Source of the DNA: Jonquetella anthropi DSM 22815
Lineage (GTDB): Bacteria; Synergistota; Synergistia; Synergistales; Dethiosulfovibrionaceae
Assembly (NCBI RefSeq): GCF_000237805.1
Contig: NZ_CM001376.1
Span: forward strand, 1 to 64,000
DNA length: 64,000 bases
Direction of reading: 5' to 3'
Under the pieces are notes generated by a model. The model worked only from the letters and a program-made list of their open reading frames with translations, made no database searches and was not told where the DNA came from. Numbering within the stretch: position 1 is the first letter of the stretch; the number at the start of each line of letters is the position of its first letter. This document shows, one piece after another, positions 1-64,000 of the stretch. The position numbers and the translations under genes were made by a program.

Positions 1-97
1 TAATCTTATGTCGTTATTTTTTTCTATGCAGATTTATCATATCGTCCTGCAGAAAAACTGTCAAAAGTTTCACTTAAACGAAAAATACTCCCTCTTT

Positions 98-106
98 TGT
101 GGATAA
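98..106 (-). promoter_or_regulatory. DnaA box upstream of dnaA
   Basis: The plus strand reads TGTGGATAA, a perfect reverse-orientation DnaA box (TTATCCACA on the minus strand). It lies in the AT-rich stretch before dnaA. It is the only perfect box I found in the 175 bases ahead of the gene, so it could serve dnaA autoregulation or be the edge of an origin that continues left of the window. Confidence 0.75.
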
Positions 107-175
107 CTCCCCAACGAACTCCCTTTACGGTATGATATAAGCGATCATCGTCAAGAAGCCAGAGAGGTGAATGGT

Positions 176-1507
176 GTGTCAGATCAAGAACTGAAGGACC
201 TCTGGGAAAATTTGCTCGCCCTCGCCGAGCCGCTGCTTCCTGCCGGCACGGTGGAAACGTGGCTGAAAAGCTGCGTTCCTTTGTCGTACGTCGACGACAC
301 TTTGACCGTTGACGCAGCGAACGTCTTTATCGAAAACACGATCCGCAACCGGTACCTAAAAACACTGGAAGAGCTTATGTCCCGGGCGGGACTCGGCCAG
401 TCCATTTGTCTGACCGTTCCGCAGGAAAAAGACTCTTCTTCCGGCAAACCCGAACAGCCCCAACGGGTTGCCGAGCCGAAAAACCCGTCGCCCACTGGAC
501 TGAATCCAAACTACAAGTTTTCGTCGTTCGTCGTCGGCCGGTCAAACCGGCTGGCCCACGCCGCGAGCCTTGCCGTGGCCGACAATCCCGGCTCGGCGTA
601 CAGTCCTCTTTTCATCTGGGGCGGCGTCGGACTGGGGAAAACGCACCTAATGCACGCGATCGGCCACCACGCTTTAGCCCAGAATCCGCGGCTGCGGGTT
701 ACCTACGTGAGCTCAGAAAAATTCACCAACGAGCTGATCACAGCCATCAAGAACAACAAGACGGCCGAGTTCAGGTCCAAGTATCGCCACATGGATCTGT
801 TGCTGATCGACGACATTCAGTTTATCGCCGGCAAGGAAAGCACTCAGGAAGAGTTCTTCCACACGTTCAACACGCTGCACGACAACAAAAAACAGATCGT
901 CCTGAGTTCCGACCGGCCGCCGAAGGAGATCAGTGACATCGAAGAGCGGCTCGTCAGCCGGTTCGAGTGGGGGCTCGTCACCGACATTCAGCAGCCCGAT
1001 TACGAGACGCGGATCGCCATCTTAAAGAAGAAAGCCGAATCCCGAAACTACCCGCTGCCCGACGAGGTTGCCGCGTACTTGGCTCAAAATATCCCAAGCA
1101 ATATCCGAGAGCTTGAAGGGTCTTTGAACCGGGTCATCGCCTGCGCCGAGCTGAGCAGCGAACAGATCACTGTTGAACGGGCCGTCGAGTGGCTCAAGGA
1201 CATGATCGGTTCCAGGCGGCGGGGAGTCATCACGATTGAGACGATTCAGCAGATCGTCGCTGAGGAGTGCGGCTTTACGGTCGAAGACCTCGTGAGCCGA
1301 AAGAGGACCAATGACATCGCCCTTTCTCGCCAGATTGCCATGTTCCTCTGCCGAACTCACACCGAGTGCAGTCTTCAGCAAATCAGCACGGCCTTTAGGA
1401 AAAAAGACCACACGACGGTTCTCCACGCTCACAGGAAAATTTCGTCCCTGTTAATGGAAAACCTGCGCGTGAAAGCCCTTGTGGAAAACATAGAAAAAAA
1501 ACTGTGA
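176..1507 (+). CDS. dnaA: Chromosomal replication initiator protein DnaA
   Basis: DnaA is the AAA+ ATPase that binds DnaA boxes and opens the origin. Visible are an N-terminal oligomerisation domain, a variable linker (about residues 80-110), Walker A GGVGLGKT (about 149-156), Walker B LLLIDDIQF, and the C-terminal DNA-binding signature KDHTTVLHAHRKI. I prefer the GTG at 176 because AGAGAGGTG (161-169) is a well-spaced Shine-Dalgarno site for it. The in-frame GTG at 167 lies inside that site and would add three residues. The length (443 aa) is normal for the family. dnaN and recF follow in the classic order. Confidence 0.97.
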   Translation: MSDQELKDLWENLLALAEPLLPAGTVETWLKSCVPLSYVDDTLTVDAANVFIENTIRNRYLKTLEELMSRAGLGQSICLTVPQEKDSSSGKPEQPQRVAEPKNPSPTGLNPNYKFSSFVVGRSNRLAHAASLAVADNPGSAYSPLFIWGGVGLGKTHLMHAIGHHALAQNPRLRVTYVSSEKFTNELITAIKNNKTAEFRSKYRHMDLLLIDDIQFIAGKESTQEEFFHTFNTLHDNKKQIVLSSDRPPKEISDIEERLVSRFEWGLVTDIQQPDYETRIAILKKKAESRNYPLPDEVAAYLAQNIPSNIRELEGSLNRVIACAELSSEQITVERAVEWLKDMIGSRRRGVITIETIQQIVAEECGFTVEDLVSRKRTNDIALSRQIAMFLCRTHTECSLQQISTAFRKKDHTTVLHAHRKISSLLMENLRVKALVENIEKKL

Positions 1508-1739
1508 AAACCGGCGAATGAACTGGCGAATAAGTCATCCCTCTCGGGGAATTTCTCAAACCGGTGCGAATATGTGGTTCTCCGTCCACAGAATTTCCAT
1601 GAGCCTTCCACAGGAGAAAAAGTCACTTCTATCAAGGCCTCGATGACGATATTCGCAGTTCCCACAGAGCCTAATACGACTAATACTAGGTTTTTCATTC
1701 TCTAAAAGAAGAACAAGAAGAGAAAGAGAGGTTATCCCT

Positions 1740-2870
1740 GTGAAACTTCAATTAAACCGGCTCCAATTTCTTAAAGCATGGCAGATGGCCGAACGGACGA
1801 CGAACTCCCGCGTTCCTCAGACTTCTTTGTACAGCGTTCATATTCGCTGCGGCCAAGATGGGACTTTTCTTGAGGCAACGGATCTGAAAACGTCCATTTC
1901 CGTGGCGGCCGAAGGGGTTCAGGTCGTTGAAGAAGGGGCAGCCCTCCTTCCCGTCCGAGTGATTGGTGAGCTTCTCAAAAAAATTGACAGCGAAGTCGTC
2001 GAGCTGTCGGTCACCCAAGAGCGCGGAATGTTGGTGGCAGGGAAAAACCAGTACGACGTGGCGGTGTTTCCGACCGACCTGTTCCCTGATATGCCCCGTC
2101 CGTCGTCCGATGAACCTTTTGCCCTCGTGCCGTCCGGCGAGCTGATTCGAGTGCTGGACGAGGGAATTGTAGCCGGCAGTGTTTCTGAGGAATTTCCCCG
2201 TTACATCGGAGCCTGTCAGCTCCAGTGCCAGAAAGGGGAACTTCGCGCCGTTTCCACCGACGGCCGTCGCCTTTCCCTCTCTAAGTGTCTGTGCGAGAGC
2301 GGGACGGACGGCTCTGTCCTCGTGCCGTTAGCGCCGATGAAGGAGTTTCAGCGGTTCCTTCAGTCGGTCGAATCGGACGCGACGGTCCGGGTCTTTACCG
2401 ATCAGGCGTTAGTTCACTTCTGTCTGCCTGGGCTGGAATACTCGGTTCGCCGAATTGAATCAAGTTTCCCCAACTATGAAAAGGTCCTGAGAAAGGACTT
2501 CACGTCCACCCTGACGGTGAATCGGGGGCTGTTCATTGGAGCTCTTGAACGGGTTGATCTGCTCGTTCGGGAGAACAATCACCTCGTGGTGGTTACTCTG
2601 TCGCCGTCCGGCGAAATGACCTTGGTCGGTCGATCGCCAGAGGTGGGCAAAGCTTGCGAGCACTTGAGCGGCATGATCACCGGAGAGTCTTTGAAGGCCG
2701 CCTTTAACGCCAATTACATGTTGGACGGTCTCAGGGCGTTTCACGGCGACGAGGTGTACATGACGTTCAACGGGAGCAACGGGCAGATGAACATGATGCG
2801 TCCCGGTAGCGATACGTTCCTGTACATGCTCATGCCCGTCAACTTGCAGCAGAGCGAATACGAGGACTAG
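1740..2870 (+). CDS. dnaN: DNA polymerase III beta sliding clamp
   Basis: This is the processivity clamp of the replicative polymerase. The 376-residue length, the three-domain layout and the C-terminal sequence MLMPVNL are typical of DnaN. The start is GTG, with GAGAGG about 7 bases upstream. A 232-base gap separates it from dnaA, so it may have its own promoter. recF begins only 5 bases after its stop, which points to co-transcription. Confidence 0.97.
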   Translation: MKLQLNRLQFLKAWQMAERTTNSRVPQTSLYSVHIRCGQDGTFLEATDLKTSISVAAEGVQVVEEGAALLPVRVIGELLKKIDSEVVELSVTQERGMLVAGKNQYDVAVFPTDLFPDMPRPSSDEPFALVPSGELIRVLDEGIVAGSVSEEFPRYIGACQLQCQKGELRAVSTDGRRLSLSKCLCESGTDGSVLVPLAPMKEFQRFLQSVESDATVRVFTDQALVHFCLPGLEYSVRRIESSFPNYEKVLRKDFTSTLTVNRGLFIGALERVDLLVRENNHLVVVTLSPSGEMTLVGRSPEVGKACEHLSGMITGESLKAAFNANYMLDGLRAFHGDEVYMTFNGSNGQMNMMRPGSDTFLYMLMPVNLQQSEYED

Positions 2871-2875
2871 CTTGA

Positions 2876-3931
2876 ATGCGGGTCGTCGGATTGAGGACCC
2901 GCCGATTCAGGAACTTGGCCGCTCAGAAAGTTTCGTTCAGTTCGGAGATGAACCTGATTACTGGGGAAAACGGGTCGGGAAAGACGAATTTCCTCGAAGC
3001 TCTGAACTGTTTGTGCGGCTGGGGGCCGTTTTCCGCAGGTCGATGGAGCGAACTGACCTGCTGGGAGGAAAACGGCGCGTTTGAGCTGGTCGGGTCGTTT
3101 GACGGCGAGTCGGGCGGGACGGTTCAGGTACTTTGCGCTTCCCGGCCGTCTCTTCGTCTCGACGGCGACCGGGCTACTTGGACCGACGTCAGGTTGTTCG
3201 CCCCCTGTCTTTCTTTTCTGCCGGCCCATATGGCCCTCATTGAGGGAGGGCCGGTTGTTCGGCGGCGTTTTCTCGACGTTGGGACGGCGCTTTTGTATCC
3301 TCTTTATGCCCGCCGGCTGTCCGACTGGCGGCGGCTCGTGAGGCACAAGCGGTACTTGTTGCGTTTGGGGAAACCTGGCGACGTAGCTGACCGGATCATG
3401 AAGCCATTGGCCGGGTGGCTGTGGCTGAAGCGGGAAGAATTTGTCGGCGCCCTGCAGAGAGAACTTGACGCTCAGGCGGACTTGCTTTCCTGTCCGGTTC
3501 AGATTGGACTGCAACGGGGCGGCGGCGGGGCGTGTTTTGACCCGGAAGAGGATTTTGCCGCCGGGTTGGAGCGTCTTGGACCGGCGGAGAGAAAGAGCGG
3601 CCTGCCGCTTGTAGGGCCTCACAGGGACGATTTGACTCTGACGGTTTCCGAGCGACGGGCAATTGATTATTTCAGCCGAGGTCAGCGCCGTCGGGCCGCA
3701 TTGGCGCTGATTTTAGCTGCAGGAGGAGCGGTCAAGTCCCAGCTCGGCCGTTCGCCGATTCTTTTGATCGACGAGGTGGCGTCCGAGTTAGACGAGTTGG
3801 GACGTCAGAAGGTCGTTCAAGCGTTAGGGCAAAGCGGCTGTCAGGTCTTCGCCGCGACCGCCGAGCCCCAGTCGCTGGACTGGCCTGGCGATCGGTTCGT
3901 CATGAGGCAGGGGAGCGCTGAAAAGCTCTGA
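2876..3931 (+). CDS. recF: DNA replication and repair protein RecF
   Basis: RecF is an SMC-like ATPase that loads RecA at gaps together with RecO and RecR. The N-terminus has the RecF pattern (RTRRFRNL) and Walker A GENGSGKT (about residues 31-38). The C-terminal part carries the ABC-type signature region FSRGQRRR and Walker B ILLIDEVASELD. At 351 aa it is a normal length. The position directly after dnaN is the usual context. Confidence 0.95.
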   Translation: MRVVGLRTRRFRNLAAQKVSFSSEMNLITGENGSGKTNFLEALNCLCGWGPFSAGRWSELTCWEENGAFELVGSFDGESGGTVQVLCASRPSLRLDGDRATWTDVRLFAPCLSFLPAHMALIEGGPVVRRRFLDVGTALLYPLYARRLSDWRRLVRHKRYLLRLGKPGDVADRIMKPLAGWLWLKREEFVGALQRELDAQADLLSCPVQIGLQRGGGGACFDPEEDFAAGLERLGPAERKSGLPLVGPHRDDLTLTVSERRAIDYFSRGQRRRAALALILAAGGAVKSQLGRSPILLIDEVASELDELGRQKVVQALGQSGCQVFAATAEPQSLDWPGDRFVMRQGSAEKL

Positions 3932-3969
3932 GCTGAAGTTCTGTTGAAAAGCTGAAGGGAGAGCGGAAG

Positions 3970-4482
3970 ATGAACAGACGGCTTGCTGTGGGAGTGATCG
4001 TCGCCGCGTGCTTGGCCTGCGGCTCGTGCTGGGGAGCCGACAGGGCGATCTTTGGCCCGTGGGGGCTGAAATTTGGTCAGAAGGCGGAAGAGAGCGCCGC
4101 TCAGATGAAGGAGAACGGCGCCTCGCTCGTGTTTGACACGTTCGCGTATCGAATTGGGGTCACGTCGCTGTATCAGGGAGAGTTTTTCGGGCGCTCTTGC
4201 TTTGCTCAGCTCTTTACGAACGATCGGGGACTGTGGAGGGTTCAGATGAGCTTCAAGCGTCCGGAAATTCAGGCCGGTTCAGGTCAGAAGGGAAACTACT
4301 TTGAGCTGAGCAAGCTGTTGACGGATAAATACGGCAGTCCGAAGACGATCACCACCAGTCACGGCGAAGCCCGTCAGTGGAAGGACGAGGACCAGATGAT
4401 CGAGCTGACGGCGGACAACCGGTCGGAGTCGAATTACACCACGGTGCTGACCTACACGGACCGGCGCCGTTACATGTGGTAG
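3970..4482 (+). CDS. Exported protein of unknown function
   Basis: I do not recognise a family. The 170-residue product begins with a clear signal peptide (basic MNRR, a hydrophobic core, a likely cut near CWGA-D), so it should be secreted or periplasmic. The two cysteines near the cut site could also make it a lipoprotein, though the lipobox is imperfect. The mature part is soluble and mixed charge (GPWGLKFGQ, then a region with KYGSPKTITT), reminiscent of small periplasmic proteins that compare a predicted and observed substrate. GGAGAG precedes the ATG. It sits between recF and mnmG on the same strand with short gaps. Confidence 0.75.
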   Translation: MNRRLAVGVIVAACLACGSCWGADRAIFGPWGLKFGQKAEESAAQMKENGASLVFDTFAYRIGVTSLYQGEFFGRSCFAQLFTNDRGLWRVQMSFKRPEIQAGSGQKGNYFELSKLLTDKYGSPKTITTSHGEARQWKDEDQMIELTADNRSESNYTTVLTYTDRRRYMW

Positions 4483-4491
4483 GCGGGGCTC

Positions 4492-6378
4492 TTGGAGAGA
4501 ATAACTCAGCCGTTGGGCGGTTTTGACGTCGTTGTCGTCGGAGGAGGTCATGCGGGCTGTGAGGCGGCGTTAGCCGCCGCTCGGATGGGCGCCTCCGTTC
4601 TTCTCGTCGCTCAGGATCTAAGCCGCGTGGCTTTTATGCCCTGCAACCCGTCGATCGGCGGCCCGGCAAAAGGCCACTTGGTCCGGGAGATTTCGGCTCT
4701 GGGGGGCGAACAGGCTCGGGCAGCCGACGCGTCGGCTATTATGACCCGATGGCTCAACACGTCGAAAGGCGCGGCGGTTCGCGCGCTTCGGTGTCAGTGC
4801 GACCTGAACGACTACGGCAGGTATTACTTCGCCCGGCTGACTGAAACGCCGGGACTTGAACTGCTCCAAGATGAAGTGACGGGCCTGATCTATGACGATT
4901 GGGCCGTTTTAGGCGTCAGAACTCGTTTTGGCTTGGAGATCCCGGCGAAACGGGTAATTCTGACCACTGGAACGCACCTGCGGGGGCTGATTCACGTCGG
5001 TTTGGTGAATTACCCGTCCGGCCCCGTGGGACAGCAGGCGAGCGTCAGGCTGGCCGACGAGCTGGCTAAGATGGGACTGCCGACTTTTCGCCTGAAGACC
5101 GGGACGCCACCGCGGCTTCACGCCGATTCGATCGACTGGTCGGTTCTGGAACGGCAGGAAGGGGAAGACACGCCGGAGTGTTTTGATTTTTGGGGAACGC
5201 CTGCCGTTCACAAAGAGGCGTTCTGCGCTGTGCTGAGAACCAACAAGGAGACTCACCGCATCGTGACGGACCACTTGGACGAGTCGCCGATCGTCCAACG
5301 GGTGATTACCGGCGTCGGCCCGAGGTACTGTCCTTCGATTGAATCAAAAGTCATCGCCTTTCCGAATAAGGACAGCCACCCGCTGTTCCTCGAGCCGGTT
5401 GACCGGCTGGGGAAGGAAATTTACGTGCAAAACTTTTCCACCAGCCTGCCGGCGTCCGTCCAGTGGCCGATGGTTCACAGCCTGCCGGGCTGCGGCAGGG
5501 CGAAGATCTTAAAGCCTGGGTACGCTATCGAGTACGACGCCCTAAACCCGCTGGGTCTGACGCCGTGGCTGGAGCGAAAGGAAGTTCCCGGGCTCTTCTG
5601 CGCCGGTCAGATCAACGGGACGTCGGGGTACGAAGAGGCGGCTGCTCAGGGGCTTTTAGCAGGTATCAACGCCGTTTTAAGCCTGAGAGGAGAGGAACCG
5701 TTGGTGCTTGGCCGTCACGAAGCCTACCTCGGCGTTTTAGTGGACGACTTGGTGACGAAGGGAACCGACGAACCCTACCGAATGTTGACGAGCCGGTGCG
5801 AGTACCGGCTTCTGCTTCGGCATGACAACGCGGACCGGCGTTTGGCCGCCAAGGGCGCGGCCCTCGGCTTGGTCTCCCAGTCCAAGTGGGACGAGCTGCG
5901 CCACCGGTGGGACCGGGAGGACAGGGAGTTCGATAGGCTGGGTTCGCTCAAGCTCACGGCTCAGCAGGTCGACGGCGTGTTGACGGCCTGCCAGTCGCGC
6001 CCGACGGGTCAGGGCATGACAGCCGCCGCCCTTTTGCGCCGGCCGGAAGTCACCTATCAGGCGTTGGCTGCCGTCGGCGCGGGAGAACTGACCGGGGACG
6101 AGGCGGACGCGGTAGCCGTGCGGGTGAAGTACGAAGGGTACGTGAAGCGCCAAGAGCTGGCCGCCCAGTCGATGCTCCGCTTGGAAGGACTGGAAATTCC
6201 GCAGGACTTTGACTTTAAGCTCCTGAACGGCGCGCTGTCCGAGAGCGTTGAAAAGCTGGAACGGGTTCGGCCCCGGACGCTGGGTCAGGCGAGCCGGATC
6301 TCGGGGGTGACGCCGGCGGACCTTCAGCACTTGGCTATGATTCTTCGATCTGGAGTTGCCGGCCATGCCAAGCCCTGA
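4492..6378 (+). CDS. mnmG: tRNA uridine-5-carboxymethylaminomethyl modification enzyme MnmG (GidA)
   Basis: MnmG is the FAD-dependent partner of MnmE that modifies U34 of certain tRNAs. Visible are the FAD-binding VVVGGGHAGCEAA at the N-terminus, the family signature PCNPSIGGPAKGH, and GTSGYEEAAAQG near residues 380-390. Its 628-aa length is standard. The only upstream in-frame start with a purine-rich site is the TTG at 4492, just 9 bases after the preceding stop. Its place near dnaA is common in bacteria. Confidence 0.95.
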   Translation: MERITQPLGGFDVVVVGGGHAGCEAALAAARMGASVLLVAQDLSRVAFMPCNPSIGGPAKGHLVREISALGGEQARAADASAIMTRWLNTSKGAAVRALRCQCDLNDYGRYYFARLTETPGLELLQDEVTGLIYDDWAVLGVRTRFGLEIPAKRVILTTGTHLRGLIHVGLVNYPSGPVGQQASVRLADELAKMGLPTFRLKTGTPPRLHADSIDWSVLERQEGEDTPECFDFWGTPAVHKEAFCAVLRTNKETHRIVTDHLDESPIVQRVITGVGPRYCPSIESKVIAFPNKDSHPLFLEPVDRLGKEIYVQNFSTSLPASVQWPMVHSLPGCGRAKILKPGYAIEYDALNPLGLTPWLERKEVPGLFCAGQINGTSGYEEAAAQGLLAGINAVLSLRGEEPLVLGRHEAYLGVLVDDLVTKGTDEPYRMLTSRCEYRLLLRHDNADRRLAAKGAALGLVSQSKWDELRHRWDREDREFDRLGSLKLTAQQVDGVLTACQSRPTGQGMTAAALLRRPEVTYQALAAVGAGELTGDEADAVAVRVKYEGYVKRQELAAQSMLRLEGLEIPQDFDFKLLNGALSESVEKLERVRPRTLGQASRISGVTPADLQHLAMILRSGVAGHAKP

Positions 6379-6841
6379 ACCGCTGTCGTTAGGCACTCTT
6401 CTTGCCAAGTACATGCCGCCGGCCTTTCAAGTCGCTCTTCGGCTGATGAAAATTGAAAAGGAATGGGATCAGGTCGTCAGTCCTCAGCTGGCCGGAAAAA
6501 CCAAGCCAGTCAGCTTTGACCGAACCGGCTTGGTCGTCGAGTGCGTCTCACCGGCCGCGGCTCAGCTGATTGCCATGTCGAGCCGGTCAATCCTCAAGGC
6601 GATTGAAAAGCGATGGGGACAGGCGTTCCCGGGGATTCGGACGGTGGTGGTCCGTCAGCTGTCCCGGCGGGTTTCAAGGCCTCAGGAGCCGAGAGGACGG
6701 GCGATCAACCCGGACGCGAAAACTGTGACCCAGTACTTTGAGGAAAACGCCGAGAAATTTTCCAATAAGAACGTGGCTCTTGCCCTGGCCCGCCTTCGAG
6801 CGACGTTTGAGAAGCGATTCGGGGGGAATGAACAAAAATAA
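6365..6841 (+). CDS. DUF721/DciA-like protein
   Basis: The 158-residue product matches the DUF721 family, whose member DciA loads the replicative DnaB helicase in bacteria without DnaC. The family features seen are an N-terminal helix (SLGTLLAKYMPPAF), a W in KEWDQVV, and a KH-like segment with LVVECVSPAAAQLI. The ATG at 6365 has GGAG 9 bases upstream and overlaps the end of mnmG. An upstream TTG at 6356 is less likely. Its position near dnaA/dnaN/recF fits a replication role. Confidence 0.75.
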   Translation: MPSPEPLSLGTLLAKYMPPAFQVALRLMKIEKEWDQVVSPQLAGKTKPVSFDRTGLVVECVSPAAAQLIAMSSRSILKAIEKRWGQAFPGIRTVVVRQLSRRVSRPQEPRGRAINPDAKTVTQYFEENAEKFSNKNVALALARLRATFEKRFGGNEQK

Positions 6842-6876
6842 AGACACCGGCTTTCGGGAAGAAAGCAGGTGTCTTT
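6840..6876. terminator. Bidirectional intrinsic terminator
   Basis: A stem AAAGACACC/GGTGTCTTT with an inner GCTTTC/GAAAGC pair lies between the convergent dciA-like and nitroreductase genes. Flanking A and T runs allow it to work in both directions. Confidence 0.8.
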
Positions 6877-6880
6877 GCGT

Positions 6881-7411
6881 CTACCAGACGTTGTGATGAA
6901 CCTTTTCCGCGTCGCCAGTTTCCGGGTAGGACGGGTGCTTCTCCGCCGGTCGGCCGATGACCGCGTATCCCAGCGGCGAAACCGTCTCAGGCAGGCCGAG
7001 CAGGCGACGGATCCCCTCGTGCCGTTCCTCGTGGTCCGAACAGTGAATGATGCCGCCGCACCAGACCGCCCCGTACCCTAACGAGTGGGCGGCCAACAGG
7101 AGGTTTTCCATCGCTGCCGCGGCGTCGTCCCGCCAGTAGTGGCTCGAAATGGTCGACAGATTCGTCTCGGCGCAGACGGCGATCACCAGAGGCGCCCCCT
7201 TGGCCATGCCGGCGAACTTATGGATCTCGGCGAACTGGTCGATAACGGCTCGATCGTCCATGACGACCAGATGGACGGGCCTGAAGTTGCACGCGCTCGG
7301 CCCGGACAGCGCCGCGGCCAGTATCAGCTTTAAATCCTCCGGCTTGATCGGTTCGGACGTGAACTTGCGAATCGACCGGCGGCTCAGAATCGCTTGGATC
7401 GTCTCGTTCAT
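6881..7411 (-). CDS. Nitroreductase family protein
   Basis: This 176-residue protein is an FMN-dependent oxidoreductase of the nitroreductase fold. The N-terminal RRSIRKF motif contacts FMN phosphate, PSACNFRPVH is the second flavin-binding stretch, and LGYGAVWCG is the usual C-terminal helix/strand. The substrate cannot be read from sequence. It starts 13 bases after the FNT channel gene on the same strand and is probably in its operon. Confidence 0.88.
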   Translation of the reverse strand: MNETIQAILSRRSIRKFTSEPIKPEDLKLILAAALSGPSACNFRPVHLVVMDDRAVIDQFAEIHKFAGMAKGAPLVIAVCAETNLSTISSHYWRDDAAAAMENLLLAAHSLGYGAVWCGGIIHCSDHEERHEGIRRLLGLPETVSPLGYAVIGRPAEKHPSYPETGDAEKVHHNVW

Positions 7412-7424
7412 GGGGGATCGCCTC

Positions 7425-8213
7425 CTACTGTTTTTCCTTTGTCACTCCGAGGGCGACAGAGTAAAAGACGGCGACGAGAACGGCACCGCCGACGGCGTTG
7501 CCCAGCGTGACAGGAATTAAGTTGCTGGACAGGCCGGACCAAGGCAGGGCCTCCAGCTGGCCCGAGGAGCCGGCCAAAATTCCGGCCGGCAGGAAAAACA
7601 TGTTGGCCACGCAGTGTTCGTAGCCGGACAGCACGAAGGCTGTGATGGGGAAAAGGACTCCGGCGACTTTGTCGGAAATAGAGTCGGCGGCCAAGGTGAC
7701 CCACACGGCCAACGTGACGAGCCAGTTGCACAAAATGCCTCGGACGAACGCGGCGCCGAACGGCAGGGCCATCTTTGCGGCGGCCACGGCTCTGGCACGC
7801 TCGGCGACGGCGCCGTCACCGCCCAGCAGGCCGCTGAAGGCCAGCAGCCCCACGACCAAGAGGGAGCCGACGAGGTTCCCAAGGTAAACGATGATCCAGT
7901 TTCGCAGAATCTGTCCCCAAGAGCAGCTGCCGGTAAAAAGTCCCACCGGCATCAGACAGTTTCCCGTGAACAGCTCGCCGCCAGCCGTGACCACCAGCAC
8001 GAGGCCTGTGGTGAACACAAGGCCGGACAGCAGGCCAGCCAAGCCGCCGGGGACGCCCGACAGCCGGGCCGTCAGGGTAAGCATGGCAAGTCCGGCGATG
8101 CCGACGTAACCGCCGGCTAAAATTCCAAGGAGAAACGCCTGACGGGCCGGTTCGGTTCCTCTCGCTTGGGCCAGCGCGGCGGCGGCTTGAGCCATCTGGG
8201 GCAACGATTTCAT
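7425..8213 (-). CDS. Formate/nitrite transporter (FNT) family channel
   Basis: FNT proteins are pentameric inner-membrane channels for small monocarboxylate or nitrite/hydrosulfide anions. The 262-residue sequence has six predicted membrane segments and family motifs (GGELFTGNCL; GILCNWLVTLAVW; GYEHCVANMFFLPAG). GGAGGACACG precedes the ATG well. In an amino acid fermenter, formate or hydrosulfide are plausible cargoes; this is inference. It lies downstream of the uracil-DNA glycosylase gene, with a 37-base gap. Confidence 0.92.
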   Translation of the reverse strand: MKSLPQMAQAAAALAQARGTEPARQAFLLGILAGGYVGIAGLAMLTLTARLSGVPGGLAGLLSGLVFTTGLVLVVTAGGELFTGNCLMPVGLFTGSCSWGQILRNWIIVYLGNLVGSLLVVGLLAFSGLLGGDGAVAERARAVAAAKMALPFGAAFVRGILCNWLVTLAVWVTLAADSISDKVAGVLFPITAFVLSGYEHCVANMFFLPAGILAGSSGQLEALPWSGLSSNLIPVTLGNAVGGAVLVAVFYSVALGVTKEKQ

Positions 8214-8250
8214 CGTGTCCTCCGAGCGGTGAGCGCGTTTTTAAAAGACT

Positions 8251-8838
8251 TCATGAGAGATCTCCTTTCGATTGCGCTGGAGCGCTGACGCGGCAGGCCA
8301 CGTCCTTCAGGTCCTCCAGTGTCAGCAGAATCGGCGAGCCTGGACGCCGCGTCCGGTTGCGCAGCAGATAGGCGGGGTGAAAAATGGGGCGGACCCAGGC
8401 CGTCCGGCCGCCGATTTCCAGCGAATAAAACCTTCCCCGCAGGGCTGTGACGCCCTCCCGCCGCCCAAGCAGCGCCCGAGACGGGACGTTGCCCACGGTG
8501 ATAATGCCGTCGGGGCGGATCATTTCAAGCTGTCGGCGGAGCCAGCACAGACAGCAGGAAAGCTCGTCCTTTTGTGGGGTGCGGTTGTCCGGCGGTCGGC
8601 ACTTGACCGCGTTGGTGATGAACAGCTCGTCGCGCCGAAGGCCGCTTTCCTCCAAAAGCTGGGAGAGCAGCCGGCCCGACGCCCCGACGAACGGAATGCC
8701 CGATTCGTCCTCCGCCGCGCCGGGGGCCTCTCCCACGAGGACGACGCGGCTTTCTCGGGGGCCCGAACCGAACACCGGCGCTTTCGCGCCGGCCCTGAGC
8801 CCGCAGCGCGAACAGCCCGCAAGCTCGCGGGCCAGCAT
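8251..8838 (-). CDS. Uracil-DNA glycosylase, 4Fe-4S family
   Basis: The enzyme removes uracil from DNA. Family 4/5-type motifs are visible: GEAPGAAEDESG(I)PFVG for the active site, and HPAYLLRN near the C-terminus. Four cysteines suited to the 4Fe-4S cluster are at CSRC near the N-terminus, VKCRPP, and CCLC. The 195-aa length fits. The nearest strong Shine-Dalgarno run (GGAGGAGGGGG) is 19 bases before this ATG, so the exact start is uncertain. No in-frame alternative is convincing. Confidence 0.9.
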   Translation of the reverse strand: MLARELAGCSRCGLRAGAKAPVFGSGPRESRVVLVGEAPGAAEDESGIPFVGASGRLLSQLLEESGLRRDELFITNAVKCRPPDNRTPQKDELSCCLCWLRRQLEMIRPDGIITVGNVPSRALLGRREGVTALRGRFYSLEIGGRTAWVRPIFHPAYLLRNRTRRPGSPILLTLEDLKDVACRVSAPAQSKGDLS

Positions 8839-8988
8839 GGTCAGATCGTCGATTCAAACCCCCTCCTCCAGTGAAGACAGCGCGGTACCGCTTCATTGTA
8901 TCAAATCGGCAGATTCTGCCAAGGAGGAGAACCGCTATAATGGACGAAAGCCAATTGAGCCGCCGCGGGGCGGCGGGTGGGAGATGAT

Positions 8989-9735
8989 GTGGTGGACGAC
9001 AAGGTATTCCGCGTTTCGGCATCTGTCCGAGGGGCGTGGGTTTCTCCGGCCCTGACCATCAAGCCGCCGTGCCTGCTGGACGTGCTCCAAATGGCAGCCG
9101 ATCGGGTGGTAGAAGATTTGCATCTGACGATGACCGACATGCTCAAACTTGGCGTGTCGTGGATGGTGCACCGGTACGACGTGGAGCTGGCCCGACCCTT
9201 GATGGACAAGGCCCCGATCACCGTGGAGACGTGGCACAAGGCGGTCGATGACCTTTTTACGGTGCGGGAGTTCTGCCTGCTGGACGGGGAGGGAAAGACC
9301 GTCGGCACGGCCGTCAGCTCGTGGATTCTGGTGGACGTTGCCCGACGGCGGCCGGTTCGGCTGAGCCGTCACGTGCCGGAACAGTTTATAACCTACTCGA
9401 GCCGGCCGGCTCGGCTCATTCGCGGGCACCTGCCGCCGCTTTCCCGAATTGACAGCGAAGAGCCAGTTCACGTTCGGCTGTGCGACTTGGACATGAACGG
9501 ACACGTGAACAACACGAGCTATGCCGCATGGATGACCGAAGGCGTGCCGGACGACGTTTTCGCCTCCTGCGGCCTCGTGGGAATGACGATCGAGTTCCTT
9601 CACGAGGTCACCCGGCAGAGCCGGCTGGTCTGTCGGAGCGGGCGGGACGGCCTCGAGTTCTGCCACGAGCTGACGGACGAGTCGGGGCGGGTTTTCTGCC
9701 GCGGCCGGACCAAGTGGCAGAAGCTTTTGTGCTGA
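8989..9735 (+). CDS. Acyl-ACP thioesterase family protein
   Basis: The protein resembles FatA-type acyl-ACP thioesterases, made of two hotdog domains that release fatty acids from acyl carrier protein. The second domain has the hallmark DLDMNGHVNNTSYAAW, which contains the catalytic Asn/His pair, and a downstream IEFLHEV where the Glu is expected. The first domain (about 1-130) has the WHKAVDDLFTVREF pattern. I place the start at GTG 8989, after GGGAG; the frame is open from an earlier GTG at 8977. The next gene begins 2 bases after its stop. Confidence 0.87.
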   Translation: MVDDKVFRVSASVRGAWVSPALTIKPPCLLDVLQMAADRVVEDLHLTMTDMLKLGVSWMVHRYDVELARPLMDKAPITVETWHKAVDDLFTVREFCLLDGEGKTVGTAVSSWILVDVARRRPVRLSRHVPEQFITYSSRPARLIRGHLPPLSRIDSEEPVHVRLCDLDMNGHVNNTSYAAWMTEGVPDDVFASCGLVGMTIEFLHEVTRQSRLVCRSGRDGLEFCHELTDESGRVFCRGRTKWQKLLC

Positions 9736-9737
9736 AA

Positions 9738-10400
9738 ATGATCCCGGTTCACGTTGACGGCCTGACGGCTTACGCCCTCGGGAGAGAGGGGCTTCAGACC
9801 TTTCCGGCAGGTCAGGTTTCTCTGCGGGGCCCTGTTTGTTGGCTGACCGCTGAGGGGCGGGTCCCTGAGCTTGTGGGGGCCCAAGATCAGGTTCGCCCAG
9901 TCGGTCTCATCGGCGCGGCCGGTCTAACTCGCCTGGGGGCGTTCATCTTCTTGGGCGAAGAGGTAGACGGCGCCGTCAGCCCCGGCCTTTCGGGTGGTCA
10001 ACCTGTGAGGCTGGCTCACCTGACCGTGCCGGCCGACTGTTCGTGTCCCTGCGGCGGCCGGCGGCATTTAGCCGGGCTGTGGGCGCTGAGTTCCCTCAAA
10101 CGGCGGTTTGGAAGCGAGGAGAGTTTGGCGAGCCTGTGGGAAAACCGGGAGGAGTCCGGGTTGGCTCCGATTTGGGGCGAGGCCATGACGGGACTTGCCT
10201 GCGCGATCGCGTCGCTGGCGTCGCTCTTCGGCGTCCAGTCGGTCGTCCTCGGTGGGCCCGTCGGCGAACTGCCGGACTTTTGTCTTGAAGTCGGCGACTG
10301 GGTCTACCCGCTGCTTGGCAGGCCCCAGCGTCCCGGCCCGGCGATTGAGCCGTGGGGCGGAGAAGAGGAGTTCTTGATGAACGCGCGGAGGGCAGTATGA
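9738..10400 (+). CDS. ROK-like protein lacking the N-terminal ATP-binding motif
   Basis: The C-terminal two thirds looks like the ROK family of sugar kinases and repressors. There is a Cys cluster CSCPCGG (about residues 101-107) like the ROK zinc motif CxCGxxGC, and the later MTGLACAIASLASLFGVQSVVLGGPVG stretch matches the ROK GIANLxNxxNPExIVxGG pattern. At 220 aa it is shorter than usual (about 290-320), and no N-terminal DxGGT loop is visible. It may be a degenerate ROK or a specialised binding protein. An in-frame GTG at 9729 is an alternative start. It overlaps the next gene by ATGA. Confidence 0.55.
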   Translation: MIPVHVDGLTAYALGREGLQTFPAGQVSLRGPVCWLTAEGRVPELVGAQDQVRPVGLIGAAGLTRLGAFIFLGEEVDGAVSPGLSGGQPVRLAHLTVPADCSCPCGGRRHLAGLWALSSLKRRFGSEESLASLWENREESGLAPIWGEAMTGLACAIASLASLFGVQSVVLGGPVGELPDFCLEVGDWVYPLLGRPQRPGPAIEPWGGEEEFLMNARRAV

Positions 10401-11302
10401 GTACGACGGAAAACGAAACAGCGCTGTTAGCCCGGGTTAAGCCGTATCTCCCAATGACGCTGGCCTCAGTCATCTGGGGCGTCATGGTGATGCCCTCCAG
10501 TTGGGCGCTGGAGGAGCTGGACCCGGTGGTCCTTTTGATCGCCCGCACGGCATTGGGCGGGCTGATCGCGGCTTGCTATTCCTTGTGGCGGCATCGGACG
10601 CTGCGCCCGGCGCCGGGCGAGTGGTTCTGGCTGATCTTCATGGGGCTGGCCGGCGTGACAGGGAACAACCTCTGCTACTTCTGGGCGCTGAACCTGACCA
10701 GCAAGACGAACGTGGTGGTCATTTACGCCGTGTCGCCGGTGGTTACTATTCTCTTGGCCCACCTGTTCTTGGGTGAGAGGCTGAGCCTGCGGCGGATCGT
10801 CGGCGTCCTGCTGGCCGTCGGCGGCGTCATGACCCTGTTGACCGGCGGACAGCTGGGGCGGGTGATGGACATATCCTTCAACGCCGGCGACCTGTGGGAG
10901 CTGACCGGCGTGTTTCTCGCCGCCCTGATGGCCGTGGCGGCGGTGAAGGTTCGTCAGACTCCTGCCGGCATCGCGTTGACCCACACGATGCTTTCCGGGT
11001 TAACCGGCGCGGTCTTGATCGGCTCGGTTCTGGGGTTTCACCTGCCGGCTCACCTGAGCCTTCGGGGCGTCCTTTCGGTGGCGTATTTAGGCGTTTTCAG
11101 CAGCTGTCTGGCCTATGGCTGTCAGCAGATTTCCGCCGTGACCATCGGGGCGTCGGCCACGATGGCGTTCGCCAGCTGCGTGCCGGTGATCGGCATGCTG
11201 ACCGCTTGGCTGGTCGCCGGAGAGACAGTGACGCTCCTTCAGATCGGATGTACGGTTCTTATTCTGCTGGGCCTGTGGCTTAACGCCGGCGAGAAAAGCT
11301 GA
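10397..11302 (+). CDS. DMT-superfamily (EamA) transporter
   Basis: The product has ten hydrophobic segments arranged as two EamA repeats (about residues 20-150 and 165-300). Family features include MTLASVIWGVMVMPS near the N-terminus and GERLSLRRIVGVLLAVGGV at the end of the first repeat, mirrored by GETVTLLQIGCTVLILLG at the end of the second. Such proteins export or import amino acids and metabolites; the substrate is unknown. The ATG overlaps the preceding stop (ATGA), and GGAGGGCAG is a good ribosome site, so translation is probably coupled to the ROK-like gene. Confidence 0.9.
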   Translation: MSTTENETALLARVKPYLPMTLASVIWGVMVMPSSWALEELDPVVLLIARTALGGLIAACYSLWRHRTLRPAPGEWFWLIFMGLAGVTGNNLCYFWALNLTSKTNVVVIYAVSPVVTILLAHLFLGERLSLRRIVGVLLAVGGVMTLLTGGQLGRVMDISFNAGDLWELTGVFLAALMAVAAVKVRQTPAGIALTHTMLSGLTGAVLIGSVLGFHLPAHLSLRGVLSVAYLGVFSSCLAYGCQQISAVTIGASATMAFASCVPVIGMLTAWLVAGETVTLLQIGCTVLILLGLWLNAGEKS

Positions 11303-11321
11303 AAAAAAACGAGCCCGCCCT

Positions 11322-11348
11322 CGGCGATTGCCGAAGGCTGGCTTTTTG
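11322..11348 (+). terminator. Intrinsic terminator after the DMT gene
   Basis: AGCC and a GC-rich inner stem (CGGC/GCCG) pair around GATT, followed by TTTTT. It is placed between convergent genes. Confidence 0.7.
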
Positions 11349-11352
11349 ACGT

Positions 11353-12384
11353 TTAGCAGGGAGCGAGGAACCGGCCGAGCACCGGCCCAGGCGGAAGGCC
11401 GGTGGCGAGGGCATAGCAGCAGAGCGCGTGGACAAATTCGAGCGAGTAGGACTGCTGTCCCCACACGGTGAACCCTTCGGATTTCAGCCCGGCCAAGCCC
11501 ACGTCGGCGTACCCGTCGGGCTCCTTGCGCCCCTCTTCGGCTTGGCTGCAGGCGATGATCTGAGGTTTGACCTGGCAGTCCCGGTACGTTTCGGCCACTT
11601 GGCGCAGCACCGCCGGGTCGGCGTTCCCCGCGCCGTACCCGACCAGAATCAAAAACTCTTCCGTCCCGAGAAATGCCGGCTGACAGCCCGGCAGGCAGAG
11701 CACCGGCCGGATCCGTTCGCCCACCAAGTTCAGCCGCTGGGGGTTGTTGAACAGCCGGTCCAGCTCGCGGGGGTAGCCGACGGCCAGGGTGCGCTTCCCG
11801 GCGCTTGCTTGGCCCGACAGGCCCCATGCCGGTTCAAAGTGGAGCGGTGGCTCGCCCAAAGAGACGAACGCGTCAGGGTTCATGCTGTTTCTCTTGTGGG
11901 CCGACCGGCCGGGGAAGAGTTTCCAGTTGAAATAGACCCACACGCCTCCCGGGGCAAAGCAGCAGGCTCGGGCGGCGCCTCTCAGGTTGACCAGCGCGTC
12001 TTCCGGCACGTAGTCCAGCGTCAGCTGGCTGCCGGTCAGGATCATTGGGATCGGCAGGGAGCCGAAGCACAGGTCCATCCAGCTGGCCGTGTTGGCCATC
12101 GTGTCGGTGCCGTGCAGGACCAAGACGCCCGACAGGCCGGTTTCCAGCTCGGCGGCGATCAGGCGGGTCATCTCCATCCAATGGCTGGGCCGAAGCGACG
12201 AGCTGTCGAGGCCGGGGATTCCCCACGGGGCGGCCGTGACGAGCTCCACGTCCGGCAGGCCGGCCAGAGCCTCGTGCAGTCGAACGCTTAATTCGTCAAC
12301 GCGTTTTTTAGACGGCGCCTTGCCGCCGTCTCCTTGGCCGCTGGCAATGGTCCCGCCGGTGAACAGAACGAGCAGTCGTTTCAT
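11353..12384 (-). CDS. L-asparaginase
   Basis: The enzyme hydrolyses asparagine to aspartate and ammonia. The two threonine motifs are present: TGGTIAS near the N-terminus, and LHGTDTMANTASW around residue 87. A second-motif Lys is less clear. Length (343 aa) fits the family, and no signal peptide is visible, so it is likely cytoplasmic (type I-like). In this gene set it would feed aspartate and ammonia into amino acid fermentation. It stands alone on the minus strand between a terminator and a divergent membrane protein gene. Confidence 0.9.
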   Translation of the reverse strand: MKRLLVLFTGGTIASGQGDGGKAPSKKRVDELSVRLHEALAGLPDVELVTAAPWGIPGLDSSSLRPSHWMEMTRLIAAELETGLSGVLVLHGTDTMANTASWMDLCFGSLPIPMILTGSQLTLDYVPEDALVNLRGAARACCFAPGGVWVYFNWKLFPGRSAHKRNSMNPDAFVSLGEPPLHFEPAWGLSGQASAGKRTLAVGYPRELDRLFNNPQRLNLVGERIRPVLCLPGCQPAFLGTEEFLILVGYGAGNADPAVLRQVAETYRDCQVKPQIIACSQAEEGRKEPDGYADVGLAGLKSEGFTVWGQQSYSLEFVHALCCYALATGLPPGPVLGRFLAPC

Positions 12385-12587
12385 GAGAGTTCCTCCGCAG
12401 TGCGCTGGTATGATAAACAGCTTTATTATAACAACGGGACGGTCCGTCGGGGCTTTGCCGAAAAAGATTTGGGCGCGGCGATGAAAGCCTTTCCGGCTCT
12501 CGTCCGGCCGTGATAAGATATAAACTGAAACGCGGGAGAAGTTTATTTTCGCGCTCGGAGGACTGCCGGGCGAAGGAGACGTTGGCT

Positions 12588-13736
12588 ATGGAGAAGAAAC
12601 CCCGGCTGAAGCCGGATTTCGGCATCGAGACGTTCGTGTTTATGGCGTTTTTCGCCCTGTGCTTCGGCGTCATCGGCAGCAGGATGGGCGGCACCCGGAT
12701 GGTCCAGACCCTGATGAACTCAAGCCATCGGCTGCTGATCGACGTGTGTTTCTACATCATGGCGATCGCCGTTTTAGCTGGCGCGATGGCCGGCGTCTTC
12801 TCCGAGTTCGGAGTCATCGCGTTGATTAACCGGCTTCTCTCCCGGATCATGATGCCGATTTACGGCCTGCCGGGCGCGACGTCCCTCGGCATTTTGAACT
12901 GTTATCTGTCGGACAACCCGTCGATCCTGCCTCTGGCCTACGAGGACAACTTCCGTCAGTACTTCAAAACCTATCAGCTCCCGGCTCTGACGAACCTCGG
13001 CACGTCGTTCGGCATGGGGCTCATCGTCACGACGGCCATGATGGGTCTGCCTGTGGCCGGAGCCGTGAAGGGTGCTTTGTTGGGCAACTTGGGAGCGGTG
13101 GTGGGCAGCGTCGTGTCGGTGCGGCTGATGCTTCACTTCACCAAGGCCGTTTACGGGACGGACGAGACGGTGCGGACCAAGTACACCGACTCGGTGCCGA
13201 AAAACATGCGCACGATTCGGGACGGGACGCCTGGCGGTCGGCTGATTCAGTCGCTGCTCGACGGCGGACGGCTGGGAATTGACGTGGGCATGGCCATCAT
13301 ACCCGGCGTGCTGGTTATCTGCAGCTTGGTGCTGTTGTTAACCAACGGCCCCGGGCCTGACGGCGTCTACACCGGCGCGGCCAACGAGGGCGTGCGGTTC
13401 CTGCCCTGGCTGGGGGACAAGCTGTCGTTCGTCCTGCGGCCTCTGTTTGGCTTCTCGTCCGCCAAGGCGATCGCCGTGCCGATCACGGCTTTAGGCTCGG
13501 CCGGCGCCGCGCTTGGCGTGGTGTCCACCATGGCAGTCGAGGGGCTTGTGACCGGCAACGACGTGGCGGTTTTCACCGCGATCTGCATGTGCTGGAGCGG
13601 GTACTTGTCGACTCATATCGCCATGATGAGCGCGTTGGGCGTGCCGAACTTGACCGGCAAGGCGATTTTCAGCCACACGGTTGGCGGGCTCTGCGCCGGC
13701 GTGGCAGCCCATTTTTTCTACATGATTTTGTGTTAG
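12588..13736 (+). CDS. Nucleoside-recognition/gate-domain membrane protein (CD0519/CD1768-like)
   Basis: This polytopic membrane protein of about 382 residues has paired gate-type segments (GATSLGILNCYLSDNPSILPLAYEDN, here split by a polar loop, and a later GSAGAALGVVSTMAVEGLVTGNDVAVF) that resemble the family labelled CD0519/CD1768 in clostridia. The transported molecule is unknown. GAAGGAG precedes the ATG at 12588; upstream in-frame codons are not preferred. It is divergent from the asparaginase gene. The function call is a family-level guess. Confidence 0.65.
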   Translation: MEKKPRLKPDFGIETFVFMAFFALCFGVIGSRMGGTRMVQTLMNSSHRLLIDVCFYIMAIAVLAGAMAGVFSEFGVIALINRLLSRIMMPIYGLPGATSLGILNCYLSDNPSILPLAYEDNFRQYFKTYQLPALTNLGTSFGMGLIVTTAMMGLPVAGAVKGALLGNLGAVVGSVVSVRLMLHFTKAVYGTDETVRTKYTDSVPKNMRTIRDGTPGGRLIQSLLDGGRLGIDVGMAIIPGVLVICSLVLLLTNGPGPDGVYTGAANEGVRFLPWLGDKLSFVLRPLFGFSSAKAIAVPITALGSAGAALGVVSTMAVEGLVTGNDVAVFTAICMCWSGYLSTHIAMMSALGVPNLTGKAIFSHTVGGLCAGVAAHFFYMILC

Positions 13737-13783
13737 CGGCGGGACAGTTACAAAAAGGTTACAGACCAGTTCGAGAATAAAAC

Positions 13784-13956
13784 TTATCCACAGGACGAAA
13801 AGGGTTTCAGGCCGTATTGAGGCGATCTTGCCCGGAAAAAGTCAAATTCTTTCATGTTATACACGAAGTTGTTGTGGATAATGTGAATAAATCAACCCCT
13901 GCTGTGACCGCTTTGGCGCGTCTCTAGGGGACGCGGCGGAAAGTTCGTGTGGATAA
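13784..13956. promoter_or_regulatory. Cluster of four DnaA boxes in an intergenic region
   Basis: Three perfect DnaA boxes are present: TTATCCACA at 13784-13792 (+), and TGTGGATAA at 13873-13881 and 13948-13956 (both minus orientation). A fourth, TGTGAATAA at 13882-13890, matches the relaxed consensus TTATNCACA on the minus strand and abuts the second. A weaker TTATACACG begins at 13857. The sequence between is locally AT-rich. It may be an origin, a DnaA titration site or a DnaA-controlled promoter for the genes that follow. Confidence 0.65.
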
Positions 13957-14006
13957 ACATACGGTCTGTTCACCAAGACGGCAAGGAGCGCGAGAGGAGC
14001 ATGAAC

Positions 14007-15107
14007 ATGAACATGGAGTTTCGATATCCTGAATACCGTCTGCCGGACTTCGGGGCTCTGGCCGGCGCGCCGGAGGCCGCAACGTCTCCGGCCCCTCGGG
14101 ACGGCGTGGCGCCGCGGGGATTTTTCCTCACCAGTCACCTGCCGACCTATTATCTGGTCGAAGGGCGCTGGGTCATGCCGGACAGGAGCTTTCAGGACGC
14201 CGCGGCGGTAGTTGACCGGGGCGGCGTAGTCGTCAAGGAAGTCTGCGACCTCAAAGCCGGAGATCGGGTCGTGACCGGCGACAGCGTCCGGGGCGAAGAG
14301 GGCATTCTCATCTGGAAAGAGGGATTTGGGCCGGAAGCGTGGCGGACGCCCGGGCTGTCAGTCGAGTCGGCGCTCAGCGGCGACTACGCGTTTCTTGCCG
14401 CGCTGATGAACCAAATCAAGTCCGAGGGCGTACCGATCGTCTGGGTCCTCGGGCCGTCGGTCGTGTTCGACTCGGACACCCGGGAGGCCCTGTCGGCTCT
14501 GGCGAAGGCCGGGTACATCAACGGCCTGCTGGCGGGCAACGCGCTGGCCACTCACGACTTGGAGGGCGGCTATCTGGGCACGGCTCTGGGACAGGACATC
14601 TACACCCAGAAGTCGGCGCCGATGGGGCACTACAACCACCTGGATCTGCTGAACGACGTCCGCTCGGCCGGCTCGATCAGCCGGTTCATCGCTCAGGGAA
14701 ACGTGAAAAACGGCCTGATACGGACGCTGGTGGAGCTGAACGTGCCGTTCGTGCTGGCCGGCTCGGTCAGGGACGACGGGCCGCTCCCTGAGGTTCACGC
14801 CCGGGTCACCGAGAGCCTGCGCGCCATGAAAGGCCTGACCGACCGCGCCGGGCTGATCATCGGCTTGGCGACCATGCTCCACTCGGTGGCTGCCGCCGAC
14901 TTGGCGTCGGGGTACCGAAAGGACGCGGACGGCAGGGTCCGGCCGGTTTATTTTGCTGCCGTAGATGTGACTGAAAACGTGGACGGCAAGGTGGCCTCGG
15001 CCCGAGAGGGACTCGCCGTGGAGACGTTTGTGACCAACGTTCAGGACTTCGTGGTGAACCTCCGGCGGGCCCTGACTCCGACGAACGGGGAGGCGGCATC
15101 ATGCTGA
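14007..15107 (+). CDS. LOR/SDH-domain protein, ornithine cyclodeaminase-like (paralogue 1)
   Basis: The sequence matches the archaeal-type ornithine cyclodeaminase / LOR-SDH conserved region family (TIGR00300-like), which has an N-terminal domain and an NAD-binding C-terminal domain. Shared motifs seen are RDGVAPRGFFLTSHLPTYYL, VDGRWV-like EGRWVMP, AGNALATHDLEGGYLG, NDVRSAGSI, FVLAGSVRDDGPLP and IGLATMLHSVA. If correct it converts ornithine to proline and ammonia. The ATG at 14007 has AGAGGAG at the best spacing, against 14001. The next gene overlaps its stop and encodes a diverged copy. Confidence 0.75.
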   Translation: MNMEFRYPEYRLPDFGALAGAPEAATSPAPRDGVAPRGFFLTSHLPTYYLVEGRWVMPDRSFQDAAAVVDRGGVVVKEVCDLKAGDRVVTGDSVRGEEGILIWKEGFGPEAWRTPGLSVESALSGDYAFLAALMNQIKSEGVPIVWVLGPSVVFDSDTREALSALAKAGYINGLLAGNALATHDLEGGYLGTALGQDIYTQKSAPMGHYNHLDLLNDVRSAGSISRFIAQGNVKNGLIRTLVELNVPFVLAGSVRDDGPLPEVHARVTESLRAMKGLTDRAGLIIGLATMLHSVAAADLASGYRKDADGRVRPVYFAAVDVTENVDGKVASAREGLAVETFVTNVQDFVVNLRRALTPTNGEAASC

Positions 15108-16195
15108 AGCTACCCATATACATGCCGCCTGACTTTTCGGAAGCTCGATTTGTCGAAGCTCCCAACGCGTCGCTCGGCGTCGTCGAGCGGGACGGCATAT
15201 CGCCGCGGGGATATCACGCCATGTCGATTTTCCCCGAGTATTTCAAGGTCAACGGCTCGTGGTTCTTGGCGGAGGAGAGCCGCATGGACACGGTGGCCGT
15301 CGTTCGGGACGAGCCGGGGCATGAGAAAGTTGACGTGGTAGAGTTCCGCAACTTAAAGGCCGGCGACAAGGTCGTCCTCGGCCGGACCGAGGACGGCAGC
15401 GAGGGCATATTCCTTTACACCGACGGTTTTAGGGAGCCGGAGGGCCGGGAGGCGGACCGGTTCGCGTTCCGCTCCGGCCGGTCGCGGGAGACGGCGTTCT
15501 CCATCGACTACGACAGGCTGTACGACGTGCTGCGCCATGAGAAGGCGAACGGCGGCTTCATCACGTGGGTGCTCGGCACGTCGCTGGCCCTTGACAGGGA
15601 GGCTCGACAGGCCTTGGAGCGTCTGATTCGGGCCGGCTTCGTGAACGGGCTCATCTCCGGGCAGGGGCTAGTGGCCTTCGACTTGGAGCGGGAACGGTGC
15701 GGCACGACCTGGGGACAAAAGGTCTTCCGCCGGGAGCAGAACACCCGGGACAACATGTTCCGGGTCGTCAACGACGTGCGGGCTGCCGGCTCGATCGAGG
15801 CGTTTCTCGCCTCATCGGGCATCACCGGCGGCATCACTAAGGCGCTGGTGGACTGCCATGTTCCCTACGTCTTGGCCGGGACGATTCGGGACAAGCTGCT
15901 CCTGCCCGGCACGTACGATAACGTTTATAGGGCTCAGGACGCCATGCGGGCTTTGAGCCGAAAGAGCTCAACAGTCGTGATGGCCTCGACGATCCTCTTC
16001 ACGGTAGCGACTGGCAACATGACGCCGTCGTACAACCGGTTCGGCGGCAAGATCCGGCCGGTGTACATCTACACGGTGGATATTCAGGAGTTCGCGGTCA
16101 ACAAGCTGTCCGACCGGGGCACTCTGACCGCCACGTCGCTGGTGACCAACAGCCAGGACTTCGTCCGCCACGTGGCCCGGGCATTAACGCGTTAA
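15101..16195 (+). CDS. LOR/SDH-domain protein, diverged paralogue 2
   Basis: This 364-residue protein is clearly related to the previous gene and aligns along its whole length. Key motifs have changed: GNALATHDLE has become GQGLVAFDLE, and RDDGPLP has become RDKLLLPG, while NDVRAAGSIEAFL and the C-terminal SLVTNSQDF remain. It may be a non-catalytic partner or act on another substrate. The ATG overlaps the stop of paralogue 1, with GGGGAGG upstream, so the two are translationally coupled. A strong terminator follows. Confidence 0.7.
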   Translation: MLKLPIYMPPDFSEARFVEAPNASLGVVERDGISPRGYHAMSIFPEYFKVNGSWFLAEESRMDTVAVVRDEPGHEKVDVVEFRNLKAGDKVVLGRTEDGSEGIFLYTDGFREPEGREADRFAFRSGRSRETAFSIDYDRLYDVLRHEKANGGFITWVLGTSLALDREARQALERLIRAGFVNGLISGQGLVAFDLERERCGTTWGQKVFRREQNTRDNMFRVVNDVRAAGSIEAFLASSGITGGITKALVDCHVPYVLAGTIRDKLLLPGTYDNVYRAQDAMRALSRKSSTVVMASTILFTVATGNMTPSYNRFGGKIRPVYIYTVDIQEFAVNKLSDRGTLTATSLVTNSQDFVRHVARALTR

Positions 16196-16201
16196 AAGCG
16201 A

Positions 16202-16239
16202 AAAAAGAGCCGGCGCGCAAAAGCGCGCCGGCTCTTTTT
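16202..16239. terminator. Strong bidirectional terminator
   Basis: A perfect stem AAAAAGAGCCGGCGCGC/GCGCGCCGGCTCTTTTT with an AAAA loop separates the LOR/SDH pair from the convergent acyl-CoA synthetase gene. Confidence 0.92.
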
Positions 16240-16249
16240 GTGACGAAAA

Positions 16250-18364
16250 TCAATGGTTATGGGACTGACCGTTTCGGACGATGAGCGCGTCAGCCGCGAC
16301 GGCTCCTTGGCCTTCGGGCATGACGAACACCGGGTTGATATCCAGTTCCAGAAGGTCCGGTTCCACGCAGGCCAGCTTGGACACCTGGCTGACGATTCGG
16401 GCGAGCGCAGCTGTGTCCTTGCGCTTCTGTCCTCTGGCGCCGGACAGGAAGCCGAAGCCCTTGAGCTCCTGAATCATCCGCAGCGCCTCGGCCTCGTCGA
16501 CCGGCGCGTGGCGCAGCGAAACGTCGCCCAGCACCTCGACGTAAATGCCGCCCAAGCCGACGGCCACAACGGGGCCGAACACCGGGTCGCGCTTGATGCC
16601 GACGATGCACTCCATGCCGCCCTTGACCATTTCGCCGACCAAGAACCCTTGAATATCGGCGTCGGCGACCTGGGCCTGCATGTTGGTCCGCACCTTTTTG
16701 AAGTCCTGGCGAAGCTCTTCCAGCGTCCTGATATCCAGCCGGACGACGTCCGCTTCGGTCTTGTGCATGATCTTTCCCGACATGCCCTTGAGCACCAGAG
16801 GGAAGCCGATATCGTCGGCAGCGTCAAACGCTTCCTCCATGTTCGTGCAGAGCGCTTCGCGGGTCACCGGAATGCCGTACTTGCTCAGAAGGCACTTGGC
16901 GTCGTACTCGGACATCAGCGGCGGGTAGTTCTGCAGGATGGGCGTCCCGGTCACCGGCTCGTCCTTCGAGAGTGCCCGCAGCTGGTGCCAGTTCACCATC
17001 GCGCGAAGGGAGCGGGCGCACTGGCGGAAGCTCTGGAAAATCGGGATGCCCGCGTCCTTCAGCCGCTGAATGAACGAGCCGCCGTGGGCCTGGTCGATCA
17101 TCCAGACTACCGCTTGGGGCTTTTCCGCCGTCTGATAGTTGCGGATCAGCTCGTCAGCCATCACGTCGCCGGCCTTGCCGATAACCATCGACAGGGCCGT
17201 GACGACCATGTGAACGTCCGGGTCGTCCATGGCCGTTTTCAGGACCTGCTGGAACTTCTCCGGCGTCTCGGAAACCTGAATCGTCATGTCCACCGGGTTG
17301 CGGGGCGAGCCGAACGACGGGATGTTCTCGGCCATCTTCTTCTGCGTGTCCGCCGAGAGCTCGGGGACCTGAATTTTCAGGTCCGTCAGGCTGTCGGCCA
17401 TCACGATGCCCGCGCCGCCGGACGTGGTGAGAATGGCGACCCGGTCGCCGGTCGCCCGCTGGCGGGCGCCGAACATCTGGCCGATGCCGGTGATGTCGTC
17501 CATGTCTTCCATTGGAATGATGCCGTACTGGTCGAAGATCGCGTCCCATACGGCTTCGTCGCCGGTCAGAGCGGCGGTGTGGCTCTGGGCCGCCTTCTGG
17601 GAGATCGGCGACCGGCCGGCCTTCAGGACGGCCACGGCGATATTCCTCTCGCGGGCGTCCTTGACCATCTGGAGGAACCGCTGGCCGTCGCCAATGCCTT
17701 CAAGGTACATCATCAGGAGGCGCACCTGCGGGTCGCAGATGACGTAGCTGGCGCACTCCACCGCGTCGACGTCCGCTTGGTTGCCGGTGGTCACCACGTA
17801 GCGGTAGTTCACCCCGTGATCGAGTCCGACGCCGAACGACGAGAAACCGAACGCGCCGCTCTGGGAGACGAACGCCACGTGTCCGGCCTTGGGCGGATCC
17901 ACGTCCAGCAGGGCGCCGGTAAAGGTGAGCGGCGTCTTTTCGGCCAAGTTGAGCAGCCCTTGGCAGTTGGGCCCCAGAATGCGGATTTTGCCGCTTCGGG
18001 CGATCGACAGAATCTGTTCCTGCAGTTTTTTGTTGCCCGTTTCGGCAAAGCCCGACGAGTAGATGACCGCGTTAGGAATGCCCTTGGCGATGCAGGTCTC
18101 CAGCACCGACGGGACGATGTTCGCCTTGACGCTGATCACCGCCACGTCCGCTGAGCCGGGAATATCAGCTAGGTTTTTATAGCACTGGTACCCGCCGACT
18201 TGGTCGTACTTAGGGTTGACCGGGAACAGGTCGCCGGAAAAGCCAAATCGTTTCATCACCTTGATCGTGCGGCCGGTCAGGCTGTCAAGGTTGGCGGACG
18301 CGCCGACGACGGCGACGCGGCGGGGACAGAAAAGCCGGTGAAGCGGGTGTTCGGAAAGGTTCAT
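16250..18364 (-). CDS. Acyl-CoA synthetase (ADP-forming), fused alpha/beta
   Basis: These enzymes convert an acyl-CoA, ADP and phosphate into acid, CoA and ATP, a substrate-level ATP step in many anaerobes. Residues 1-130 form a CoA-binding domain (RRVAVVGAS). Next come succinyl-CoA-ligase-like domains with a phosphorylatable His in SHTAALTG (His262), and a C-terminal ATP-grasp region (about 490-700, PLMSEYDAKCLL onward). The 704-aa fused length is normal for bacterial ACD. Acetyl-, propionyl- or branched acyl-CoA are all possible. A cobalamin riboswitch and terminator lie upstream (18401-18658), which is an unusual control. Confidence 0.93.
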   Translation of the reverse strand: MNLSEHPLHRLFCPRRVAVVGASANLDSLTGRTIKVMKRFGFSGDLFPVNPKYDQVGGYQCYKNLADIPGSADVAVISVKANIVPSVLETCIAKGIPNAVIYSSGFAETGNKKLQEQILSIARSGKIRILGPNCQGLLNLAEKTPLTFTGALLDVDPPKAGHVAFVSQSGAFGFSSFGVGLDHGVNYRYVVTTGNQADVDAVECASYVICDPQVRLLMMYLEGIGDGQRFLQMVKDARERNIAVAVLKAGRSPISQKAAQSHTAALTGDEAVWDAIFDQYGIIPMEDMDDITGIGQMFGARQRATGDRVAILTTSGGAGIVMADSLTDLKIQVPELSADTQKKMAENIPSFGSPRNPVDMTIQVSETPEKFQQVLKTAMDDPDVHMVVTALSMVIGKAGDVMADELIRNYQTAEKPQAVVWMIDQAHGGSFIQRLKDAGIPIFQSFRQCARSLRAMVNWHQLRALSKDEPVTGTPILQNYPPLMSEYDAKCLLSKYGIPVTREALCTNMEEAFDAADDIGFPLVLKGMSGKIMHKTEADVVRLDIRTLEELRQDFKKVRTNMQAQVADADIQGFLVGEMVKGGMECIVGIKRDPVFGPVVAVGLGGIYVEVLGDVSLRHAPVDEAEALRMIQELKGFGFLSGARGQKRKDTAALARIVSQVSKLACVEPDLLELDINPVFVMPEGQGAVAADALIVRNGQSHNH

Positions 18365-18400
18365 GATCAGGACTCCTTCACGAAAGATTGTGTTGCCGAC

Positions 18401-18427
18401 AAAAAAGGCCGTCCCAGCGGGACGGCC
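18401..18427 (-). terminator. Intrinsic terminator of the cobalamin riboswitch leader
   Basis: On the minus strand GGCCGTCCC and GGGACGGCC form a hairpin followed by TTTTTT (plus-strand AAAAAA at 18401-18406). It lies between the riboswitch and the synthetase start, as an expression platform should. Confidence 0.85.
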
Positions 18428-18510
18428 GAATACGTCAACGACAGCGCCTGTCGTCAGTAAGGACGAAGACGCAAGTCAGAAATCGCTCCGAGTCCACGCG
18501 GGGATTTTTG

Positions 18511-18658
18511 CGCGCCTCGCTAGGCCGGTCTCCTGGCTTGCTATCGCTCTTTGGAACACCTTCCCGGAAAACTTCCAGTGGTTTGCTGTTCCGCAGTCAA
18601 GCATACAGTGGCGGGTCCGCGCCGGCTTTTTACCGGACTTCCCGATCACCCAGCGAGG
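18511..18658 (-). promoter_or_regulatory. Cobalamin riboswitch
   Basis: Read on the minus strand, the region holds the conserved cobalamin-aptamer pieces in order: GGGAAGTCCGGT, GGACCCGCCACTGTA and AGCCAGGAGACCGGCC. A closing P1 stem CCTCGCT/AGCGAGG brackets them (18514-18520 with about 18652-18658). The downstream terminator at 18401-18427 suggests transcription control of the acyl-CoA synthetase. Cobalamin-bound RNA normally lowers expression. Confidence 0.9.
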
Positions 18659-18732
18659 TTTCTTTGTAATTTTACGATACTCGGATCGCTTCAGCGCGTC
18701 AAGGGTGATTCACCCGTCCTGCCGCGGATAAA

Positions 18733-18770
18733 AAACGCCCGGCGCCGCAGAAAAGCGGCTCCGGGCGTTT
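18733..18770 (-). terminator. Terminator after the endonuclease/phosphatase gene
   Basis: AAACGCCCGG...CCGGGCGTTT with an inner GCCGC/GCGGC stem follows the minus-strand gene and ends in a T run on that strand. Confidence 0.85.
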
Positions 18771-18779
18771 GCGGTTTTT

Positions 18780-19628
18780 TTACTTCTTGGCTCCGCCGGC
18801 CAAAATGAAGTCCAACAGCACGATGTCGTGATCCGGGTGCTGGCTTCGGCCCGGCGAGCGGCGGGGAATCGACGACTCGGCCTCTCGAAGAGCCGGCGGG
18901 CGGGAGAACGTCAGGCCGGCGTAGCCGATATGGTCCAGCGACGAGCGGGTCGCGTCGTAGCTGGACAGGCCGTCGGGCAGGGTCAGCAGGCGAAAGGCCG
19001 TCTTCGGCGACTCGTAATTGAAGTCGCCGGTGATAAAGATCGGACCGTTGAGCGACGAGACCAACCGGTCCAGCGCTTCCAGCTGGGCAGCCCGCTTGGC
19101 GTCGTTGTACGCCTTGGCCGATACGACGTCGCTCTTGCCCCGGGTGCTCTGGCTTTTCAGGTGGACGTTCACCAGCGTGAACTGAAAGCCGCTCGCCTTG
19201 TCCTTAAAGGTCGCGACCAGCGGCGGCCGGTCGAAGAGCCGAAACGTCGAGCCGTCGTGCTGAAACGACGCGTTGGCGAAGTAGACGTCCGGGCCTGACA
19301 GCATTTGAACTGCCGAGTCCTTCCAGAGAAAGTACAGGTCTTGGCTGCTCGCCGTGTCGTTGCCCGCAAACCGCCAGCCCGGCAGGTGGCGGGCGACCAA
19401 GTAGGTCATCGCGCCGTCGCCTTCGATTTCCTGCAGCGACAGCAGGTCGGCTCGGCTGTCTTGAATCGTTTGAGCCAGATGGGCGCAGTCTTCCGGCGTG
19501 TAGCGCTTCTGCCCCGTCACGGCGAAGTACTCGATGTTGAACGTGCCCAAGCTGAAGGCCTCGGCCGGCAACGGCTGGAAGACGCAGGCCGCGGCGATGG
19601 CGCACAGCGCGGCAAAGAACTTTTTCAT
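18780..19628 (-). CDS. Exported endonuclease/exonuclease/phosphatase family protein
   Basis: The 282-residue product has an N-terminal signal peptide (MKKFFAALCAIAAACVFQPLPAEA) written here in full only to show its pattern: basic, hydrophobic, then small residues. The mature part shows the EEP fold motifs FNIEYF, LQEIEGD, VNVHLKS, GDFNYES and SQHPDHDIV, the metal-binding and catalytic residues of this family. Targets may be DNA, RNA or phospho-compounds. The ATG at 19628 has AAAGGAGAG upstream. It follows cardiolipin synthase by 23 bases and is probably in the same operon. Confidence 0.86.
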   Translation of the reverse strand: MKKFFAALCAIAAACVFQPLPAEAFSLGTFNIEYFAVTGQKRYTPEDCAHLAQTIQDSRADLLSLQEIEGDGAMTYLVARHLPGWRFAGNDTASSQDLYFLWKDSAVQMLSGPDVYFANASFQHDGSTFRLFDRPPLVATFKDKASGFQFTLVNVHLKSQSTRGKSDVVSAKAYNDAKRAAQLEALDRLVSSLNGPIFITGDFNYESPKTAFRLLTLPDGLSSYDATRSSLDHIGYAGLTFSRPPALREAESSIPRRSPGRSQHPDHDIVLLDFILAGGAKK

Positions 19629-19651
19629 CGGATCGCTCTCCTTTTTGAGGG

Positions 19652-21103
19652 CTATAGAAGAGGGCTGAGCAGCCGGGTGAGCGCTTGAACGGCCCGGGCG
19701 GGACGTCCCCGCAGCGACCACCGGCGAGGGTTCAGAGGGACGCAGGAGCGCAGATAGCGGTTCTGAATGTGCAGCAGCGAATGGGCCTCTTGGGTGCCGT
19801 AGAGCACCAAACTGATTTCAAAGTTGAGCGCGAACGACCGGGTGTCAAAGTTGCTGCTGCCGACGAACGCCAGATCGTCGTCCACCGTGATAGTCTTGGC
19901 GTGAAGCATGCCGCCGTGGTACAGGAAAATCTTCACACCTGCGGCCAAAAGGTCGCTGTAATAGGCCTTCGCCGCGTTTCCAACGATAAAGTGATCGGTC
20001 TTCGCCGGGACGAGCAGCCGAATCCGGACCCCTCGGCGCGAGGCCGTCTGCATGGCCTGAATCAGGCTGACCGTCGGGATCAAGTACGGCGTCGTGATGG
20101 TTACCTGACGGCGCGCTCCCATGATGGCCGACAGCACCAACATGAGGTAGTTCTCCGTGTCGTACGACGGGCCGCTCGGGACGGTCTGGAGCGACCAGTT
20201 CCCCGGCGTCTCCGGCGCAGCCAGCAGGTGGGACACGTCGAGGAGCTCGCCGGTTTCAACGTGCCAGTCCTCCAGAAAGACGTACTCCAGCTGGTGGACC
20301 ACCGGGCCCTCGACTGTGACGCTCAAGTCCTGCCAGACGAGTCCTCGCCGGCCGAATGTCGGGTCGCACAGGTTGTGGGAGCCGGTCACGGCGTAGCGTC
20401 GGTCGACGATAACCAGCTTGCGGTGGTTGCGCAGGTCGTACCGTTCGGCTTTTCGCCGGAACAGCCGCACCGGCAGGGCTTCGCGGACCTGGACGCCCAG
20501 CTCTTTCAGCCGGCTGACCCCGCCGCTTCGGATGAACTCGGACGAGCCGACGCTGTCCACGATGAGCCGGCAGGTCACGCCCCGGGCGGCGGCCCGCCCG
20601 AGAGCGGAGACGACGGCCCGGCCCGGCCCAACGTCGGAGAAGATGTAGAAGATCATGTTGACTTCCTGCTTGGCGCCGTCGATTAGGCTCACCAGATGGG
20701 AGAAAAACGACTCGCTGGTGTCCAGATACCGGCACAGGTTGCCCGACGTGATCCCCATGTTCCCCAGCGACTCGGCCAGTCGGACGGTGAGCTGAAGCGT
20801 CGGCGGCAGCTGAGGTGCCCGGCGGCGGCCGTGGGACAGCTGCTGCCGGATGTCCTGCAGGTGCTGAGCCATTCGCCTGTGGCGCTGGAGTCTGACGGCC
20901 GGGAGCATTCGGCTTCCCAACAGGGCGTAGGCGAGAAACCCGGGCCACGGCCACAGGAGAATGACTAAAAGCCACGCGGTTGCCACAGCCGGCGGGTGCC
21001 GCAGCGGAATTGACAGAAGGCTCGCGACTCGGATGACAATCGACAATAGAGTGTAAAACTGGACCGCGAGCAGCGACAGATCAGCCAGCCAGTCGAAATT
21101 CAC
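19652..21103 (-). CDS. Cardiolipin synthase (phospholipase D-type)
   Basis: The enzyme joins two phosphatidylglycerol molecules to form cardiolipin. Two N-terminal membrane segments (about residues 10-65) are followed by two HKD motifs: HRKLVIVDRRYAVTGS near residue 225 and HAKTITVDDDLAFVGSSNFD near residue 400. The 483-aa length fits Cls. It heads a two-gene unit with an exported phosphohydrolase on the minus strand. Confidence 0.92.
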   Translation of the reverse strand: MNFDWLADLSLLAVQFYTLLSIVIRVASLLSIPLRHPPAVATAWLLVILLWPWPGFLAYALLGSRMLPAVRLQRHRRMAQHLQDIRQQLSHGRRRAPQLPPTLQLTVRLAESLGNMGITSGNLCRYLDTSESFFSHLVSLIDGAKQEVNMIFYIFSDVGPGRAVVSALGRAAARGVTCRLIVDSVGSSEFIRSGGVSRLKELGVQVREALPVRLFRRKAERYDLRNHRKLVIVDRRYAVTGSHNLCDPTFGRRGLVWQDLSVTVEGPVVHQLEYVFLEDWHVETGELLDVSHLLAAPETPGNWSLQTVPSGPSYDTENYLMLVLSAIMGARRQVTITTPYLIPTVSLIQAMQTASRRGVRIRLLVPAKTDHFIVGNAAKAYYSDLLAAGVKIFLYHGGMLHAKTITVDDDLAFVGSSNFDTRSFALNFEISLVLYGTQEAHSLLHIQNRYLRSCVPLNPRRWSLRGRPARAVQALTRLLSPLL

Positions 21104-21528
21104 AAAAGCGCCTCCTTTCGCCGCAGATCGGGTGACTCAAGAGATGTCATCATTGTACATGGGAGAGGCGAAGTGAACATACGTTTCTTCCCTTGCTTTC
21201 AGCCGGCTCAAGCGGCCGGCCGGTTCATCCGGCTGGCCTGGGATAAAAATGCGGTCGGCCTTGACAAACGGCCTTTACTGTGTCAAAGTATCGGAAACGA
21301 AAGACTATTCAGAAAGGGGTTCCGGGTTAATGACAGTTTTCTGTGGTTCCTTTTATTTTTGGTACGGCTGTCATACCGTGGGACTCTCTCCTGAGACCGA
21401 CGTTTGATGAGTCGCGCTCTTAAGAGACCGCTTCCTACGGGAAGCGGTCTCTTTTTTATGTGGGCTGTCAGCGTGTCCGCGGCACGGTGCAGATAGAGAA
21501 AACAAAAATTTGAAAGGAAGTGCGTCTT
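21104..21528 (+). other. Intergenic leader region with no recognised gene
   Basis: Between cardiolipin synthase (minus) and the next plus gene I see no gene I trust. A 73-codon GTG frame at 21173-21394 overlaps the putative promoter and has no recognisable features. Several short pairings (GACAG/CTGT; GGTA/TACC near 21361-21378) and the terminator at 21423 suggest a structured leader, but I cannot match it to a known riboswitch. Confidence 0.4.
21423..21457 (+). terminator. Strong intrinsic terminator or attenuator upstream of a membrane protein gene
   Basis: AGAGACCGCTTCC and GGAAGCGGTCTCT pair around TACG, followed by TTTTTT. No plus-strand gene ends just before it. A TTGACA at 21261-21266 with weak -10 candidates suggests that a short transcript of about 130-160 bases runs into this terminator. 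See the findings for the leader-RNA idea. Confidence 0.85.
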
Positions 21529-22683
21529 ATGTCAGCGCTCAGCGCCATGGCGATTATCGGGATCATTTACGCGGCGGGAGACTACGTCTCCCACAAGACC
21601 CGGGCGGTCTGTTCCATGATCTTCGTGTCCGGGATTATTTTCATGGTCGGGTTCTGGGTGGGCCTTCCAAAAACGCTGTTTCAGGACTCCCAGCTGATCC
21701 CTGTGGCCATGGCGTTCATCTCCGTCCTGATGGTTCACATGGGCAGCCTGATGAACCTGAAGGAGCTGGTCGCCCAGTGGAAGACGGTGATTATCGCGCT
21801 GGCGGCCATCTGCGCGGCTGCCGTGGCCCTGTACTTCTTGGCGGCTCCGATCATCGGCCGGGAATACGCCCTGGCTGCCGCCGGCCCGGTATCGGGCGGC
21901 GTCGTGGCGACCCTCATCATGAGCGAGGCGGCCAAGGCGAAGGGCCTTGAGGTGATCAGCGTGTTCCTCACCATGCTTCTGGTGCTTCAAAATTTCGTCG
22001 GCATTCCGATCGCGTCCTGGTGCTTGATTCGGGAGGCCCGCCGGCTCAAGGCGTCCGGCGCCATGCCGGTTGAGGAGACGAGCGAGGCCGCCGCGGTCCG
22101 TCGACTCGTGCCGCCCTTGCCCAAGCCGCTTCAGACGCCCAATATCCTGATGGCAATTACGTTCTCCGTCGCGTGGGCTGCCGTGAAGCTGGCCGGACTG
22201 ACCGGCGGGGTCGTGCACCCGTTCGTGATGGCGCTTTTGGCCGGGATCCTGTGCCGCGAGCTGGGCATCGTGGAGCCGAAGGTGATGGACCGGGCGAACG
22301 CTGGCGGGCTGCTCCTGTTCGTCATCATGGTCCCGATCTTCATGAGCCTTGACAAGGCCACGCCGGCGATGGTGGCGCACCTCATCGTCCCGATCGTCGT
22401 GGCGTTTGCCGCCGCCGTGGCCGGCATCGTGGCCATCTCATGGCCGATGAGCCGGCTGACGGGCCAGTCGATGGCGCTGACCGTGGCGCTCGGCGTGCCG
22501 TGTCTGTTCGGCTTCCCGGCCACGTACATCGTGGCTCACGAGGTGGCCAGCGAAGAGGGAAAGACCGAGGAAGAAAAGGCGATGATCCTGTCCGCTCTGT
22601 TGCCCAAAATGCTCATCTCGGGCTTCGTGTCGGTCACGATTGCGTCGGTTATCTTGGCGGGATTCCTCGTTCGGTTCATGTAA
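21529..22683 (+). CDS. Polytopic membrane protein, probable transporter (DUF3100-like)
   Basis: The 384-residue protein has about ten hydrophobic segments and a two-fold repeat look, with GPVSGGVVATLIMSEAAKAKG in the middle as in some sodium/anion and gluconate-type permeases. I cannot assign a family with confidence; DUF3100 is my best guess. The ATG at 21529 fits AAGGAAG better than the GTG at 21520. It is followed after 12 bases by an M20 amidohydrolase, suggesting it imports that enzyme's substrate. Confidence 0.6.
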   Translation: MSALSAMAIIGIIYAAGDYVSHKTRAVCSMIFVSGIIFMVGFWVGLPKTLFQDSQLIPVAMAFISVLMVHMGSLMNLKELVAQWKTVIIALAAICAAAVALYFLAAPIIGREYALAAAGPVSGGVVATLIMSEAAKAKGLEVISVFLTMLLVLQNFVGIPIASWCLIREARRLKASGAMPVEETSEAAAVRRLVPPLPKPLQTPNILMAITFSVAWAAVKLAGLTGGVVHPFVMALLAGILCRELGIVEPKVMDRANAGGLLLFVIMVPIFMSLDKATPAMVAHLIVPIVVAFAAAVAGIVAISWPMSRLTGQSMALTVALGVPCLFGFPATYIVAHEVASEEGKTEEEKAMILSALLPKMLISGFVSVTIASVILAGFLVRFM

Positions 22684-22695
22684 GGAGGCGGCGGA

Positions 22696-23865
22696 ATGAT
22701 CAGTCAGAACGTCATCGACAAGGCGGCGGTCAGCGCAAAGGAGCTGTTCTGTCATTTGCACCGTCACCCTGAGCTGTCGTGGGGGGAGGTCGAGACAACC
22801 GACAGGCTGTGCGCTCAGATGAACGCCTTGGGGATTCGGATTCTCCGTCGGGGCGTCGGCAAGGCTGGTACAGGGCTGATTGCTCAGATTGACGGGGAGC
22901 GTCCCGGCCCGGTGGTGGCCCTGCGGGCCGATATCGACGCTCTGCCGGTGAGGGAAAACTCCGGCGTCCCGTACCCGTCCGAGCGGGACGGCGTCATGCA
23001 CGCCTGCGGCCACGACGCTCACACGTCAATCCTGACCGGCGCCGCGGCGGTTCTTCAAAGCATGAGGCATGACCTGACCGGCAGCGTCCGGCTGATTTTC
23101 CAGCCGGCGGAGGAGTCGGGATACGAGTCGGGCGCGGTCCCGATGATCCAGGCCGGCGCGCTGGACGGCGTGAGCGCGATCTTCGGGCTTCACGTCTGGG
23201 CGCTCCTGCCGATGGGGACGATCGGCTGGCGGAGCGGCGCGATCATGGCGTCGGCCGATATCTGGGAGGTCACGGTCACGGGCAAGGGCGGCCACGGCAG
23301 CGAGCCGCAGACGGCAATTGACCCGACTGTGGCAGCCGGCGCGATGATCGGCGCGCTTCAGTCCATCGTGAGCCGGGAGATTGACCCACGGGAAGCGGCG
23401 GTCGTGAGCATCGGCCGTCTGAACGGCGGCACGGCGATCAATATTATCCCGCAGGACTGCTTCATGGCCGGCAACGTGAGGACCACGACCCGGGAGCTGC
23501 GGGAAGCGATGGAAGAGAAGTTCCGCCGGATCTTGAACGGCTTAGCGGAAGCGTACCGCTGCAAGGTTCAGCTGAAGTGGACGCCGATTTACCCTGTGAC
23601 GGTCAACGACCCGGACGCCTGCCGGTTCTTCGTCTCCTGCCTGACCGACGCCGGGCTGGGCGATCGCTTGAGTGAGACGCCGATTATCCTCGGCTCGGAG
23701 GACTTCAGCTACTACGGCCAAAAGATCCCGGCCAACTTCTGCTTCTTGGGCATGGGGACGAAGCACCCGCACCACAGCCCCGAATTTCGGGTCGATCCGG
23801 AGGTCATTCCGCTGGGGATCCGCGTCATGGCTGAGCTGGGGCTCGGTTGGGGCCGGAAGAACTGA
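22696..23865 (+). CDS. M20-family amidohydrolase (amino acid deacylase)
   Basis: M20D-type amidohydrolases split N-acyl amino acids or similar amides. Motifs are HRHPELSWGE at the N-terminus, VALRADIDALPV, MHACGHDAHT (metal ligand and catalytic region, residues about 100-110), and QPAEESGYESGA. The C-terminal ILGSEDFSYYG supplies another conserved His/Asp region. At 389 aa it is full length. GGAGGCGG precedes the ATG. It is probably co-transcribed with the membrane protein before it. Confidence 0.9.
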   Translation: MISQNVIDKAAVSAKELFCHLHRHPELSWGEVETTDRLCAQMNALGIRILRRGVGKAGTGLIAQIDGERPGPVVALRADIDALPVRENSGVPYPSERDGVMHACGHDAHTSILTGAAAVLQSMRHDLTGSVRLIFQPAEESGYESGAVPMIQAGALDGVSAIFGLHVWALLPMGTIGWRSGAIMASADIWEVTVTGKGGHGSEPQTAIDPTVAAGAMIGALQSIVSREIDPREAAVVSIGRLNGGTAINIIPQDCFMAGNVRTTTRELREAMEEKFRRILNGLAEAYRCKVQLKWTPIYPVTVNDPDACRFFVSCLTDAGLGDRLSETPIILGSEDFSYYGQKIPANFCFLGMGTKHPHHSPEFRVDPEVIPLGIRVMAELGLGWGRKN

Positions 23866-23885
23866 CGGGAGCTGACGGGGAGAAG

Positions 23886-24001
23886 TTATTCACATCGGGC
23901 TGGAAAATGGGTCCCGCAGCCAAGCGTTTTACCGAGGAACGAGGAGAAATATCCACAGCAAAGGCACGTTATCCACAAGATTTCTGTGGATAACGTGCCT
24001 T
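23886..24001. promoter_or_regulatory. DnaA-box group embedded in a perfect inverted repeat
   Basis: TTATTCACA at 23886-23894 is a relaxed box. ATATCCACA at 23949-23957 differs at one base. TTATCCACA at 23969-23977 (+) and TGTGGATAA at 23985-23993 (-) are perfect and face each other. The latter two are part of 17-base perfect arms, AAGGCACGTTATCCACA (23961-23977) and its complement at 23985-24001, around AGATTTC. There is no T run after the stem, so it is a poor terminator. Confidence 0.65.
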
Positions 24002-24039
24002 CTGTCAGGTCCTTCGCGGGTTTCTTAGGCCGGCGGGAA

Positions 24040-24591
24040 TTACCCTTTAATCCAGCTTCCGGGACCGCGGTGAACCCGCGACTCGTCGGCGCCGGTCCGG
24101 GCTTTCCCGGCCGCGCAGCGCCCTAAAACGGCTACCGCCAGCACTCGGACGCCGTCGGGGAGCCGGAGAATCGGCGTTATTCGCTCTTCCCGGGGCGACC
24201 GGTTGGCAACCTGAAGCCAGACGCCCTCAAGCCCGAGCGCGCGGGCCGCCAGAAGCAGGTTCTGCATGGCCGCCGCGCCGTCTTCCATCCACGTGCCGTC
24301 CCGGAACCCGGATCGGCTCTCGTAGTCCGGCACGTCGACGCAGACCGCCACGGCCAAAGAGGCGTCGGCCACGGCAATTCCCGGGCCGTAGGCCTCCTGA
24401 AGGGCCGTTAGGGTCGGTTTGTCCTCCACCGTGACGAAATGACAGCTTTTCAGGTTCTTCGCGCTGGGGGCCGCGCAGCCGCAGGCAAGAAGGGTCTGAA
24501 TCTCCTCTTCCGAGACGGGAGCCCCGTCAAAGGCTCGGCAGCTCCGCCGACCTAAAATCGCGCTGATAACGTCCTTTTCGTGAAGTTCCAT
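24040..24591 (-). CDS. Nitroreductase family protein
   Basis: A second FMN-type nitroreductase, 183 residues. RRSCRAFDG near the N-terminus and CAAPSAKNLKSCHFV match the flavin-contact regions, and LGLEGVWLQ is the C-terminal core. The ATG at 24591 with CAGAGGAGGCG upstream is preferred over the open frame to 24654. It lies alone, convergent with the M20 gene. It differs enough from the 6881 gene to be a separate enzyme. Confidence 0.87.
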   Translation of the reverse strand: MELHEKDVISAILGRRSCRAFDGAPVSEEEIQTLLACGCAAPSAKNLKSCHFVTVEDKPTLTALQEAYGPGIAVADASLAVAVCVDVPDYESRSGFRDGTWMEDGAAAMQNLLLAARALGLEGVWLQVANRSPREERITPILRLPDGVRVLAVAVLGRCAAGKARTGADESRVHRGPGSWIKG

Positions 24592-24800
24592 GGCACGCCT
24601 CCTCTGGTTCCTTTGGGATAGTGCCAGCATAAAGGACGGTTTGGCCGCCGTCAACGGGCCGCCCCTCGGCGAAAGTCAATGAACAATATCGAAAACTATC
24701 AACGGCGGCTTGGACGCTCAGGGCCGGTTCATCGCCCGAGCCGTGATATATTGAACGTATCGGCTTCGCCCCGACGGCGGAGAATTAGGAGGGGACGGGC

Positions 24801-25667
24801 GTGTCTTCGTTGAACCTGTCGTATTGCTTGATGGCGGCGCTGATATGGGCTTCGTCTCCGCTGGTGTTCCGGGCGTGTCAGTCCCGGCTGCCGTCTTTGG
24901 CCATGGTGGCCCTTCGGGGCGCGGGATTTGTGCTCTTCGGCGTCGTCTCGGCCCTGTTGACCGATTCCCCGCTCCTTCTGTCGCGGTGGGAGCTGTGGTT
25001 CTCCGTGGCCGTCACGATTCTCAGCATGGGCGGCGGCGAGTGGCTCTACGTGGTGGCCGTTCGGGATTTAGGCCCCGGGCTGGCGGCTGCGGTGTCCTCC
25101 ACCTATCCGATATTCGCCGGTCTGGCGGCGTTCCTCTTCATGGGCGAGCGGGTCACGGTCGGGACGGCCGTCGGCACGGCCCTAGTGATCGCCGGGCTGT
25201 GGTTCTTGAGAACTCAGGGAGCCGTCGGTTTTTCTCGCCGCGGGTTCATCTGCGCCCTGACCTGTGCTGCCATGTCCGGAGTGAGCTTGGCGACCAGCCG
25301 GCTGGCCATGGCGACGGGGGTGATCACATCAACGGCCCTGATCTTCTGGAAGTCGCTGGTAGTCGGAGCGGTGACGACGTCGCTGTGGCTGGTTTTAGGG
25401 CGCCGGCAGGCTCGGACCGGCCAGGCTAGGCCGATGGACGTCCTCCTGCTCGTGACGTCCGGCGTCTGCTCGCTGGGGCTGGGCAATTATCTGGTCAACC
25501 TGGCGATGAGGACCGTTTCGGCCGCCGTCGCGTCGGCTCTGGGAGCCACCACGCCCCTGTGGGCCGTCCTGTTGGCCCGCCTGCTGTTCGGCGACCGACT
25601 GAGCGTCAGGCAGTGGGTCGGAGTCGTCGGCGTGCTGGTCGGAACGGTTGTGGTCGACCTGTTTTAA
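24801..25667 (+). CDS. DMT-superfamily (EamA) transporter
   Basis: The protein has ten membrane segments in two EamA repeats (about residues 10-135 and 155-285). Typical are LMAALIWASSPLVFR, MGERVTVGTAVGTALVIAGLW at the end of repeat 1, and FGDRLSVRQWVGVVGVLVGTVVV at the end of repeat 2. Its cargo is unknown. AGGAGGGG precedes the GTG start. A terminator follows. Confidence 0.88.
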   Translation: MSSLNLSYCLMAALIWASSPLVFRACQSRLPSLAMVALRGAGFVLFGVVSALLTDSPLLLSRWELWFSVAVTILSMGGGEWLYVVAVRDLGPGLAAAVSSTYPIFAGLAAFLFMGERVTVGTAVGTALVIAGLWFLRTQGAVGFSRRGFICALTCAAMSGVSLATSRLAMATGVITSTALIFWKSLVVGAVTTSLWLVLGRRQARTGQARPMDVLLLVTSGVCSLGLGNYLVNLAMRTVSAAVASALGATTPLWAVLLARLLFGDRLSVRQWVGVVGVLVGTVVVDLF

Positions 25668-25684
25668 CGGTTCAGGCAGACTAA

Positions 25685-25723
25685 AATAAAGCGCCTTCGC
25701 CCAGCGGGCGAAGGCGCTTTATT
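25685..25723. terminator. Perfect bidirectional terminator
   Basis: AATAAAGCGCCTTCGCCC pairs perfectly with GGGCGAAGGCGCTTTATT around AGC, between convergent genes. Confidence 0.9.
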
Positions 25724-25766
25724 GTCCGAAGAGCCGAGCGGTCGGAACAAAACCGGCCGAGAGGGG

Positions 25767-26015
25767 CTACGAATCGGCGGAGCCGTCCTTTGACTTTTGG
25801 TAGACGCCCCAGACCCACCAAGCGAAGAAGCACAGCAAAAGAACCAGAACGATTGTCCGCACCAGACGGCTCGTCGCCAGCTTGATCACGACGGAGCAGA
25901 TAAAGTATATGACTAGGACTGTGATGACGACGGCAGCGGCGGCGTAAAGCCACGTCGAGACGTTTGGCTGCTGATTTGGGGAAGTTTTTTCGGGGTCTCC
26001 TGCTTTATTGGCCAT
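25767..26015 (-). CDS. Small membrane protein of unknown function
   Basis: The 82-residue product has a polar N-terminus and two hydrophobic segments (about 21-45 and 52-70), ending in a charged tail. No family is recognised. AAGGAGACATAAAACAC precedes the ATG at good spacing, which supports it as a real gene. It is divergent from the oligoendopeptidase gene. Confidence 0.65.
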   Translation of the reverse strand: MANKAGDPEKTSPNQQPNVSTWLYAAAAVVITVLVIYFICSVVIKLATSRLVRTIVLVLLLCFFAWWVWGVYQKSKDGSADS

Positions 26016-26211
26016 GTGTTTTATGTCTCCTTTGGCATCGCGTTCAGGCGGAAAAGCTTTTCAGGCCAGAGAGAGCGCCGCCCTGCGGTGCTTTTTTTAT
26101 CTTACCACACTCAGGCCTCAGCCCGGCAGTTTCACCCAGATTGACAGGGCCCCCCGCGGCTGGCATGATGAAACCCGTCGGGCGGCCGTGCCGCCCGGGG
26201 AGGCGAGACGT

Positions 26212-28026
26212 ATGGAGGATAGCAAAAAGAAGATCGCGCCGGCGTTTGACCGGCGAAGCGACGTGCCGCAGGAATTTTGTTGGCGGCTGGAAGACCTGTT
26301 TGCGGCTCCGGCCGACTGGGAAAAAGCGGCCGCCCGGGTCGAAGAGCTTTCAAAAGAGCTGGCGGCCCGGCGTGGCCGGGTGATGGAGTCGTCCCGATCG
26401 CTGCTTGAGACGCTGAAGCTGGAAGAGGAAATGGACGGCCTGCTGGCCCGGGTGTACCAGTACGCTCATTGCCGCAGCCACGAGGACATGTCGGACCCGA
26501 AAGGGAAGGACCTGTCCCAGAAGGCGACCGCGTTGGCTGTCCGGGCCGCCGAGGCCACTTCGTTCCTCGAACCCGAGATGCTGGCCGCTCCTAGAGAGCA
26601 GGTCGAACGGTGGCTGGACGAGCCCGAGCTGTCGGTCTATCGGCTGTCGTTCCTCCGGCTCTGGCGGGCGGAAAGCCACGTCCTGCCGTCCGAGCAGGAG
26701 GCCATTCTGGCGGCGATGGGCGAGGTGGCCGGCGGCCCGGAAGAAATTTTTTCCCAGCTGACCGACGCGGACTTGACGTTCCCTTCGGTTCAGGACGAGG
26801 AAGGCCGGACGGCCGCGCTCACCCAAGAAAGCTACGGCCGGTACATTCAGTCGCCGTCGCGGTCCGTCCGCCAGGCGGCGTTCACCGGCCTGCACGGCAC
26901 CTTCGCCAAGTACGGCAACGCCTTGGCGGCGGCTTACGGGTCTCACGTCAAGTCCGATCGGGTCTTTGCCCGGCTCCGGCGGTACAAAAGCCCGCTGGAA
27001 GCGGCGCTGTTCGACTCAGAAGTCCCGGTGACGGTCTACCGGGGACTGATTGACGCGGTTCATCGCGGCCTGCCGGCGCTCGCCGGGTACGTGAGCCTGA
27101 AAAAGCGCCTGCTGGGCGTCGAGCCGATTCGGATGTGGGACCTGTACGCGCCGGTCGAGGGGACGCTCGCCAGAGAGTGGAGCTTCGATCAGGCGGTCAG
27201 CCTCGTCGAAGAGGCTCTGGCGCCCCTTGGGCCCGAGTACGGCGCGGCGCTGCACACCGCCCTGACCGACCGGTGGATCGACCGGTACGAGAACAAGGGT
27301 AAGCGAAGCGGCGCGTACAGCTGGGGCAGCTGGGGCTGCCACCCGTTCATGCTGCTCAACTACGGCGGAACTTTCCGGGACGTGAGCACCTTGGCCCACG
27401 AGGCGGGCCACTCGATGCACAGCTGGTTCTCCCACAAAAGTCAGCCGCAGGTCTACTCCGATTACGTCATCTTCGTGGCCGAAGTGGCCAGCACGGTCAA
27501 CGAGACGCTGCTGTGCGAGCACATGCTGGCTCGCACGTCCGACCCGTCCGAGCAGGTCTTCCTGCTGTCCAACCAGCTGGAAGCCATGCGCCAGACGATC
27601 TACCGTCAAGCGCTGTTCGCCGAGTTCGAGGAGCGGGCCCACGACGCCGACGCGGCCGGTCAGGCCCTCACGCCCGAACTGCTGGGCTCAATCTGGACGG
27701 AACTGAACACGGCCTACTACGGCGCGGAAGTCGGGAGCACCGAGGGCCTGTCGGTCGAGTGGAGCCGTATCCCTCATTTTTACGGCAGCTTCTACGTGTA
27801 CCAGTACGCCACAGGCATGGCCGCCGCCGTCGCCTTGGCTGATCGGATCCTTCACGACCCTCATGGGGCGGAAGACTACTTCACCCTACTTCGCGGCGGC
27901 TGCAGCGCCGACCCGGTAACGCTTCTCCGCCGCGCCGGCGTGGACATGGAGCGGGACGCGGTCGACCGCGCTCTGGCCGTCTTCGCCGAAAAGACGGACC
28001 AGCTGGCCCGGCTGACGGACCGGTAA
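26212..28026 (+). CDS. pepF: Oligoendopeptidase F (M3 metallopeptidase)
   Basis: PepF cleaves peptides of about 7-17 residues in the cytoplasm. The zinc site is HEAGHSMHSWF, with the downstream family sequence YVIFVAEVASTVNE, and a C-terminal region YGSFYVYQYATG typical of PepF. The real start is ATG 26212 after GGGGAGGCG; the open frame extends 68 codons upstream, through sequence with no ribosome site. The 604-aa length fits the family. A strong terminator follows. Confidence 0.92.
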   Translation: MEDSKKKIAPAFDRRSDVPQEFCWRLEDLFAAPADWEKAAARVEELSKELAARRGRVMESSRSLLETLKLEEEMDGLLARVYQYAHCRSHEDMSDPKGKDLSQKATALAVRAAEATSFLEPEMLAAPREQVERWLDEPELSVYRLSFLRLWRAESHVLPSEQEAILAAMGEVAGGPEEIFSQLTDADLTFPSVQDEEGRTAALTQESYGRYIQSPSRSVRQAAFTGLHGTFAKYGNALAAAYGSHVKSDRVFARLRRYKSPLEAALFDSEVPVTVYRGLIDAVHRGLPALAGYVSLKKRLLGVEPIRMWDLYAPVEGTLAREWSFDQAVSLVEEALAPLGPEYGAALHTALTDRWIDRYENKGKRSGAYSWGSWGCHPFMLLNYGGTFRDVSTLAHEAGHSMHSWFSHKSQPQVYSDYVIFVAEVASTVNETLLCEHMLARTSDPSEQVFLLSNQLEAMRQTIYRQALFAEFEERAHDADAAGQALTPELLGSIWTELNTAYYGAEVGSTEGLSVEWSRIPHFYGSFYVYQYATGMAAAVALADRILHDPHGAEDYFTLLRGGCSADPVTLLRRAGVDMERDAVDRALAVFAEKTDQLARLTDR

Positions 28027-28033
28027 TCAATAT

Positions 28034-28072
28034 AAAAAGGCCGAACCGCAGGACGCGGTTCGGCCTTTTTTT
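28034..28072. terminator. Bidirectional terminator between pepF and the NSS transporter
   Basis: AAAAAGGCCGAACCGC and GCGGTTCGGCCTTTTT pair around AGGAC, between convergent genes. Confidence 0.9.
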
Positions 28073-28080
28073 GCAGCGCC

Positions 28081-29445
28081 TTAGATGCCCCGGTAGAGGA
28101 TGAACGCCAGCACGAAGGGCAGGACGTACATCCAAGGCTGAAGGATGCTCGGCACCCGGGCGAACGTCTTCGCGCCCTGGTTGGCTTCCAGCTGGTATTC
28201 GCGGAACTTCCAGACGAACGCCACGTACAGGGAGATCAGCAGCGCGTCAACCGGCATCATGATGTCGCCGGACAGCCAGTCGGCGAAGTCGAAAATGATC
28301 TTGCCGTGCAGCTTCACGCCGCCCCAGACGCTCTGGGAGAGGATCGACGGGATCGACAGGACGAAGATGATCGCCAAAACGATCCAGGTCATCTTCTTGC
28401 GGTCCACGTGGAAATACTCGGCAAAGCTCGCCACAGGGGCCTCAAGGTAGCCGATCGCCGAGGTAAAGCCGGCGACGGCGACGAGGAAGAAGAACAGGGC
28501 GCCCCACAGGGTGCCGCCGGCCATCTGGCCGAAGATCACCGGCATGGTTTCCATCAGAAGGCTCGGGCCGCTGCCCACGTCCATGCCGTAGCAGAAGAGG
28601 GCGGGGAAAATGACGACGCCGGCCAGAAGGGCGAAGCCGGTATCCAAGGTGATGATCATAATGCTGTCCTGCGGAATATCGCTGTCGTCGTGCAGGTACG
28701 ATCCGTAGACGATGGCCGTGGCAATGCCGATACCGATGGAGAAGAACGACTGACCCAGAGCGGCAAGAATAGCCTTGCCGGACAGCTTGGAGAAGTCGGG
28801 CGTCAGGTACCACTTGATGGCGTCAAGCGCCGTGCGTCCGCCTTCGACCTGCGGCGTCATGGTGAGCGAGCGGATCGCCAAAATGACGATCAGGACGGCC
28901 AGAATCGGGAGCAGCCACGTGCAGACCGCCTCGACGCCTTTTTTCAGCCCGCGGGCGATGGTGATGCCCAACACGGCGATGACGATCAGGGTGTAGAACG
29001 CCAGCTCCAGCGGGTTAGCCATGAAGGCGTTGAAAATCGCCTTCGTGTCGGCAGGCTGAACGCCGGTGAACTTGCCGCACACGGCCAGAACGGAGTAGCG
29101 AACCATCCAGCCGATGATGACCAGATAGTACGACAACAGGATCACGCAGGCGATGCAGCCAACCCAGCCGATCAGTGACCACAGGGTCGGTTTGCCGCCT
29201 TCCAGCTTGCGCATCGCGAGGATCGGCGTGAGCTTAGTCCGCCGGCCGAGGGCGAACTCGGCGGTGAGCAGAGGCCAACCGATCAACGCGCAGATGATCA
29301 CGTATACCAGAACGAACGCGCCGCCGCCGTACGTCCCGACCAGATACGGGAAGCGCCAGATGTTTCCTAAGCCGATGGCAAATCCTGCCGCGGCGAAGAT
29401 GAAACCAATTCGACTGCCCCAACTTTCTCGCTTGGTGTCCGACAT
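28081..29445 (-). CDS. Sodium-dependent NSS-family amino acid transporter
   Basis: The NSS family moves amino acids, glycine-betaine-type solutes or neurotransmitters with sodium. GSRIGFIFAAAGFAIGLGNIWRFPYLVG at the N-terminus is the first-helix signature, with the Na/substrate site. About twelve segments are expected. I chose the ATG at 29445; an ATG nine bases upstream lies inside the ribosome-binding site. The gene is downstream of the GrdX/GrdB/GrdE module on the same strand, so it probably imports its substrate or another amino acid; this is inference. Confidence 0.9.
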   Translation of the reverse strand: MSDTKRESWGSRIGFIFAAAGFAIGLGNIWRFPYLVGTYGGGAFVLVYVIICALIGWPLLTAEFALGRRTKLTPILAMRKLEGGKPTLWSLIGWVGCIACVILLSYYLVIIGWMVRYSVLAVCGKFTGVQPADTKAIFNAFMANPLELAFYTLIVIAVLGITIARGLKKGVEAVCTWLLPILAVLIVILAIRSLTMTPQVEGGRTALDAIKWYLTPDFSKLSGKAILAALGQSFFSIGIGIATAIVYGSYLHDDSDIPQDSIMIITLDTGFALLAGVVIFPALFCYGMDVGSGPSLLMETMPVIFGQMAGGTLWGALFFFLVAVAGFTSAIGYLEAPVASFAEYFHVDRKKMTWIVLAIIFVLSIPSILSQSVWGGVKLHGKIIFDFADWLSGDIMMPVDALLISLYVAFVWKFREYQLEANQGAKTFARVPSILQPWMYVLPFVLAFILYRGI

Positions 29446-29605
29446 GCAAAACATCCTTTCTGTGAAATCGATTGTTCGCCCCGCCGGTCTAGGCCAACCA
29501 GAGCGAAATGGCGGGAAAGAAGCGCGTGAAGCGACGTTTTTCTGTCTTTCTGAAGCTAGATGTGGATATTTTCACAAGTCGAGGATAGAAAAAAGCCTTT
29601 CAAGC

Positions 29606-29971
29606 CTACCGCTCGCCCAACGCCGCCGACTCTTCGAGCGCCGTCTTCAGGTGGGAAAGGTCCATCCAGCGGTAGTCCGAATCGGCGTCCTTCGCGGCTG
29701 AAAAGCCCTGAAGAGCCATATGGCTGATGCCCATGTCAAGCAGCGCCGCGTCGTCTCCCGACCAGCTCTTTTCCCGGGACAGGATCACCGACCGGTACGG
29801 GCTTCTGTTGAGCCGGTTGTTGGCCGCCAGTGGGGCTGTGACGAGGAAGTATCCCTGATCGATCAGTTCGCGAGCCCGGGTCAGCACGTCCAGCGGGGTG
29901 CCTTTTACCAGCTCCGTCGGGGCAAGCGCGGCCTCCGCGGCGTCCGGGTTGTTTGTAAGAATCAGGATCAC
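29606..29971 (-). CDS. grdX: GrdX family protein
   Basis: This 121-residue protein starts MILILTNNPDA, like GrdX, and has ARELIDQGYFLVTAPL and NRSPYRSVILSREK, patterns I recall from GrdX in glycine, sarcosine and betaine reductase operons. Its role there is not established. It lies 80 bases after the Sec-containing component B gene, on the same strand, which supports the call. Confidence 0.72.
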   Translation of the reverse strand: MILILTNNPDAAEAALAPTELVKGTPLDVLTRARELIDQGYFLVTAPLAANNRLNRSPYRSVILSREKSWSGDDAALLDMGISHMALQGFSAAKDADSDYRWMDLSHLKTALEESAALGER

Positions 29972-30051
29972 GGCGTTTCAGTCCTTTCAGAGGGAGGAGA
30001 AGGAAGCGGAGCCGAAGGGGGCTGGCCCCGCTTCCGGTTGGGCTTGAGGCG

Positions 30052-31362
30052 TTACGCTTTAAAAATCGTCTGTTGCGAGATCGGCGTCGTCATCGCTTCG
30101 AGTGCTTTTTCAAGCAGACGGCGACGGGTCTTCTTGTCGGCTTCCGGGCTGATTTCCGGCGAGCCTACCGGGTGAGGAATGGCGATACCGGGGACGATTC
30201 GGTTGCTGCCGACGGTCTTCATAATCGGGACGATCGTGGCGATCTGAACCACCGGGATCCCTGCTGCCTTTTCGATTTCGCGTGACATCGATGCGCCGCA
30301 TCGAGTGCAGGATCCTCAGGTGGAGGTCAGAATGGCGGCGTCGACCCCTGCGGCTTTCAGCTCCGGGCCGATCTCCTGCCCGAACTTCTCAGCCCAGGCG
30401 ACGGCCGTGCCGGTGCCGGTGGTGCAGTACACGTACTTGTACAGCTTGCCGATCTTGCCCTCTTTTTCCAGCTCTCTCATCTCGTCGAGCGGAAGGACCA
30501 CGTCCGGGTCGGCGTTGGCCCAGACGGTGTCGTAACCGCCGTGAATGGACTCGTAGTTCTCGTTCGTCAGGTCGTCCAAGCCGGAAACGTCGTACCGGCC
30601 GAAGCTCTCGGCTGAGGACACGCGGATCTTGTCCGGGTTGCCCTTCGGGACGATGCCGCCGGAGGTGATGAGGGCGATCGTCGCCTTGGTGATGTCCTTG
30701 ACTGGCGGGCAGGGCGGGATCTTTTTGAACGTGGGCATCTCGTACTCGGTCTGGAACGGCCGGCCTTCGATTTTCGCCAGAAGCATTTCAAGCCCGCGGG
30801 TGGCGCCGTTCTTCTCGTGGAAGAACACCCGGCGGCGGCCCTGATGGATGTACCCTTCTTCGGCGGCCGGGCCGAGGGTCTCTTTCTTGAGCAACTTGAG
30901 GGTCAGCCGGGCGATGCCCTGGGCGGCGTCCTTCATGCCCCGGGCGCTGTCGGCGGCCTTGACGATGTACACCTGTTTGCTGAACGACTCGGCGCCGGGG
31001 TTTTCCGGGTACAGGGCCGTGACGGCCGGGATGCCCAGCTTTTCCTTCACGGTCGCGCAGACATCGCCGCAGGCCATGCCGTAACGGCCGGCGAAGAAGC
31101 CGGGGCCCGCCACGAGGGCGTCGGGCTTGCAGTCGGAGACCATCTTGAGGATCGTCGCCTTTGCCTCGTCGTTGTGCTCGTTAAAGTAGTTGTCGCCGCA
31201 GATCACCGTGCCGACGATCTCGGCTTCGGCGCCGAAGGCGGCCTGAAGGGCCGCGCCGGGGCCGACCTTGCCCTGGCGGAACTCGGGGGCGACGTGCGCC
31301 ATTTCCTCTCCGCCGATGCCGGCGTAGAACTGGTTAATATAGTGGACGATACGGAATGTCAT
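30052..31362 (-). CDS. Glycine/sarcosine/betaine reductase component B, selenoprotein subunit (GrdB/GrdF/GrdH type)
   Basis: This is the selenocysteine subunit of the substrate-specific component B that reduces glycine, sarcosine or betaine with release of acetyl phosphate from component C. The frame runs 348 codons to a TGA at 30316-30318, then continues in frame for 87 more codons with clearly homologous sequence: TST-Sec-GSCTRCGAS, then MSREIEKAAGIPVVQ and a GSPEISPEADKK end. Total length is 436, Sec at residue 349, matching the family. CGATGCGGCGCATCG just downstream can form a SECIS hairpin. Which substrate is used cannot be read from this alone. GGAGG precedes the ATG. Confidence 0.92.
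30289..30318 (-). promoter_or_regulatory. Selenocysteine UGA and putative SECIS hairpin
   Basis: On the minus strand TGA at 30318-30316 is followed by GGATCCTGCACT and a stem CGATGC/GCATCG with a GGC loop (30303-30289). Bacterial SECIS elements sit immediately after the Sec codon in this distance range. It should bind SelB. The frame continues in homologous sequence, so the codon is recoded rather than a stop. Confidence 0.85.
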
Positions 31363-31386
31363 GGCTGAAACCTCCTCGCTTCGCCC

Positions 31387-32670
31387 TTAGACCCACAGAG
31401 AACCGGATCTGTTGTAGCCCGTCTCCACGGTGGAGGCGATGATCGACTGAAGCTCCACGTACATGGATCCGTCGGGACGCAGGCTTTCGGCCGCGCCGCC
31501 GGAAACGTGGGCGATCGACTCGATGTAGCCGATGACCTTGTCCATGGCCGGAACTTCGATCATCTCGTTCACGTTGCCGCAGGAGACGAACGCCGTCAGG
31601 TTGGGCGTCGCGTCGGCCAGGCCTTGGCTCGCGCCGTCGGTTCCCGACGCCTCGTCGGCGATGACCACCGTGCGCATGCCCAGAGCCTCGCATTTGTCCA
31701 CGTTCATGCACAGGTCCGTGTCAGGGTTGCCGTAGCCTTCCTCGGTGATGATGACGCCCTTGGCGCCCAGCTCCTTGGCCAAGCGGGCGTTAAAGGACGA
31801 GGCCCGCTCCTTGCCGGCCAGAACGACCGACTCCTGAGTGGGGATCATGCCCAAGAAGTTGATCGTCTTGCCGTGAGCCTTGTACAGCTGGGAGATCACC
31901 GGGTCGTGAACGTGGTGCCACGTCGTCGTCTTGTCGCAGGCGGACACGCAGTTGCCCGACACCATGGCGCCGTCCAGCACCTCGTTCGGGTGGAGCAGCG
32001 TCGGCAGGCAGTGCTTCAGGTCCACGCCGTACACGTAGGTGTCGTGCAGCAGCCCTTGAGTGATGCACATGCACAGGTGAACGACCGGCGGAAGATCCGG
32101 GTACTTGGCTAGCTCTTCGGCCACTGTGCCCTTCTCGTACACCTCTGTCTCGTCCACCGCCGCGCCCTTGCACTGCTCGGCGATCCACTCGGCCGCCTTC
32201 AGTCCGGCGACCCGCATGGCTTCCTCATACTGGTGCTTTTCGAGGTTTTCGACCGGCGCGGCCAGCAGGACCACGTTGTACAGTCCGGCGAACGGGCTGA
32301 ACTTGGCCGCCGGGCCGGTCATGTCGATGAAGCCCTCCTGGAACGCCATGATGGGACCGACCGTCACGACGGCTGCGCCGTCCAGAGCGAGAGTGACGCC
32401 GTTCCCGACCGTTTCATTTGGCCCGATCACCGAAGCGTAATAGCTTTCTCCGCCCTCCAGCTTGACCCGCGGTTCGATCACGTCCTTGACAGGAATAATC
32501 CGGACCGATTCGCCGGGACGGGCCAGATCGGCGTCCCACTTCGTAATCCGATCGTCGGCAAGAGCTTCGAGCAGCGCGGCCTTGTCCACGTACAGGACGT
32601 GGTCTTCGACGCGCGTCGGGCTCCCCCACTGCAGACCGGAGATCTTAGCCTTCCGAAGTTCCAGTCTCAT
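31387..32670 (-). CDS. Glycine/sarcosine/betaine reductase component B proprotein (GrdE/GrdG/GrdI type)
   Basis: This proprotein is cleaved at a cysteine to give two subunits, with a pyruvoyl group made at the new N-terminus. The cleavage motif GNCVSACDK is at residues 239-247, with Cys241 close to the known processing cysteine 242 of related proteins. The N-terminal MRLELRKAKI, HLCMCITQGLLHD and EGYGNPDTDLCM match the family. The 427-aa length is standard. The ATG at 32670 has AAGGAGG upstream; the frame is open to 32727. It heads the transcript of the module. Confidence 0.92.
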   Translation of the reverse strand: MRLELRKAKISGLQWGSPTRVEDHVLYVDKAALLEALADDRITKWDADLARPGESVRIIPVKDVIEPRVKLEGGESYYASVIGPNETVGNGVTLALDGAAVVTVGPIMAFQEGFIDMTGPAAKFSPFAGLYNVVLLAAPVENLEKHQYEEAMRVAGLKAAEWIAEQCKGAAVDETEVYEKGTVAEELAKYPDLPPVVHLCMCITQGLLHDTYVYGVDLKHCLPTLLHPNEVLDGAMVSGNCVSACDKTTTWHHVHDPVISQLYKAHGKTINFLGMIPTQESVVLAGKERASSFNARLAKELGAKGVIITEEGYGNPDTDLCMNVDKCEALGMRTVVIADEASGTDGASQGLADATPNLTAFVSCGNVNEMIEVPAMDKVIGYIESIAHVSGGAAESLRPDGSMYVELQSIIASTVETGYNRSGSLWV

Positions 32671-32952
32671 GTCTCGCGCCTCCTTCTTATAACTTATAAG
32701 AATGAAAATAAACAGCTTACGCAACATTTCTTCTGCGTTTTGACTAGTATAAAAAAAGGTGAGCGATGCTTCATCGGTCTAAAGAAACAGAAGTGCAGTA
32801 AAAGCTCCGCTGAAAAATGTATTTTTTGCACAAAAAAGTGACTCTTGCCCAGTTCCCCCTCGGGGGATACTATTAAAAAAACTGCAAAATCTTTTGAGAT
32901 AGAAAATAAAACGCTGTATTTTAAAGGCCTATCGAAAGGGGAGGGCGCTGCT
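32671..32952. promoter_or_regulatory. Divergent AT-rich control region
   Basis: This 282-base AT-rich gap separates the reductase module (minus) from its probable regulator (plus). It has a short inverted repeat CTTATAACTTATAAG at 32686-32700, a symmetric TCCCCC/GGGGGA pair around 32857-32870, and runs of A and T. The minus strand has a TATACT near 32740 as a -10 candidate. I cannot define the operator from sequence alone. Confidence 0.4.
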
Positions 32953-34194
32953 GTGGCCAGTTGGAAAAGCGAGAGCGAGAAAGTCCTGTCTGGCTGTGCA
33001 CAGGAAATAGCACGGTCGACAGCTGGAATCGTAGGGTATGACGTCATCATTACCGATATGAAAGGGATCATTATCGGCGCGAGTCGTGCGGAACGCCTTG
33101 GCTGCCACCACGAGGCGTCCGACGAGGTCATTCGGACCGGCCATTCGTCGGCCACCAGCGCCGAAGTGGCTGCAACGATGTCCGGCACGCTGCCGGGGGT
33201 GACGCACCCGATCGCCTCGCTCAACGGAACGGTGGTAGGGACCATGGCGATTACCGGCGAGCCGGAGGCGGTTCAGCCGTTCGCCTTGATCGTGCGAAAG
33301 CAGATAGAAATTCTCCTGCGGGAGCAGGAGCGGTTCGCCCTGACGGTGAACCGGGAGAGTTCCCTACAGGATCTGGTGCAGGAAATGGTCTCGTTCGCCA
33401 AGGGAGACGGGGACGAGGAAGCGTTGGCTGCCCGGGCTGGGTCGTACGGCATCGACGCGCGGTGGTATTACCTGCCGCTGTCGGCCGAGCTGTACCAGCT
33501 GGGGCGCATCGCCGCCGGCGCGACCGGCATGGGGCGGGAGGTCGCCGAGCAGGAGATTTATCGTCTCAAGGCTGACGTGTTGGTCGAGATTCGGGCGGCG
33601 TTCGGCGACCGGCGGGCCCTGTGCACCGGCACGGTGGCCGGTCGGTTCGCGGTCTTCTGGCCGCTGGGGTCCGAGCCGGACGAGGAAGCCATCGAGGAAG
33701 CGGTGAACCGAGGGCGTCAGCTTGTAGATCGGCTGGGAAGCCGCGGACATAAGATAGCCATAGGGTTCGGCAACCCGGCTCGGGGGATTCGGGCTGTGGC
33801 CCAGTCGTACCGGGACGCCGGCCGGGCTCTGGCGATGGGCAAAAAGCTCCGCCGCGGCCCGGGGGTGTATCGGATCAACGAGTTCCGCATCGAAGAGCTT
33901 TTGTCGCTAGTCGACCGGCGCAACCGCTCCCGGTTTGCCGCGCCGATCACGTCGCCCCTTCGGGCTCAGTCCGACTGGGAGGACCTGAAAAACACGGTGC
34001 GGGTCTGGTGCGACAGCGGTTTTTCGTTGGTTGACGCGTCCAAGCGCTTGGCGGTGCACCGCAACACGCTGCTGTACCGGCAGGAGAAGATCGAGCGGCT
34101 GACCGGCCGAAAGGCCCGGGACTTCCGCGCCATGCTGGAGCTTTACTTGGCGCTGGTGATTGACGAGTACGACGGCCCGGCTCAGAAAGAGTGA
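32953..34194 (+). CDS. CdaR-family transcriptional regulator (sugar diacid-type)
   Basis: The 413-residue protein has an N-terminal sensor domain (about 1-130) and the C-terminal PucR-type helix-turn-helix domain with the motif ASKRLAVHRNTLLYRQEKIERLTG. I set the start at GTG 32953 with AAAGGGGAGGG upstream; the longer frame from TTG 32845 runs through AT-rich promoter sequence. It is divergent from the reductase module, so it likely senses a metabolite and controls it. The ligand is unknown. Confidence 0.83.
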   Translation: MASWKSESEKVLSGCAQEIARSTAGIVGYDVIITDMKGIIIGASRAERLGCHHEASDEVIRTGHSSATSAEVAATMSGTLPGVTHPIASLNGTVVGTMAITGEPEAVQPFALIVRKQIEILLREQERFALTVNRESSLQDLVQEMVSFAKGDGDEEALAARAGSYGIDARWYYLPLSAELYQLGRIAAGATGMGREVAEQEIYRLKADVLVEIRAAFGDRRALCTGTVAGRFAVFWPLGSEPDEEAIEEAVNRGRQLVDRLGSRGHKIAIGFGNPARGIRAVAQSYRDAGRALAMGKKLRRGPGVYRINEFRIEELLSLVDRRNRSRFAAPITSPLRAQSDWEDLKNTVRVWCDSGFSLVDASKRLAVHRNTLLYRQEKIERLTGRKARDFRAMLELYLALVIDEYDGPAQKE

Positions 34195-34277
34195 GGCGCT
34201 CGGGGACGACGGTTCGCTATAATAGGGAGCGTTCGGCCGGGCCTTGAGGCGAAAGGCCGGCGGCAAAGGAGAAAAGG

Positions 34278-34493
34278 ATGACCGATTTTGACGGGCAGGG
34301 AGAGGAAATAAAAAGCGGCCGGCGCGGCGAAAGCACGGCGCGCCGATGGTATCGCCGGGTGGCGCTGGTCGTCTTGGCGCTGGCGGTTGCCGACGCTTTT
34401 TGGCGCGGCGAGCGCGTCATGGGCGGCCTGCTCGCCGCCGTCCTCGTGGCGGCTCTGATAGGGTACGGGGCCTGCCGACGCGGGGACGAGTGA
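34278..34493 (+). CDS. Small membrane protein
   Basis: The 71-residue product has a charged N-terminus with Arg clusters, one hydrophobic segment (about 28-41) and a second (about 48-65), and a charged end. No family is recognised. GGAGAAAAGG precedes the ATG. It is followed by the C39-like gene with a small gap or overlap, suggesting co-transcription. Confidence 0.55.
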   Translation: MTDFDGQGEEIKSGRRGESTARRWYRRVALVVLALAVADAFWRGERVMGGLLAAVLVAALIGYGACRRGDE

Positions 34494-34522
34494 AGCTTTC
34501 TGGACGGAAAGAGGCGACGAGG

Positions 34523-35281
34523 GTGGAAAACTGGGCTGACGAGCAGCGGCATATTCCAGTTCCCGAAGGGTACCGGCTTGAGTCGGACGCGGCGGCCGAT
34601 CCGGGGGCGGGCGACGCCGAGGGGTCGCCGTACTTCTGTCATCTGGACTTTTTCAACGCGGTCAGCACGGATCGGTTGACCATTCTGCCGCGCTTTCGGA
34701 CGTACCAGCAGACCCGGCCGTACAGCTGCGCGTCGGCAGTGGCTCTCATGGTACTGGAGCACTTCGGCCGGTCCGACTGGGAGGAACTGGAGATCGCCGA
34801 CGTCATGGCGTCGTATCACGGCTTGCCGCCGGAGACCCGGCGGCCCGTGCCGGTGAGCGACCTGGCGAGGTTCTTTCTGGATTTGGGCTGGAAAGTGTCC
34901 AGCAACGTGGAGTACACGAAACCGTTCGATGCCGAGGAGCTGACGCGGCCGTGGCTTCTGTCGCCCTACGCGTCATTCCCGTCGGAACGGCACTTTTCCC
35001 GGTTCTGTCGGTGGTGTCTGCGCCACAACTGGCCGATGATGGTGGAGAACATCGACTGGGGCGGTCACTGGCGCCTGATCGTGGGGTACGACACCATGGG
35101 AACCGAAACTTTGGCCGACGACGTCCTGATCTTGGTTGACCCGCACGACACGGCCGACCACTGTCAGGACGGCTTTGTGGTGGAGCACTTGGAGAAGTTC
35201 TTTCACACGTGGTACGACATCTTCGTCATGGAGCCCCACGAGCGGCTCCAGCCGTGGGTCGTCGCTTATCCGAGCGAATAG
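34523..35281 (+). CDS. C39-like papain-fold protein
   Basis: The sequence resembles C39-type peptidase domains, which cut double-glycine leaders. The likely catalytic Cys is in QTRPYSCASAVALMVLEHFG, the His in GGHWRLIVGYDTMG, and an Asp in VDPHDTAD; the order Cys-His-Asp fits. There is no ABC transporter domain, so it is not a full peptide exporter. The GTG at 34523 has AAAGAGG upstream. An alternative GTG at 34490 overlaps the preceding stop. A bacteriocin- or peptide-processing role is possible but unproven. Confidence 0.68.
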   Translation: MENWADEQRHIPVPEGYRLESDAAADPGAGDAEGSPYFCHLDFFNAVSTDRLTILPRFRTYQQTRPYSCASAVALMVLEHFGRSDWEELEIADVMASYHGLPPETRRPVPVSDLARFFLDLGWKVSSNVEYTKPFDAEELTRPWLLSPYASFPSERHFSRFCRWCLRHNWPMMVENIDWGGHWRLIVGYDTMGTETLADDVLILVDPHDTADHCQDGFVVEHLEKFFHTWYDIFVMEPHERLQPWVVAYPSE

Positions 35282-35285
35282 GCGC

Positions 35286-35331
35286 AAAAGAAGCGGCGCG
35301 GGAGTTCTCAAACTCCCGCGCCGCTTCTTTT
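35286..35331. terminator. Bidirectional terminator
   Basis: AAAAGAAGCGGCGCGGGAGTT pairs with AACTCCCGCGCCGCTTCTTTT around a CTCA loop, between the C39-like gene and the convergent carbamoylase-type gene. Confidence 0.92.
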
Positions 35332-35339
35332 GTCTTTCG

Positions 35340-36575
35340 TTACGGTCTGGCGGCCAGCGTCAGGGCAGCCGACTCGAGGACGTCGTAGCCCGGCTCGACC
35401 CGGTCCCAGTCGATCGATTCTTCCGGACAGTGGCTTCGGCCGTCCCGGCAGGGGACGAAGATCATCGCCGTCGGAATGAGCGGGGCCACGTACATCGAAT
35501 CGTGTCCCGCGCCGCTGGGCATGACGCGGACCTTGTAGCCTTTGTTCTGGGCGAACGCCTTCAGCCGGTGAACCAGCAGGGCGTCCAAGACGACCGGCTC
35601 GGACGAGCCGAGAAGCTCCCGGTCGATTCGGATCTGCCGCTCGCCCGCGACCCGGTCGATTTCCTGAACGATCGCCTGATAGGCCTCGTCGATGGCCCGC
35701 CGGTCGATCCCCCGCAGGTCGACGGCCAGTTCGACCCGTCCCGGCACCACGTTGATGGCGTTGGGAAACACCCGGCAGGTTGTCACGGCGGCGACGACTC
35801 GGCGCGGCGAATAGGCCCGGCCGACCCGCTCCACCACCAGAACGACCTCCGAAGCGGCGGCCAGAGCGTCGTGCCGAAGCTCCATCGGGCACGCTCCCGA
35901 GTGGTCCGCTCGGCCGAAAATCGTGACGGAAAATCGGGTCGGCGCGGCGATGGCCTCCACCACGCCCAGCTGGTCGTCTGACGAGTCGAGGGCGGGGCCC
36001 TGCTCGATGTGCAGCTCTAAAAACGCTTCGTACGAGCCGGGGACGAGCAGATCCCTGTCGAGCGTCACCGGCTCGCAGCCAAAGCCGCGAATGGCGTTCA
36101 GCAGGGAGACGCCGCCCGAGTCCTTAAAGCGAATCATCTGGGACAGGGACAGCTGGCCGGCCACGGCCCGGCTGCCGACGCAGGAGAGCCGAAATCGGCT
36201 TGACTCCTCGCAGGCGAAGACGACGCAGTTCAGCGACCTCGTTAAAGGCTCGCGGCGCGACGCTTGGTCCATCACGGCCGCGGCGCATGCCACGCCCAGC
36301 ACGCCGTCGAAGTCGCCGCCCTGAGGGACCGAGTCGAGGTGAGAGCCCATCAGGATCCCCGGGTGGTTTGGGTTCGTCCCCGGCAGGCTGAACCACAGGT
36401 TCCCTACCGAGTCGGCGCGGACCGACGCGCCGACGGACGTCATTCGTTCGATTAAGAGCTCCCGGGCCTGCCGGTCGGCAGGCGAAAAGCCCAGCCGGGT
36501 CACGCCCTGATCGGTTCGGCCGATTTGGGCGACCTCTTCCACCAGCCGGCGGGCGAATTGAAGTCCGGCGTTCAT
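35340..36575 (-). CDS. M20-family hydrolase, N-carbamoyl-L-amino acid amidohydrolase/allantoate type
   Basis: The 411-residue protein fits the Zn-dependent M20 hydantoinase/carbamoylase subfamily. Motifs are GSHLDSVPQGGDFDGVLGV, FACEESSRF, and HIEQGPALDSS, the last a dimer-interface/His pattern of this subfamily. It would remove a carbamoyl or ureido group from an amino acid or related compound. The ATG at 36575 overlaps the stop of the TRAP large permease (36577) closely. It is downstream of a TRAP system, so it likely acts on the imported substrate. Confidence 0.85.
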   Translation of the reverse strand: MNAGLQFARRLVEEVAQIGRTDQGVTRLGFSPADRQARELLIERMTSVGASVRADSVGNLWFSLPGTNPNHPGILMGSHLDSVPQGGDFDGVLGVACAAAVMDQASRREPLTRSLNCVVFACEESSRFRLSCVGSRAVAGQLSLSQMIRFKDSGGVSLLNAIRGFGCEPVTLDRDLLVPGSYEAFLELHIEQGPALDSSDDQLGVVEAIAAPTRFSVTIFGRADHSGACPMELRHDALAAASEVVLVVERVGRAYSPRRVVAAVTTCRVFPNAINVVPGRVELAVDLRGIDRRAIDEAYQAIVQEIDRVAGERQIRIDRELLGSSEPVVLDALLVHRLKAFAQNKGYKVRVMPSGAGHDSMYVAPLIPTAMIFVPCRDGRSHCPEESIDWDRVEPGYDVLESAALTLAARP

Positions 36576-36576
36576 A

Positions 36577-37857
36577 TCAGGAGCCGTAGACCCAGCCGGC
36601 CAAGAACGTGGAAAGCGGCGGGCAGTAGGAGATGACCAGCAGGCCGCCAATGGCCACCAGAATGAACTTGGCCGACGCGCCGATGACCTCGCTCAGCGAC
36701 AGGCCGGTGACCGAGCTGGCCACGAACAGGTTCAGGCCGAACGGGGGGGTGAAGTTCCCAAGGGCCAAGTTGGAAACCATGATGATGCCCAGGTGGAGCG
36801 GGTCGATGCCCAAGGACGTGCCGATGGTAAAAAAGAGCGGTCCGAGGATGACGATCGCCGCCAGCCCTTCCATGAACATGCCGACGATCAGCAGAATGGC
36901 GTTCACCAGCGCGATGAAGACCAGCGGCGACTTGACGCTGGAGATGACCGCCGCCGTGACGGTCTGGGGAATCCGCGCCACGGTCAAAAACCAGCCGAAG
37001 CTCTGAGCCATTGCCACCAGAATCAGCACCTGGGCGCAGGTCACTGCCGAGCGGAGACACACGTCCATCAGGTCCTTGAGGTTGATCTCCCGGTAGATGA
37101 ACATGCCGACGAACAGACAGTAGACGACCGAGACACCGGCCGCTTCCGTCGGGGTGAACACGCCGCAGTAAATGCCGCCCAGAATGATGACCGGCGTCAG
37201 CAGCGACCAAGCCGACTCGACGGTCTGACGCCACACCTGAGCCCACGTCGACGGGGCGGACGTCTTGGCCGGGTGGCGGCGCAGGTAAAACCAAATGTAG
37301 ACGACGTTGGCCAGCCCGTAGACGATCCCGGCGCTGATTCCGGCCATGAAGAGGCTGCCCACCGAGACGCCGGTGACGGCCGCGTACATGATCAGGGTGA
37401 TCGACGGCGGGATGATCAGCGACACCGATCCGGCGGACGTCACGAGGCCGGCGGCGAACGACTGGCTGTACCCTTCGGCTCTCAGTTCCGGGTAGAGAAG
37501 CCGGCCCATGGCGACCACGGTTGCCGGGCTCGAGCCGCAGAGCGAACCGAACACCATGCAGGTGAACTGGGTCGTGTAGGCCAGACCGCCGGACCGGGCG
37601 CCGACGAGGCTTTTCGTCCATTTCAGGATTCGGGTCGACAGGCCGCCCCGGTCCATCACGTTGGCTGCGAAGATGAAAAAGGGCATGGACATGAGGGCGA
37701 ACTTGTCGATGCCGGCGAACGCCCGCTGGACGAGCACCATCGGGTCAAGAGGCGTAAAAAGGAGCATGCTGCACAGCACGGCGCCGCCCAGCGCGACGAA
37801 GATCGGCACGCTGCCGAGAAGGGCCGTGATGAGCAGGGCCATCAGGAACGCGGTCAT
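36577..37857 (-). CDS. dctM: TRAP transporter large permease (DctM)
   Basis: DctM carries the substrate across the membrane driven by a sodium gradient. The 426-residue protein has about twelve segments, with family sequence SAGSVSLIIPPSITLIMYA in the centre and FGLNLFVASSVTGLSLSEV near the C-terminus. The ATG at 37857 has GGGAGGACC upstream and overlaps the small permease gene by four bases. The upstream extension of the frame is not used. Confidence 0.92.
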   Translation of the reverse strand: MTAFLMALLITALLGSVPIFVALGGAVLCSMLLFTPLDPMVLVQRAFAGIDKFALMSMPFFIFAANVMDRGGLSTRILKWTKSLVGARSGGLAYTTQFTCMVFGSLCGSSPATVVAMGRLLYPELRAEGYSQSFAAGLVTSAGSVSLIIPPSITLIMYAAVTGVSVGSLFMAGISAGIVYGLANVVYIWFYLRRHPAKTSAPSTWAQVWRQTVESAWSLLTPVIILGGIYCGVFTPTEAAGVSVVYCLFVGMFIYREINLKDLMDVCLRSAVTCAQVLILVAMAQSFGWFLTVARIPQTVTAAVISSVKSPLVFIALVNAILLIVGMFMEGLAAIVILGPLFFTIGTSLGIDPLHLGIIMVSNLALGNFTPPFGLNLFVASSVTGLSLSEVIGASAKFILVAIGGLLVISYCPPLSTFLAGWVYGS

Positions 37858-38315
37858 GCTCGGTCCTCCCGAAGGCCCAGCGCGAGCCGGGCGAACTGCC
37901 ACGCCGCCATGAAGCTGCCGACCGGGACGCACAGGTAAACAGCCCAAATCGGAATTCCCAGCGCAGGAGACGTCTGTCCCATTCGGTAGCTGAACGCGGT
38001 GAGCCGAACGCCGTACCACGTCAGCGCGAGGCAGAAAAGGGCCGACAGGCCGAAGACGACCCGGCCGACCGCTCTTTTCGTCCGCTCGGAAAAGCGTCCC
38101 AGCAGAAAGTCCATTCGGATATGGGCGCTTTGCCGGACGCAGAGCGACGCGCCGATAAAGGTTATCCAGACCATCAGGTAGCGAATGAGCTCTTCAGCCC
38201 AGCTCGTGCTGCTGTTGAACAGGTACCGGAGCGCCACGTTGATGAACAGGACGAGAGCCGTGACGAGCAGCGCCAAGGAGCAGAAAAGCCGTTCAAACCG
38301 TTCCAAAAACGACAT
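37854..38315 (-). CDS. dctQ: TRAP transporter small permease (DctQ)
   Basis: The 153-residue product has four membrane segments, with the typical DctQ pattern LRYLFNSSTSWAEELIRYLMVWITFIGAS near residues 30-60 split here by my description, and a conserved RMDFLLGR loop. It forms the membrane unit with DctM. It overlaps dctM by ATGA. Confidence 0.9.
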   Translation of the reverse strand: MSFLERFERLFCSLALLVTALVLFINVALRYLFNSSTSWAEELIRYLMVWITFIGASLCVRQSAHIRMDFLLGRFSERTKRAVGRVVFGLSALFCLALTWYGVRLTAFSYRMGQTSPALGIPIWAVYLCVPVGSFMAAWQFARLALGLREDRA

Positions 38316-38346
38316 AACGCGATCTCACCGTTCCTTTAAAGGTTTA

Positions 38347-38376
38347 AGAAAAGGCCCCCAGGCGAAGCCGGGGGCC
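38347..38376 (-). terminator. Internal terminator between dctP and dctQ
   Basis: GGCCCCC pairs with GGGGGCC, with GGC/GCC inside, and is followed on the minus strand by TTTTCTT. Such a leaky terminator would allow the binding protein to be made in excess over the membrane parts. Confidence 0.75.
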
Positions 38377-38390
38377 ATACGAACGAGAGG

Positions 38391-39386
38391 TTATTTCTCT
38401 TCCAGCGCGGCGTAGATCTTCTCCAAGAGCTCTTTCTGCTTAGGCGTAGAGGCGAACTCGCTGTGAACGGCTCGGCTGGCCTCGGCAAACTCCTTGCGGC
38501 CCTCTTCCGACAGGGACGAAATTTCGATGTTGCTCTTTTGGCGGATCATGTCTAGGTAGCCGTTTTCCGTCTCCTTCTGGAGAGCTCGCTCATAGTCTCT
38601 GGCCTGACGCTCGGCGTCGACGACCAGCTTCCGCGTCGTGTCGTCTAGGCCGTCGAACCACGCCCGGTTGGTGACCAGAATGTAGGGGAAGAACCCGTGG
38701 TTGCTCAGGATCAGGTGGCCCTGGACCTCGTAGAACTTGTTGAGGGCGATGGACTGAATCGGGTTTTCCTCTCCGTCGACGATGTCCTGCTGGAGCGCGT
38801 TGTAGAGCTCGGCGTACTCGATCGGCACCGGGTTGGCGCCCCAGGACTTGTACTGGGCGATCAGCAGCGGGCTGGGCATGACGCGCATCTTGAGCCCCTT
38901 GAAGTCGCTCGGGTGCTCGATCTTAACTTTCTTGGTGGTGAACTGCTTGAAGCCGCCAGACCACAGCCCGGCCACGTGGAACCCTTTGTCCAGCGCGCAG
39001 TCGAAGAGCTCCTGTCCCACCGGGCCGTCCATGACCCGATACAGGGCCTCGTTGCTGGGCCACAGGAACGGGAAGTCGATCAGCTTCAGCTCTTCGACGA
39101 ACGGGGTCAGCACGGCTGACGGCTGAAGGGACATTTCCAGGGTGCCCATCTGAACCATCTCGGTCTGTTCCCGCATGGACCCCATCTGTCCGTGAGGGAA
39201 AATCTCGACCGTGATCGCTCCGCCCGACCCCTTCTCAACCAGCTCTTTGAACTTCTGAGCGCCCATGTCCTCCGGGCTGCCGACGGGCTGATTGTGGCTG
39301 AAACGAATCGTTGACGTGGGGAAATCGGCGGCAAATGCCGGAACCGCCAAAGCCGTCAGGAAAAATAGCGCCGCGAGCTTCTTCAC
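38391..39386 (-). CDS. dctP: TRAP transporter solute-binding protein (DctP)
   Basis: The periplasmic receptor of the TRAP system. It begins with a signal peptide (MKKLAALFFLTALAVPAFAA) and has the family sequence SPEDMGAQKFKELVE, EIFPHGQMG, RVMPSP and NALQQDIVDGEENP. An Arg in the RVMPSP motif normally binds the carboxylate. The 331-aa length fits. The GTG start has GGGAGATGAGG upstream. A TATAAT at 39436-39441 (minus) is a possible -10. Confidence 0.92.
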   Translation of the reverse strand: MKKLAALFFLTALAVPAFAADFPTSTIRFSHNQPVGSPEDMGAQKFKELVEKGSGGAITVEIFPHGQMGSMREQTEMVQMGTLEMSLQPSAVLTPFVEELKLIDFPFLWPSNEALYRVMDGPVGQELFDCALDKGFHVAGLWSGGFKQFTTKKVKIEHPSDFKGLKMRVMPSPLLIAQYKSWGANPVPIEYAELYNALQQDIVDGEENPIQSIALNKFYEVQGHLILSNHGFFPYILVTNRAWFDGLDDTTRKLVVDAERQARDYERALQKETENGYLDMIRQKSNIEISSLSEEGRKEFAEASRAVHSEFASTPKQKELLEKIYAALEEK

Positions 39387-39461
39387 ACCCTCATCTCCCT
39401 TTTTGATACTCGGTTTAAATACCGCGTTCGGCTTCGATTATATCATTCAGAGGGCGGGAGC

Positions 39462-41957
39462 TCACTTTGAAGGGGCGGGCGAATCCTCCCCCGTTTCGTT
39501 CGGCAGGTCGGGTTCGTCTTGCTGGACCTCGTCTTCTGAGGGCTCGAAGGAGCCTCCGTCTTCTGGCATTTTATTCAGCCGATCGGCCGTCGGCACGCTC
39601 CCTTCCAGCCGCCGAACGTCGTCGGCTGCGCCGGCGCTGCCGAGCCGCTGGGCGATCTGATAGCACAAAAGGGCCAGAGGCAGGTCAACTAGGCCGCCAA
39701 GTCCGTGCTCGTACAGTACGCCCAGCTGACGGGCCGCTTCGGGGTGGTCCTGATTCATCGCTTTGCGGAACCACCGGCGGGCGGCCTTGTTCTTATCACC
39801 TAAGTCGCCGGAGGCGCACAGCACGCCGAGATTGTACTGGGCGATGCGGTAGCCCTGAGACGCCGCCGGGAGGAAGTACTCCAAAGCCTTCTCCGGCTGA
39901 TGGGGCAGGCCTTCGGCGCCTTGGCTGTAGAGAACGCCCAGCTGATTGAGCGCCGGCGCGTAGCTCTGGTCGGCCGCGGACTGGAGCAGCTTGAGAGCCT
40001 CGGGGACGTTCTTCCACTGTCCCAGCCCGATGAGGAGCATTCGGCCCAAGTTGTACTGGCCCTGCGGCGAGCCTCCGGAGGCCGCCCGCTGGTACCATTC
40101 GGCGGCGGTTTTCAGGTCCATGGCGGTTCCCGTGCCGGTGGCATACAGCTTCGCCAAGTTGCACTGCGCCACGGTGTTGCCGCTTTCCGCGGCCTTGGAA
40201 TACCACTCGAACGCTTGAGCCGGATCGGGACGCCGTCCGCCGGCGCCTTCCAAGTACATGGTTCCGAGCAGGCACTGGGCTGCCGAGTTTCCGGCCTGAG
40301 CGGAGGCTTTGCAGGCTTTCCACGCCTTTTCCATGTCGGGCTCGCCGAACACTCCCTGCTGAATGAACTGGCTCAGCTTGTACCCGGCGGGCGCGTACCC
40401 CAGGCGGGCGGATCTGGTCAGGAGATTTTGAATGACCGCCGGGTCGGCGTGCTCGTGGTTTTCCAGATAAAAGAGGGCCAAGGCGCACAGGGCCGGCGGG
40501 TAGTCCTGTGCGGCCGCCTTTTTGTACCAGACGAGAGCCTGATCCATCGAGTCATCGCTGCCGGTGGACGACGACTCGAACAGCTGGCCGAGAAGAAGCT
40601 GGGCCTGCGCGCTGCCGTCTCCCGCGGCGCCCTTTAAAAGGGCCACGGCTTGGTTGGACGACTTGTCCCCTTCGTCCATCAGGATCTTAGCCAAAGCGAG
40701 GGTTGCCTCGGTATCCCCAGAGGCGGATGCTTCCTTCAGCAGTTTTTTCGCCTTCGCCAAGTTCTTGGGAACCCAGTCACCCCGAGCGCAGAGAACCCCT
40801 AGGTCCCGTTGGGCGTTTGTGCTGCCAGCCGCGGCGGCTTTTTCAAGCCATTGGACTCCGGCCTTGCGGTCTTGGGCGACGCCCTTGCCGATGATGGCGA
40901 TTCGGCCCATGTTGTACATTCCTTCAGGCAGCCCGAAAGAAGCCGCTTTCTTGTACATCTCGGCCGCTTTGGCCTTGTTTTTCTCAACTCCGACGCCGGT
41001 TTCGTACAGCCGGCCCAAGTCGATGTACGCCTCGCTGTCGCCCGAGGTTGCTGCCGACGTGTAAAGCTGGAACGCTTTCTTCGGCTCAGGGGTGAATCCC
41101 ATGCCGCCCCCGTTTTCGTAGATCTGGGCGAGGAACTTCTTCGCCGGCGTGTACCCGCCGGCAGCCGCTTGGCTCAGCAGCCGAAGCCCCTCGGCGCGCG
41201 CGTCCTTCTGCATCTTCAAAATCCCCAGCGCCATGAGCGAGGGCAGCGAGCCTTCGTCGGCGGCCTGCTTGTACAGCGTCTCGGCCTGAGCCGTGTCGCC
41301 CCGCTCTTCAGCGTCTGCTGCCAGAAGGTACCGGGCCGTGTTGTCGCCCTTTTCGGCGGCGGCGGCGATCAGGCGGGCGTACTCGTCCCGGGAGGCCTTG
41401 TCCGTTCGATCGTAAATTTCCAACGCCCGCTGGAGCATAGCCCAAGCCATCTTCTGTTTCAGGGCGCTTTGGAACGTCGCCTCAGCGTCCAGCAGGCGGT
41501 TTTCCGACTTGTACAGCTCGTACAGGTCCCGCGCGGCCCGCTCGATACCCCCATCGGCGCTTTTTTTGAGGTACGTCCGCCACGTCTTATCCGGATCCCG
41601 GGCCGGATCGGCCCGGAACATGATCGACAGGTTGTAGGCCGCCTCCGCGCTGCCCGCGTGGGCCGCCTTTTTGTACCATTTCGCCGCTTCGTCCGGTTTT
41701 TTCCCCGTTCCAAGCCCCTTGTCGTACATGTATCCGAGCGCGGCCCACGCGGCCCGGTCATTTTGCTCCGCCAGTTTCTTGAACAGATCAAACGCCACGT
41801 CGAATTTTTCGTCGCGGAACGCCTTCGCCGCCTCGGAAACCGAAACGGGCGGAGTCGGAGAGTCTCCCGGATCCTTTCTGGGCGACGACAGGCCTGGCCC
41901 GGCAAAGAGGACCGCGGCGGCGCAGGCGGTTAAAAAGGTAGAAAACTTCAACGTCAT
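39462..41957 (-). CDS. Large exported Sel1-repeat protein
   Basis: After a signal peptide (MTLKFSTFLTACAAAVLFAGPG), the 831-residue product is built of many Sel1-like repeats of about 36 residues, with the pattern AAxWYxKAAxxGxxxAQxxLGxxYxxG (for example AAKWYKKAAHAGSAEAAYNLS, FEWYSKAAESGNTVAQCNLA). These alpha-helical solenoids bind proteins. The tail is acidic. The ATG overlaps the MATE stop as ATGA, supporting it; AGGAGG lies only one base ahead, so a TTG at 41951 is an alternative. Located in the periplasm by its signal peptide. Confidence 0.85.
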   Translation of the reverse strand: MTLKFSTFLTACAAAVLFAGPGLSSPRKDPGDSPTPPVSVSEAAKAFRDEKFDVAFDLFKKLAEQNDRAAWAALGYMYDKGLGTGKKPDEAAKWYKKAAHAGSAEAAYNLSIMFRADPARDPDKTWRTYLKKSADGGIERAARDLYELYKSENRLLDAEATFQSALKQKMAWAMLQRALEIYDRTDKASRDEYARLIAAAAEKGDNTARYLLAADAEERGDTAQAETLYKQAADEGSLPSLMALGILKMQKDARAEGLRLLSQAAAGGYTPAKKFLAQIYENGGGMGFTPEPKKAFQLYTSAATSGDSEAYIDLGRLYETGVGVEKNKAKAAEMYKKAASFGLPEGMYNMGRIAIIGKGVAQDRKAGVQWLEKAAAAGSTNAQRDLGVLCARGDWVPKNLAKAKKLLKEASASGDTEATLALAKILMDEGDKSSNQAVALLKGAAGDGSAQAQLLLGQLFESSSTGSDDSMDQALVWYKKAAAQDYPPALCALALFYLENHEHADPAVIQNLLTRSARLGYAPAGYKLSQFIQQGVFGEPDMEKAWKACKASAQAGNSAAQCLLGTMYLEGAGGRRPDPAQAFEWYSKAAESGNTVAQCNLAKLYATGTGTAMDLKTAAEWYQRAASGGSPQGQYNLGRMLLIGLGQWKNVPEALKLLQSAADQSYAPALNQLGVLYSQGAEGLPHQPEKALEYFLPAASQGYRIAQYNLGVLCASGDLGDKNKAARRWFRKAMNQDHPEAARQLGVLYEHGLGGLVDLPLALLCYQIAQRLGSAGAADDVRRLEGSVPTADRLNKMPEDGGSFEPSEDEVQQDEPDLPNETGEDSPAPSK

Positions 41958-43360
41958 TCCTCCTGTGAGGCAGGTCGAGGAGCAGGCTCGACCCAGCGCT
42001 TTGATTCGCCATGAAGCAGCCAAGCGGCGATCACGCCGCCGAGAATATCGGTGATTGGAAAGCTGACCCACAGCCCGTCGGTGCCCAAAAAGCGCGGCAA
42101 AATCAGCACCGGCGGCAGAATGATCAGCTGACGTCCTAGGGTGAGGATCAGCGACTCTTTTGCCCTCCCCAGTCCCTGAAGGACGTAGGACGCGGTGATG
42201 GAGACGGCCGCCAGAGGCATGGCCGAATAGCCGATCCGCATCGCCCGAGCGGCCGCGGCCGTCAGAGCTGGGTTGCCGGAAGAGAACATGGCTACCATGC
42301 TCTCGGCCCAAATTTCGGTGATGACCGTGGTGACTGTCAGAAAAATTCCCGACGACCAGAGGGCGATGGACACCAGCCGCTTGACCCGCCGCAGGTTCCC
42401 CGCGCCGTAGTTGAAGCCGACCAGCGGCAGAACGCCGTCGCCGAGTCCCATGACCGGCAGGAACAGCAGGCTGTCCAGCGAGAAGAAAATTCCTTGGGCG
42501 GACAGGGCCAGCGAGCCGCCGTACTCGGAGAGAACCAAATTGAACAGCACCATCAGGATGCTGAAAAACAGCGTGCCAATGAAGGGAGAAAACCCGACGG
42601 CGGCGATCTGCCGGACCATGGCCCAGCGGATCCGCCAGCAGGACGGCTCGAGGTTCATCGGGGCACGCTTGCCCCACAGGTCAATCGATACCCACGCGAG
42701 GGACAGTCCCTGGCCGATAACCGTCGCGACGGCGGCGCCGGCGACGCCCCAGTTGAAGACGGCGATGAACAGCCAGTCCAGAGCCACGTTGCTCATCGTG
42801 CCGATGATCACCGACTCCATCGCCCGCCGCGGGCGTCCCAAGGCCCGGATGGTCTCGTTCTGGACGATTGTCCCGAACTGGAGCGCCATGCCCCAAAGGA
42901 CGATCCGCAGGTACGTCTTGGACAGGTCCAAGATGTCGGGCGTGGCGCCGCAGAGCTTCACGACCGGGTCGAGGAAAAACTCTATGCCAAAACACAAAAG
43001 GAGCGTGGTCGCGGCCGAGAGGGTCATCATGTTGCCCATGGCCTGCTTTGCTTCTTCCAAGTCGCCGGCACCGAGCTTTCGGGACAGAAGGGACGTGCCG
43101 CCCGCGCAGATCAGCGTGGCCAAGGCGCCCTGAAACAGGGCGATGGGAAACGCGACCGACAGGGCCGCCAGGCCGGGAGAGCCCACCCAGTGGCCGATGA
43201 ACATTCGGTCGACGATGTTGTACAGGGCGTTGGACAGAAAACCCATCATGGCCGGCGCGGAGAACTGGAAGATCAACCGCAACTCCGGGGTCGTTCCCAT
43301 GCGCGCCCGTTCGGCGTTTTTGTCCCCAGCCAACTGGGGCATGTTCGTCTCGTTCGGCAT
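41954..43360 (-). CDS. MATE family efflux transporter
   Basis: MATE proteins export drugs or metabolites against a sodium or proton gradient. The protein has twelve segments in two halves. Typical sequences are ALYNIVDRMFIGHWVG near residue 50, QGALATLICAGGTSLLSRKLGAGD, and FNYGAGNLRRVKRLV in the second half. GGAGGGACG precedes the ATG. It overlaps the start of the Sel1 gene, so the two are probably translated together. Confidence 0.9.
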   Translation of the reverse strand: MPNETNMPQLAGDKNAERARMGTTPELRLIFQFSAPAMMGFLSNALYNIVDRMFIGHWVGSPGLAALSVAFPIALFQGALATLICAGGTSLLSRKLGAGDLEEAKQAMGNMMTLSAATTLLLCFGIEFFLDPVVKLCGATPDILDLSKTYLRIVLWGMALQFGTIVQNETIRALGRPRRAMESVIIGTMSNVALDWLFIAVFNWGVAGAAVATVIGQGLSLAWVSIDLWGKRAPMNLEPSCWRIRWAMVRQIAAVGFSPFIGTLFFSILMVLFNLVLSEYGGSLALSAQGIFFSLDSLLFLPVMGLGDGVLPLVGFNYGAGNLRRVKRLVSIALWSSGIFLTVTTVITEIWAESMVAMFSSGNPALTAAAARAMRIGYSAMPLAAVSITASYVLQGLGRAKESLILTLGRQLIILPPVLILPRFLGTDGLWVSFPITDILGGVIAAWLLHGESKRWVEPAPRPASQEE

Positions 43361-43621
43361 GGTTCGTCCCTCCGGCGATCGTCAGATTTTCCTTATTGTA
43401 CAGCCAAGGGTGTTCCTTTGTAGAGAGGCGGCCGGCTTCGCCGAAGCATCAATGAACAGAAAAGCTGAAGGGAAGGGAAAAGATCGCGCCAGTCTTTTGC
43501 TACTTGAAATAGGAAAATAGCTCTCGTACACCTTAGAATATCAGGTTTCTTCGGGAGCGCAGGCTACGCTAAAAACAAGGCGAAGACCTGACATTTCAAA
43601 TGAAGAGGAGGCAGCAGAACC
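43361..43621. other. Intergenic region without a recognised element
   Basis: The 261 bases between divergent MATE and AGCS genes hold no gene. A weak stem AGGTTT...GACCT around 43550-43590 could be a leader for the symporter, but I cannot match it to a known riboswitch. Confidence 0.3.
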
Positions 43622-45049
43622 ATGGAGACAGGTTTCATCGCGACTCTACACGATTGGATCAACATCGGCAACTCGATCCTTTGGGGAAACTTGATGACAT
43701 ATCTGCTCATCGGGACGGGGATTTACTACACCCTGAGACTTGGGTTCCCCCAGATTACCGGCTTCAAGCACATGTGGCACGTGACGCTCAAAGGGCGCAA
43801 GAGCGAAGAGGGCGGCATTACCTCCTTCCAGGCTCTCTGCACCAGCTTGGCGGCTCAGGTCGGCACGGGCAACGTGGCTGGCGTGGCGACGGCGATCGTC
43901 TCCGGAGGTCCCGGAGCGGTCTTCTGGATGTGGGTAACCGCTCTGGTCGGCATGGCCACCATTTACGGCGAAGCCATCCTCGGGCAGGTGTACCGGGTCA
44001 AAGGCACCGACGGTCTGTACCGCGGCGGCCCGGCGTACTACTTGGAGCGCGGTTTGGGACAGAAGTGGCTGGCCGTGTTGTTCTCCATCTCTATCATCAT
44101 CGCCATGCCGCTCATCTTCAACGCCGTTCAGTCCAACTCCATCGTCAGCGGCCTCAAGGGCGCTTGGGGCTTTGACACGCAGAAAGTCGGCATCGGCGTT
44201 ATTATCCTGACGGCTATCGTTATCTTCGGCGGACTTCGCCGGATTGCCAAGGTGGCCGAGATCGTCGTCCCGTTCATGGCCATTCTGTACATCCTCGGGG
44301 CCGTTTACATCGTTCTCACTCACCTTCCCGAGCTGCCGGGCGTTATCGCCGGCGTGTTCAAGTGCGCCTTTGGCGCTCAGCAGGTTGCCGGTGGCGTCCT
44401 AGGATTCACCGTCGCTCAGGCAGCCCGATTCGGCATCGCCCGCGGCCTGTTCTCCAACGAGGCCGGTATGGGTTCGACGCCTAACGCTAACGCTGTGGCC
44501 GACGTGCGGCACCCGGGCCGTCAGGGCTACGCGGCCATGATGGGCGTATTCGTCGATACGATCATCATCTGCTCCTGCACCGCCGTCATTCTGCTGCTGA
44601 ACCCGGACGTTCTGACCAGCGGCAAGACCGGCGTCGAGGCCACTCAGATGGCTATTATGGGCGAAGTCGGCCAGTGGGGCGTGAGCTTCGTCGCGATCGC
44701 GCTGTGCTTCTTCGCTTGGACGTCCATTCTGGGCAACTACTATTACGGCGAGAGCAACATCATGTACCTGTTCGGCGAGAACAAGGGCTGCGTCACGGTC
44801 TTCCGGCTCTGCGTGCTCGGCATGATTTACTTCGGCGCTACTCACAGCGTGCCGATCGTTTGGGACATGGCTGACTTCTTCAACGGCATCATGGCCATGC
44901 TCAACCTGATTGGCGTGATCCTTTTGGCCGGCATCGCCTCGGCTGTGAAAAAGGACTACGACAGACGCCGGAGCCTCGGCGAGCTTGACCCGTACATTGA
45001 CCGTTCTCAGATGAAGATCACGACCATCAAGGTCGAGCTTCCTGAATAA
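43622..45049 (+). CDS. Alanine/glycine:cation symporter (AGCS)
   Basis: The family imports alanine or glycine with sodium. The 475-residue protein shows the AGCS pattern ALCTSLAAQVGTGNVAGVATAI near residue 85, GGPAYYLERG near 140, RGLFSNEAGMGSTPNANAVA near 285, and WTSILGNYYYGE near the C-terminus. GGAGGCAGCAGAACC precedes the ATG. The product fits this amino acid metabolism region. It is followed by a terminator and glutaminase. Confidence 0.92.
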   Translation: METGFIATLHDWINIGNSILWGNLMTYLLIGTGIYYTLRLGFPQITGFKHMWHVTLKGRKSEEGGITSFQALCTSLAAQVGTGNVAGVATAIVSGGPGAVFWMWVTALVGMATIYGEAILGQVYRVKGTDGLYRGGPAYYLERGLGQKWLAVLFSISIIIAMPLIFNAVQSNSIVSGLKGAWGFDTQKVGIGVIILTAIVIFGGLRRIAKVAEIVVPFMAILYILGAVYIVLTHLPELPGVIAGVFKCAFGAQQVAGGVLGFTVAQAARFGIARGLFSNEAGMGSTPNANAVADVRHPGRQGYAAMMGVFVDTIIICSCTAVILLLNPDVLTSGKTGVEATQMAIMGEVGQWGVSFVAIALCFFAWTSILGNYYYGESNIMYLFGENKGCVTVFRLCVLGMIYFGATHSVPIVWDMADFFNGIMAMLNLIGVILLAGIASAVKKDYDRRRSLGELDPYIDRSQMKITTIKVELPE

Positions 45050-45068
45050 CGTCCGTTTCTAATTCCAC

Positions 45069-45097
45069 GAGGGCTCCGGAAGGGGCCCTCGGATTTT
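45069..45097 (+). terminator. Terminator after AGCS gene
   Basis: GAGGGC and GCCCTC pair with CC/GG inside, followed by ATTTTTAT. Confidence 0.8.
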
Positions 45098-45130
45098 TAT
45101 CCGCGGCAGGCTGCGCGGGGGAGGTCTGTC

Positions 45131-46047
45131 ATGCAGCAGCTATTGGATCAAATCGTCAAGGAGTGCGCGCCGCTGAGCGAGGCCGGACACGTGGCCGATT
45201 ACATTCCCGAACTGGCGAAGGCGAACCCGAAGTCCTTCGGGGCGGCGGTGACCGACAAGAACGGGAAACAGTGGGCGAGCGGGGACGCGGACGAGACGTT
45301 CTGTCTTGAATCGATCGCTAAAGTGGTGAGCTTGGCGCTGGCCCCTCAGCTTCGGGGCTTCGACGACGTGTTTGACCGAGTCGGCAGGAGCGCCATCGCG
45401 GATCCGTTCAACTCGATCATGCGGCTGGAAATGGACAGCCCGCACCGGTCTCACAACCCGATGATCAACTCGGGAGCCATCGTGGTGGTCTCCCTCCTTC
45501 CACAGGAGGGGGTAGGGGCAAAAATCGGGGCCGTTCTGGAGCTGTGCGCCGCCCTTTCGGTGCAGAAGACCGCCGATGTGGTCGAGCGGGTCTACCTGTC
45601 GGAGAAGTTTACCAGCGACAGAAACCGGGCTTTGGCGTATTTTCTCCGCAGCGTCGGCAGTTTGGAAGGGGACGTGGAAGACACGCTGGACGTGTACTTC
45701 CGAATGTGTTCTATCGGCACCACAGCCAAGCAGCTTTCCGTCTTGGGAGCGACTCTGGCCTGCGACGGCCGCAACCCTCTGACCGGGCGGGATGTAGTCA
45801 GCCCGACCGTTGTCCGAACCGTTCGGGCGCTCATGATGACCTGCGGCATGTACGACGGTTCGGGGGAGTTCGCCGTGGACGTGGGGATTCCGGCCAAGAG
45901 CGGCGTGGGCGGCGGCATCGACACGCCGAGCCGGGCCGGGCGGGGCTGGCAGTCTACGGCCCGTCGCTGGACGAGCGGGGCAACTCGGTCGCCGGCGTGG
46001 CGGCCATGAAGCGGCTGTCCCTCGAGGGCGGCTTCCGGGTCATATAA
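45131..46047 (+). pseudogene. glsA: Glutaminase with an apparent frameshift
   Basis: Glutaminase hydrolyses glutamine to glutamate and ammonia. The main frame is normal from MQQLLDQIVKEC through the serine motif FCLESIAKVV, MINSGAI and VGIPAKSGVGGGI (about residue 260). Then it changes to unrelated sequence to 46009. The family's end (GLAVYGPSLDERGNSVAG, AMKRLSLEGGFRVI) is found in another frame, ending at 46047. The family spacing suggests one missing base between about 45917 and 45930. It may be a real frameshift, a sequencing error or, less likely, a programmed shift. GGGGGAGG precedes the ATG. Confidence 0.78.
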
Positions 46048-46048
46048 A

Positions 46049-46088
46049 AAAGAACCCCGGCTTCTCTATGGAGAAGCCGGGGTTCTTT
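46049..46088. terminator. Bidirectional terminator
   Basis: AAAGAACCCCGGCTTCTC pairs with GAGAAGCCGGGGTTCTTT around TATG, between the glutaminase and the convergent epimerase gene. Confidence 0.92.
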
Positions 46089-46094
46089 GTTTTT

Positions 46095-47189
46095 TTAGGA
46101 CAGCCGGGCGGTCAGGGCCTCGGCGATTCGACGGGAGGCGTGCCCGTCCCCGTACGGGTTGGGCGCGGCGCTCATGGCTTTCAGCCGAGCGTTATCGCTC
46201 ATCAGGGCCGATGTTTTTTCAAAGACGGCGTTCGGGTCGTTCGTCACTAGGACCACCGAGCCGGAGGCAACGCCTTCTGGGCGCTCTGTCACGTTGCGGA
46301 CCACCGCCACAGGGACGCCGAGAGAGGCGCCCTCTTCCTGCAGGCCGCCCGAGTCGGTGAGGAGCAGTCGGCTTTCGCTCATGAGCTTCGCCATCGCGCC
46401 GTAGTCCAGCGGGTCGGTCAAGGTGACGTTTGAAAGGCCTGCGAGCTGGGGACGCAGGGCGTCGCGGACGATCGGGTTCAGGTGCAGCGGCACGACGAAG
46501 TGCCAGTCGGAAAACGCGCGGGCCAACCGGGCGACCGCTTTCCCTAGGTTAGCCATGACGGGCCAGTTCTCCCGCCGGTGGAGCGTGACCGTCACGAGCG
46601 GCTTTTTGGCCGGAACCCCGTCGGGCCACCTCCCCTTTTGGGCGGCGTACAAAATCGCGTCCACGGCGGTCTGTCCGGTCACCAGAATGTTCGACGCCTT
46701 TCGCCCTTCGGCCAGCAGGTTGGCCTGAGCGCCCTCCGTGGGGGCGAACATCAGGTCGCTGAGGTCGTCGGTGAGCAGCCGATTGGCCTCTTCGGGAAAC
46801 GGCTCGGCCAAGGAGAAGCTCCGCAGCCCCGCTTCCACGTGCCCGACCGGGAAACCGCACAAAAACGCCGCCCAAGCCGCCACGAAGGTGGTGATGGTGT
46901 CGCCGTGAACCAGCACGTAGTCGGGCTTCATCTCGGTCAAAGCGTGGGCTGCCGCAGGCAGCATCCGGGCCGCCAGCTCGGGCAGCGTCTGCCGGTCGGT
47001 CATCACGTCCAAGTTGCGGGCCGCCGGGACGTCGAAAATTTGGAGCGCTTGAGCCAGCTGGGTGCGGTGCTGGCCGGTCAGGAGCACGAGCGGCTCAAGC
47101 CCGCCCGTCTCGGACAGGGCGCGGTATACCGGCGCCATTTTGATTGCCTCAGGCCGCGTGCCGAAGGCGAGGACAACTCGTCGGGTCAT
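46095..47189 (-). CDS. wecB: UDP-N-acetylglucosamine 2-epimerase (non-hydrolysing)
   Basis: The enzyme makes UDP-ManNAc for surface polysaccharide. Sequence signs are the start VVLAFGTRPEAIKMAPV, VHGDTITTF, GHVEAGLRSF, HRRENW, and DSGGLQEEG. The 364-aa length is normal. Single gene on the minus strand; no other polysaccharide gene is beside it. Confidence 0.93.
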   Translation of the reverse strand: MTRRVVLAFGTRPEAIKMAPVYRALSETGGLEPLVLLTGQHRTQLAQALQIFDVPAARNLDVMTDRQTLPELAARMLPAAAHALTEMKPDYVLVHGDTITTFVAAWAAFLCGFPVGHVEAGLRSFSLAEPFPEEANRLLTDDLSDLMFAPTEGAQANLLAEGRKASNILVTGQTAVDAILYAAQKGRWPDGVPAKKPLVTVTLHRRENWPVMANLGKAVARLARAFSDWHFVVPLHLNPIVRDALRPQLAGLSNVTLTDPLDYGAMAKLMSESRLLLTDSGGLQEEGASLGVPVAVVRNVTERPEGVASGSVVLVTNDPNAVFEKTSALMSDNARLKAMSAAPNPYGDGHASRRIAEALTARLS

Positions 47190-47398
47190 GAAAAACCTCC
47201 TCAGAGAGATTTTATTATTATAGCCTTTTTATCGAACGGCGTTGAGGGCCGCACTGCTGACGAAACGTCGCGGCCTATGAGAAAAATAAGCCGAAAAAAC
47301 GAATCATAGAAAAACCTGCACGGCCGGCGGTTTATCGAGTACAATCAGACAGTCAGTTACGGCGGTCTGGGGGCCGCGCGAAAGGAGCGAACGCAACG

Positions 47399-48808
47399 AT
47401 GATGGAGCAGGTACGCAAGGTCATTGACGGAAAACGGGACGAGATCATTTCCACAATTCGCGAACTGGTGGCGGTGAAAAGCGTCGGCGGCGAGGCGCCT
47501 CTGCCGGACGCGCCGTTCGGCCCCGGGCCGAAGGCGGCTCTTGAGAAGTTCATCGAGATTTCCGACCGGATGGGATTTTCCACCGGCGTCTTTGAAAATC
47601 AGGTCGGCTGGGCCGAGGAAGGCGACGCTTCTCAGGAGCTGGTGACTATTCTGGCTCACGTGGACGTCGTGCCGGTCGGCGAAGGCTGGAGCTGCGATCC
47701 CTTCGAGGGCATGATTAAGGACGGTTTCCTATACGGCCGCGGCGTGGCCGACGACAAGGGCCCGGCCGTGTGCTCGCTGTACGCCTTGGCGGCCCTGAAG
47801 GAAGCGGGCGTCAAGCTTCGCCGGCGCGTCCGGGTCATGGTAGGGACCAACGAGGAAATGGGCTCGGCCGCGGTGGCTCACTACGTCGAATCGGGACAGG
47901 AGCTGCCGGTATGCGGCTTCACGCCTGATGCCGAGTACCCGCTGATCAACGGCGAAAAGGGGATCATTACCGCCCACCTGAGCGCGCCATTCGCTCCCTC
48001 GGGGGACGTGAAGATCGTCGCCTTCGACGGCGGCGTGGCCAGCAACGCCGTTCCCGACAAGGCGACAGTTGATCTGGAAGTTGCCGACGCCGCTTTGCCT
48101 CGGCTTCGCCGGGCCGTGGCCGAATTTGCCGCGCCCAAGGACGCGGCGCTTGAGATGGAAGAGCTGGGCGGCGGAAAGTTCCGCCTGTCCATGAAAGGTC
48201 TGGCGTTCCACGGGTCCAAGCCGCAGTACGGCTCCAACGCGGTCGCTCATCTGGTCGCGCTCCTGCGCCTCGTTCTGACCGACGGCGAGCAGGCGAAGGC
48301 GCTGGAGAAATTCGACCGGCTGGTGGGAGCTCAGAGCCGGGGCGAAAACTTGGGACTGCTTCGCTACGACGACGTGTCGGGCTTCACGTCCATGTGCTGG
48401 GGACTCATGAAGATGGACGGCGACCGGGTCAAGTTCAGCTTGAACTATCGGTACCCGGTCACGCTAGATCCAGCCAAGACCGAGGCGGATTTCCGTCAGG
48501 CCGCGGCCGATGCCGGGTTCGTCATTGAGACGATCAGCTGCGCGACGCCGCTTTACAAGCCCGAGGACGATCCGCTGGTCGTGAGCCTGATGAAAGCCTA
48601 CCGGCAGGAGACGGGGCGCATGGACGACCGGCCGTTCTCCATCGGCGGCGGAACGTACGCGAAGGAAATTCCCAACATGTTGGCGTTCGGCATCTGCTTC
48701 CAGGACGAAAATCAGCACATTCACGAGATCGACGAGTGCTGGGAGATCGACCGAATCATCCTGACGACTAAAATCATCGCGGCGGCCATCGTCGAGTTGG
48801 CCTGCTAA
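47399..48808 (+). CDS. pepV: Dipeptidase PepV (M20 family)
   Basis: PepV splits dipeptides in the cytoplasm. Motifs are ILAHVDVVPVGEGW, GRGVADDKGPAVCSLYAL, GTNEEMGSAAVAHYVE and GGTYAKEIPNMLAFG, the latter carrying a metal-binding region. The 469-aa length matches PepV. Two adjacent ATGs (47399, 47402) can serve as start, with AAAGGAG upstream. A TACAAT near 47340 is a -10 candidate. A terminator follows. Confidence 0.9.
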   Translation: MMEQVRKVIDGKRDEIISTIRELVAVKSVGGEAPLPDAPFGPGPKAALEKFIEISDRMGFSTGVFENQVGWAEEGDASQELVTILAHVDVVPVGEGWSCDPFEGMIKDGFLYGRGVADDKGPAVCSLYALAALKEAGVKLRRRVRVMVGTNEEMGSAAVAHYVESGQELPVCGFTPDAEYPLINGEKGIITAHLSAPFAPSGDVKIVAFDGGVASNAVPDKATVDLEVADAALPRLRRAVAEFAAPKDAALEMEELGGGKFRLSMKGLAFHGSKPQYGSNAVAHLVALLRLVLTDGEQAKALEKFDRLVGAQSRGENLGLLRYDDVSGFTSMCWGLMKMDGDRVKFSLNYRYPVTLDPAKTEADFRQAAADAGFVIETISCATPLYKPEDDPLVVSLMKAYRQETGRMDDRPFSIGGGTYAKEIPNMLAFGICFQDENQHIHEIDECWEIDRIILTTKIIAAAIVELAC

Positions 48809-48826
48809 GCGAAAAAAAGGAGCGGA

Positions 48827-48855
48827 GAGCGGAGCCCTAAGAGGCTCCGCTTTTT
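48827..48855 (+). terminator. Terminator after pepV
   Basis: AGCGGAGCC and GGCTCCGCT pair, followed by TTTTTT. Confidence 0.88.
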
Positions 48856-48937
48856 TATGGCGTTTCGGCCGGCGGGAGATTATCATAAGCTGACGGCTCA
48901 GACGTTGCCGTTTTGACAAACGAGAGGAGTTGTTCCT

Positions 48938-49570
48938 GTGATTCAAGCGTATAAGACTTTCATGCTGGGCGGCCCGATCATGCTGATCCTTCTGGTCCTG
49001 TCCCTGGCCGCCGCTGCCGTCTTCGTCCAGAGACTTCTGTTTGCCCGCCGCGCCTGGGAGGACCCGGAAGAGGCGGAAGGGATTGCGGCCGACATGCTGG
49101 CCGCTGGCCGGCCGGCTGAGGCGTTGGCCTCCGTTTCCGACGGGCCGGACACGTCGCTGCGCCGGGTGCTTCGCGCCGGTCTGTCCCACTGGAAGCTGTC
49201 CGGCGCAGACCTTCGGGATCTGCTCCAGCAGGAAATTCGCCGGGAGGCGTTTCGCTGGAGCTGGGGGCTCGGCTTTTTGTCAGTCACGGCTCGGGTCGCG
49301 CCGCTGCTCGGGCTTCTGGGCACGGTGGTTGGCATGGTGGATATTTTTCAGGCCCTGCCGGAAGTCTCCTCGTCGCCGATGACCGCGTTGGCGGGCGGCA
49401 TTTACAAGGCGCTTTTCACGACCGTCGCCGGTCTGATCATCGCCATTCCGGCCCTTTTAGCCCACAGCTGGTGCAGTTCCCGGGTGGACAGGCTTGAGGA
49501 GACCCTGTCGCGGACCAGCGACCTGCTGCTTCGCTGTCACATGGCCGGCCGAGGCTCCCATGAGGATTAA
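48938..49570 (+). CDS. exbB: ExbB/TolQ/MotA-type proton channel protein
   Basis: The 210-residue inner membrane protein has three hydrophobic segments: about 12-30, 105-140, and 150-180. The family motif ARVAPLLGLLGTVVGMVDIFQAL and the later ALFTTVAGLIIAIPALLAHSW are ExbB/MotA-like. With ExbD it uses the proton gradient to power TonB. GAGAGGAG precedes the GTG start. exbD overlaps its end. Confidence 0.9.
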   Translation: MIQAYKTFMLGGPIMLILLVLSLAAAAVFVQRLLFARRAWEDPEEAEGIAADMLAAGRPAEALASVSDGPDTSLRRVLRAGLSHWKLSGADLRDLLQQEIRREAFRWSWGLGFLSVTARVAPLLGLLGTVVGMVDIFQALPEVSSSPMTALAGGIYKALFTTVAGLIIAIPALLAHSWCSSRVDRLEETLSRTSDLLLRCHMAGRGSHED

Positions 49571-49946
49571 CCGCCGGACCGCGCCGGAGGCCGACCTGAC
49601 GTCGCTGATCGACGTCCTGTTCATTCTGATCCTCTTTTTTGCCCTGTCGACGGCGATGATTCCCGGACAGGTGGCCGTCGAACTGCCCGAAGGGGCAGGC
49701 GCCGCGCCGGATAAGCCGTCGGTCGTCCTCACGGTGCGGCAGGACGGGACGGTTCTCTACGACGGTTCAAAGACGACGCTGGAAGGCGCCGTGGCTCAGG
49801 CGGCATCGCGTCCGAAAGACGCGGGAGACCTGCTCGTCGCCGCGGACGAGAACCTGCCGTACCGGCAGGTCGCCGAGCTCCTTGAGATGCTCCGCCGAGC
49901 CGGCGTGACGTCGGTGGCTCTGGCGCTGCGCGGCTTTGGGTCATGA
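49560..49946 (+). CDS. exbD: ExbD/TolR-type protein
   Basis: The 128-residue protein has a single N-terminal membrane segment with the key Asp in LTSLIDVLFILILFF, and a periplasmic domain. ATG 49560 lies within the exbB gene end, so the pair is overlapped. Together with the TonB gene it makes a complete energising system. Confidence 0.9.
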   Translation: MRINRRTAPEADLTSLIDVLFILILFFALSTAMIPGQVAVELPEGAGAAPDKPSVVLTVRQDGTVLYDGSKTTLEGAVAQAASRPKDAGDLLVAADENLPYRQVAELLEMLRRAGVTSVALALRGFGS

Positions 49947-50452
49947 GGCGGGACTGGCTGGTCGCCGTCGCCGTTTCCCTGTGCCTTCATGGGGCTGCGC
50001 TGGGCTGTCTGGGACTTTGGATGTCCGCGCCGTCCGGATCGGCTGGTGAAACGGCGCTCGAGGAGTCGGCTCCTTCGCCCCAGGACGAGGACGAAAAGGA
50101 GAGTACGGCGGCGGGGCGCGGCGGCCGGGGTCGGCCGCTCGCCATTTCCATTTCCATGGTCGTGTCGCCGCAGGTCTCCGGCGCGGCCGAGGGGTACAAT
50201 GCCGGCATGGTCGTCGTCAAGACGACGCCCGACTACCCGCTGATTTCCCGCCTCTGGGGCGAGGAAGGCACAGCCCGGGTGCTGCTGTCGGTTCAGTCCG
50301 GCGAGGTCACGTCGGTGGCGCTGGAGCGCAGCTCCGGTTCGCCTCGTCTCGACCGGGCGGCCTGCGAGGCTTTGGGGCGGTGGCGTTTCAGGCCGGAAGT
50401 GGCCGGCGTCGTGCGGATTCCCGTCACGTTCCGCCTCGGCGGGCGAAAATAA
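49943..50452 (+). CDS. TonB-like energy transducer
   Basis: A short TonB (169 aa): one N-terminal anchor (about 6-26), an acidic/Gly-Arg linker instead of a long proline-rich one, and a C-terminal TonB box domain with YPLISRLWGEEGTARVLLSVQSG, and LGRWRFRPEVAGV. It carries energy to outer membrane receptors. ATGA overlap with exbD. No receptor gene is seen in the window. The system implies an outer membrane. Confidence 0.85.
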   Translation: MRRDWLVAVAVSLCLHGAALGCLGLWMSAPSGSAGETALEESAPSPQDEDEKESTAAGRGGRGRPLAISISMVVSPQVSGAAEGYNAGMVVVKTTPDYPLISRLWGEEGTARVLLSVQSGEVTSVALERSSGSPRLDRAACEALGRWRFRPEVAGVVRIPVTFRLGGRK

Positions 50453-50460
50453 AGGCCGAA

Positions 50461-50502
50461 AAAAGCGGCGGTCTGGGACGTTCGTCCCAAACCGCCGCTT
50501 TT
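50461..50502. terminator. Bidirectional terminator
   Basis: AAAAGCGGCGGT and ACCGCCGCTTTT, with inner TGGGAC/GTCCCA, lie between convergent tonB and rlmN. Confidence 0.92.
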
Positions 50503-50512
50503 GCGTCTGCCG

Positions 50513-51571
50513 TTATCTTTTGCGCGTTTCGCGTTCGCCAGGGCGATCCTTCTTTGCCCTCAGCTGACCGCAGGCCGCGTCGATATCGGTCCCTTTTTCC
50601 CGACGGACCTCGACTTCCATGCCCAGCTCCCGGAGAATCTTGGCGAACGGCTCAATTCGGCTGGCCGAAGGCCGGGAGAAGCTAGGGATCACCGGGTTGT
50701 AGGGGATAAGGTTCACGTACGTCTGCAGGTCTGAGAAAAGCGTCGGCAGCTCGTACGCCAATTCGGGCAGGTCCGTCACTCCCTTGATGAGGACGTATTC
50801 GACGGTCAGCCGGACGCCGGTCTTCCCCTGCCAGTACTTGAGCGCGTCCAGCACCTGCGGCAGAGGGTACCGCTCGTTGATCGGCATCAGTCGGCTTCTC
50901 AGCTCGTCGTTTGGCGCGTGCAGCGACAGGCACAGGTAAACGCCCAGCCCGCTGTCGGCAAGTTTCCTGATGCCGTCGGCGACGCCGGCTGTTGAAATGG
51001 TAACGTGCCGCACTCCCATGCCGCGCATTTTGGGCTCCAGCAGGCAGCGAATCGCCCGTTCGACGTTGACGAAGTTGAGCAGCGGCTCCCCCATGCCCAT
51101 GAACACCACGTTGCCGATCGGTTTGCCCAAGTCGGCTTCCATGGCTAAGAAGTGCCCGACGATTTCTCCAGCCGTCATGTTGCGCTCAAAGCCGTCTCGT
51201 CCGGTGGCGCAGAAGGCGCACTTCAGGGGGCAGCCGACCTGGCTGGACAGACAGGCGGTCAGGTGGTTGCCGTGATCCATCAGCACCGACTCGACCCGCG
51301 CGCCGTCTGACAGCTCCCACAGGTATTTTTTCGTCCCGTCGGCGGAAATCTGACGTTCCACCAGAACCGGCGGGACGATCGAAACCCGTTCGGCCAGCGC
51401 CGCGCGCAGGTCCTTTGACAGGTTCGTCATGCCGTTCCAGTCGAAAACTTTTTTCTGGTAAATCCACTGGCAGATCTGGTCGGCCACAAATTTTTTGGCG
51501 CCGAACTGCTCCTGAATCAGAGTCAGCCACTCGTCGTAGCTGAGCTCAAGCCCCTGAATGCGGTCGCTCAT
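50513..51571 (-). CDS. rlmN: 23S rRNA/tRNA adenine C2-methyltransferase RlmN
   Basis: This radical SAM enzyme methylates A2503 of 23S rRNA and A37 of some tRNAs. The iron-sulfur cluster motif is CPLKCAFC. Family sequences are VFMGMGEPLLNFVNV, RHVTISTAGVADG, and a C-terminal region with GTDIDAACGQLR, containing the second catalytic Cys. Length 352 is normal. GGGAGGATAAGACG precedes the ATG. Confidence 0.95.
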   Translation of the reverse strand: MSDRIQGLELSYDEWLTLIQEQFGAKKFVADQICQWIYQKKVFDWNGMTNLSKDLRAALAERVSIVPPVLVERQISADGTKKYLWELSDGARVESVLMDHGNHLTACLSSQVGCPLKCAFCATGRDGFERNMTAGEIVGHFLAMEADLGKPIGNVVFMGMGEPLLNFVNVERAIRCLLEPKMRGMGVRHVTISTAGVADGIRKLADSGLGVYLCLSLHAPNDELRSRLMPINERYPLPQVLDALKYWQGKTGVRLTVEYVLIKGVTDLPELAYELPTLFSDLQTYVNLIPYNPVIPSFSRPSASRIEPFAKILRELGMEVEVRREKGTDIDAACGQLRAKKDRPGERETRKR

Positions 51572-51675
51572 CGTCTTATCCTCCCGACGCGCCGGCTTCC
51601 CCCGGCTAGCGCCCTCTTTCGTTATTGTACACCGCCGCGCTGTCTCATAATTGTTCGACGGCCGTTCTTCGACAT

Positions 51676-51703
51676 AAAAAACCCGCTGCCGTCCGGCAGC
51701 GGG
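51676..51703 (-). terminator. Terminator after the tRNA pair
   Basis: CCCGCTGCC and GGCAGCGGG pair around GTCC; the minus-strand T run follows (plus AAAAAA at 51676-51681). Confidence 0.85.
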
Positions 51704-51714
51704 AAGGGAACGAA

Positions 51715-51789
<75 letters not shown>

Positions 51790-51790
51790 G

Positions 51791-51867
51791 TGGCGGGGCT
51801 GACGAGACTCGAACTCGCGACCTTCGGCGTGACAGGCCGACGCTCTAACCAACTGAGCTACAACCCC
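51791..51867 (-). tRNA. tRNA-Asp (anticodon GTC)
   Basis: The minus strand gives acceptor GGGGTTG, D arm AGCTCAGTTGGTTAGAGC, anticodon loop CTGTCAC (GTC), T arm with AGTTCGAGTCT, and encoded GCCA end. It is the first of the two-tRNA unit. Confidence 0.97.
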
Positions 51868-52017
51868 AATTTACGAACAGAAACTATATCAGATTCTCAG
51901 CCGTCTGACAAGAGGGGCTTTGTAACCTGTACAGGCCAGATTTGGCAGAGTATGATAAAAATAATATTATACGCTGAATACGGCTGGCCGCTGCCTGCCG
52001 AGACGGGAGTGGTTTTT

Positions 52018-52908
52018 TTGAACGTGTTTCAACGCGTGGCGCAGGGATGGCCCAACGAGACGCTGAAGGAAGAACTTCGGACGTTCTTCATCGTCACGTT
52101 CGGCAGCCTTCTTTTTGCCCTGTCAGTGACGTTTTTTGTGGTTCCCGCGAAGCTGCCGAGTACAGGCGTCACCGGGATTGCCCTGTTTTTAAAATATCGG
52201 TGGGGCTGGTCGCTCGGACTCACGACGGCGCTGATGAACTTGGCGCTCTTTGCCTACGCGTGGAAGGCTCTTTCCAAGCGTTTTCTCTTTTGGTCTGTGT
52301 ACGCGACGCTGCTCATCTCCGTTTCATTTGAGCTGACGGCGCTGATTCCGCCGCTGGCCATCGACGACCCGATGCTTCTCGTGCTCACCGCCGGGGTCAC
52401 TCAGGGCATGGCGTTCGCCATGGTGTTTTCGACCGGCGCGTCCACCGGCGGGATGGATATCGTGACTGTGGCGGTCAAGCGGAAAACCGGCATAGAAGTG
52501 GGCAGCATTTCCATGATCATCAACATAGCCATTTTAGGGCTGTTCATCTTCGAAGTGCCGATACAGAAGGTCCTGTACGGTCTGGTGATGGTCTATGTGT
52601 CCTCTCAGGTGACCAACTCGGACCTTCGGGCGTTCGGCGTCCGCAAGGAGGCCATGATCGTCACGCAGCACGTGGAAATGGTGCGGAAATACATCGTTGA
52701 GACCATGCACCGAGGCGTGACGATTTTCGAGGGCAAGGGCGGCTTTGACGGCCGGCCTCGGGCCGTCATGATCAGCTTGCTGTCCAACCGTCAGGCGTTT
52801 GCCCTCAAGCAGTTCCTCAAACAGAACGACCCGACGGCGTTCATGAGGCTGTCAGAAGCTGCCGAAGTCCTAGGGACCGGATTCAGGTCTTGGAGAAGCG
52901 ATATATAG
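52018..52908 (+). CDS. YitT family membrane protein
   Basis: The 296-residue protein has an N-terminal half with five to six membrane segments (for example SLLFALSVTFFVVPA, STGVTGIALFL, STGASTGGMDIVTV), then a C-terminal soluble DUF2179 domain (about 215-290) with VTIFEGKGGFDG. The function of YitT is unknown. The TTG at 52018 has GGGAGTGG before it. The longer frame upstream runs over the tRNA genes and is not used. Confidence 0.87.
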   Translation: MNVFQRVAQGWPNETLKEELRTFFIVTFGSLLFALSVTFFVVPAKLPSTGVTGIALFLKYRWGWSLGLTTALMNLALFAYAWKALSKRFLFWSVYATLLISVSFELTALIPPLAIDDPMLLVLTAGVTQGMAFAMVFSTGASTGGMDIVTVAVKRKTGIEVGSISMIINIAILGLFIFEVPIQKVLYGLVMVYVSSQVTNSDLRAFGVRKEAMIVTQHVEMVRKYIVETMHRGVTIFEGKGGFDGRPRAVMISLLSNRQAFALKQFLKQNDPTAFMRLSEAAEVLGTGFRSWRSDI

Positions 52909-52991
52909 CGGGCCGCAGTCCGGCACGAACTGGAGGCGACGGGGCGGCGGAAGTCTGACCTTCCGCCGCCCTTCCTGTCAAGTGAGGAGCG

Positions 52992-53879
52992 ATGAATATG
53001 GTAGAACTGCCCGATCTGAATATTGAAGAGCTGGCCCGTCAGGCCCTTCAGGAGTCGCCGGACGGGAACGGCCGGCTGCGGGCCGCGTGGCGGGCCTGTC
53101 GGGCTGAGGTGATGGGCCGTCTCCAAGATCCGGCCCAGCGGGGCGCCATGGCGCGGGGGCTCCGGGCCGTCGATCCGGGCGAAGACCGAGTGATCGGCGG
53201 CATCTCTCCAATCGGCGGCGCGCTGTCGGCTGTTTTGGGCAGCATGGCGTTTCGGGGCGGGCTCTCCGTCGTGGGGCGGGTAATCGGCGCCGACTTGTCG
53301 ATTCTCGCCGTGCCGGCAGCCGTTTTAGGAGGCGCGTTCGGCACGTGGGTTTGTCTGGCTCACGCCGAGGGAAGCCGCAAATCAATCAAAGCCGCGGCCG
53401 CGCTCAGCGCCGCGTCGGTTGTCCTGCCGTGGCGGGGCCGGCTGATGAGGGCGGCTTTTGCGGCCTTCAGCGGCGCTCGGCTCTGGGTCACTCGCCCGAT
53501 GGTTCGGTTCGACGAGGAAGACGCGGTTCAGCGAATTTGTCTGGCAATCCGCGCTGAGCTGACAGCGATCATGAGCGCTGAACTGGCGGGCGTTTTCCAG
53601 ACCATACCGGGGAAGTTGACGTCGTCGATTCGGGACCTGAGCCGGAGTTCCTCTCAGGACCGGGACGCGGCGGTCGGCGCGCTGCTTGACGCCGCGCGGA
53701 GCGAGGGCGTTCAAGGGCTCGACGGTCCGAAAACGTTCTGCTGGGAAGCGGGGAGCGAAGATCTGTACGAGACGTTCGGACTGGTTGAGCCGGGCGATTG
53801 GGTCAAAGAGGAGCGTCCGCCCGAAACGGAGCCGTCCGGCGCCGTTCGCCGCGGGCTGGTGAGGAAGGTGAAACGATGA
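52992..53879 (+). CDS. Membrane-active partner protein of an Hsp70-like ATPase (unknown function)
   Basis: I do not recognise a family. The 295-residue protein has an N-terminal helical part, a Gly-rich hydrophobic region (about 68-122: GGISPIGGALSAVLGSMAF and VPAAVLGGAFGTWVCL), a second hydrophobic piece (about 134-146), and a soluble C-terminal part ending in basic residues. The following gene overlaps its stop (ATGA) and carries a similar hydrophobic region, so they probably act together. The ATG at 52992 has GGAG a few bases upstream. Confidence 0.6.
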   Translation: MNMVELPDLNIEELARQALQESPDGNGRLRAAWRACRAEVMGRLQDPAQRGAMARGLRAVDPGEDRVIGGISPIGGALSAVLGSMAFRGGLSVVGRVIGADLSILAVPAAVLGGAFGTWVCLAHAEGSRKSIKAAAALSAASVVLPWRGRLMRAAFAAFSGARLWVTRPMVRFDEEDAVQRICLAIRAELTAIMSAELAGVFQTIPGKLTSSIRDLSRSSSQDRDAAVGALLDAARSEGVQGLDGPKTFCWEAGSEDLYETFGLVEPGDWVKEERPPETEPSGAVRRGLVRKVKR

Positions 53880-55828
53880 CGCGGGGCGTGCTGGCAGTCG
53901 ATTTAGGCACGAGCAACACGTACATCAGCAAGTGTCCGGACAGCGAGCTGAGCCCGTCCGCGGTGGAGCTGTGGGGCGAGCGGGGTAGCTTGGACACGGC
54001 GATTTTGTACCGGCCCGGCGAAGATCCGGTCATCGGTGAGGCCGCCACGTTCGGCTGGGCCGAGGCGTCGCCTCTCCAACGAAAGCGCTGGGAACTTCAC
54101 AGCCGGTTCAAGCCCGAGCTCGACCGAAGCGCCGACGTGAAAAAATGGGCGGTCGATTTCCTGAAAGGCTTGTTGAGCGGCGGTCGGAAGCGGCACTTGG
54201 ACATTGACCCGGAGGGGCGGCAGGTCTTTTTCGGCTTTCCCTGTCAGGCGTCGGAGAGCTGGCGCGGCGAGCTGAGAGACGTCGCCAGAAGCGCTGGATT
54301 TGGCGAGATCACGCTGCTTGAAGAGCCGCTGGCCGCGCTGGCCGAGGCTTTGGCCGCCGGCGCCTTGAGCCCGTCAGAGGTGCGGAGAAACGTGCTGGTC
54401 GTCGACTTCGGCGGCGGCACGTGCGACATGGCGTCGGTCTGCGGCCTGCAGGTGAAGAAGGCGTGGGGGGACTGGCTTTTAGGCGGCCGGCTGTTCGACG
54501 ACCTGTTCTTCAGCTTGCTGGCCGAGCGGACGGAAGGCGCGTTCGAGCGGTGGGAAGCCGGCGGCGCGTTCGAGTTCGTCCGGCTGTACTGGAGCAAAAT
54601 CCTGAAAGAGCGGTTCTCTGCCGCGATGGCCGACGACAGGACCAGACGGTGGAGCGGCTCGGCCGGCGAGTACGGGGCGATCCCGTCGCTCGACTGGGAC
54701 GAGTTTATCGGCCGGTGCCGTCGGTTTACCGCTTCCGGGCCACTTGTTGGGGATGTGCCCGGTTGTCCTGGGAGCGCCGGCGAGTGCGACTTGATCGGCC
54801 GGTTTGAAGCGCTGCTCGACGGCGCCGACGAGCCGGAACTGGTGCTCCTTTCGGGCGGTTCCAGCCAGTGGCCGTTCGTGGACGACGCTGTGCGAGTTCG
54901 CTTCCCGAGCGCTCGAGTGCTGCGCAGCGATCGGCCCGGCGGGGCCGTCGCCCGCGGGCTGTCCCTGCTTCCGGCCCTCACAGCCCGGCACGAGTCGAGC
55001 CGCCGTCAGCTTACCGCCGGATCGGCGGCCTTCGTCAGCCGCACCCTTCGCGGCCCGCTGGCGCAGGTTCGGCAGGAGGCGTCTCATCAGCTGGGAGCCA
55101 GCCTGTCCGGTCTGATGATCCGCGAAGCGGTCCGTCCGGCGGTCGAAGAGTACCGAACGGAAGGCGGACCGCTGGCGGAGCTTGAGAAAAAACTGAACGA
55201 TCGGGTGGAGGGCCTCCGCGGGCAGGCCGACGAAATGGCCCACGCGGCGCTGGGCCGATGGACCGGCGAGGCGGCCAACGTGCTGTCGCTGCTCCTCAAA
55301 GAGTGGTTCGCCGAAAACGGCGTCGTCTCGTCGCCCCGACTTGACAAGCCGATCGACTTGGGCGGGGCAGGCGCCGGGGCGGGGCTCCAGTCTCTGGCCG
55401 GCAAGTTAGTTCAGCAGGCTCTGTCGCCGCTGTCAAAGTTCGGCACTCTGGCCGTCTCGGCCTTGGGCGCCCTCTTGGGCGGGACTGCCGCCGCGCTCTC
55501 GACGGCTGTCGGACCGGCCGGCTGGGCGGTCGGCGGCCTGTTGGCCCTCGGCGGGTGTCTCGCCGGACGTCCGGCCATGGAGCGGTGGATGTCGTCGCTT
55601 GACCTGCCGAAGGCCGCGGCCGGGTACCTGCTTTCTGAGGCCCGGGTGAACCGAATGATCGGCCGGCTCCGGGAGCAGGCGGCAGGAGAAATTGACCAAA
55701 AACTTTCGGACGCGTGGGCCGCCGGGCTCGACGAGTTTGAAACGCTCGTCAAGCAGGCCGTGGCGTCTGAAATCGCCGGCCTTGACGCGTTCTGCCAGCT
55801 CGGTAGGAGGGAGGAAACGACCAAGTGA
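53876..55828 (+). CDS. Hsp70/actin-like ATPase with a hydrophobic C-terminal module
   Basis: The 650-residue protein has an N-terminal actin-like ATPase region: phosphate-1 DLGTSNT (residues 9-15), phosphate-2 VLVVDFGGGT (173-182), and adenosine loop LVLLSGGSSQ (322-331). Past about residue 380 there is no substrate-binding domain of DnaK kind, but helices and a Gly/Ala-rich hydrophobic hairpin at about 522-563. That layout recalls membrane-inserting parts of dynamin-like proteins. The start overlaps the upstream gene by ATGA. cobO overlaps its stop. Confidence 0.72.
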   Translation: MTRGVLAVDLGTSNTYISKCPDSELSPSAVELWGERGSLDTAILYRPGEDPVIGEAATFGWAEASPLQRKRWELHSRFKPELDRSADVKKWAVDFLKGLLSGGRKRHLDIDPEGRQVFFGFPCQASESWRGELRDVARSAGFGEITLLEEPLAALAEALAAGALSPSEVRRNVLVVDFGGGTCDMASVCGLQVKKAWGDWLLGGRLFDDLFFSLLAERTEGAFERWEAGGAFEFVRLYWSKILKERFSAAMADDRTRRWSGSAGEYGAIPSLDWDEFIGRCRRFTASGPLVGDVPGCPGSAGECDLIGRFEALLDGADEPELVLLSGGSSQWPFVDDAVRVRFPSARVLRSDRPGGAVARGLSLLPALTARHESSRRQLTAGSAAFVSRTLRGPLAQVRQEASHQLGASLSGLMIREAVRPAVEEYRTEGGPLAELEKKLNDRVEGLRGQADEMAHAALGRWTGEAANVLSLLLKEWFAENGVVSSPRLDKPIDLGGAGAGAGLQSLAGKLVQQALSPLSKFGTLAVSALGALLGGTAAALSTAVGPAGWAVGGLLALGGCLAGRPAMERWMSSLDLPKAAAGYLLSEARVNRMIGRLREQAAGEIDQKLSDAWAAGLDEFETLVKQAVASEIAGLDAFCQLGRREETTK

Positions 55829-56337
55829 CGCAGGGACTTGTCCAGATTTACACCGGCGACGGCAAAGGCAAGACGACCGCCGCCCTCGGCTTGGCCGTTC
55901 GGGCGCTGGGCCGAGGCTGGCCGGTTCGGATCATTCAGTTCCTCAAAGGGGTTCGAGCCGGCGAGCATGCCGCGTTCGAGCGGCTTGGGGTTTCCATATC
56001 CTTTGTCCCGTCCGACGTCCCGCCGTGGAAAGCGCGCCGGGAGGATCTGGTCGCCTCCTGCGCCAAGCAGCTGGCTCAGGCTCGGGAGGCTCTGGCCCAG
56101 ATGGATCGCGGGCTCGTGGTGCTCGACGAGATCATCGGCGCGTTGAACAAAGAGTACGTGACCCGCTCGGACGTCGAAGCCCTGCTGGCGGCCCGCCCGG
56201 AGAGCGTCGAACTGGTGATGACCGGACGGGACGCGCCCGACTGGCTCATTGACCGGGCCGGACTGGTCACCCGAATGACGCTGGTTCGCCACCCGTTTTC
56301 TCAGGGCGTGCCGGCTCGGGAGGGCATGGAGTTCTAG
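55825..56337 (+). CDS. cobO: Cob(I)yrinic acid a,c-diamide adenosyltransferase (CobO/BtuR family)
   Basis: The enzyme adds the adenosyl group to corrinoids. Motifs seen: TGDGKGKTTAALG (Walker A), IQFLKG, VVLDEIIGALN, and VMTGRDAPDWL. The 170-aa length fits the CobA/CobO type. The GTG start overlaps the stop of the Hsp70-like gene. It lies upstream of the cobalamin riboswitch, so it is not under that riboswitch. Confidence 0.94.
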   Translation: MTQGLVQIYTGDGKGKTTAALGLAVRALGRGWPVRIIQFLKGVRAGEHAAFERLGVSISFVPSDVPPWKARREDLVASCAKQLAQAREALAQMDRGLVVLDEIIGALNKEYVTRSDVEALLAARPESVELVMTGRDAPDWLIDRAGLVTRMTLVRHPFSQGVPAREGMEF

Positions 56338-56391
56338 CTTGACGCTCCTCTGGGGGGATGGGACAATAAAAAGAGAATTTGCAGGATAAAA

Positions 56392-56544
56392 CGCTTCGGG
56401 AGCAGTAGGGAAGCCGGTGTAAGTCCGGCGCTGCCCCGCATCTGTGAGCGGGACGACTCCGCAGAGGCCACTGCCGAACTTTTGGTGGGAAGGCGCGGAC
56501 GAGGACGACCGCCAGCCAGAAGACCAGCCCGGAGCACAGAAGCG
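56392..56544 (+). promoter_or_regulatory. Cobalamin riboswitch of the cbi operon
   Basis: The plus strand holds, in order, GGGAAGCCGGTGTAAGTCCG, GCTGCCCCGCATCTGTGAGC and GCCAGCCAGAAGACC, the conserved cobalamin-aptamer pieces. A P1 stem CGCTTC/GAAGCG (56392-56397 and 56539-56544) closes it. It is directly upstream of the B12 synthesis operon and would shut it off when cobalamin is plentiful. Confidence 0.95.
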
Positions 56545-56585
56545 CCCCCGGCGAGGGATACGGGTGACGGCTTTCGACGCGGCAG

Positions 56586-56629
56586 CGCCGCGGCGAGCGG
56601 GTAGCCGTGCCCGCCTGCCGCGGCGTTTT
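56586..56629 (+). terminator. Expression platform: terminator hairpin of the riboswitch
   Basis: CGCCGCGGC...GCCGCGGCG with inner GCGGG/CCCGC pairs and TTTT after it, between the aptamer and cbiK. It can be formed or blocked by the riboswitch. Confidence 0.75.
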
Positions 56630-56659
56630 GACGTCAAACGACAGCGGAGGGAACGAACC

Positions 56660-57457
56660 ATGGGAGACAAAGCGCTGCTGGTTGTTTTTTTCGGGACGTC
56701 TGTGCACGAGGCGCAGAGCGCCCTTCGCCGCTTCTCCGACGCGGCCAAGAAATCGGCCGGCGAGGGCTGGAAGGTCGCGGAAGCCTGCACGTCCAACATC
56801 ATTCGCCGGAAGCTGAAAAAAGAAGGCCTGTCGATTCCCACGCCGCTGGAAGCTCTGGCGCTCCTTCAGGACGAGGGATACAAGCAGGTGTTCGTTCAGC
56901 CCGGCCACGTCATTCCCGGCGCCGAGTACGACGACCTGCGAAGCGTCGTCGAGTCGCTGGGGGCGGTACGGGGCAAGTACGGTTTCAAGAAGCTGGGGCT
57001 GGGCCGCGCCCTGCTGATGAACGAAAGAGACTGCGCTGACGTCGCCGAGATCATTGGGCGCGTCTGGGAAAAGCTGCTCGCCGCCGACGAGGCATTGGTC
57101 CTCATGGGACACGGCTCGTCCCACGTGGCCAACGCCCTCTACAGTCAGGTTCAGACCTGCCTGTCCCGACTGTCGGGCCGGCTGTTCATCGGGGCGGTCG
57201 AGGGCTCGCCGACGCTGGACGACGTGCTCGCCCGGCTGAGCGAAAAAGGTTTGAAGAAAGCCGCTCTCGTTCCCTTCATGGTCTCGGCGGGCGACCACGC
57301 GCGAAACGACATGGCCGGCCCGGGCGCCAAGTCGTGGAAAAGCGTCCTGCAGGCTCAGGGAATTGAAACGCGGGCGTTCCTTGAAGGGTTCGGGGACACG
57401 GAAGAGTTCCTGAACTACTTCGGCGGCCGCGTGGCCCAGGACATCGAACGGTTTTAG
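56660..57457 (+). CDS. cbiK: Sirohydrochlorin cobaltochelatase CbiK
   Basis: The enzyme inserts cobalt into sirohydrochlorin in the anaerobic (early cobalt) B12 pathway. Visible are the start LLVVFFGTSVHEA, QPGHVIPGAEYDDL, MGHGSSHVANALYSQ, and a second His in SAGDHARNDMAG, which are the two metal-contact histidines of CbiK. The 265-aa length fits. No signal peptide, so cytoplasmic. The ATG at 56660 has GGAGGG upstream. Confidence 0.93.
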   Translation: MGDKALLVVFFGTSVHEAQSALRRFSDAAKKSAGEGWKVAEACTSNIIRRKLKKEGLSIPTPLEALALLQDEGYKQVFVQPGHVIPGAEYDDLRSVVESLGAVRGKYGFKKLGLGRALLMNERDCADVAEIIGRVWEKLLAADEALVLMGHGSSHVANALYSQVQTCLSRLSGRLFIGAVEGSPTLDDVLARLSEKGLKKAALVPFMVSAGDHARNDMAGPGAKSWKSVLQAQGIETRAFLEGFGDTEEFLNYFGGRVAQDIERF

Positions 57458-57487
57458 GCAAACAGACTGCGCCTCAGGAGGGAAAAG

Positions 57488-58174
57488 ATGAAATTTTACG
57501 CGGTGGGCGTCGGCCCCGGCGACCCTGAGCTGATCACGCTGGCGGCGCTTCGAACTCTTCGGGAAGCCGGGCTGATAGTCGTTCCCCTGTCCGCTCCCGG
57601 CAAGGAGAGCGAGGCCGAGCGGATCGTCCGGAGTCACCTCCCGGACGCGCCGATCCTTCAAATCGTCTTCCCAATGGTTCGGGACGAGGCTCGGCGCGAC
57701 GCGGAACTCCGAAGCCAGCTGGAAGCGTGCCGAAGTCGCTGGGAAGACGTCCCGTCAGTCGTCATGCCGGTCATCGGCGACTCGGCTCTGTACGCGACCG
57801 CGTTTTGGCTGGCCAAGGCGTGGTCGCAGCTGACGGACGTTCAGCTTCAGCTCGTTCCCGGCGTGTCGGCCCACTCGCTGGCTTGCTGTCTGACCGGCCA
57901 GTTTCTGGCCATGGGCGACGACGTTTTCTCGGTCATCCCCGGCACGGCGGCGGAAGAGCGGATAACCCAAGCCCTGCGGGCTTGCGACTGCGCCGCGCTG
58001 TACAAGCCCAGCGCGCTCAAAGGCCGGCTGAGGAAGATCGTGGCTTCCGCCGGGCCGTGGCGGCAGGTTATTCGGGTTGACCGAGCCGGCCTTGACGGCC
58101 AGAAAATCGTCTCTGGGCCGGAAGCTCTTGACGAGGCGTCGGAGTACCTGTCTACCCTGCTTTTGTGGCGGTAA
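57488..58174 (+). CDS. cbiL: Precorrin-2/cobalt-factor II C20-methyltransferase CbiL
   Basis: This SAM-dependent methyltransferase acts at C20. The N-terminal YAVGVGPGDPELITLAALR is the class-III methyltransferase signature, followed by VMPVIGDSALYATAFW and LVPGVSAHSLACC. The 228-aa length is normal. GGAGGG precedes the ATG. Confidence 0.93.
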   Translation: MKFYAVGVGPGDPELITLAALRTLREAGLIVVPLSAPGKESEAERIVRSHLPDAPILQIVFPMVRDEARRDAELRSQLEACRSRWEDVPSVVMPVIGDSALYATAFWLAKAWSQLTDVQLQLVPGVSAHSLACCLTGQFLAMGDDVFSVIPGTAAEERITQALRACDCAALYKPSALKGRLRKIVASAGPWRQVIRVDRAGLDGQKIVSGPEALDEASEYLSTLLLWR

Positions 58175-58206
58175 CCGCCCGAACCGGCGAGAAAGGGGGA
58201 GCGGCC

Positions 58207-58836
58207 GTGATTCAATTTTTGCCGCCTGACGCGATCGAGCGCCGAAGTTTTGAAATCATCCTGGAGGAAATGGGCGACCGGGCCAAGCTGATTCCGGCCG
58301 ACCAGCTGTCGCTTTTTCAGCGGGTCATTCACACGTCCGCCGACTTCGACTACTTGGACAACCTGTTCGTCTCGCCCGACGCCGTCAGCTCGGGCCGAAG
58401 GGCCCTGTCGAACGGCGCGACGGTGGTAACCGATACCAACATGGCTAAAAGCGGCATATCCTCTCACGCGATGAACCTGCTGGGCTGCAAAGTTGTCTGC
58501 CGAATGGCCGACCCGGACGTGGCGCGGGAGGCGAAAGAACGGGGAGTCACCCGGGCCGTCGTGTCCATGGAACGGGCCGCGCGCGAGACGCCGGAAGCCA
58601 TTTTTGCTATCGGCAACGCCCCGACGGCGCTCGTCGAGCTGTGTCGGCTCGTTCAGGCCGGGCAGGTCCGCCCGGCGCTCCTTATCGGCGTGCCGGTCGG
58701 GTTCGTGAACGTGGTCGAGTCCAAGGAAATGGCCAAGGCTCTGGACGTGCCGCGCATCATTGCCATGGGCCGCAAGGGCGGCTCCAACGTGGCGGCGGCT
58801 ATCGTCAACGCTCTGGCCTACGGACTGACTCGATGA
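58207..58836 (+). CDS. cbiC: Precorrin-8X/cobalt-precorrin-8 methylmutase CbiC
   Basis: CbiC moves a methyl group from C11 to C12. Motifs: VIHTSADFDY, DTNMAKSGI, AIGNAPTALVEL and IGVPVGFVNVVESK. The 209-aa length is normal. GTG at 58207 has GGGGGAG upstream. It ends in ATGA overlap with cbiD. Confidence 0.93.
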   Translation: MIQFLPPDAIERRSFEIILEEMGDRAKLIPADQLSLFQRVIHTSADFDYLDNLFVSPDAVSSGRRALSNGATVVTDTNMAKSGISSHAMNLLGCKVVCRMADPDVAREAKERGVTRAVVSMERAARETPEAIFAIGNAPTALVELCRLVQAGQVRPALLIGVPVGFVNVVESKEMAKALDVPRIIAMGRKGGSNVAAAIVNALAYGLTR

Positions 58837-59954
58837 GAGCCGAGCGGGTTCTGCGCGAGGGCGTGACGACCGGAAGCTGCGCGGCGGCGGCCGCGGCGGC
58901 GGCCGCTTTTTTTATCCGGGACGGGCGGATCGTCGACTCGGTCACGGTGGACGCCCCGGCGCGGAAGTTGTCCGTCGACGTGGCGTGGGTTCGAGCCTGC
59001 CCGGGCGGCGCTGAAGCGGGCGTCGTCAAAGACGGCGGCGACGACCCGGACGTGACGAGCGGCCTGACCGTCCAGAGCCGGGTGCGTCCCCGAACGGACG
59101 GTCAGGTGACGTTCTGCGCCGGCGCTGGCGTGGGGACCGTCACAGGCCCGGGCCTGAAAGTTCAGCCGGGCCAGCCGGCCATCAACCCGGTTCCCCGGCA
59201 GATGATCGCCCAAGCGGTCCTTGAAGTGCTGCCCCGCGGCGCCGACGTTACAGTCTCGATTCCCGGCGGCGAAACGGTGGCGGGGTGCACCTACAACCCG
59301 CGGCTTGGAATCGTCGGCGGGCTTTCCGTGCTGGGGACGTCGGGCATCGTCCGCCCGATGAGCGAAGAGGCGCTGAAAGCCACCTTCAAGGCGGACTTGG
59401 ACGTCAAAGCCGCCAAAGGCCGGCGGCGTTTTGTCTTCGTCTTCGGCAACATGGGCGAGGAGATGACTCAGAAGCTGCTGAAGCTCGGCCCGTCCAGCAC
59501 GGTCCAGATGGGCAACGAGGTCGGGTTCATGTTGCGGGAAGCCCGCCGGCTGGAAGTGACCGGCCTCATACTGGCCGGTCACTCGGGCAAGATGATTAAG
59601 CTGTCCGCCGGGATATTCCAGACTCACAGCCGGGTTGCCGACGGGCGAATGGAAACGCTCTGCGCCCTCGCGGCGCTCGAAGGCGCGCCCTTGCCGGTAT
59701 TGAACGACATCTACGCGGCCACGACGACCGAAGCGGTCCGGGAGATCCTCTGCCGGGCCGGCTTGGAGTCGGTCTGGGGCCGGGCGGCGCTGGCGGCCCA
59801 GAAAAAAGCGGCGGCGTACCTGTGGGGCGACGTGCGGATAGAGACGGCATTCCTCGACAACGACGGCCAGCTGCTCGGCGCGTCGGCGGGACTGGAAGAG
59901 CTGGCGTCAGAGATCAGGGAGGACGAGGCGGTATGGGAAAACTCTTTGTCATAG
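58833..59954 (+). CDS. cbiD: Cobalt-precorrin-5B C1-methyltransferase CbiD
   Basis: CbiD methylates C1 after ring contraction. N-terminal REGVTTGSCAAAAAAAA and KDGGDDPDVTSG match the family, as do GTSGIVRPMSEEA and ILAGHSGKMIKLSAGIFQTH. The 373-aa length fits. It overlaps cbiC (ATGA) and the start of the next gene by 22 bases. Confidence 0.93.
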   Translation: MRAERVLREGVTTGSCAAAAAAAAAFFIRDGRIVDSVTVDAPARKLSVDVAWVRACPGGAEAGVVKDGGDDPDVTSGLTVQSRVRPRTDGQVTFCAGAGVGTVTGPGLKVQPGQPAINPVPRQMIAQAVLEVLPRGADVTVSIPGGETVAGCTYNPRLGIVGGLSVLGTSGIVRPMSEEALKATFKADLDVKAAKGRRRFVFVFGNMGEEMTQKLLKLGPSSTVQMGNEVGFMLREARRLEVTGLILAGHSGKMIKLSAGIFQTHSRVADGRMETLCALAALEGAPLPVLNDIYAATTTEAVREILCRAGLESVWGRAALAAQKKAAAYLWGDVRIETAFLDNDGQLLGASAGLEELASEIREDEAVWENSLS

Positions 59955-61162
59955 GGGCCGGGCCGGGAAACCCCGGCGGCGTTCCCCTCAGGTGCCTTGA
60001 GCTGGCCCGTTCTCTGCCGAAAGTCTACGCGTTTGACAGGCCGCGCCGTCTCCTGTCGGGCCTGCTGGGCCGGCCGGTCGAGCCGTTCGGCCCGAAACTT
60101 GACCCGTCCCTCGACGAGCTGGAATGGGCGCTGGCCGAAGGGGACGTCGGTTTGTTAGTCACAGGGGACCCGTGCCTGTTCAGCCTGCTTGACCGGCTCC
60201 GAAAACGGTTCGGCCCGGACGCGATGGAAGTTCTGCCCGCTTCCGGCGCCCTTCAAAGCCTGTTCGCCAAGCTGAAAGAGCCTTGGGAAGGGGCGGTTGT
60301 TCTGAGCGGCCACGGCCGGGATCTGACCGGCGAACGGCTGGCCGGGACTGTGAAGGCCAACCGGCTGACGGTCCTGTTCTGCGACAAAGACCACACGCCC
60401 GCGTGGGCGTGCCGTGTTCTGGAAGATTTCGGCCTCGGCGGCGTCTCTGCCGCCGCCGGGGAGCGGCTGGACCACGACGACGAACGGATAGCTTCGGGGG
60501 CCGCGCGGGACTTGGCTGACCTGCCGTTTGGCGGCATGTCGGTCGCCCGGTTCCTCAACGGCTCGCCGTCCGGCCGCTTTTGGCCGGGGCTGAAAGACGA
60601 GAGCTTCACCCGCGGCCACGTGCCGATGACAAAGCGGTTTGTCCGGGCGCAGATTTTGTCGCTCCTCGCGCCCCAGCCGGGCGACGTGCTGTGGGATGTC
60701 GGGGCCGGAACAGGCTCGGTCTCGGTTGAGCTGGCTTTGGCAGCGCCGGAAGGGATCGTCTGGGCGGTCGAGCGCGAGCCGGAGGGGATTGAACTCATCA
60801 GGGCGAACGCCGCGGCTCTCCGCGCCTACAACGTCAAAGTCGTCGCTGGGACAGCGCCCGAGGCCTTAGAGGCCCTTCCGTCGCCCGATCGGGTCTTCGT
60901 CGGCGGCTCGTCGGGAAATCTGGACGAGATTTTACAGGCCGTCGCCGCTCGGGGCGCCGGAATTTCTGTGGTCGTCTCGTCGGCCACCATCGAGACGTCG
61001 GCGCAGGCGGCCCGATGTCTCGTGCCGCCGCTTTTCGTCGGCGCGGAAGCCGTCACGCTGACGGTGACGGAACACCAGAAGATCGGCCGAGTTCACCTGA
61101 ATCGGGCGCAGAATCCTGTGACCCTGTGGTACGCGGTCACGGCGGAGGAGACGGGGAAATGA
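59933..61162 (+). CDS. cbiET: Fused cobalt-precorrin-7 methyltransferase/decarboxylase CbiE-CbiT
   Basis: The 409-residue protein has an N-terminal CbiE part (about 1-195; FVIGAGPGNPGG, LLVTGDPCLFSLL) and a C-terminal CbiT part (about 205-409; MTKRFVRAQILSLLAPQPGD, then WDVGAGTGSVSVELA SAM-binding motif). The two are separate in Salmonella and fused as CobL in aerobes. The ATG at 59933 lies within cbiD. Confidence 0.92.
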   Translation: MGKLFVIGAGPGNPGGVPLRCLELARSLPKVYAFDRPRRLLSGLLGRPVEPFGPKLDPSLDELEWALAEGDVGLLVTGDPCLFSLLDRLRKRFGPDAMEVLPASGALQSLFAKLKEPWEGAVVLSGHGRDLTGERLAGTVKANRLTVLFCDKDHTPAWACRVLEDFGLGGVSAAAGERLDHDDERIASGAARDLADLPFGGMSVARFLNGSPSGRFWPGLKDESFTRGHVPMTKRFVRAQILSLLAPQPGDVLWDVGAGTGSVSVELALAAPEGIVWAVEREPEGIELIRANAAALRAYNVKVVAGTAPEALEALPSPDRVFVGGSSGNLDEILQAVAARGAGISVVVSSATIETSAQAARCLVPPLFVGAEAVTLTVTEHQKIGRVHLNRAQNPVTLWYAVTAEETGK

Positions 61163-61917
61163 TTCATTTTGTCGGAGCCGGCCCAGGCGCCGTTGACCTC
61201 ATCACGGTCCGGGGCGCCGAGCTGCTGAAGCGGGCGTCAACGGTCGTCTACGCCGGGTCGTTAGTCAACCCGGCGCTGCTGTCGTTCTGCCCGCCGTCCT
61301 GCGTCGTTCTCGACAGCGCGTCCATGAGCTTGGACGAAATTATTCTCGCGCTGCAGGAAGGCGAAGCCCGGGGCGGCGTCACGGTCAGGCTTCACACCGG
61401 CGACCCGTGCCTGTGGGGAGCCATTCGGGAGCAGATGGACCGGCTGGACGAGCTGGGAATTTCCTACGACGTCGTCCCCGGCGTCAGTTCGTTCTGTGCC
61501 GCGTCCGCCGCGCTTCGGGCCGAGCTGACCCGGCCGGGCGTCAGCCAGTCGGTGATACTGGCCCGGCAGGCGGGCAGAACGCCCGTGCCGGACGGCCAGA
61601 GGCTCAGCGACTTAGCGAGGTGCGGTTCTACGATGGTGCTGTTCCTCTCGGCCGGTCTGGTTAAAGAGGCCGTTCAGGAGCTTCTTGACGCCGGGCTACC
61701 CGGCTCGACTCCCGCTTGCGCGGTCTACAAGGCCAGCTGGCCCGACGAGCGGACGGCCGAAACGACGCTGGACGATCTGGCTGGTGAGATGGCCCGCCTC
61801 GGCATGACAAAAACGACGATGATTCTGGTAGGCGGCGCCCTGTCGCGGGCGCCTGTCCAGACGTCTCTGCTGTACGACCGGTCGTTCGGCCACGGCTATA
61901 GGAAGTCAGAAGAGTGA
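61159..61917 (+). CDS. cbiF: Cobalt-precorrin-4 C11-methyltransferase CbiF
   Basis: The start IHFVGAGPGAVDLITVRGAELL is the class-III methyltransferase signature, and YAGSLVNP, LHTGDPCLWGAIREQ, YDVVPGVSSFCAAS and ILARQAGRTPVPD are the CbiF/CobM pattern. The 252-aa length fits. ATGA overlap with cbiET. Confidence 0.95.
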   Translation: MIHFVGAGPGAVDLITVRGAELLKRASTVVYAGSLVNPALLSFCPPSCVVLDSASMSLDEIILALQEGEARGGVTVRLHTGDPCLWGAIREQMDRLDELGISYDVVPGVSSFCAASAALRAELTRPGVSQSVILARQAGRTPVPDGQRLSDLARCGSTMVLFLSAGLVKEAVQELLDAGLPGSTPACAVYKASWPDERTAETTLDDLAGEMARLGMTKTTMILVGGALSRAPVQTSLLYDRSFGHGYRKSEE

Positions 61918-62939
61918 ACGCGGGGATCGTGGCGTTCAGCGCCGCCGGCGTCGCCTTGGGCCGTCGGATCGCCGGACTCTTTGAGTCCTGGGGGTGGAGC
62001 GTTTCCCTCTCGGCCCCGGCCCGGCTGGCCGGGGAAGGCGTGACCGCCGTCGAAAGCTCTTCCGGCTGGGCGAAGGAGCACTTCAACTCCTGCCGCTGCT
62101 TGGTGGTCGTCGGCTCCTGCGGCTTGGCCGTTCGGCTGGTCGCGCCGCACCTGCGAAGCAAAACGACGGACCCGGCCGTGCTGGTCGCTGACGACGGCGG
62201 CCGGTTTGTCGTGTCGCTTCTTTCCGGGCATCTGGGCGGCGCAAACCGGCTGGCGGCTCGAGTGGCCGACGCGCTGGGCGGGGCAGCGGTCGTGACGACG
62301 GCCACCGACGGCCGGGGCCTGACGGCTATCGACACATGGGCGGCGGATCGGGGATTGAGGATAGAAAACCCGCCGCTGATCGCGCCGGTCTCGGCGCTGC
62401 TTTTGGACGGCGGCGCCCCCGGCTGGTGGAGCGACGAGGACATCGAAGTCCCCGACGGATTCGAGGCCCGGGCCGAAGGCCCGGTCGGCGCCGCGTGCAG
62501 CGCGCGGATCCTCTCGGATCCTTTTGAGCGGACCCTGTGGCTCAGGCCGCCGGTTCTGTCCCTCGGCGTGGGGTGCCGCCGGGGCGTCTCGTTTCAGGCC
62601 CTGAAAGCCGAGCTGGAGCGTTTCGCGTCGGCGGTCCGCTGGTCCGTTCGGTCGATCGTCCGGGTGGCTTCGGTCGACCTCAAAAAGAACGAGCCCGGCT
62701 TATTGGCTCTGGCCGAAAGCCTTTCAGCCGCGCCGCAGTTTTTCTCGGCCGACGGGCTGATGGCCCTGCTGGGGAATTTCAGCCGATCGGAATGGGTTAT
62801 ATCAAACGTCGGAGTTGATTGCGTCTGTGAGCGCGCCGCCATGGCGGTCAGCGGCGGCGGGCGTCTTGTCGAGGGCAAGTGGAAAGGCTCAGGGGTCACG
62901 TTTGCCTTGGCCCGCCTTGGAGGGGAGGACAGTCGGTGA
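61914..62939 (+). CDS. cbiG: Cobalt-precorrin 5A hydrolase CbiG
   Basis: CbiG opens the delta-lactone of cobalt-precorrin-5A. The N-terminal FSAAGVALGRRIAGLFE, the central LLSGHLGGANRLAARVADALGG and TTATDGRG, and the C-terminal LGVGCRRGVSFQAL all match the family. Its 341-aa length is typical. GTGA overlap with cbiF. Confidence 0.92.
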   Translation: MNAGIVAFSAAGVALGRRIAGLFESWGWSVSLSAPARLAGEGVTAVESSSGWAKEHFNSCRCLVVVGSCGLAVRLVAPHLRSKTTDPAVLVADDGGRFVVSLLSGHLGGANRLAARVADALGGAAVVTTATDGRGLTAIDTWAADRGLRIENPPLIAPVSALLLDGGAPGWWSDEDIEVPDGFEARAEGPVGAACSARILSDPFERTLWLRPPVLSLGVGCRRGVSFQALKAELERFASAVRWSVRSIVRVASVDLKKNEPGLLALAESLSAAPQFFSADGLMALLGNFSRSEWVISNVGVDCVCERAAMAVSGGGRLVEGKWKGSGVTFALARLGGEDSR

Positions 62940-63673
62940 GCGGATTGGTACGAGTTCTTGGGCTGGGGCCCGGAACGCTTGACGAGTGCACGCCCCGGGC
63001 TCTGGCGGCCATGGAGGAAGCGGACGTCCTAGTGGGGTACTCGACCTACATTGATTTAGTCAGGGAGCGGTTCCCCCACAAGCCCACCGAGTCGACCGGC
63101 ATGACGCTGGAAGTGGAGCGGTGCCGACGGGCCGTCGAGCTGGCGCGAAGCGGAAAGAACGTGGCGGTCGTGTGCAGCGGGGACCCGGGCGTTTACGGCA
63201 TGGCCGGGCTCGTTCTCCAGCTGTGCGGCACTTCTGGCCCGGAGGTGGAGATCATACCGGGCGTCACCGCCGCCTGTTCGGCCGCCGCTCGCTTGGGCGC
63301 GCCGTTGGGGCACGACTTCGCGGTGGTGAGCCTGAGCGATCGGCTCACGCCGTGGAGCCTGATCGAGCGGCGGCTCGACGCGGCCGCGGCCGCGGACTTT
63401 ATCCTGTGTCTGTACAACCCGGCCAGCCGCGGCCGGCCTGACGTGCTGCGCTTGGCCTGCGACAGGCTGTTAATCTGCCGAAGCGGCGAAACGCCTGCCG
63501 GGTGGGTCAGGAACATCGGCCGCCCGGGCGAGTCGGTTCACGTCGGGACGCTGGAACAGCTTCGCTGTCAGACCCTCGACATGTTCACCACCGTGATTAT
63601 CGGCAACTCGCAGACCAAGCGGCTGAACGGCCGGCTCGTCACGCCGAGAGGATACCGGGAGGCGGAAGCATGA
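62936..63673 (+). CDS. cbiH: Cobalt-precorrin-3 C17-methyltransferase CbiH
   Basis: The enzyme does the methylation with ring contraction. Signs: RVLGLGPGTLDECTPRA, VLVGYSTYIDLV, VVCSGDPGVYGMAG, IIPGVTAACSAAARLGAPLGHDFAVVSLSD region in parts, and LCLYNPASRGRP. The 245-aa length is right. The GTG at 62936 overlaps the cbiG stop. Confidence 0.94.
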   Translation: MSGLVRVLGLGPGTLDECTPRALAAMEEADVLVGYSTYIDLVRERFPHKPTESTGMTLEVERCRRAVELARSGKNVAVVCSGDPGVYGMAGLVLQLCGTSGPEVEIIPGVTAACSAAARLGAPLGHDFAVVSLSDRLTPWSLIERRLDAAAAADFILCLYNPASRGRPDVLRLACDRLLICRSGETPAGWVRNIGRPGESVHVGTLEQLRCQTLDMFTTVIIGNSQTKRLNGRLVTPRGYREAEA

Positions 63674-64000
63674 GACGAATTTGGCTGATCGGCGGCACGT
63701 CGGACGCCAAAAATCTGGCCGACATCTTGGTCGCCGAGGGCTTTTCACTGCTGGCCACGGTCGCCACGCCGGAAGGGCTTTCGTTCTGGGGCGAGCGACC
63801 GGGCCTTGAGGTGAGGGCCGGGCGGCTTGATGAGGCCGCCATGGAAGGCCTGCTGGCTCAGGAAAAGTTTTTGGCGGTCGTCGACGGTTCCCACCCCTAC
63901 GCCCAACAGGTGACCGCCTGCGCTCGAGAGGCGTCGCGCCGCGCGGGCGTGCCGTTCTTTCGCCTCGGTCGGGCGGCGACCCCTTTGCCGGCTGGCGCGA
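63670..64000 (+). CDS. cbiJ: Precorrin-6A/cobalt-precorrin-6A reductase CbiJ (5' part only)
   Basis: The ATG overlaps the cbiH stop. The translation starts RRIWLIGGTSDAKNLADIL and has VVDGSHPYAQQVTACAREA, as in CbiJ/CobK (family motif DATHPFA). Only about 110 codons are present; the gene continues beyond the window. It would be the eleventh enzymatic function of the B12 set seen here. Confidence 0.9.
   Translation, partial: MRRIWLIGGTSDAKNLADILVAEGFSLLATVATPEGLSFWGERPGLEVRAGRLDEAAMEGLLAQEKFLAVVDGSHPYAQQVTACAREASRRAGVPFFRLGRAATPLPAGA

What the first reader, a model, noticed from the sequence alone, without database searches (positions are those of the whole stretch)
18401..18658. Cobalamin riboswitch in front of an ADP-forming acyl-CoA synthetase
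The aptamer pieces and an intrinsic terminator lie on the minus strand directly before the synthetase. Cobalamin riboswitches usually control B12 synthesis, uptake or B12-independent isozymes, not an ATP-generating acyl-CoA synthetase. Perhaps the enzyme handles a product of a B12-dependent mutase pathway, or replaces one when B12 is scarce.
Basis: partly seen in the sequence, partly recalled or inferred. Interest (0 to 1): 0.74.

Follow-up and report, generated by a model that had tools for sequence, protein, structure and literature searches.

The report
B12 riboswitch controlling an acyl-CoA synthetase
A vitamin-B12-type RNA switch sits in front of a gene for an enzyme that makes ATP from acyl-CoA, and the pairing is kept in eight related anaerobic bacteria, so B12 supply may decide how such cells finish part of their fermentation.

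Summary
Rfam finds a full-length cobalamin riboswitch (RF00174, 94 bits) at 18506-18668, minus strand, ahead of a 704-aa ADP-forming-type acyl-CoA synthetase gene (ACD, 16250-18364). The one promoter-like site found in 18300-18800 lies just upstream of the aptamer; a terminator lies between aptamer and gene.

It is not a one-off. The 8 Synergistota orthologs at about 61% identity or more (this one included) all carry the switch; 0 of 33 more distant homolog loci scanned do. Eight aligned leaders support the P13 regulatory hairpin by covariation. They also allow pairing of P13/L13 with the terminator's 5' arm, the layout of the repressing P. megaterium metE switch. I predict that B12 turns ACD off; that pairing itself is only weakly supported.

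The riboswitch class is known; an ACD target was not found in the papers I could search. Why B12 controls ACD is open. The genome has methylmalonyl-CoA mutase and no SucC-type succinyl-CoA synthetase over the cut-off, so ACD may be a B12-independent outlet. Against simple 'isozyme replacement': 17 relatives carry RF00174 in front of the B12-dependent mutase operon itself, with the same predicted sign in the 11 that could be scored.

The parts
18674..18702 (-). promoter-like site TTGACG-17-TATCGT
   Evidence: only site in 18300-18800. In 8 of 8 ACD leaders the best site in the 60 nt before the aptamer ends 5-11 nt from it, 9-11 of 12; shuffles as good in 0, 0, 2, 3, 8, 80, 95 and 125 of 300
18506..18668 (-). 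cobalamin riboswitch aptamer RF00174
   Evidence: 94.0 bits, E 4.4e-22
18613..18618 (-). loop L5 (GGACCC), proposed partner of L13 in a kissing loop
   Evidence: invariant in 8 of 8 leaders; the kissing itself is inferred from PMC10653944
18478..18509 (-). P13 regulatory hairpin; L13 at 18491-18498
   Evidence: 10 pairs, 5 of them with changes on both sides over 8 leaders
18401..18427 (-). intrinsic terminator; 5' arm 18420-18425 is the proposed antiterminator partner of 18488-18495
18373..18378 (-). ribosome binding site AAGGAG
   Evidence: sequence
16250..18364 (-). ADP-forming-type acyl-CoA synthetase, fused alpha-beta, 704 aa
   Evidence: His262 and His534 are invariant over 7 orthologs; that they are the catalytic pair is recalled

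Best explanation
This is a cobalamin riboswitch that controls the ACD gene by transcription attenuation, most likely as an OFF switch. When the aptamer binds a cobalamin, loop L5 kisses L13 and locks hairpin P13, so the terminator forms and the ACD message stops. Without cobalamin, the L13/P13 3' side pairs with the 5' arm of the terminator, transcription runs on, and ACD is made. ACD turns an acyl-CoA plus ADP and phosphate into acid, CoA and ATP. The likeliest purpose is a B12-independent outlet at the succinyl-CoA/propionyl-CoA branch that otherwise runs through AdoCbl-dependent methylmalonyl-CoA mutase. Shown here: aptamer, promoter place, P13, terminator, conservation with the gene. Inferred: ligand, kissing loop, antiterminator, sign. 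Least certain: substrate and purpose.
For: Aptamer 94 bits. RF00174 is upstream of 8 of 8 orthologs at about 61% identity or more and of 0 of 33 further homolog loci scanned. Promoter-like site 5-11 nt before the aptamer in 8 of 8. P13 and terminator: 97.2% of cells paired, covariation 0.308 against 0.206 shuffled (0 of 500 as high) and at most 0.093 when slid. Antiterminator pairs in 48 of 48 cells and is the MFE of the paused leader in G000, G045 and G050. In G045 one base changes in each of four strands, keeping P13, antiterminator and terminator paired. The own genome has the mutase and no SucC over the cut-off. A. colombiense forms propionate from alpha-ketoglutarate (PMC3035294, passages).
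Against: In the blind search P13/L13 was the best partner of the terminator arm in 0 of 8 ACD leaders: the B12 box was in 5, an aptamer stretch near L4/L5 in 3, and shuffled arms did as well in 7-70 of 100. Tested alone, the P13 segment beat shuffles at p 0.0125-0.32; the combined p 0.0016 treats related leaders as independent. Four of the six antiterminator pairs never vary, 74 of 500 shuffles equal the score, and a version slid by +2 scores higher, 0.190 against 0.173. In 5 of 8 leaders the paused MFE shows other pairings. G050 and G047 have only short T tails and their terminators were placed by hand. The B12-dependent mutase leaders show the same predicted sign, which the 'replacement' purpose does not explain. 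Substrate unknown.
Confidence: 0.45

Rival explanations
1. ACD belongs to the methylmalonyl-CoA pathway itself (for example propionyl-CoA to propionate plus ATP). It is co-regulated with the B12-dependent mutase, all repressed by B12 as a feedback that matches enzyme to cofactor rather than replacing anything.
For: 17 of 17 fetched leaders put RF00174 directly ahead of mutA. In the 11 of 17 with a scorable terminator its 5' arm pairs best with P13/L13, the OFF layout. G047 and G054 carry the switch on both the mutase operon and ACD.
Against: The window's own mutase operon has no RF00174 (no hit to E 5 in 801 bases around its start; 4 copies in the genome, none there). B12 repressing a B12 enzyme is hard to explain.
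Confidence: 0.3
2. The switch is an ON switch: B12 raises ACD together with the mutase, so that propionyl-CoA is cashed in when the mutase works.
For: Makes physiological sense. One activating cobalamin riboswitch is published (PMC10653944).
Against: In that published ON layout the P13 3' side is part of the terminator; here the two are separate stretches (18478-18509 and 18407-18427) that are complementary in part.
Confidence: 0.13
3. The aptamer is a relic or passenger that no longer regulates ACD.
For: ACD homologs at 48-56% identity do without it (22 of 22 Synergistota loci scanned).
Against: Promoter place, aptamer, P13 and terminator are kept, P13 with compensatory changes, in 8 leaders from two family groups.
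Confidence: 0.05

Closest known systems
Cobalamin riboswitch, Rfam RF00174 (clan CL00101)
   Same: full-length model match, 94 bits
   Different: nothing in the aptamer; the controlled gene is unusual
P. megaterium metE riboswitch (PMC10653944)
   Same: predicted logic: P13 3' side against the terminator 5' arm, OFF with corrinoid
   Different: L13 here is CGNGGAYU and would kiss L5 with a bulge; antiterminator weaker and untested; target is ACD
B12 control of B12-independent isozymes such as metE
   Same: possible logic: B12 absent, alternative enzyme on
   Different: ACD is not an isozyme of a B12 enzyme; the mutase itself is under RF00174 in relatives
ADP-forming acyl-CoA synthetases (8wzu 4-hydroxybutyrate--CoA ligase; 4xyl NDP-forming acyl-CoA synthetase)
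   Same: domains and length; 8wzu aligns over residues 11-692
   Different: no NCBIfam subtype cut-off reached; substrate unknown

Membership tests
Cobalamin riboswitch RF00174 | covariance-model score over the gathering threshold | tested here: met
   94.0 against 31.5 bits, full length
Cobalamin riboswitch RF00174 | lies in the 5' leader, with a promoter before it | tested here: met
   by sequence only: promoter-like site 18702-18674; no transcript data
Cobalamin riboswitch RF00174 | binds a cobalamin | not testable with these tools
   needs in-line probing or similar
Repressing (OFF) attenuator of the P. megaterium metE kind | P13 present | tested here: met
   covariation over 8 leaders
Repressing (OFF) attenuator of the P. 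megaterium metE kind | P13 3' side pairs with the terminator 5' arm | tested here: inconclusive
   48 of 48 cells pair but little variation; not the best partner in a blind search; p 0.0125-0.32 alone
Repressing (OFF) attenuator of the P. megaterium metE kind | L5-L13 kissing loop | not testable with these tools
   possible bulged pairing by eye
NDP-forming acyl-CoA synthetase (ACD) | CoA-binding, Succ_CoA_lig and ATP-grasp_5 domains | tested here: met
4-hydroxybutyrate--CoA ligase NF045493 | score over the equivalog cut-off | tested here: not met
   446.4 against 1300 bits
Acetate--CoA ligase alpha subunit TIGR02717 | score over the equivalog cut-off | tested here: not met
   373 against 567.15 bits

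The most novel reading that the evidence does not exclude
In Synergistota the cobalamin riboswitch is wired into catabolic energy metabolism: B12 status, read by RNA, sets both the B12-dependent methylmalonyl-CoA mutase operon and an ATP-forming acyl-CoA synthetase, and so chooses how amino-acid-derived succinyl- or propionyl-CoA is cashed in. The switch and its ACD gene look to have moved together between families.
Probability: 0.35. Interest if true: 0.68.

Novelty: new member of a known kind. Interest (0 to 1): 0.5.

Why it matters
If true, a vitamin-sensing RNA controls substrate-level ATP formation, not only vitamin supply or isozyme choice. Synergistota live in mouths and digesters (recalled), where B12 supply varies, so their acid products could follow it. 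The mutase leaders raise a testable puzzle: why would B12 repress a B12-dependent enzyme?

Tried and rejected
Rejected: chance match (94 bits, kept in 8 of 8 close orthologs). Rejected: promoter between switch and gene (best site after the aptamer 6-8 of 12, against 9-11 before it, in 8 leaders). Rejected: a hidden riboswitch on the own mutase operon (no hit to E 5 in 801 bases). Led nowhere: reading the substrate from gene neighbours. ACD stands alone behind its switch in the loci looked at, except in G043-G045, where a small gene lies between (sequences; the G045 frame has no Pfam match over cut-off). Neighbours of more distant ACDs (plsY-, CtsR- and McsA/B-like by eye) say nothing about substrate. 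NCBIfam gave no subtype.

The first antiterminator test went against my reading for the ACD leaders. The tests of the P13 segment alone and of named column pairs were chosen after seeing it and should be discounted for that.

Literature (a capped open library): no paper holds 'cobalamin riboswitch' with both methylmalonyl-CoA mutase and acyl-CoA synthetase, or with Synergistetes. Searches were seen as listings, some cut short; the 4 papers with 'cobalamin riboswitch' and 'CoA ligase' were not opened. PMC10653944: outline, passages, Discussion. PMC9600662, PMC11575231, PMC3035294: passages.

Fetched but not analysed: L062, L167, L168, L202, L203, L205.

Full report
OBSERVATION. The window is 1-64000 of a single contig of 1,675,934 bases. 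The genome has four: this one; one ahead of B12-synthesis genes (ORFs; tetrapyrrole methylase and CbiC domains); one ahead of a BtuF/BtuC/BtuD-like transporter (by eye); and one ahead of a small membrane-like protein without a Pfam match.

ANATOMY. On the minus strand: promoter-like TTGACG-17-TATCGT 18702-18674, aptamer 18668-18506, P13 hairpin 18509-18478, terminator 18427-18401, AAGGAG 18378-18373, ATG 18364. The gene upstream (18780-19721) is followed by its own hairpin and T run (sequence), so switch and ACD look like a separate unit.

CONSERVATION. The ACD protein matched 86 of 185 Synergistota genomes. Hits at about 61-71% identity come from 7 other genomes: G043 (two pieces, 71 and 63%), G044, G045, G047, G050, G051 and G054. 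By contig name and length, G050 is Fretibacterium fastidiosum NC_021038.1, G051 Synergistales Syner_01 and G054 Synergistaceae LM3-B13.2. All 7 have RF00174 upstream, 85-98.5 bits; with the window, 8 of 8. Of 33 further homolog loci scanned (22 Synergistota at 48-56%, 7 from the window's own family including the own paralog, 4 Bacillota by record title) none has it. Flanks were 1.5-3 kb where the contig allowed, and much shorter in some (L037 has about 0.3 kb upstream). Not scanned: ten full-length hits at 47-49% (three with an in-frame stop), one at 49-50% in two pieces (G033), and weaker ones, for want of loci.

The switch-bearing ACDs form one clade (SH-aLRT 100). In it the window's gene, from family f1, groups with genus g11 of family f6 (SH-aLRT 91, not starred; quick method; 35 rows, G043 left out). 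The aptamer tree puts the window's ACD aptamer with G043/G044 and not with the other three of its genome, but weakly: the ACD group appears in 62% of bootstrap trees. This fits transfer of gene and switch together; it does not prove it. G043, G044 and G045 have only two RF00174 each. The other one stands before a TonB-dependent receptor gene in the two looked at: G045 (Pfam) and G043 (by eye).

MECHANISM. PMC10653944 (passages and Discussion) describes a repressing switch, P. megaterium metE (L5-L13 kissing loop holds P13; otherwise the P13 3' side pairs with the terminator 5' arm), and an activating one, A. halodurans cobT (the P13 3' side is part of the terminator). In my alignment of 8 leaders, P13 has 10 pairs, 5 with changes on both sides, and the terminator 8 pairs, 1 with changes on both sides. 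97.2% of cells pair; covariation is 0.308 against 0.206 shuffled (0 of 500 as high) and at most 0.093 when slid. The structure was drawn from these same sequences, which favours it. The proposed antiterminator (GGAY..GG with CCGUCC) pairs in 48 of 48 cells, but four of its six pairs never vary, 74 of 500 shuffles equal its score, and a version slid by +2 has a higher covariation score, 0.190 against 0.173. G045 alone changes one base in each of four strands so that P13, antiterminator and terminator all stay paired: one event, not statistics. When the leader is folded up to the terminator loop, this pairing is the MFE in G000, G045 and G050 and not in the other five (by my reading). A blind search for the terminator arm's best partner chose the B12 box in 5 of 8 and an aptamer stretch in 3 of 8, with shuffled arms as good in 7-70 of 100. 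Pairing with the B12 box would also imply OFF. The P13 segment tested alone gave p 0.0125-0.32 per leader; it was the best of all leader windows in 3 of 8 and was beaten by 22-27 windows in 5 of 8. In G050 and G047 the automatic finder saw no terminator (short T tail) and I placed it by hand. I put OFF at about 0.8 and the exact antiterminator lower.

BIOLOGY. The own genome has both subunits of methylmalonyl-CoA mutase, followed by a MeaB-like gene (by eye). It has a carboxyltransferase (PF01039) with biotin-carrier- and membrane-subunit-like neighbours, resembling methylmalonyl-CoA decarboxylase, a MetH-like gene (by eye) and a second, diverged ACD. The only SucC-type (PF08442) match is ACD itself, below the cut-off. 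So succinyl-CoA could pass through the mutase (needs AdoCbl) or through an ACD (does not). Aminobacterium colombiense is reported to form propionate from alpha-ketoglutarate (PMC3035294). 'B12-independent outlet' is therefore attractive, but it is inference.

A RESULT THAT CUTS THE OTHER WAY. Comparing by hand (both listings truncated, so a lower bound), I found RF00174 about 1.9-2.6 kb ahead of the mutase large subunit in 17 genomes and fetched all 17. In 17 of 17 the small subunit follows: 15 by motif, L150 by Pfam, L151 near-identical to L150; L154 and L166 by Pfam too. A terminator could be scored in 11 of the 17. In 11 of 11 its 5' arm pairs best with P13/L13; in 9 of them at most 8 of 100 shuffles did as well, in G034 and G035 47 and 46. 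By the published rules this too is OFF, although the enzyme needs B12. G047 has RF00174 ahead of EutB, another B12 enzyme, as well. So the regulon in this phylum is not simply 'B12-independent substitutes'.

VERDICT. The riboswitch is real by sequence and ordinary in class. Its target is unusual, and the link to the target is conserved. The sign is probably OFF. The purpose is open between an alternative outlet and co-regulation with the mutase pathway.

Noticed in passing
L150-L166 (17 Synergistota loci): RF00174 directly ahead of the B12-dependent methylmalonyl-CoA mutase operon (mutA); where a terminator could be scored (11 of 17) its 5' arm is complementary to P13/L13, an OFF layout for a B12-dependent enzyme.
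   Followed up: partly
L176 (G047 contig C46), 324-487 and 521 onward: RF00174 directly ahead of EutB, ethanolamine ammonia lyase large subunit, another B12-dependent enzyme.
   Followed up: no
window 56367-56546 (+): Second cobalamin riboswitch, ahead of B12-synthesis genes; a corrinoid adenosyltransferase gene (55825-56337) lies just before it.
   Followed up: partly
L005 1501-1661 and about 1790-2115 (+): Cobalamin riboswitch of the own genome (1217902-1218062) ahead of a 107-aa membrane-like protein with no Pfam match.
   Followed up: partly
L029 (G045), about 1017-1504; same place in G044 and G043: Small gene of unknown family between riboswitch and ACD in genus g11 only.
   Followed up: partly
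G043 contig C1, 1956135-1958236: The ACD homolog is in two overlapping pieces in different frames, so the gene looks interrupted there.
   Followed up: no
L061 6297-8372: Own diverged ACD paralog sits beside plsY-, CtsR- and Clp-like genes, the neighbourhood of the switch-free ACD homologs in Acetomicrobium and Thermovirga (by eye).
   Followed up: no
window 13947-16195 (+): Two tandem genes related to a nickel-pincer-dependent ornithine cyclodeaminase family (NF052526); the second is over its cut-off, the first below.
   Followed up: no
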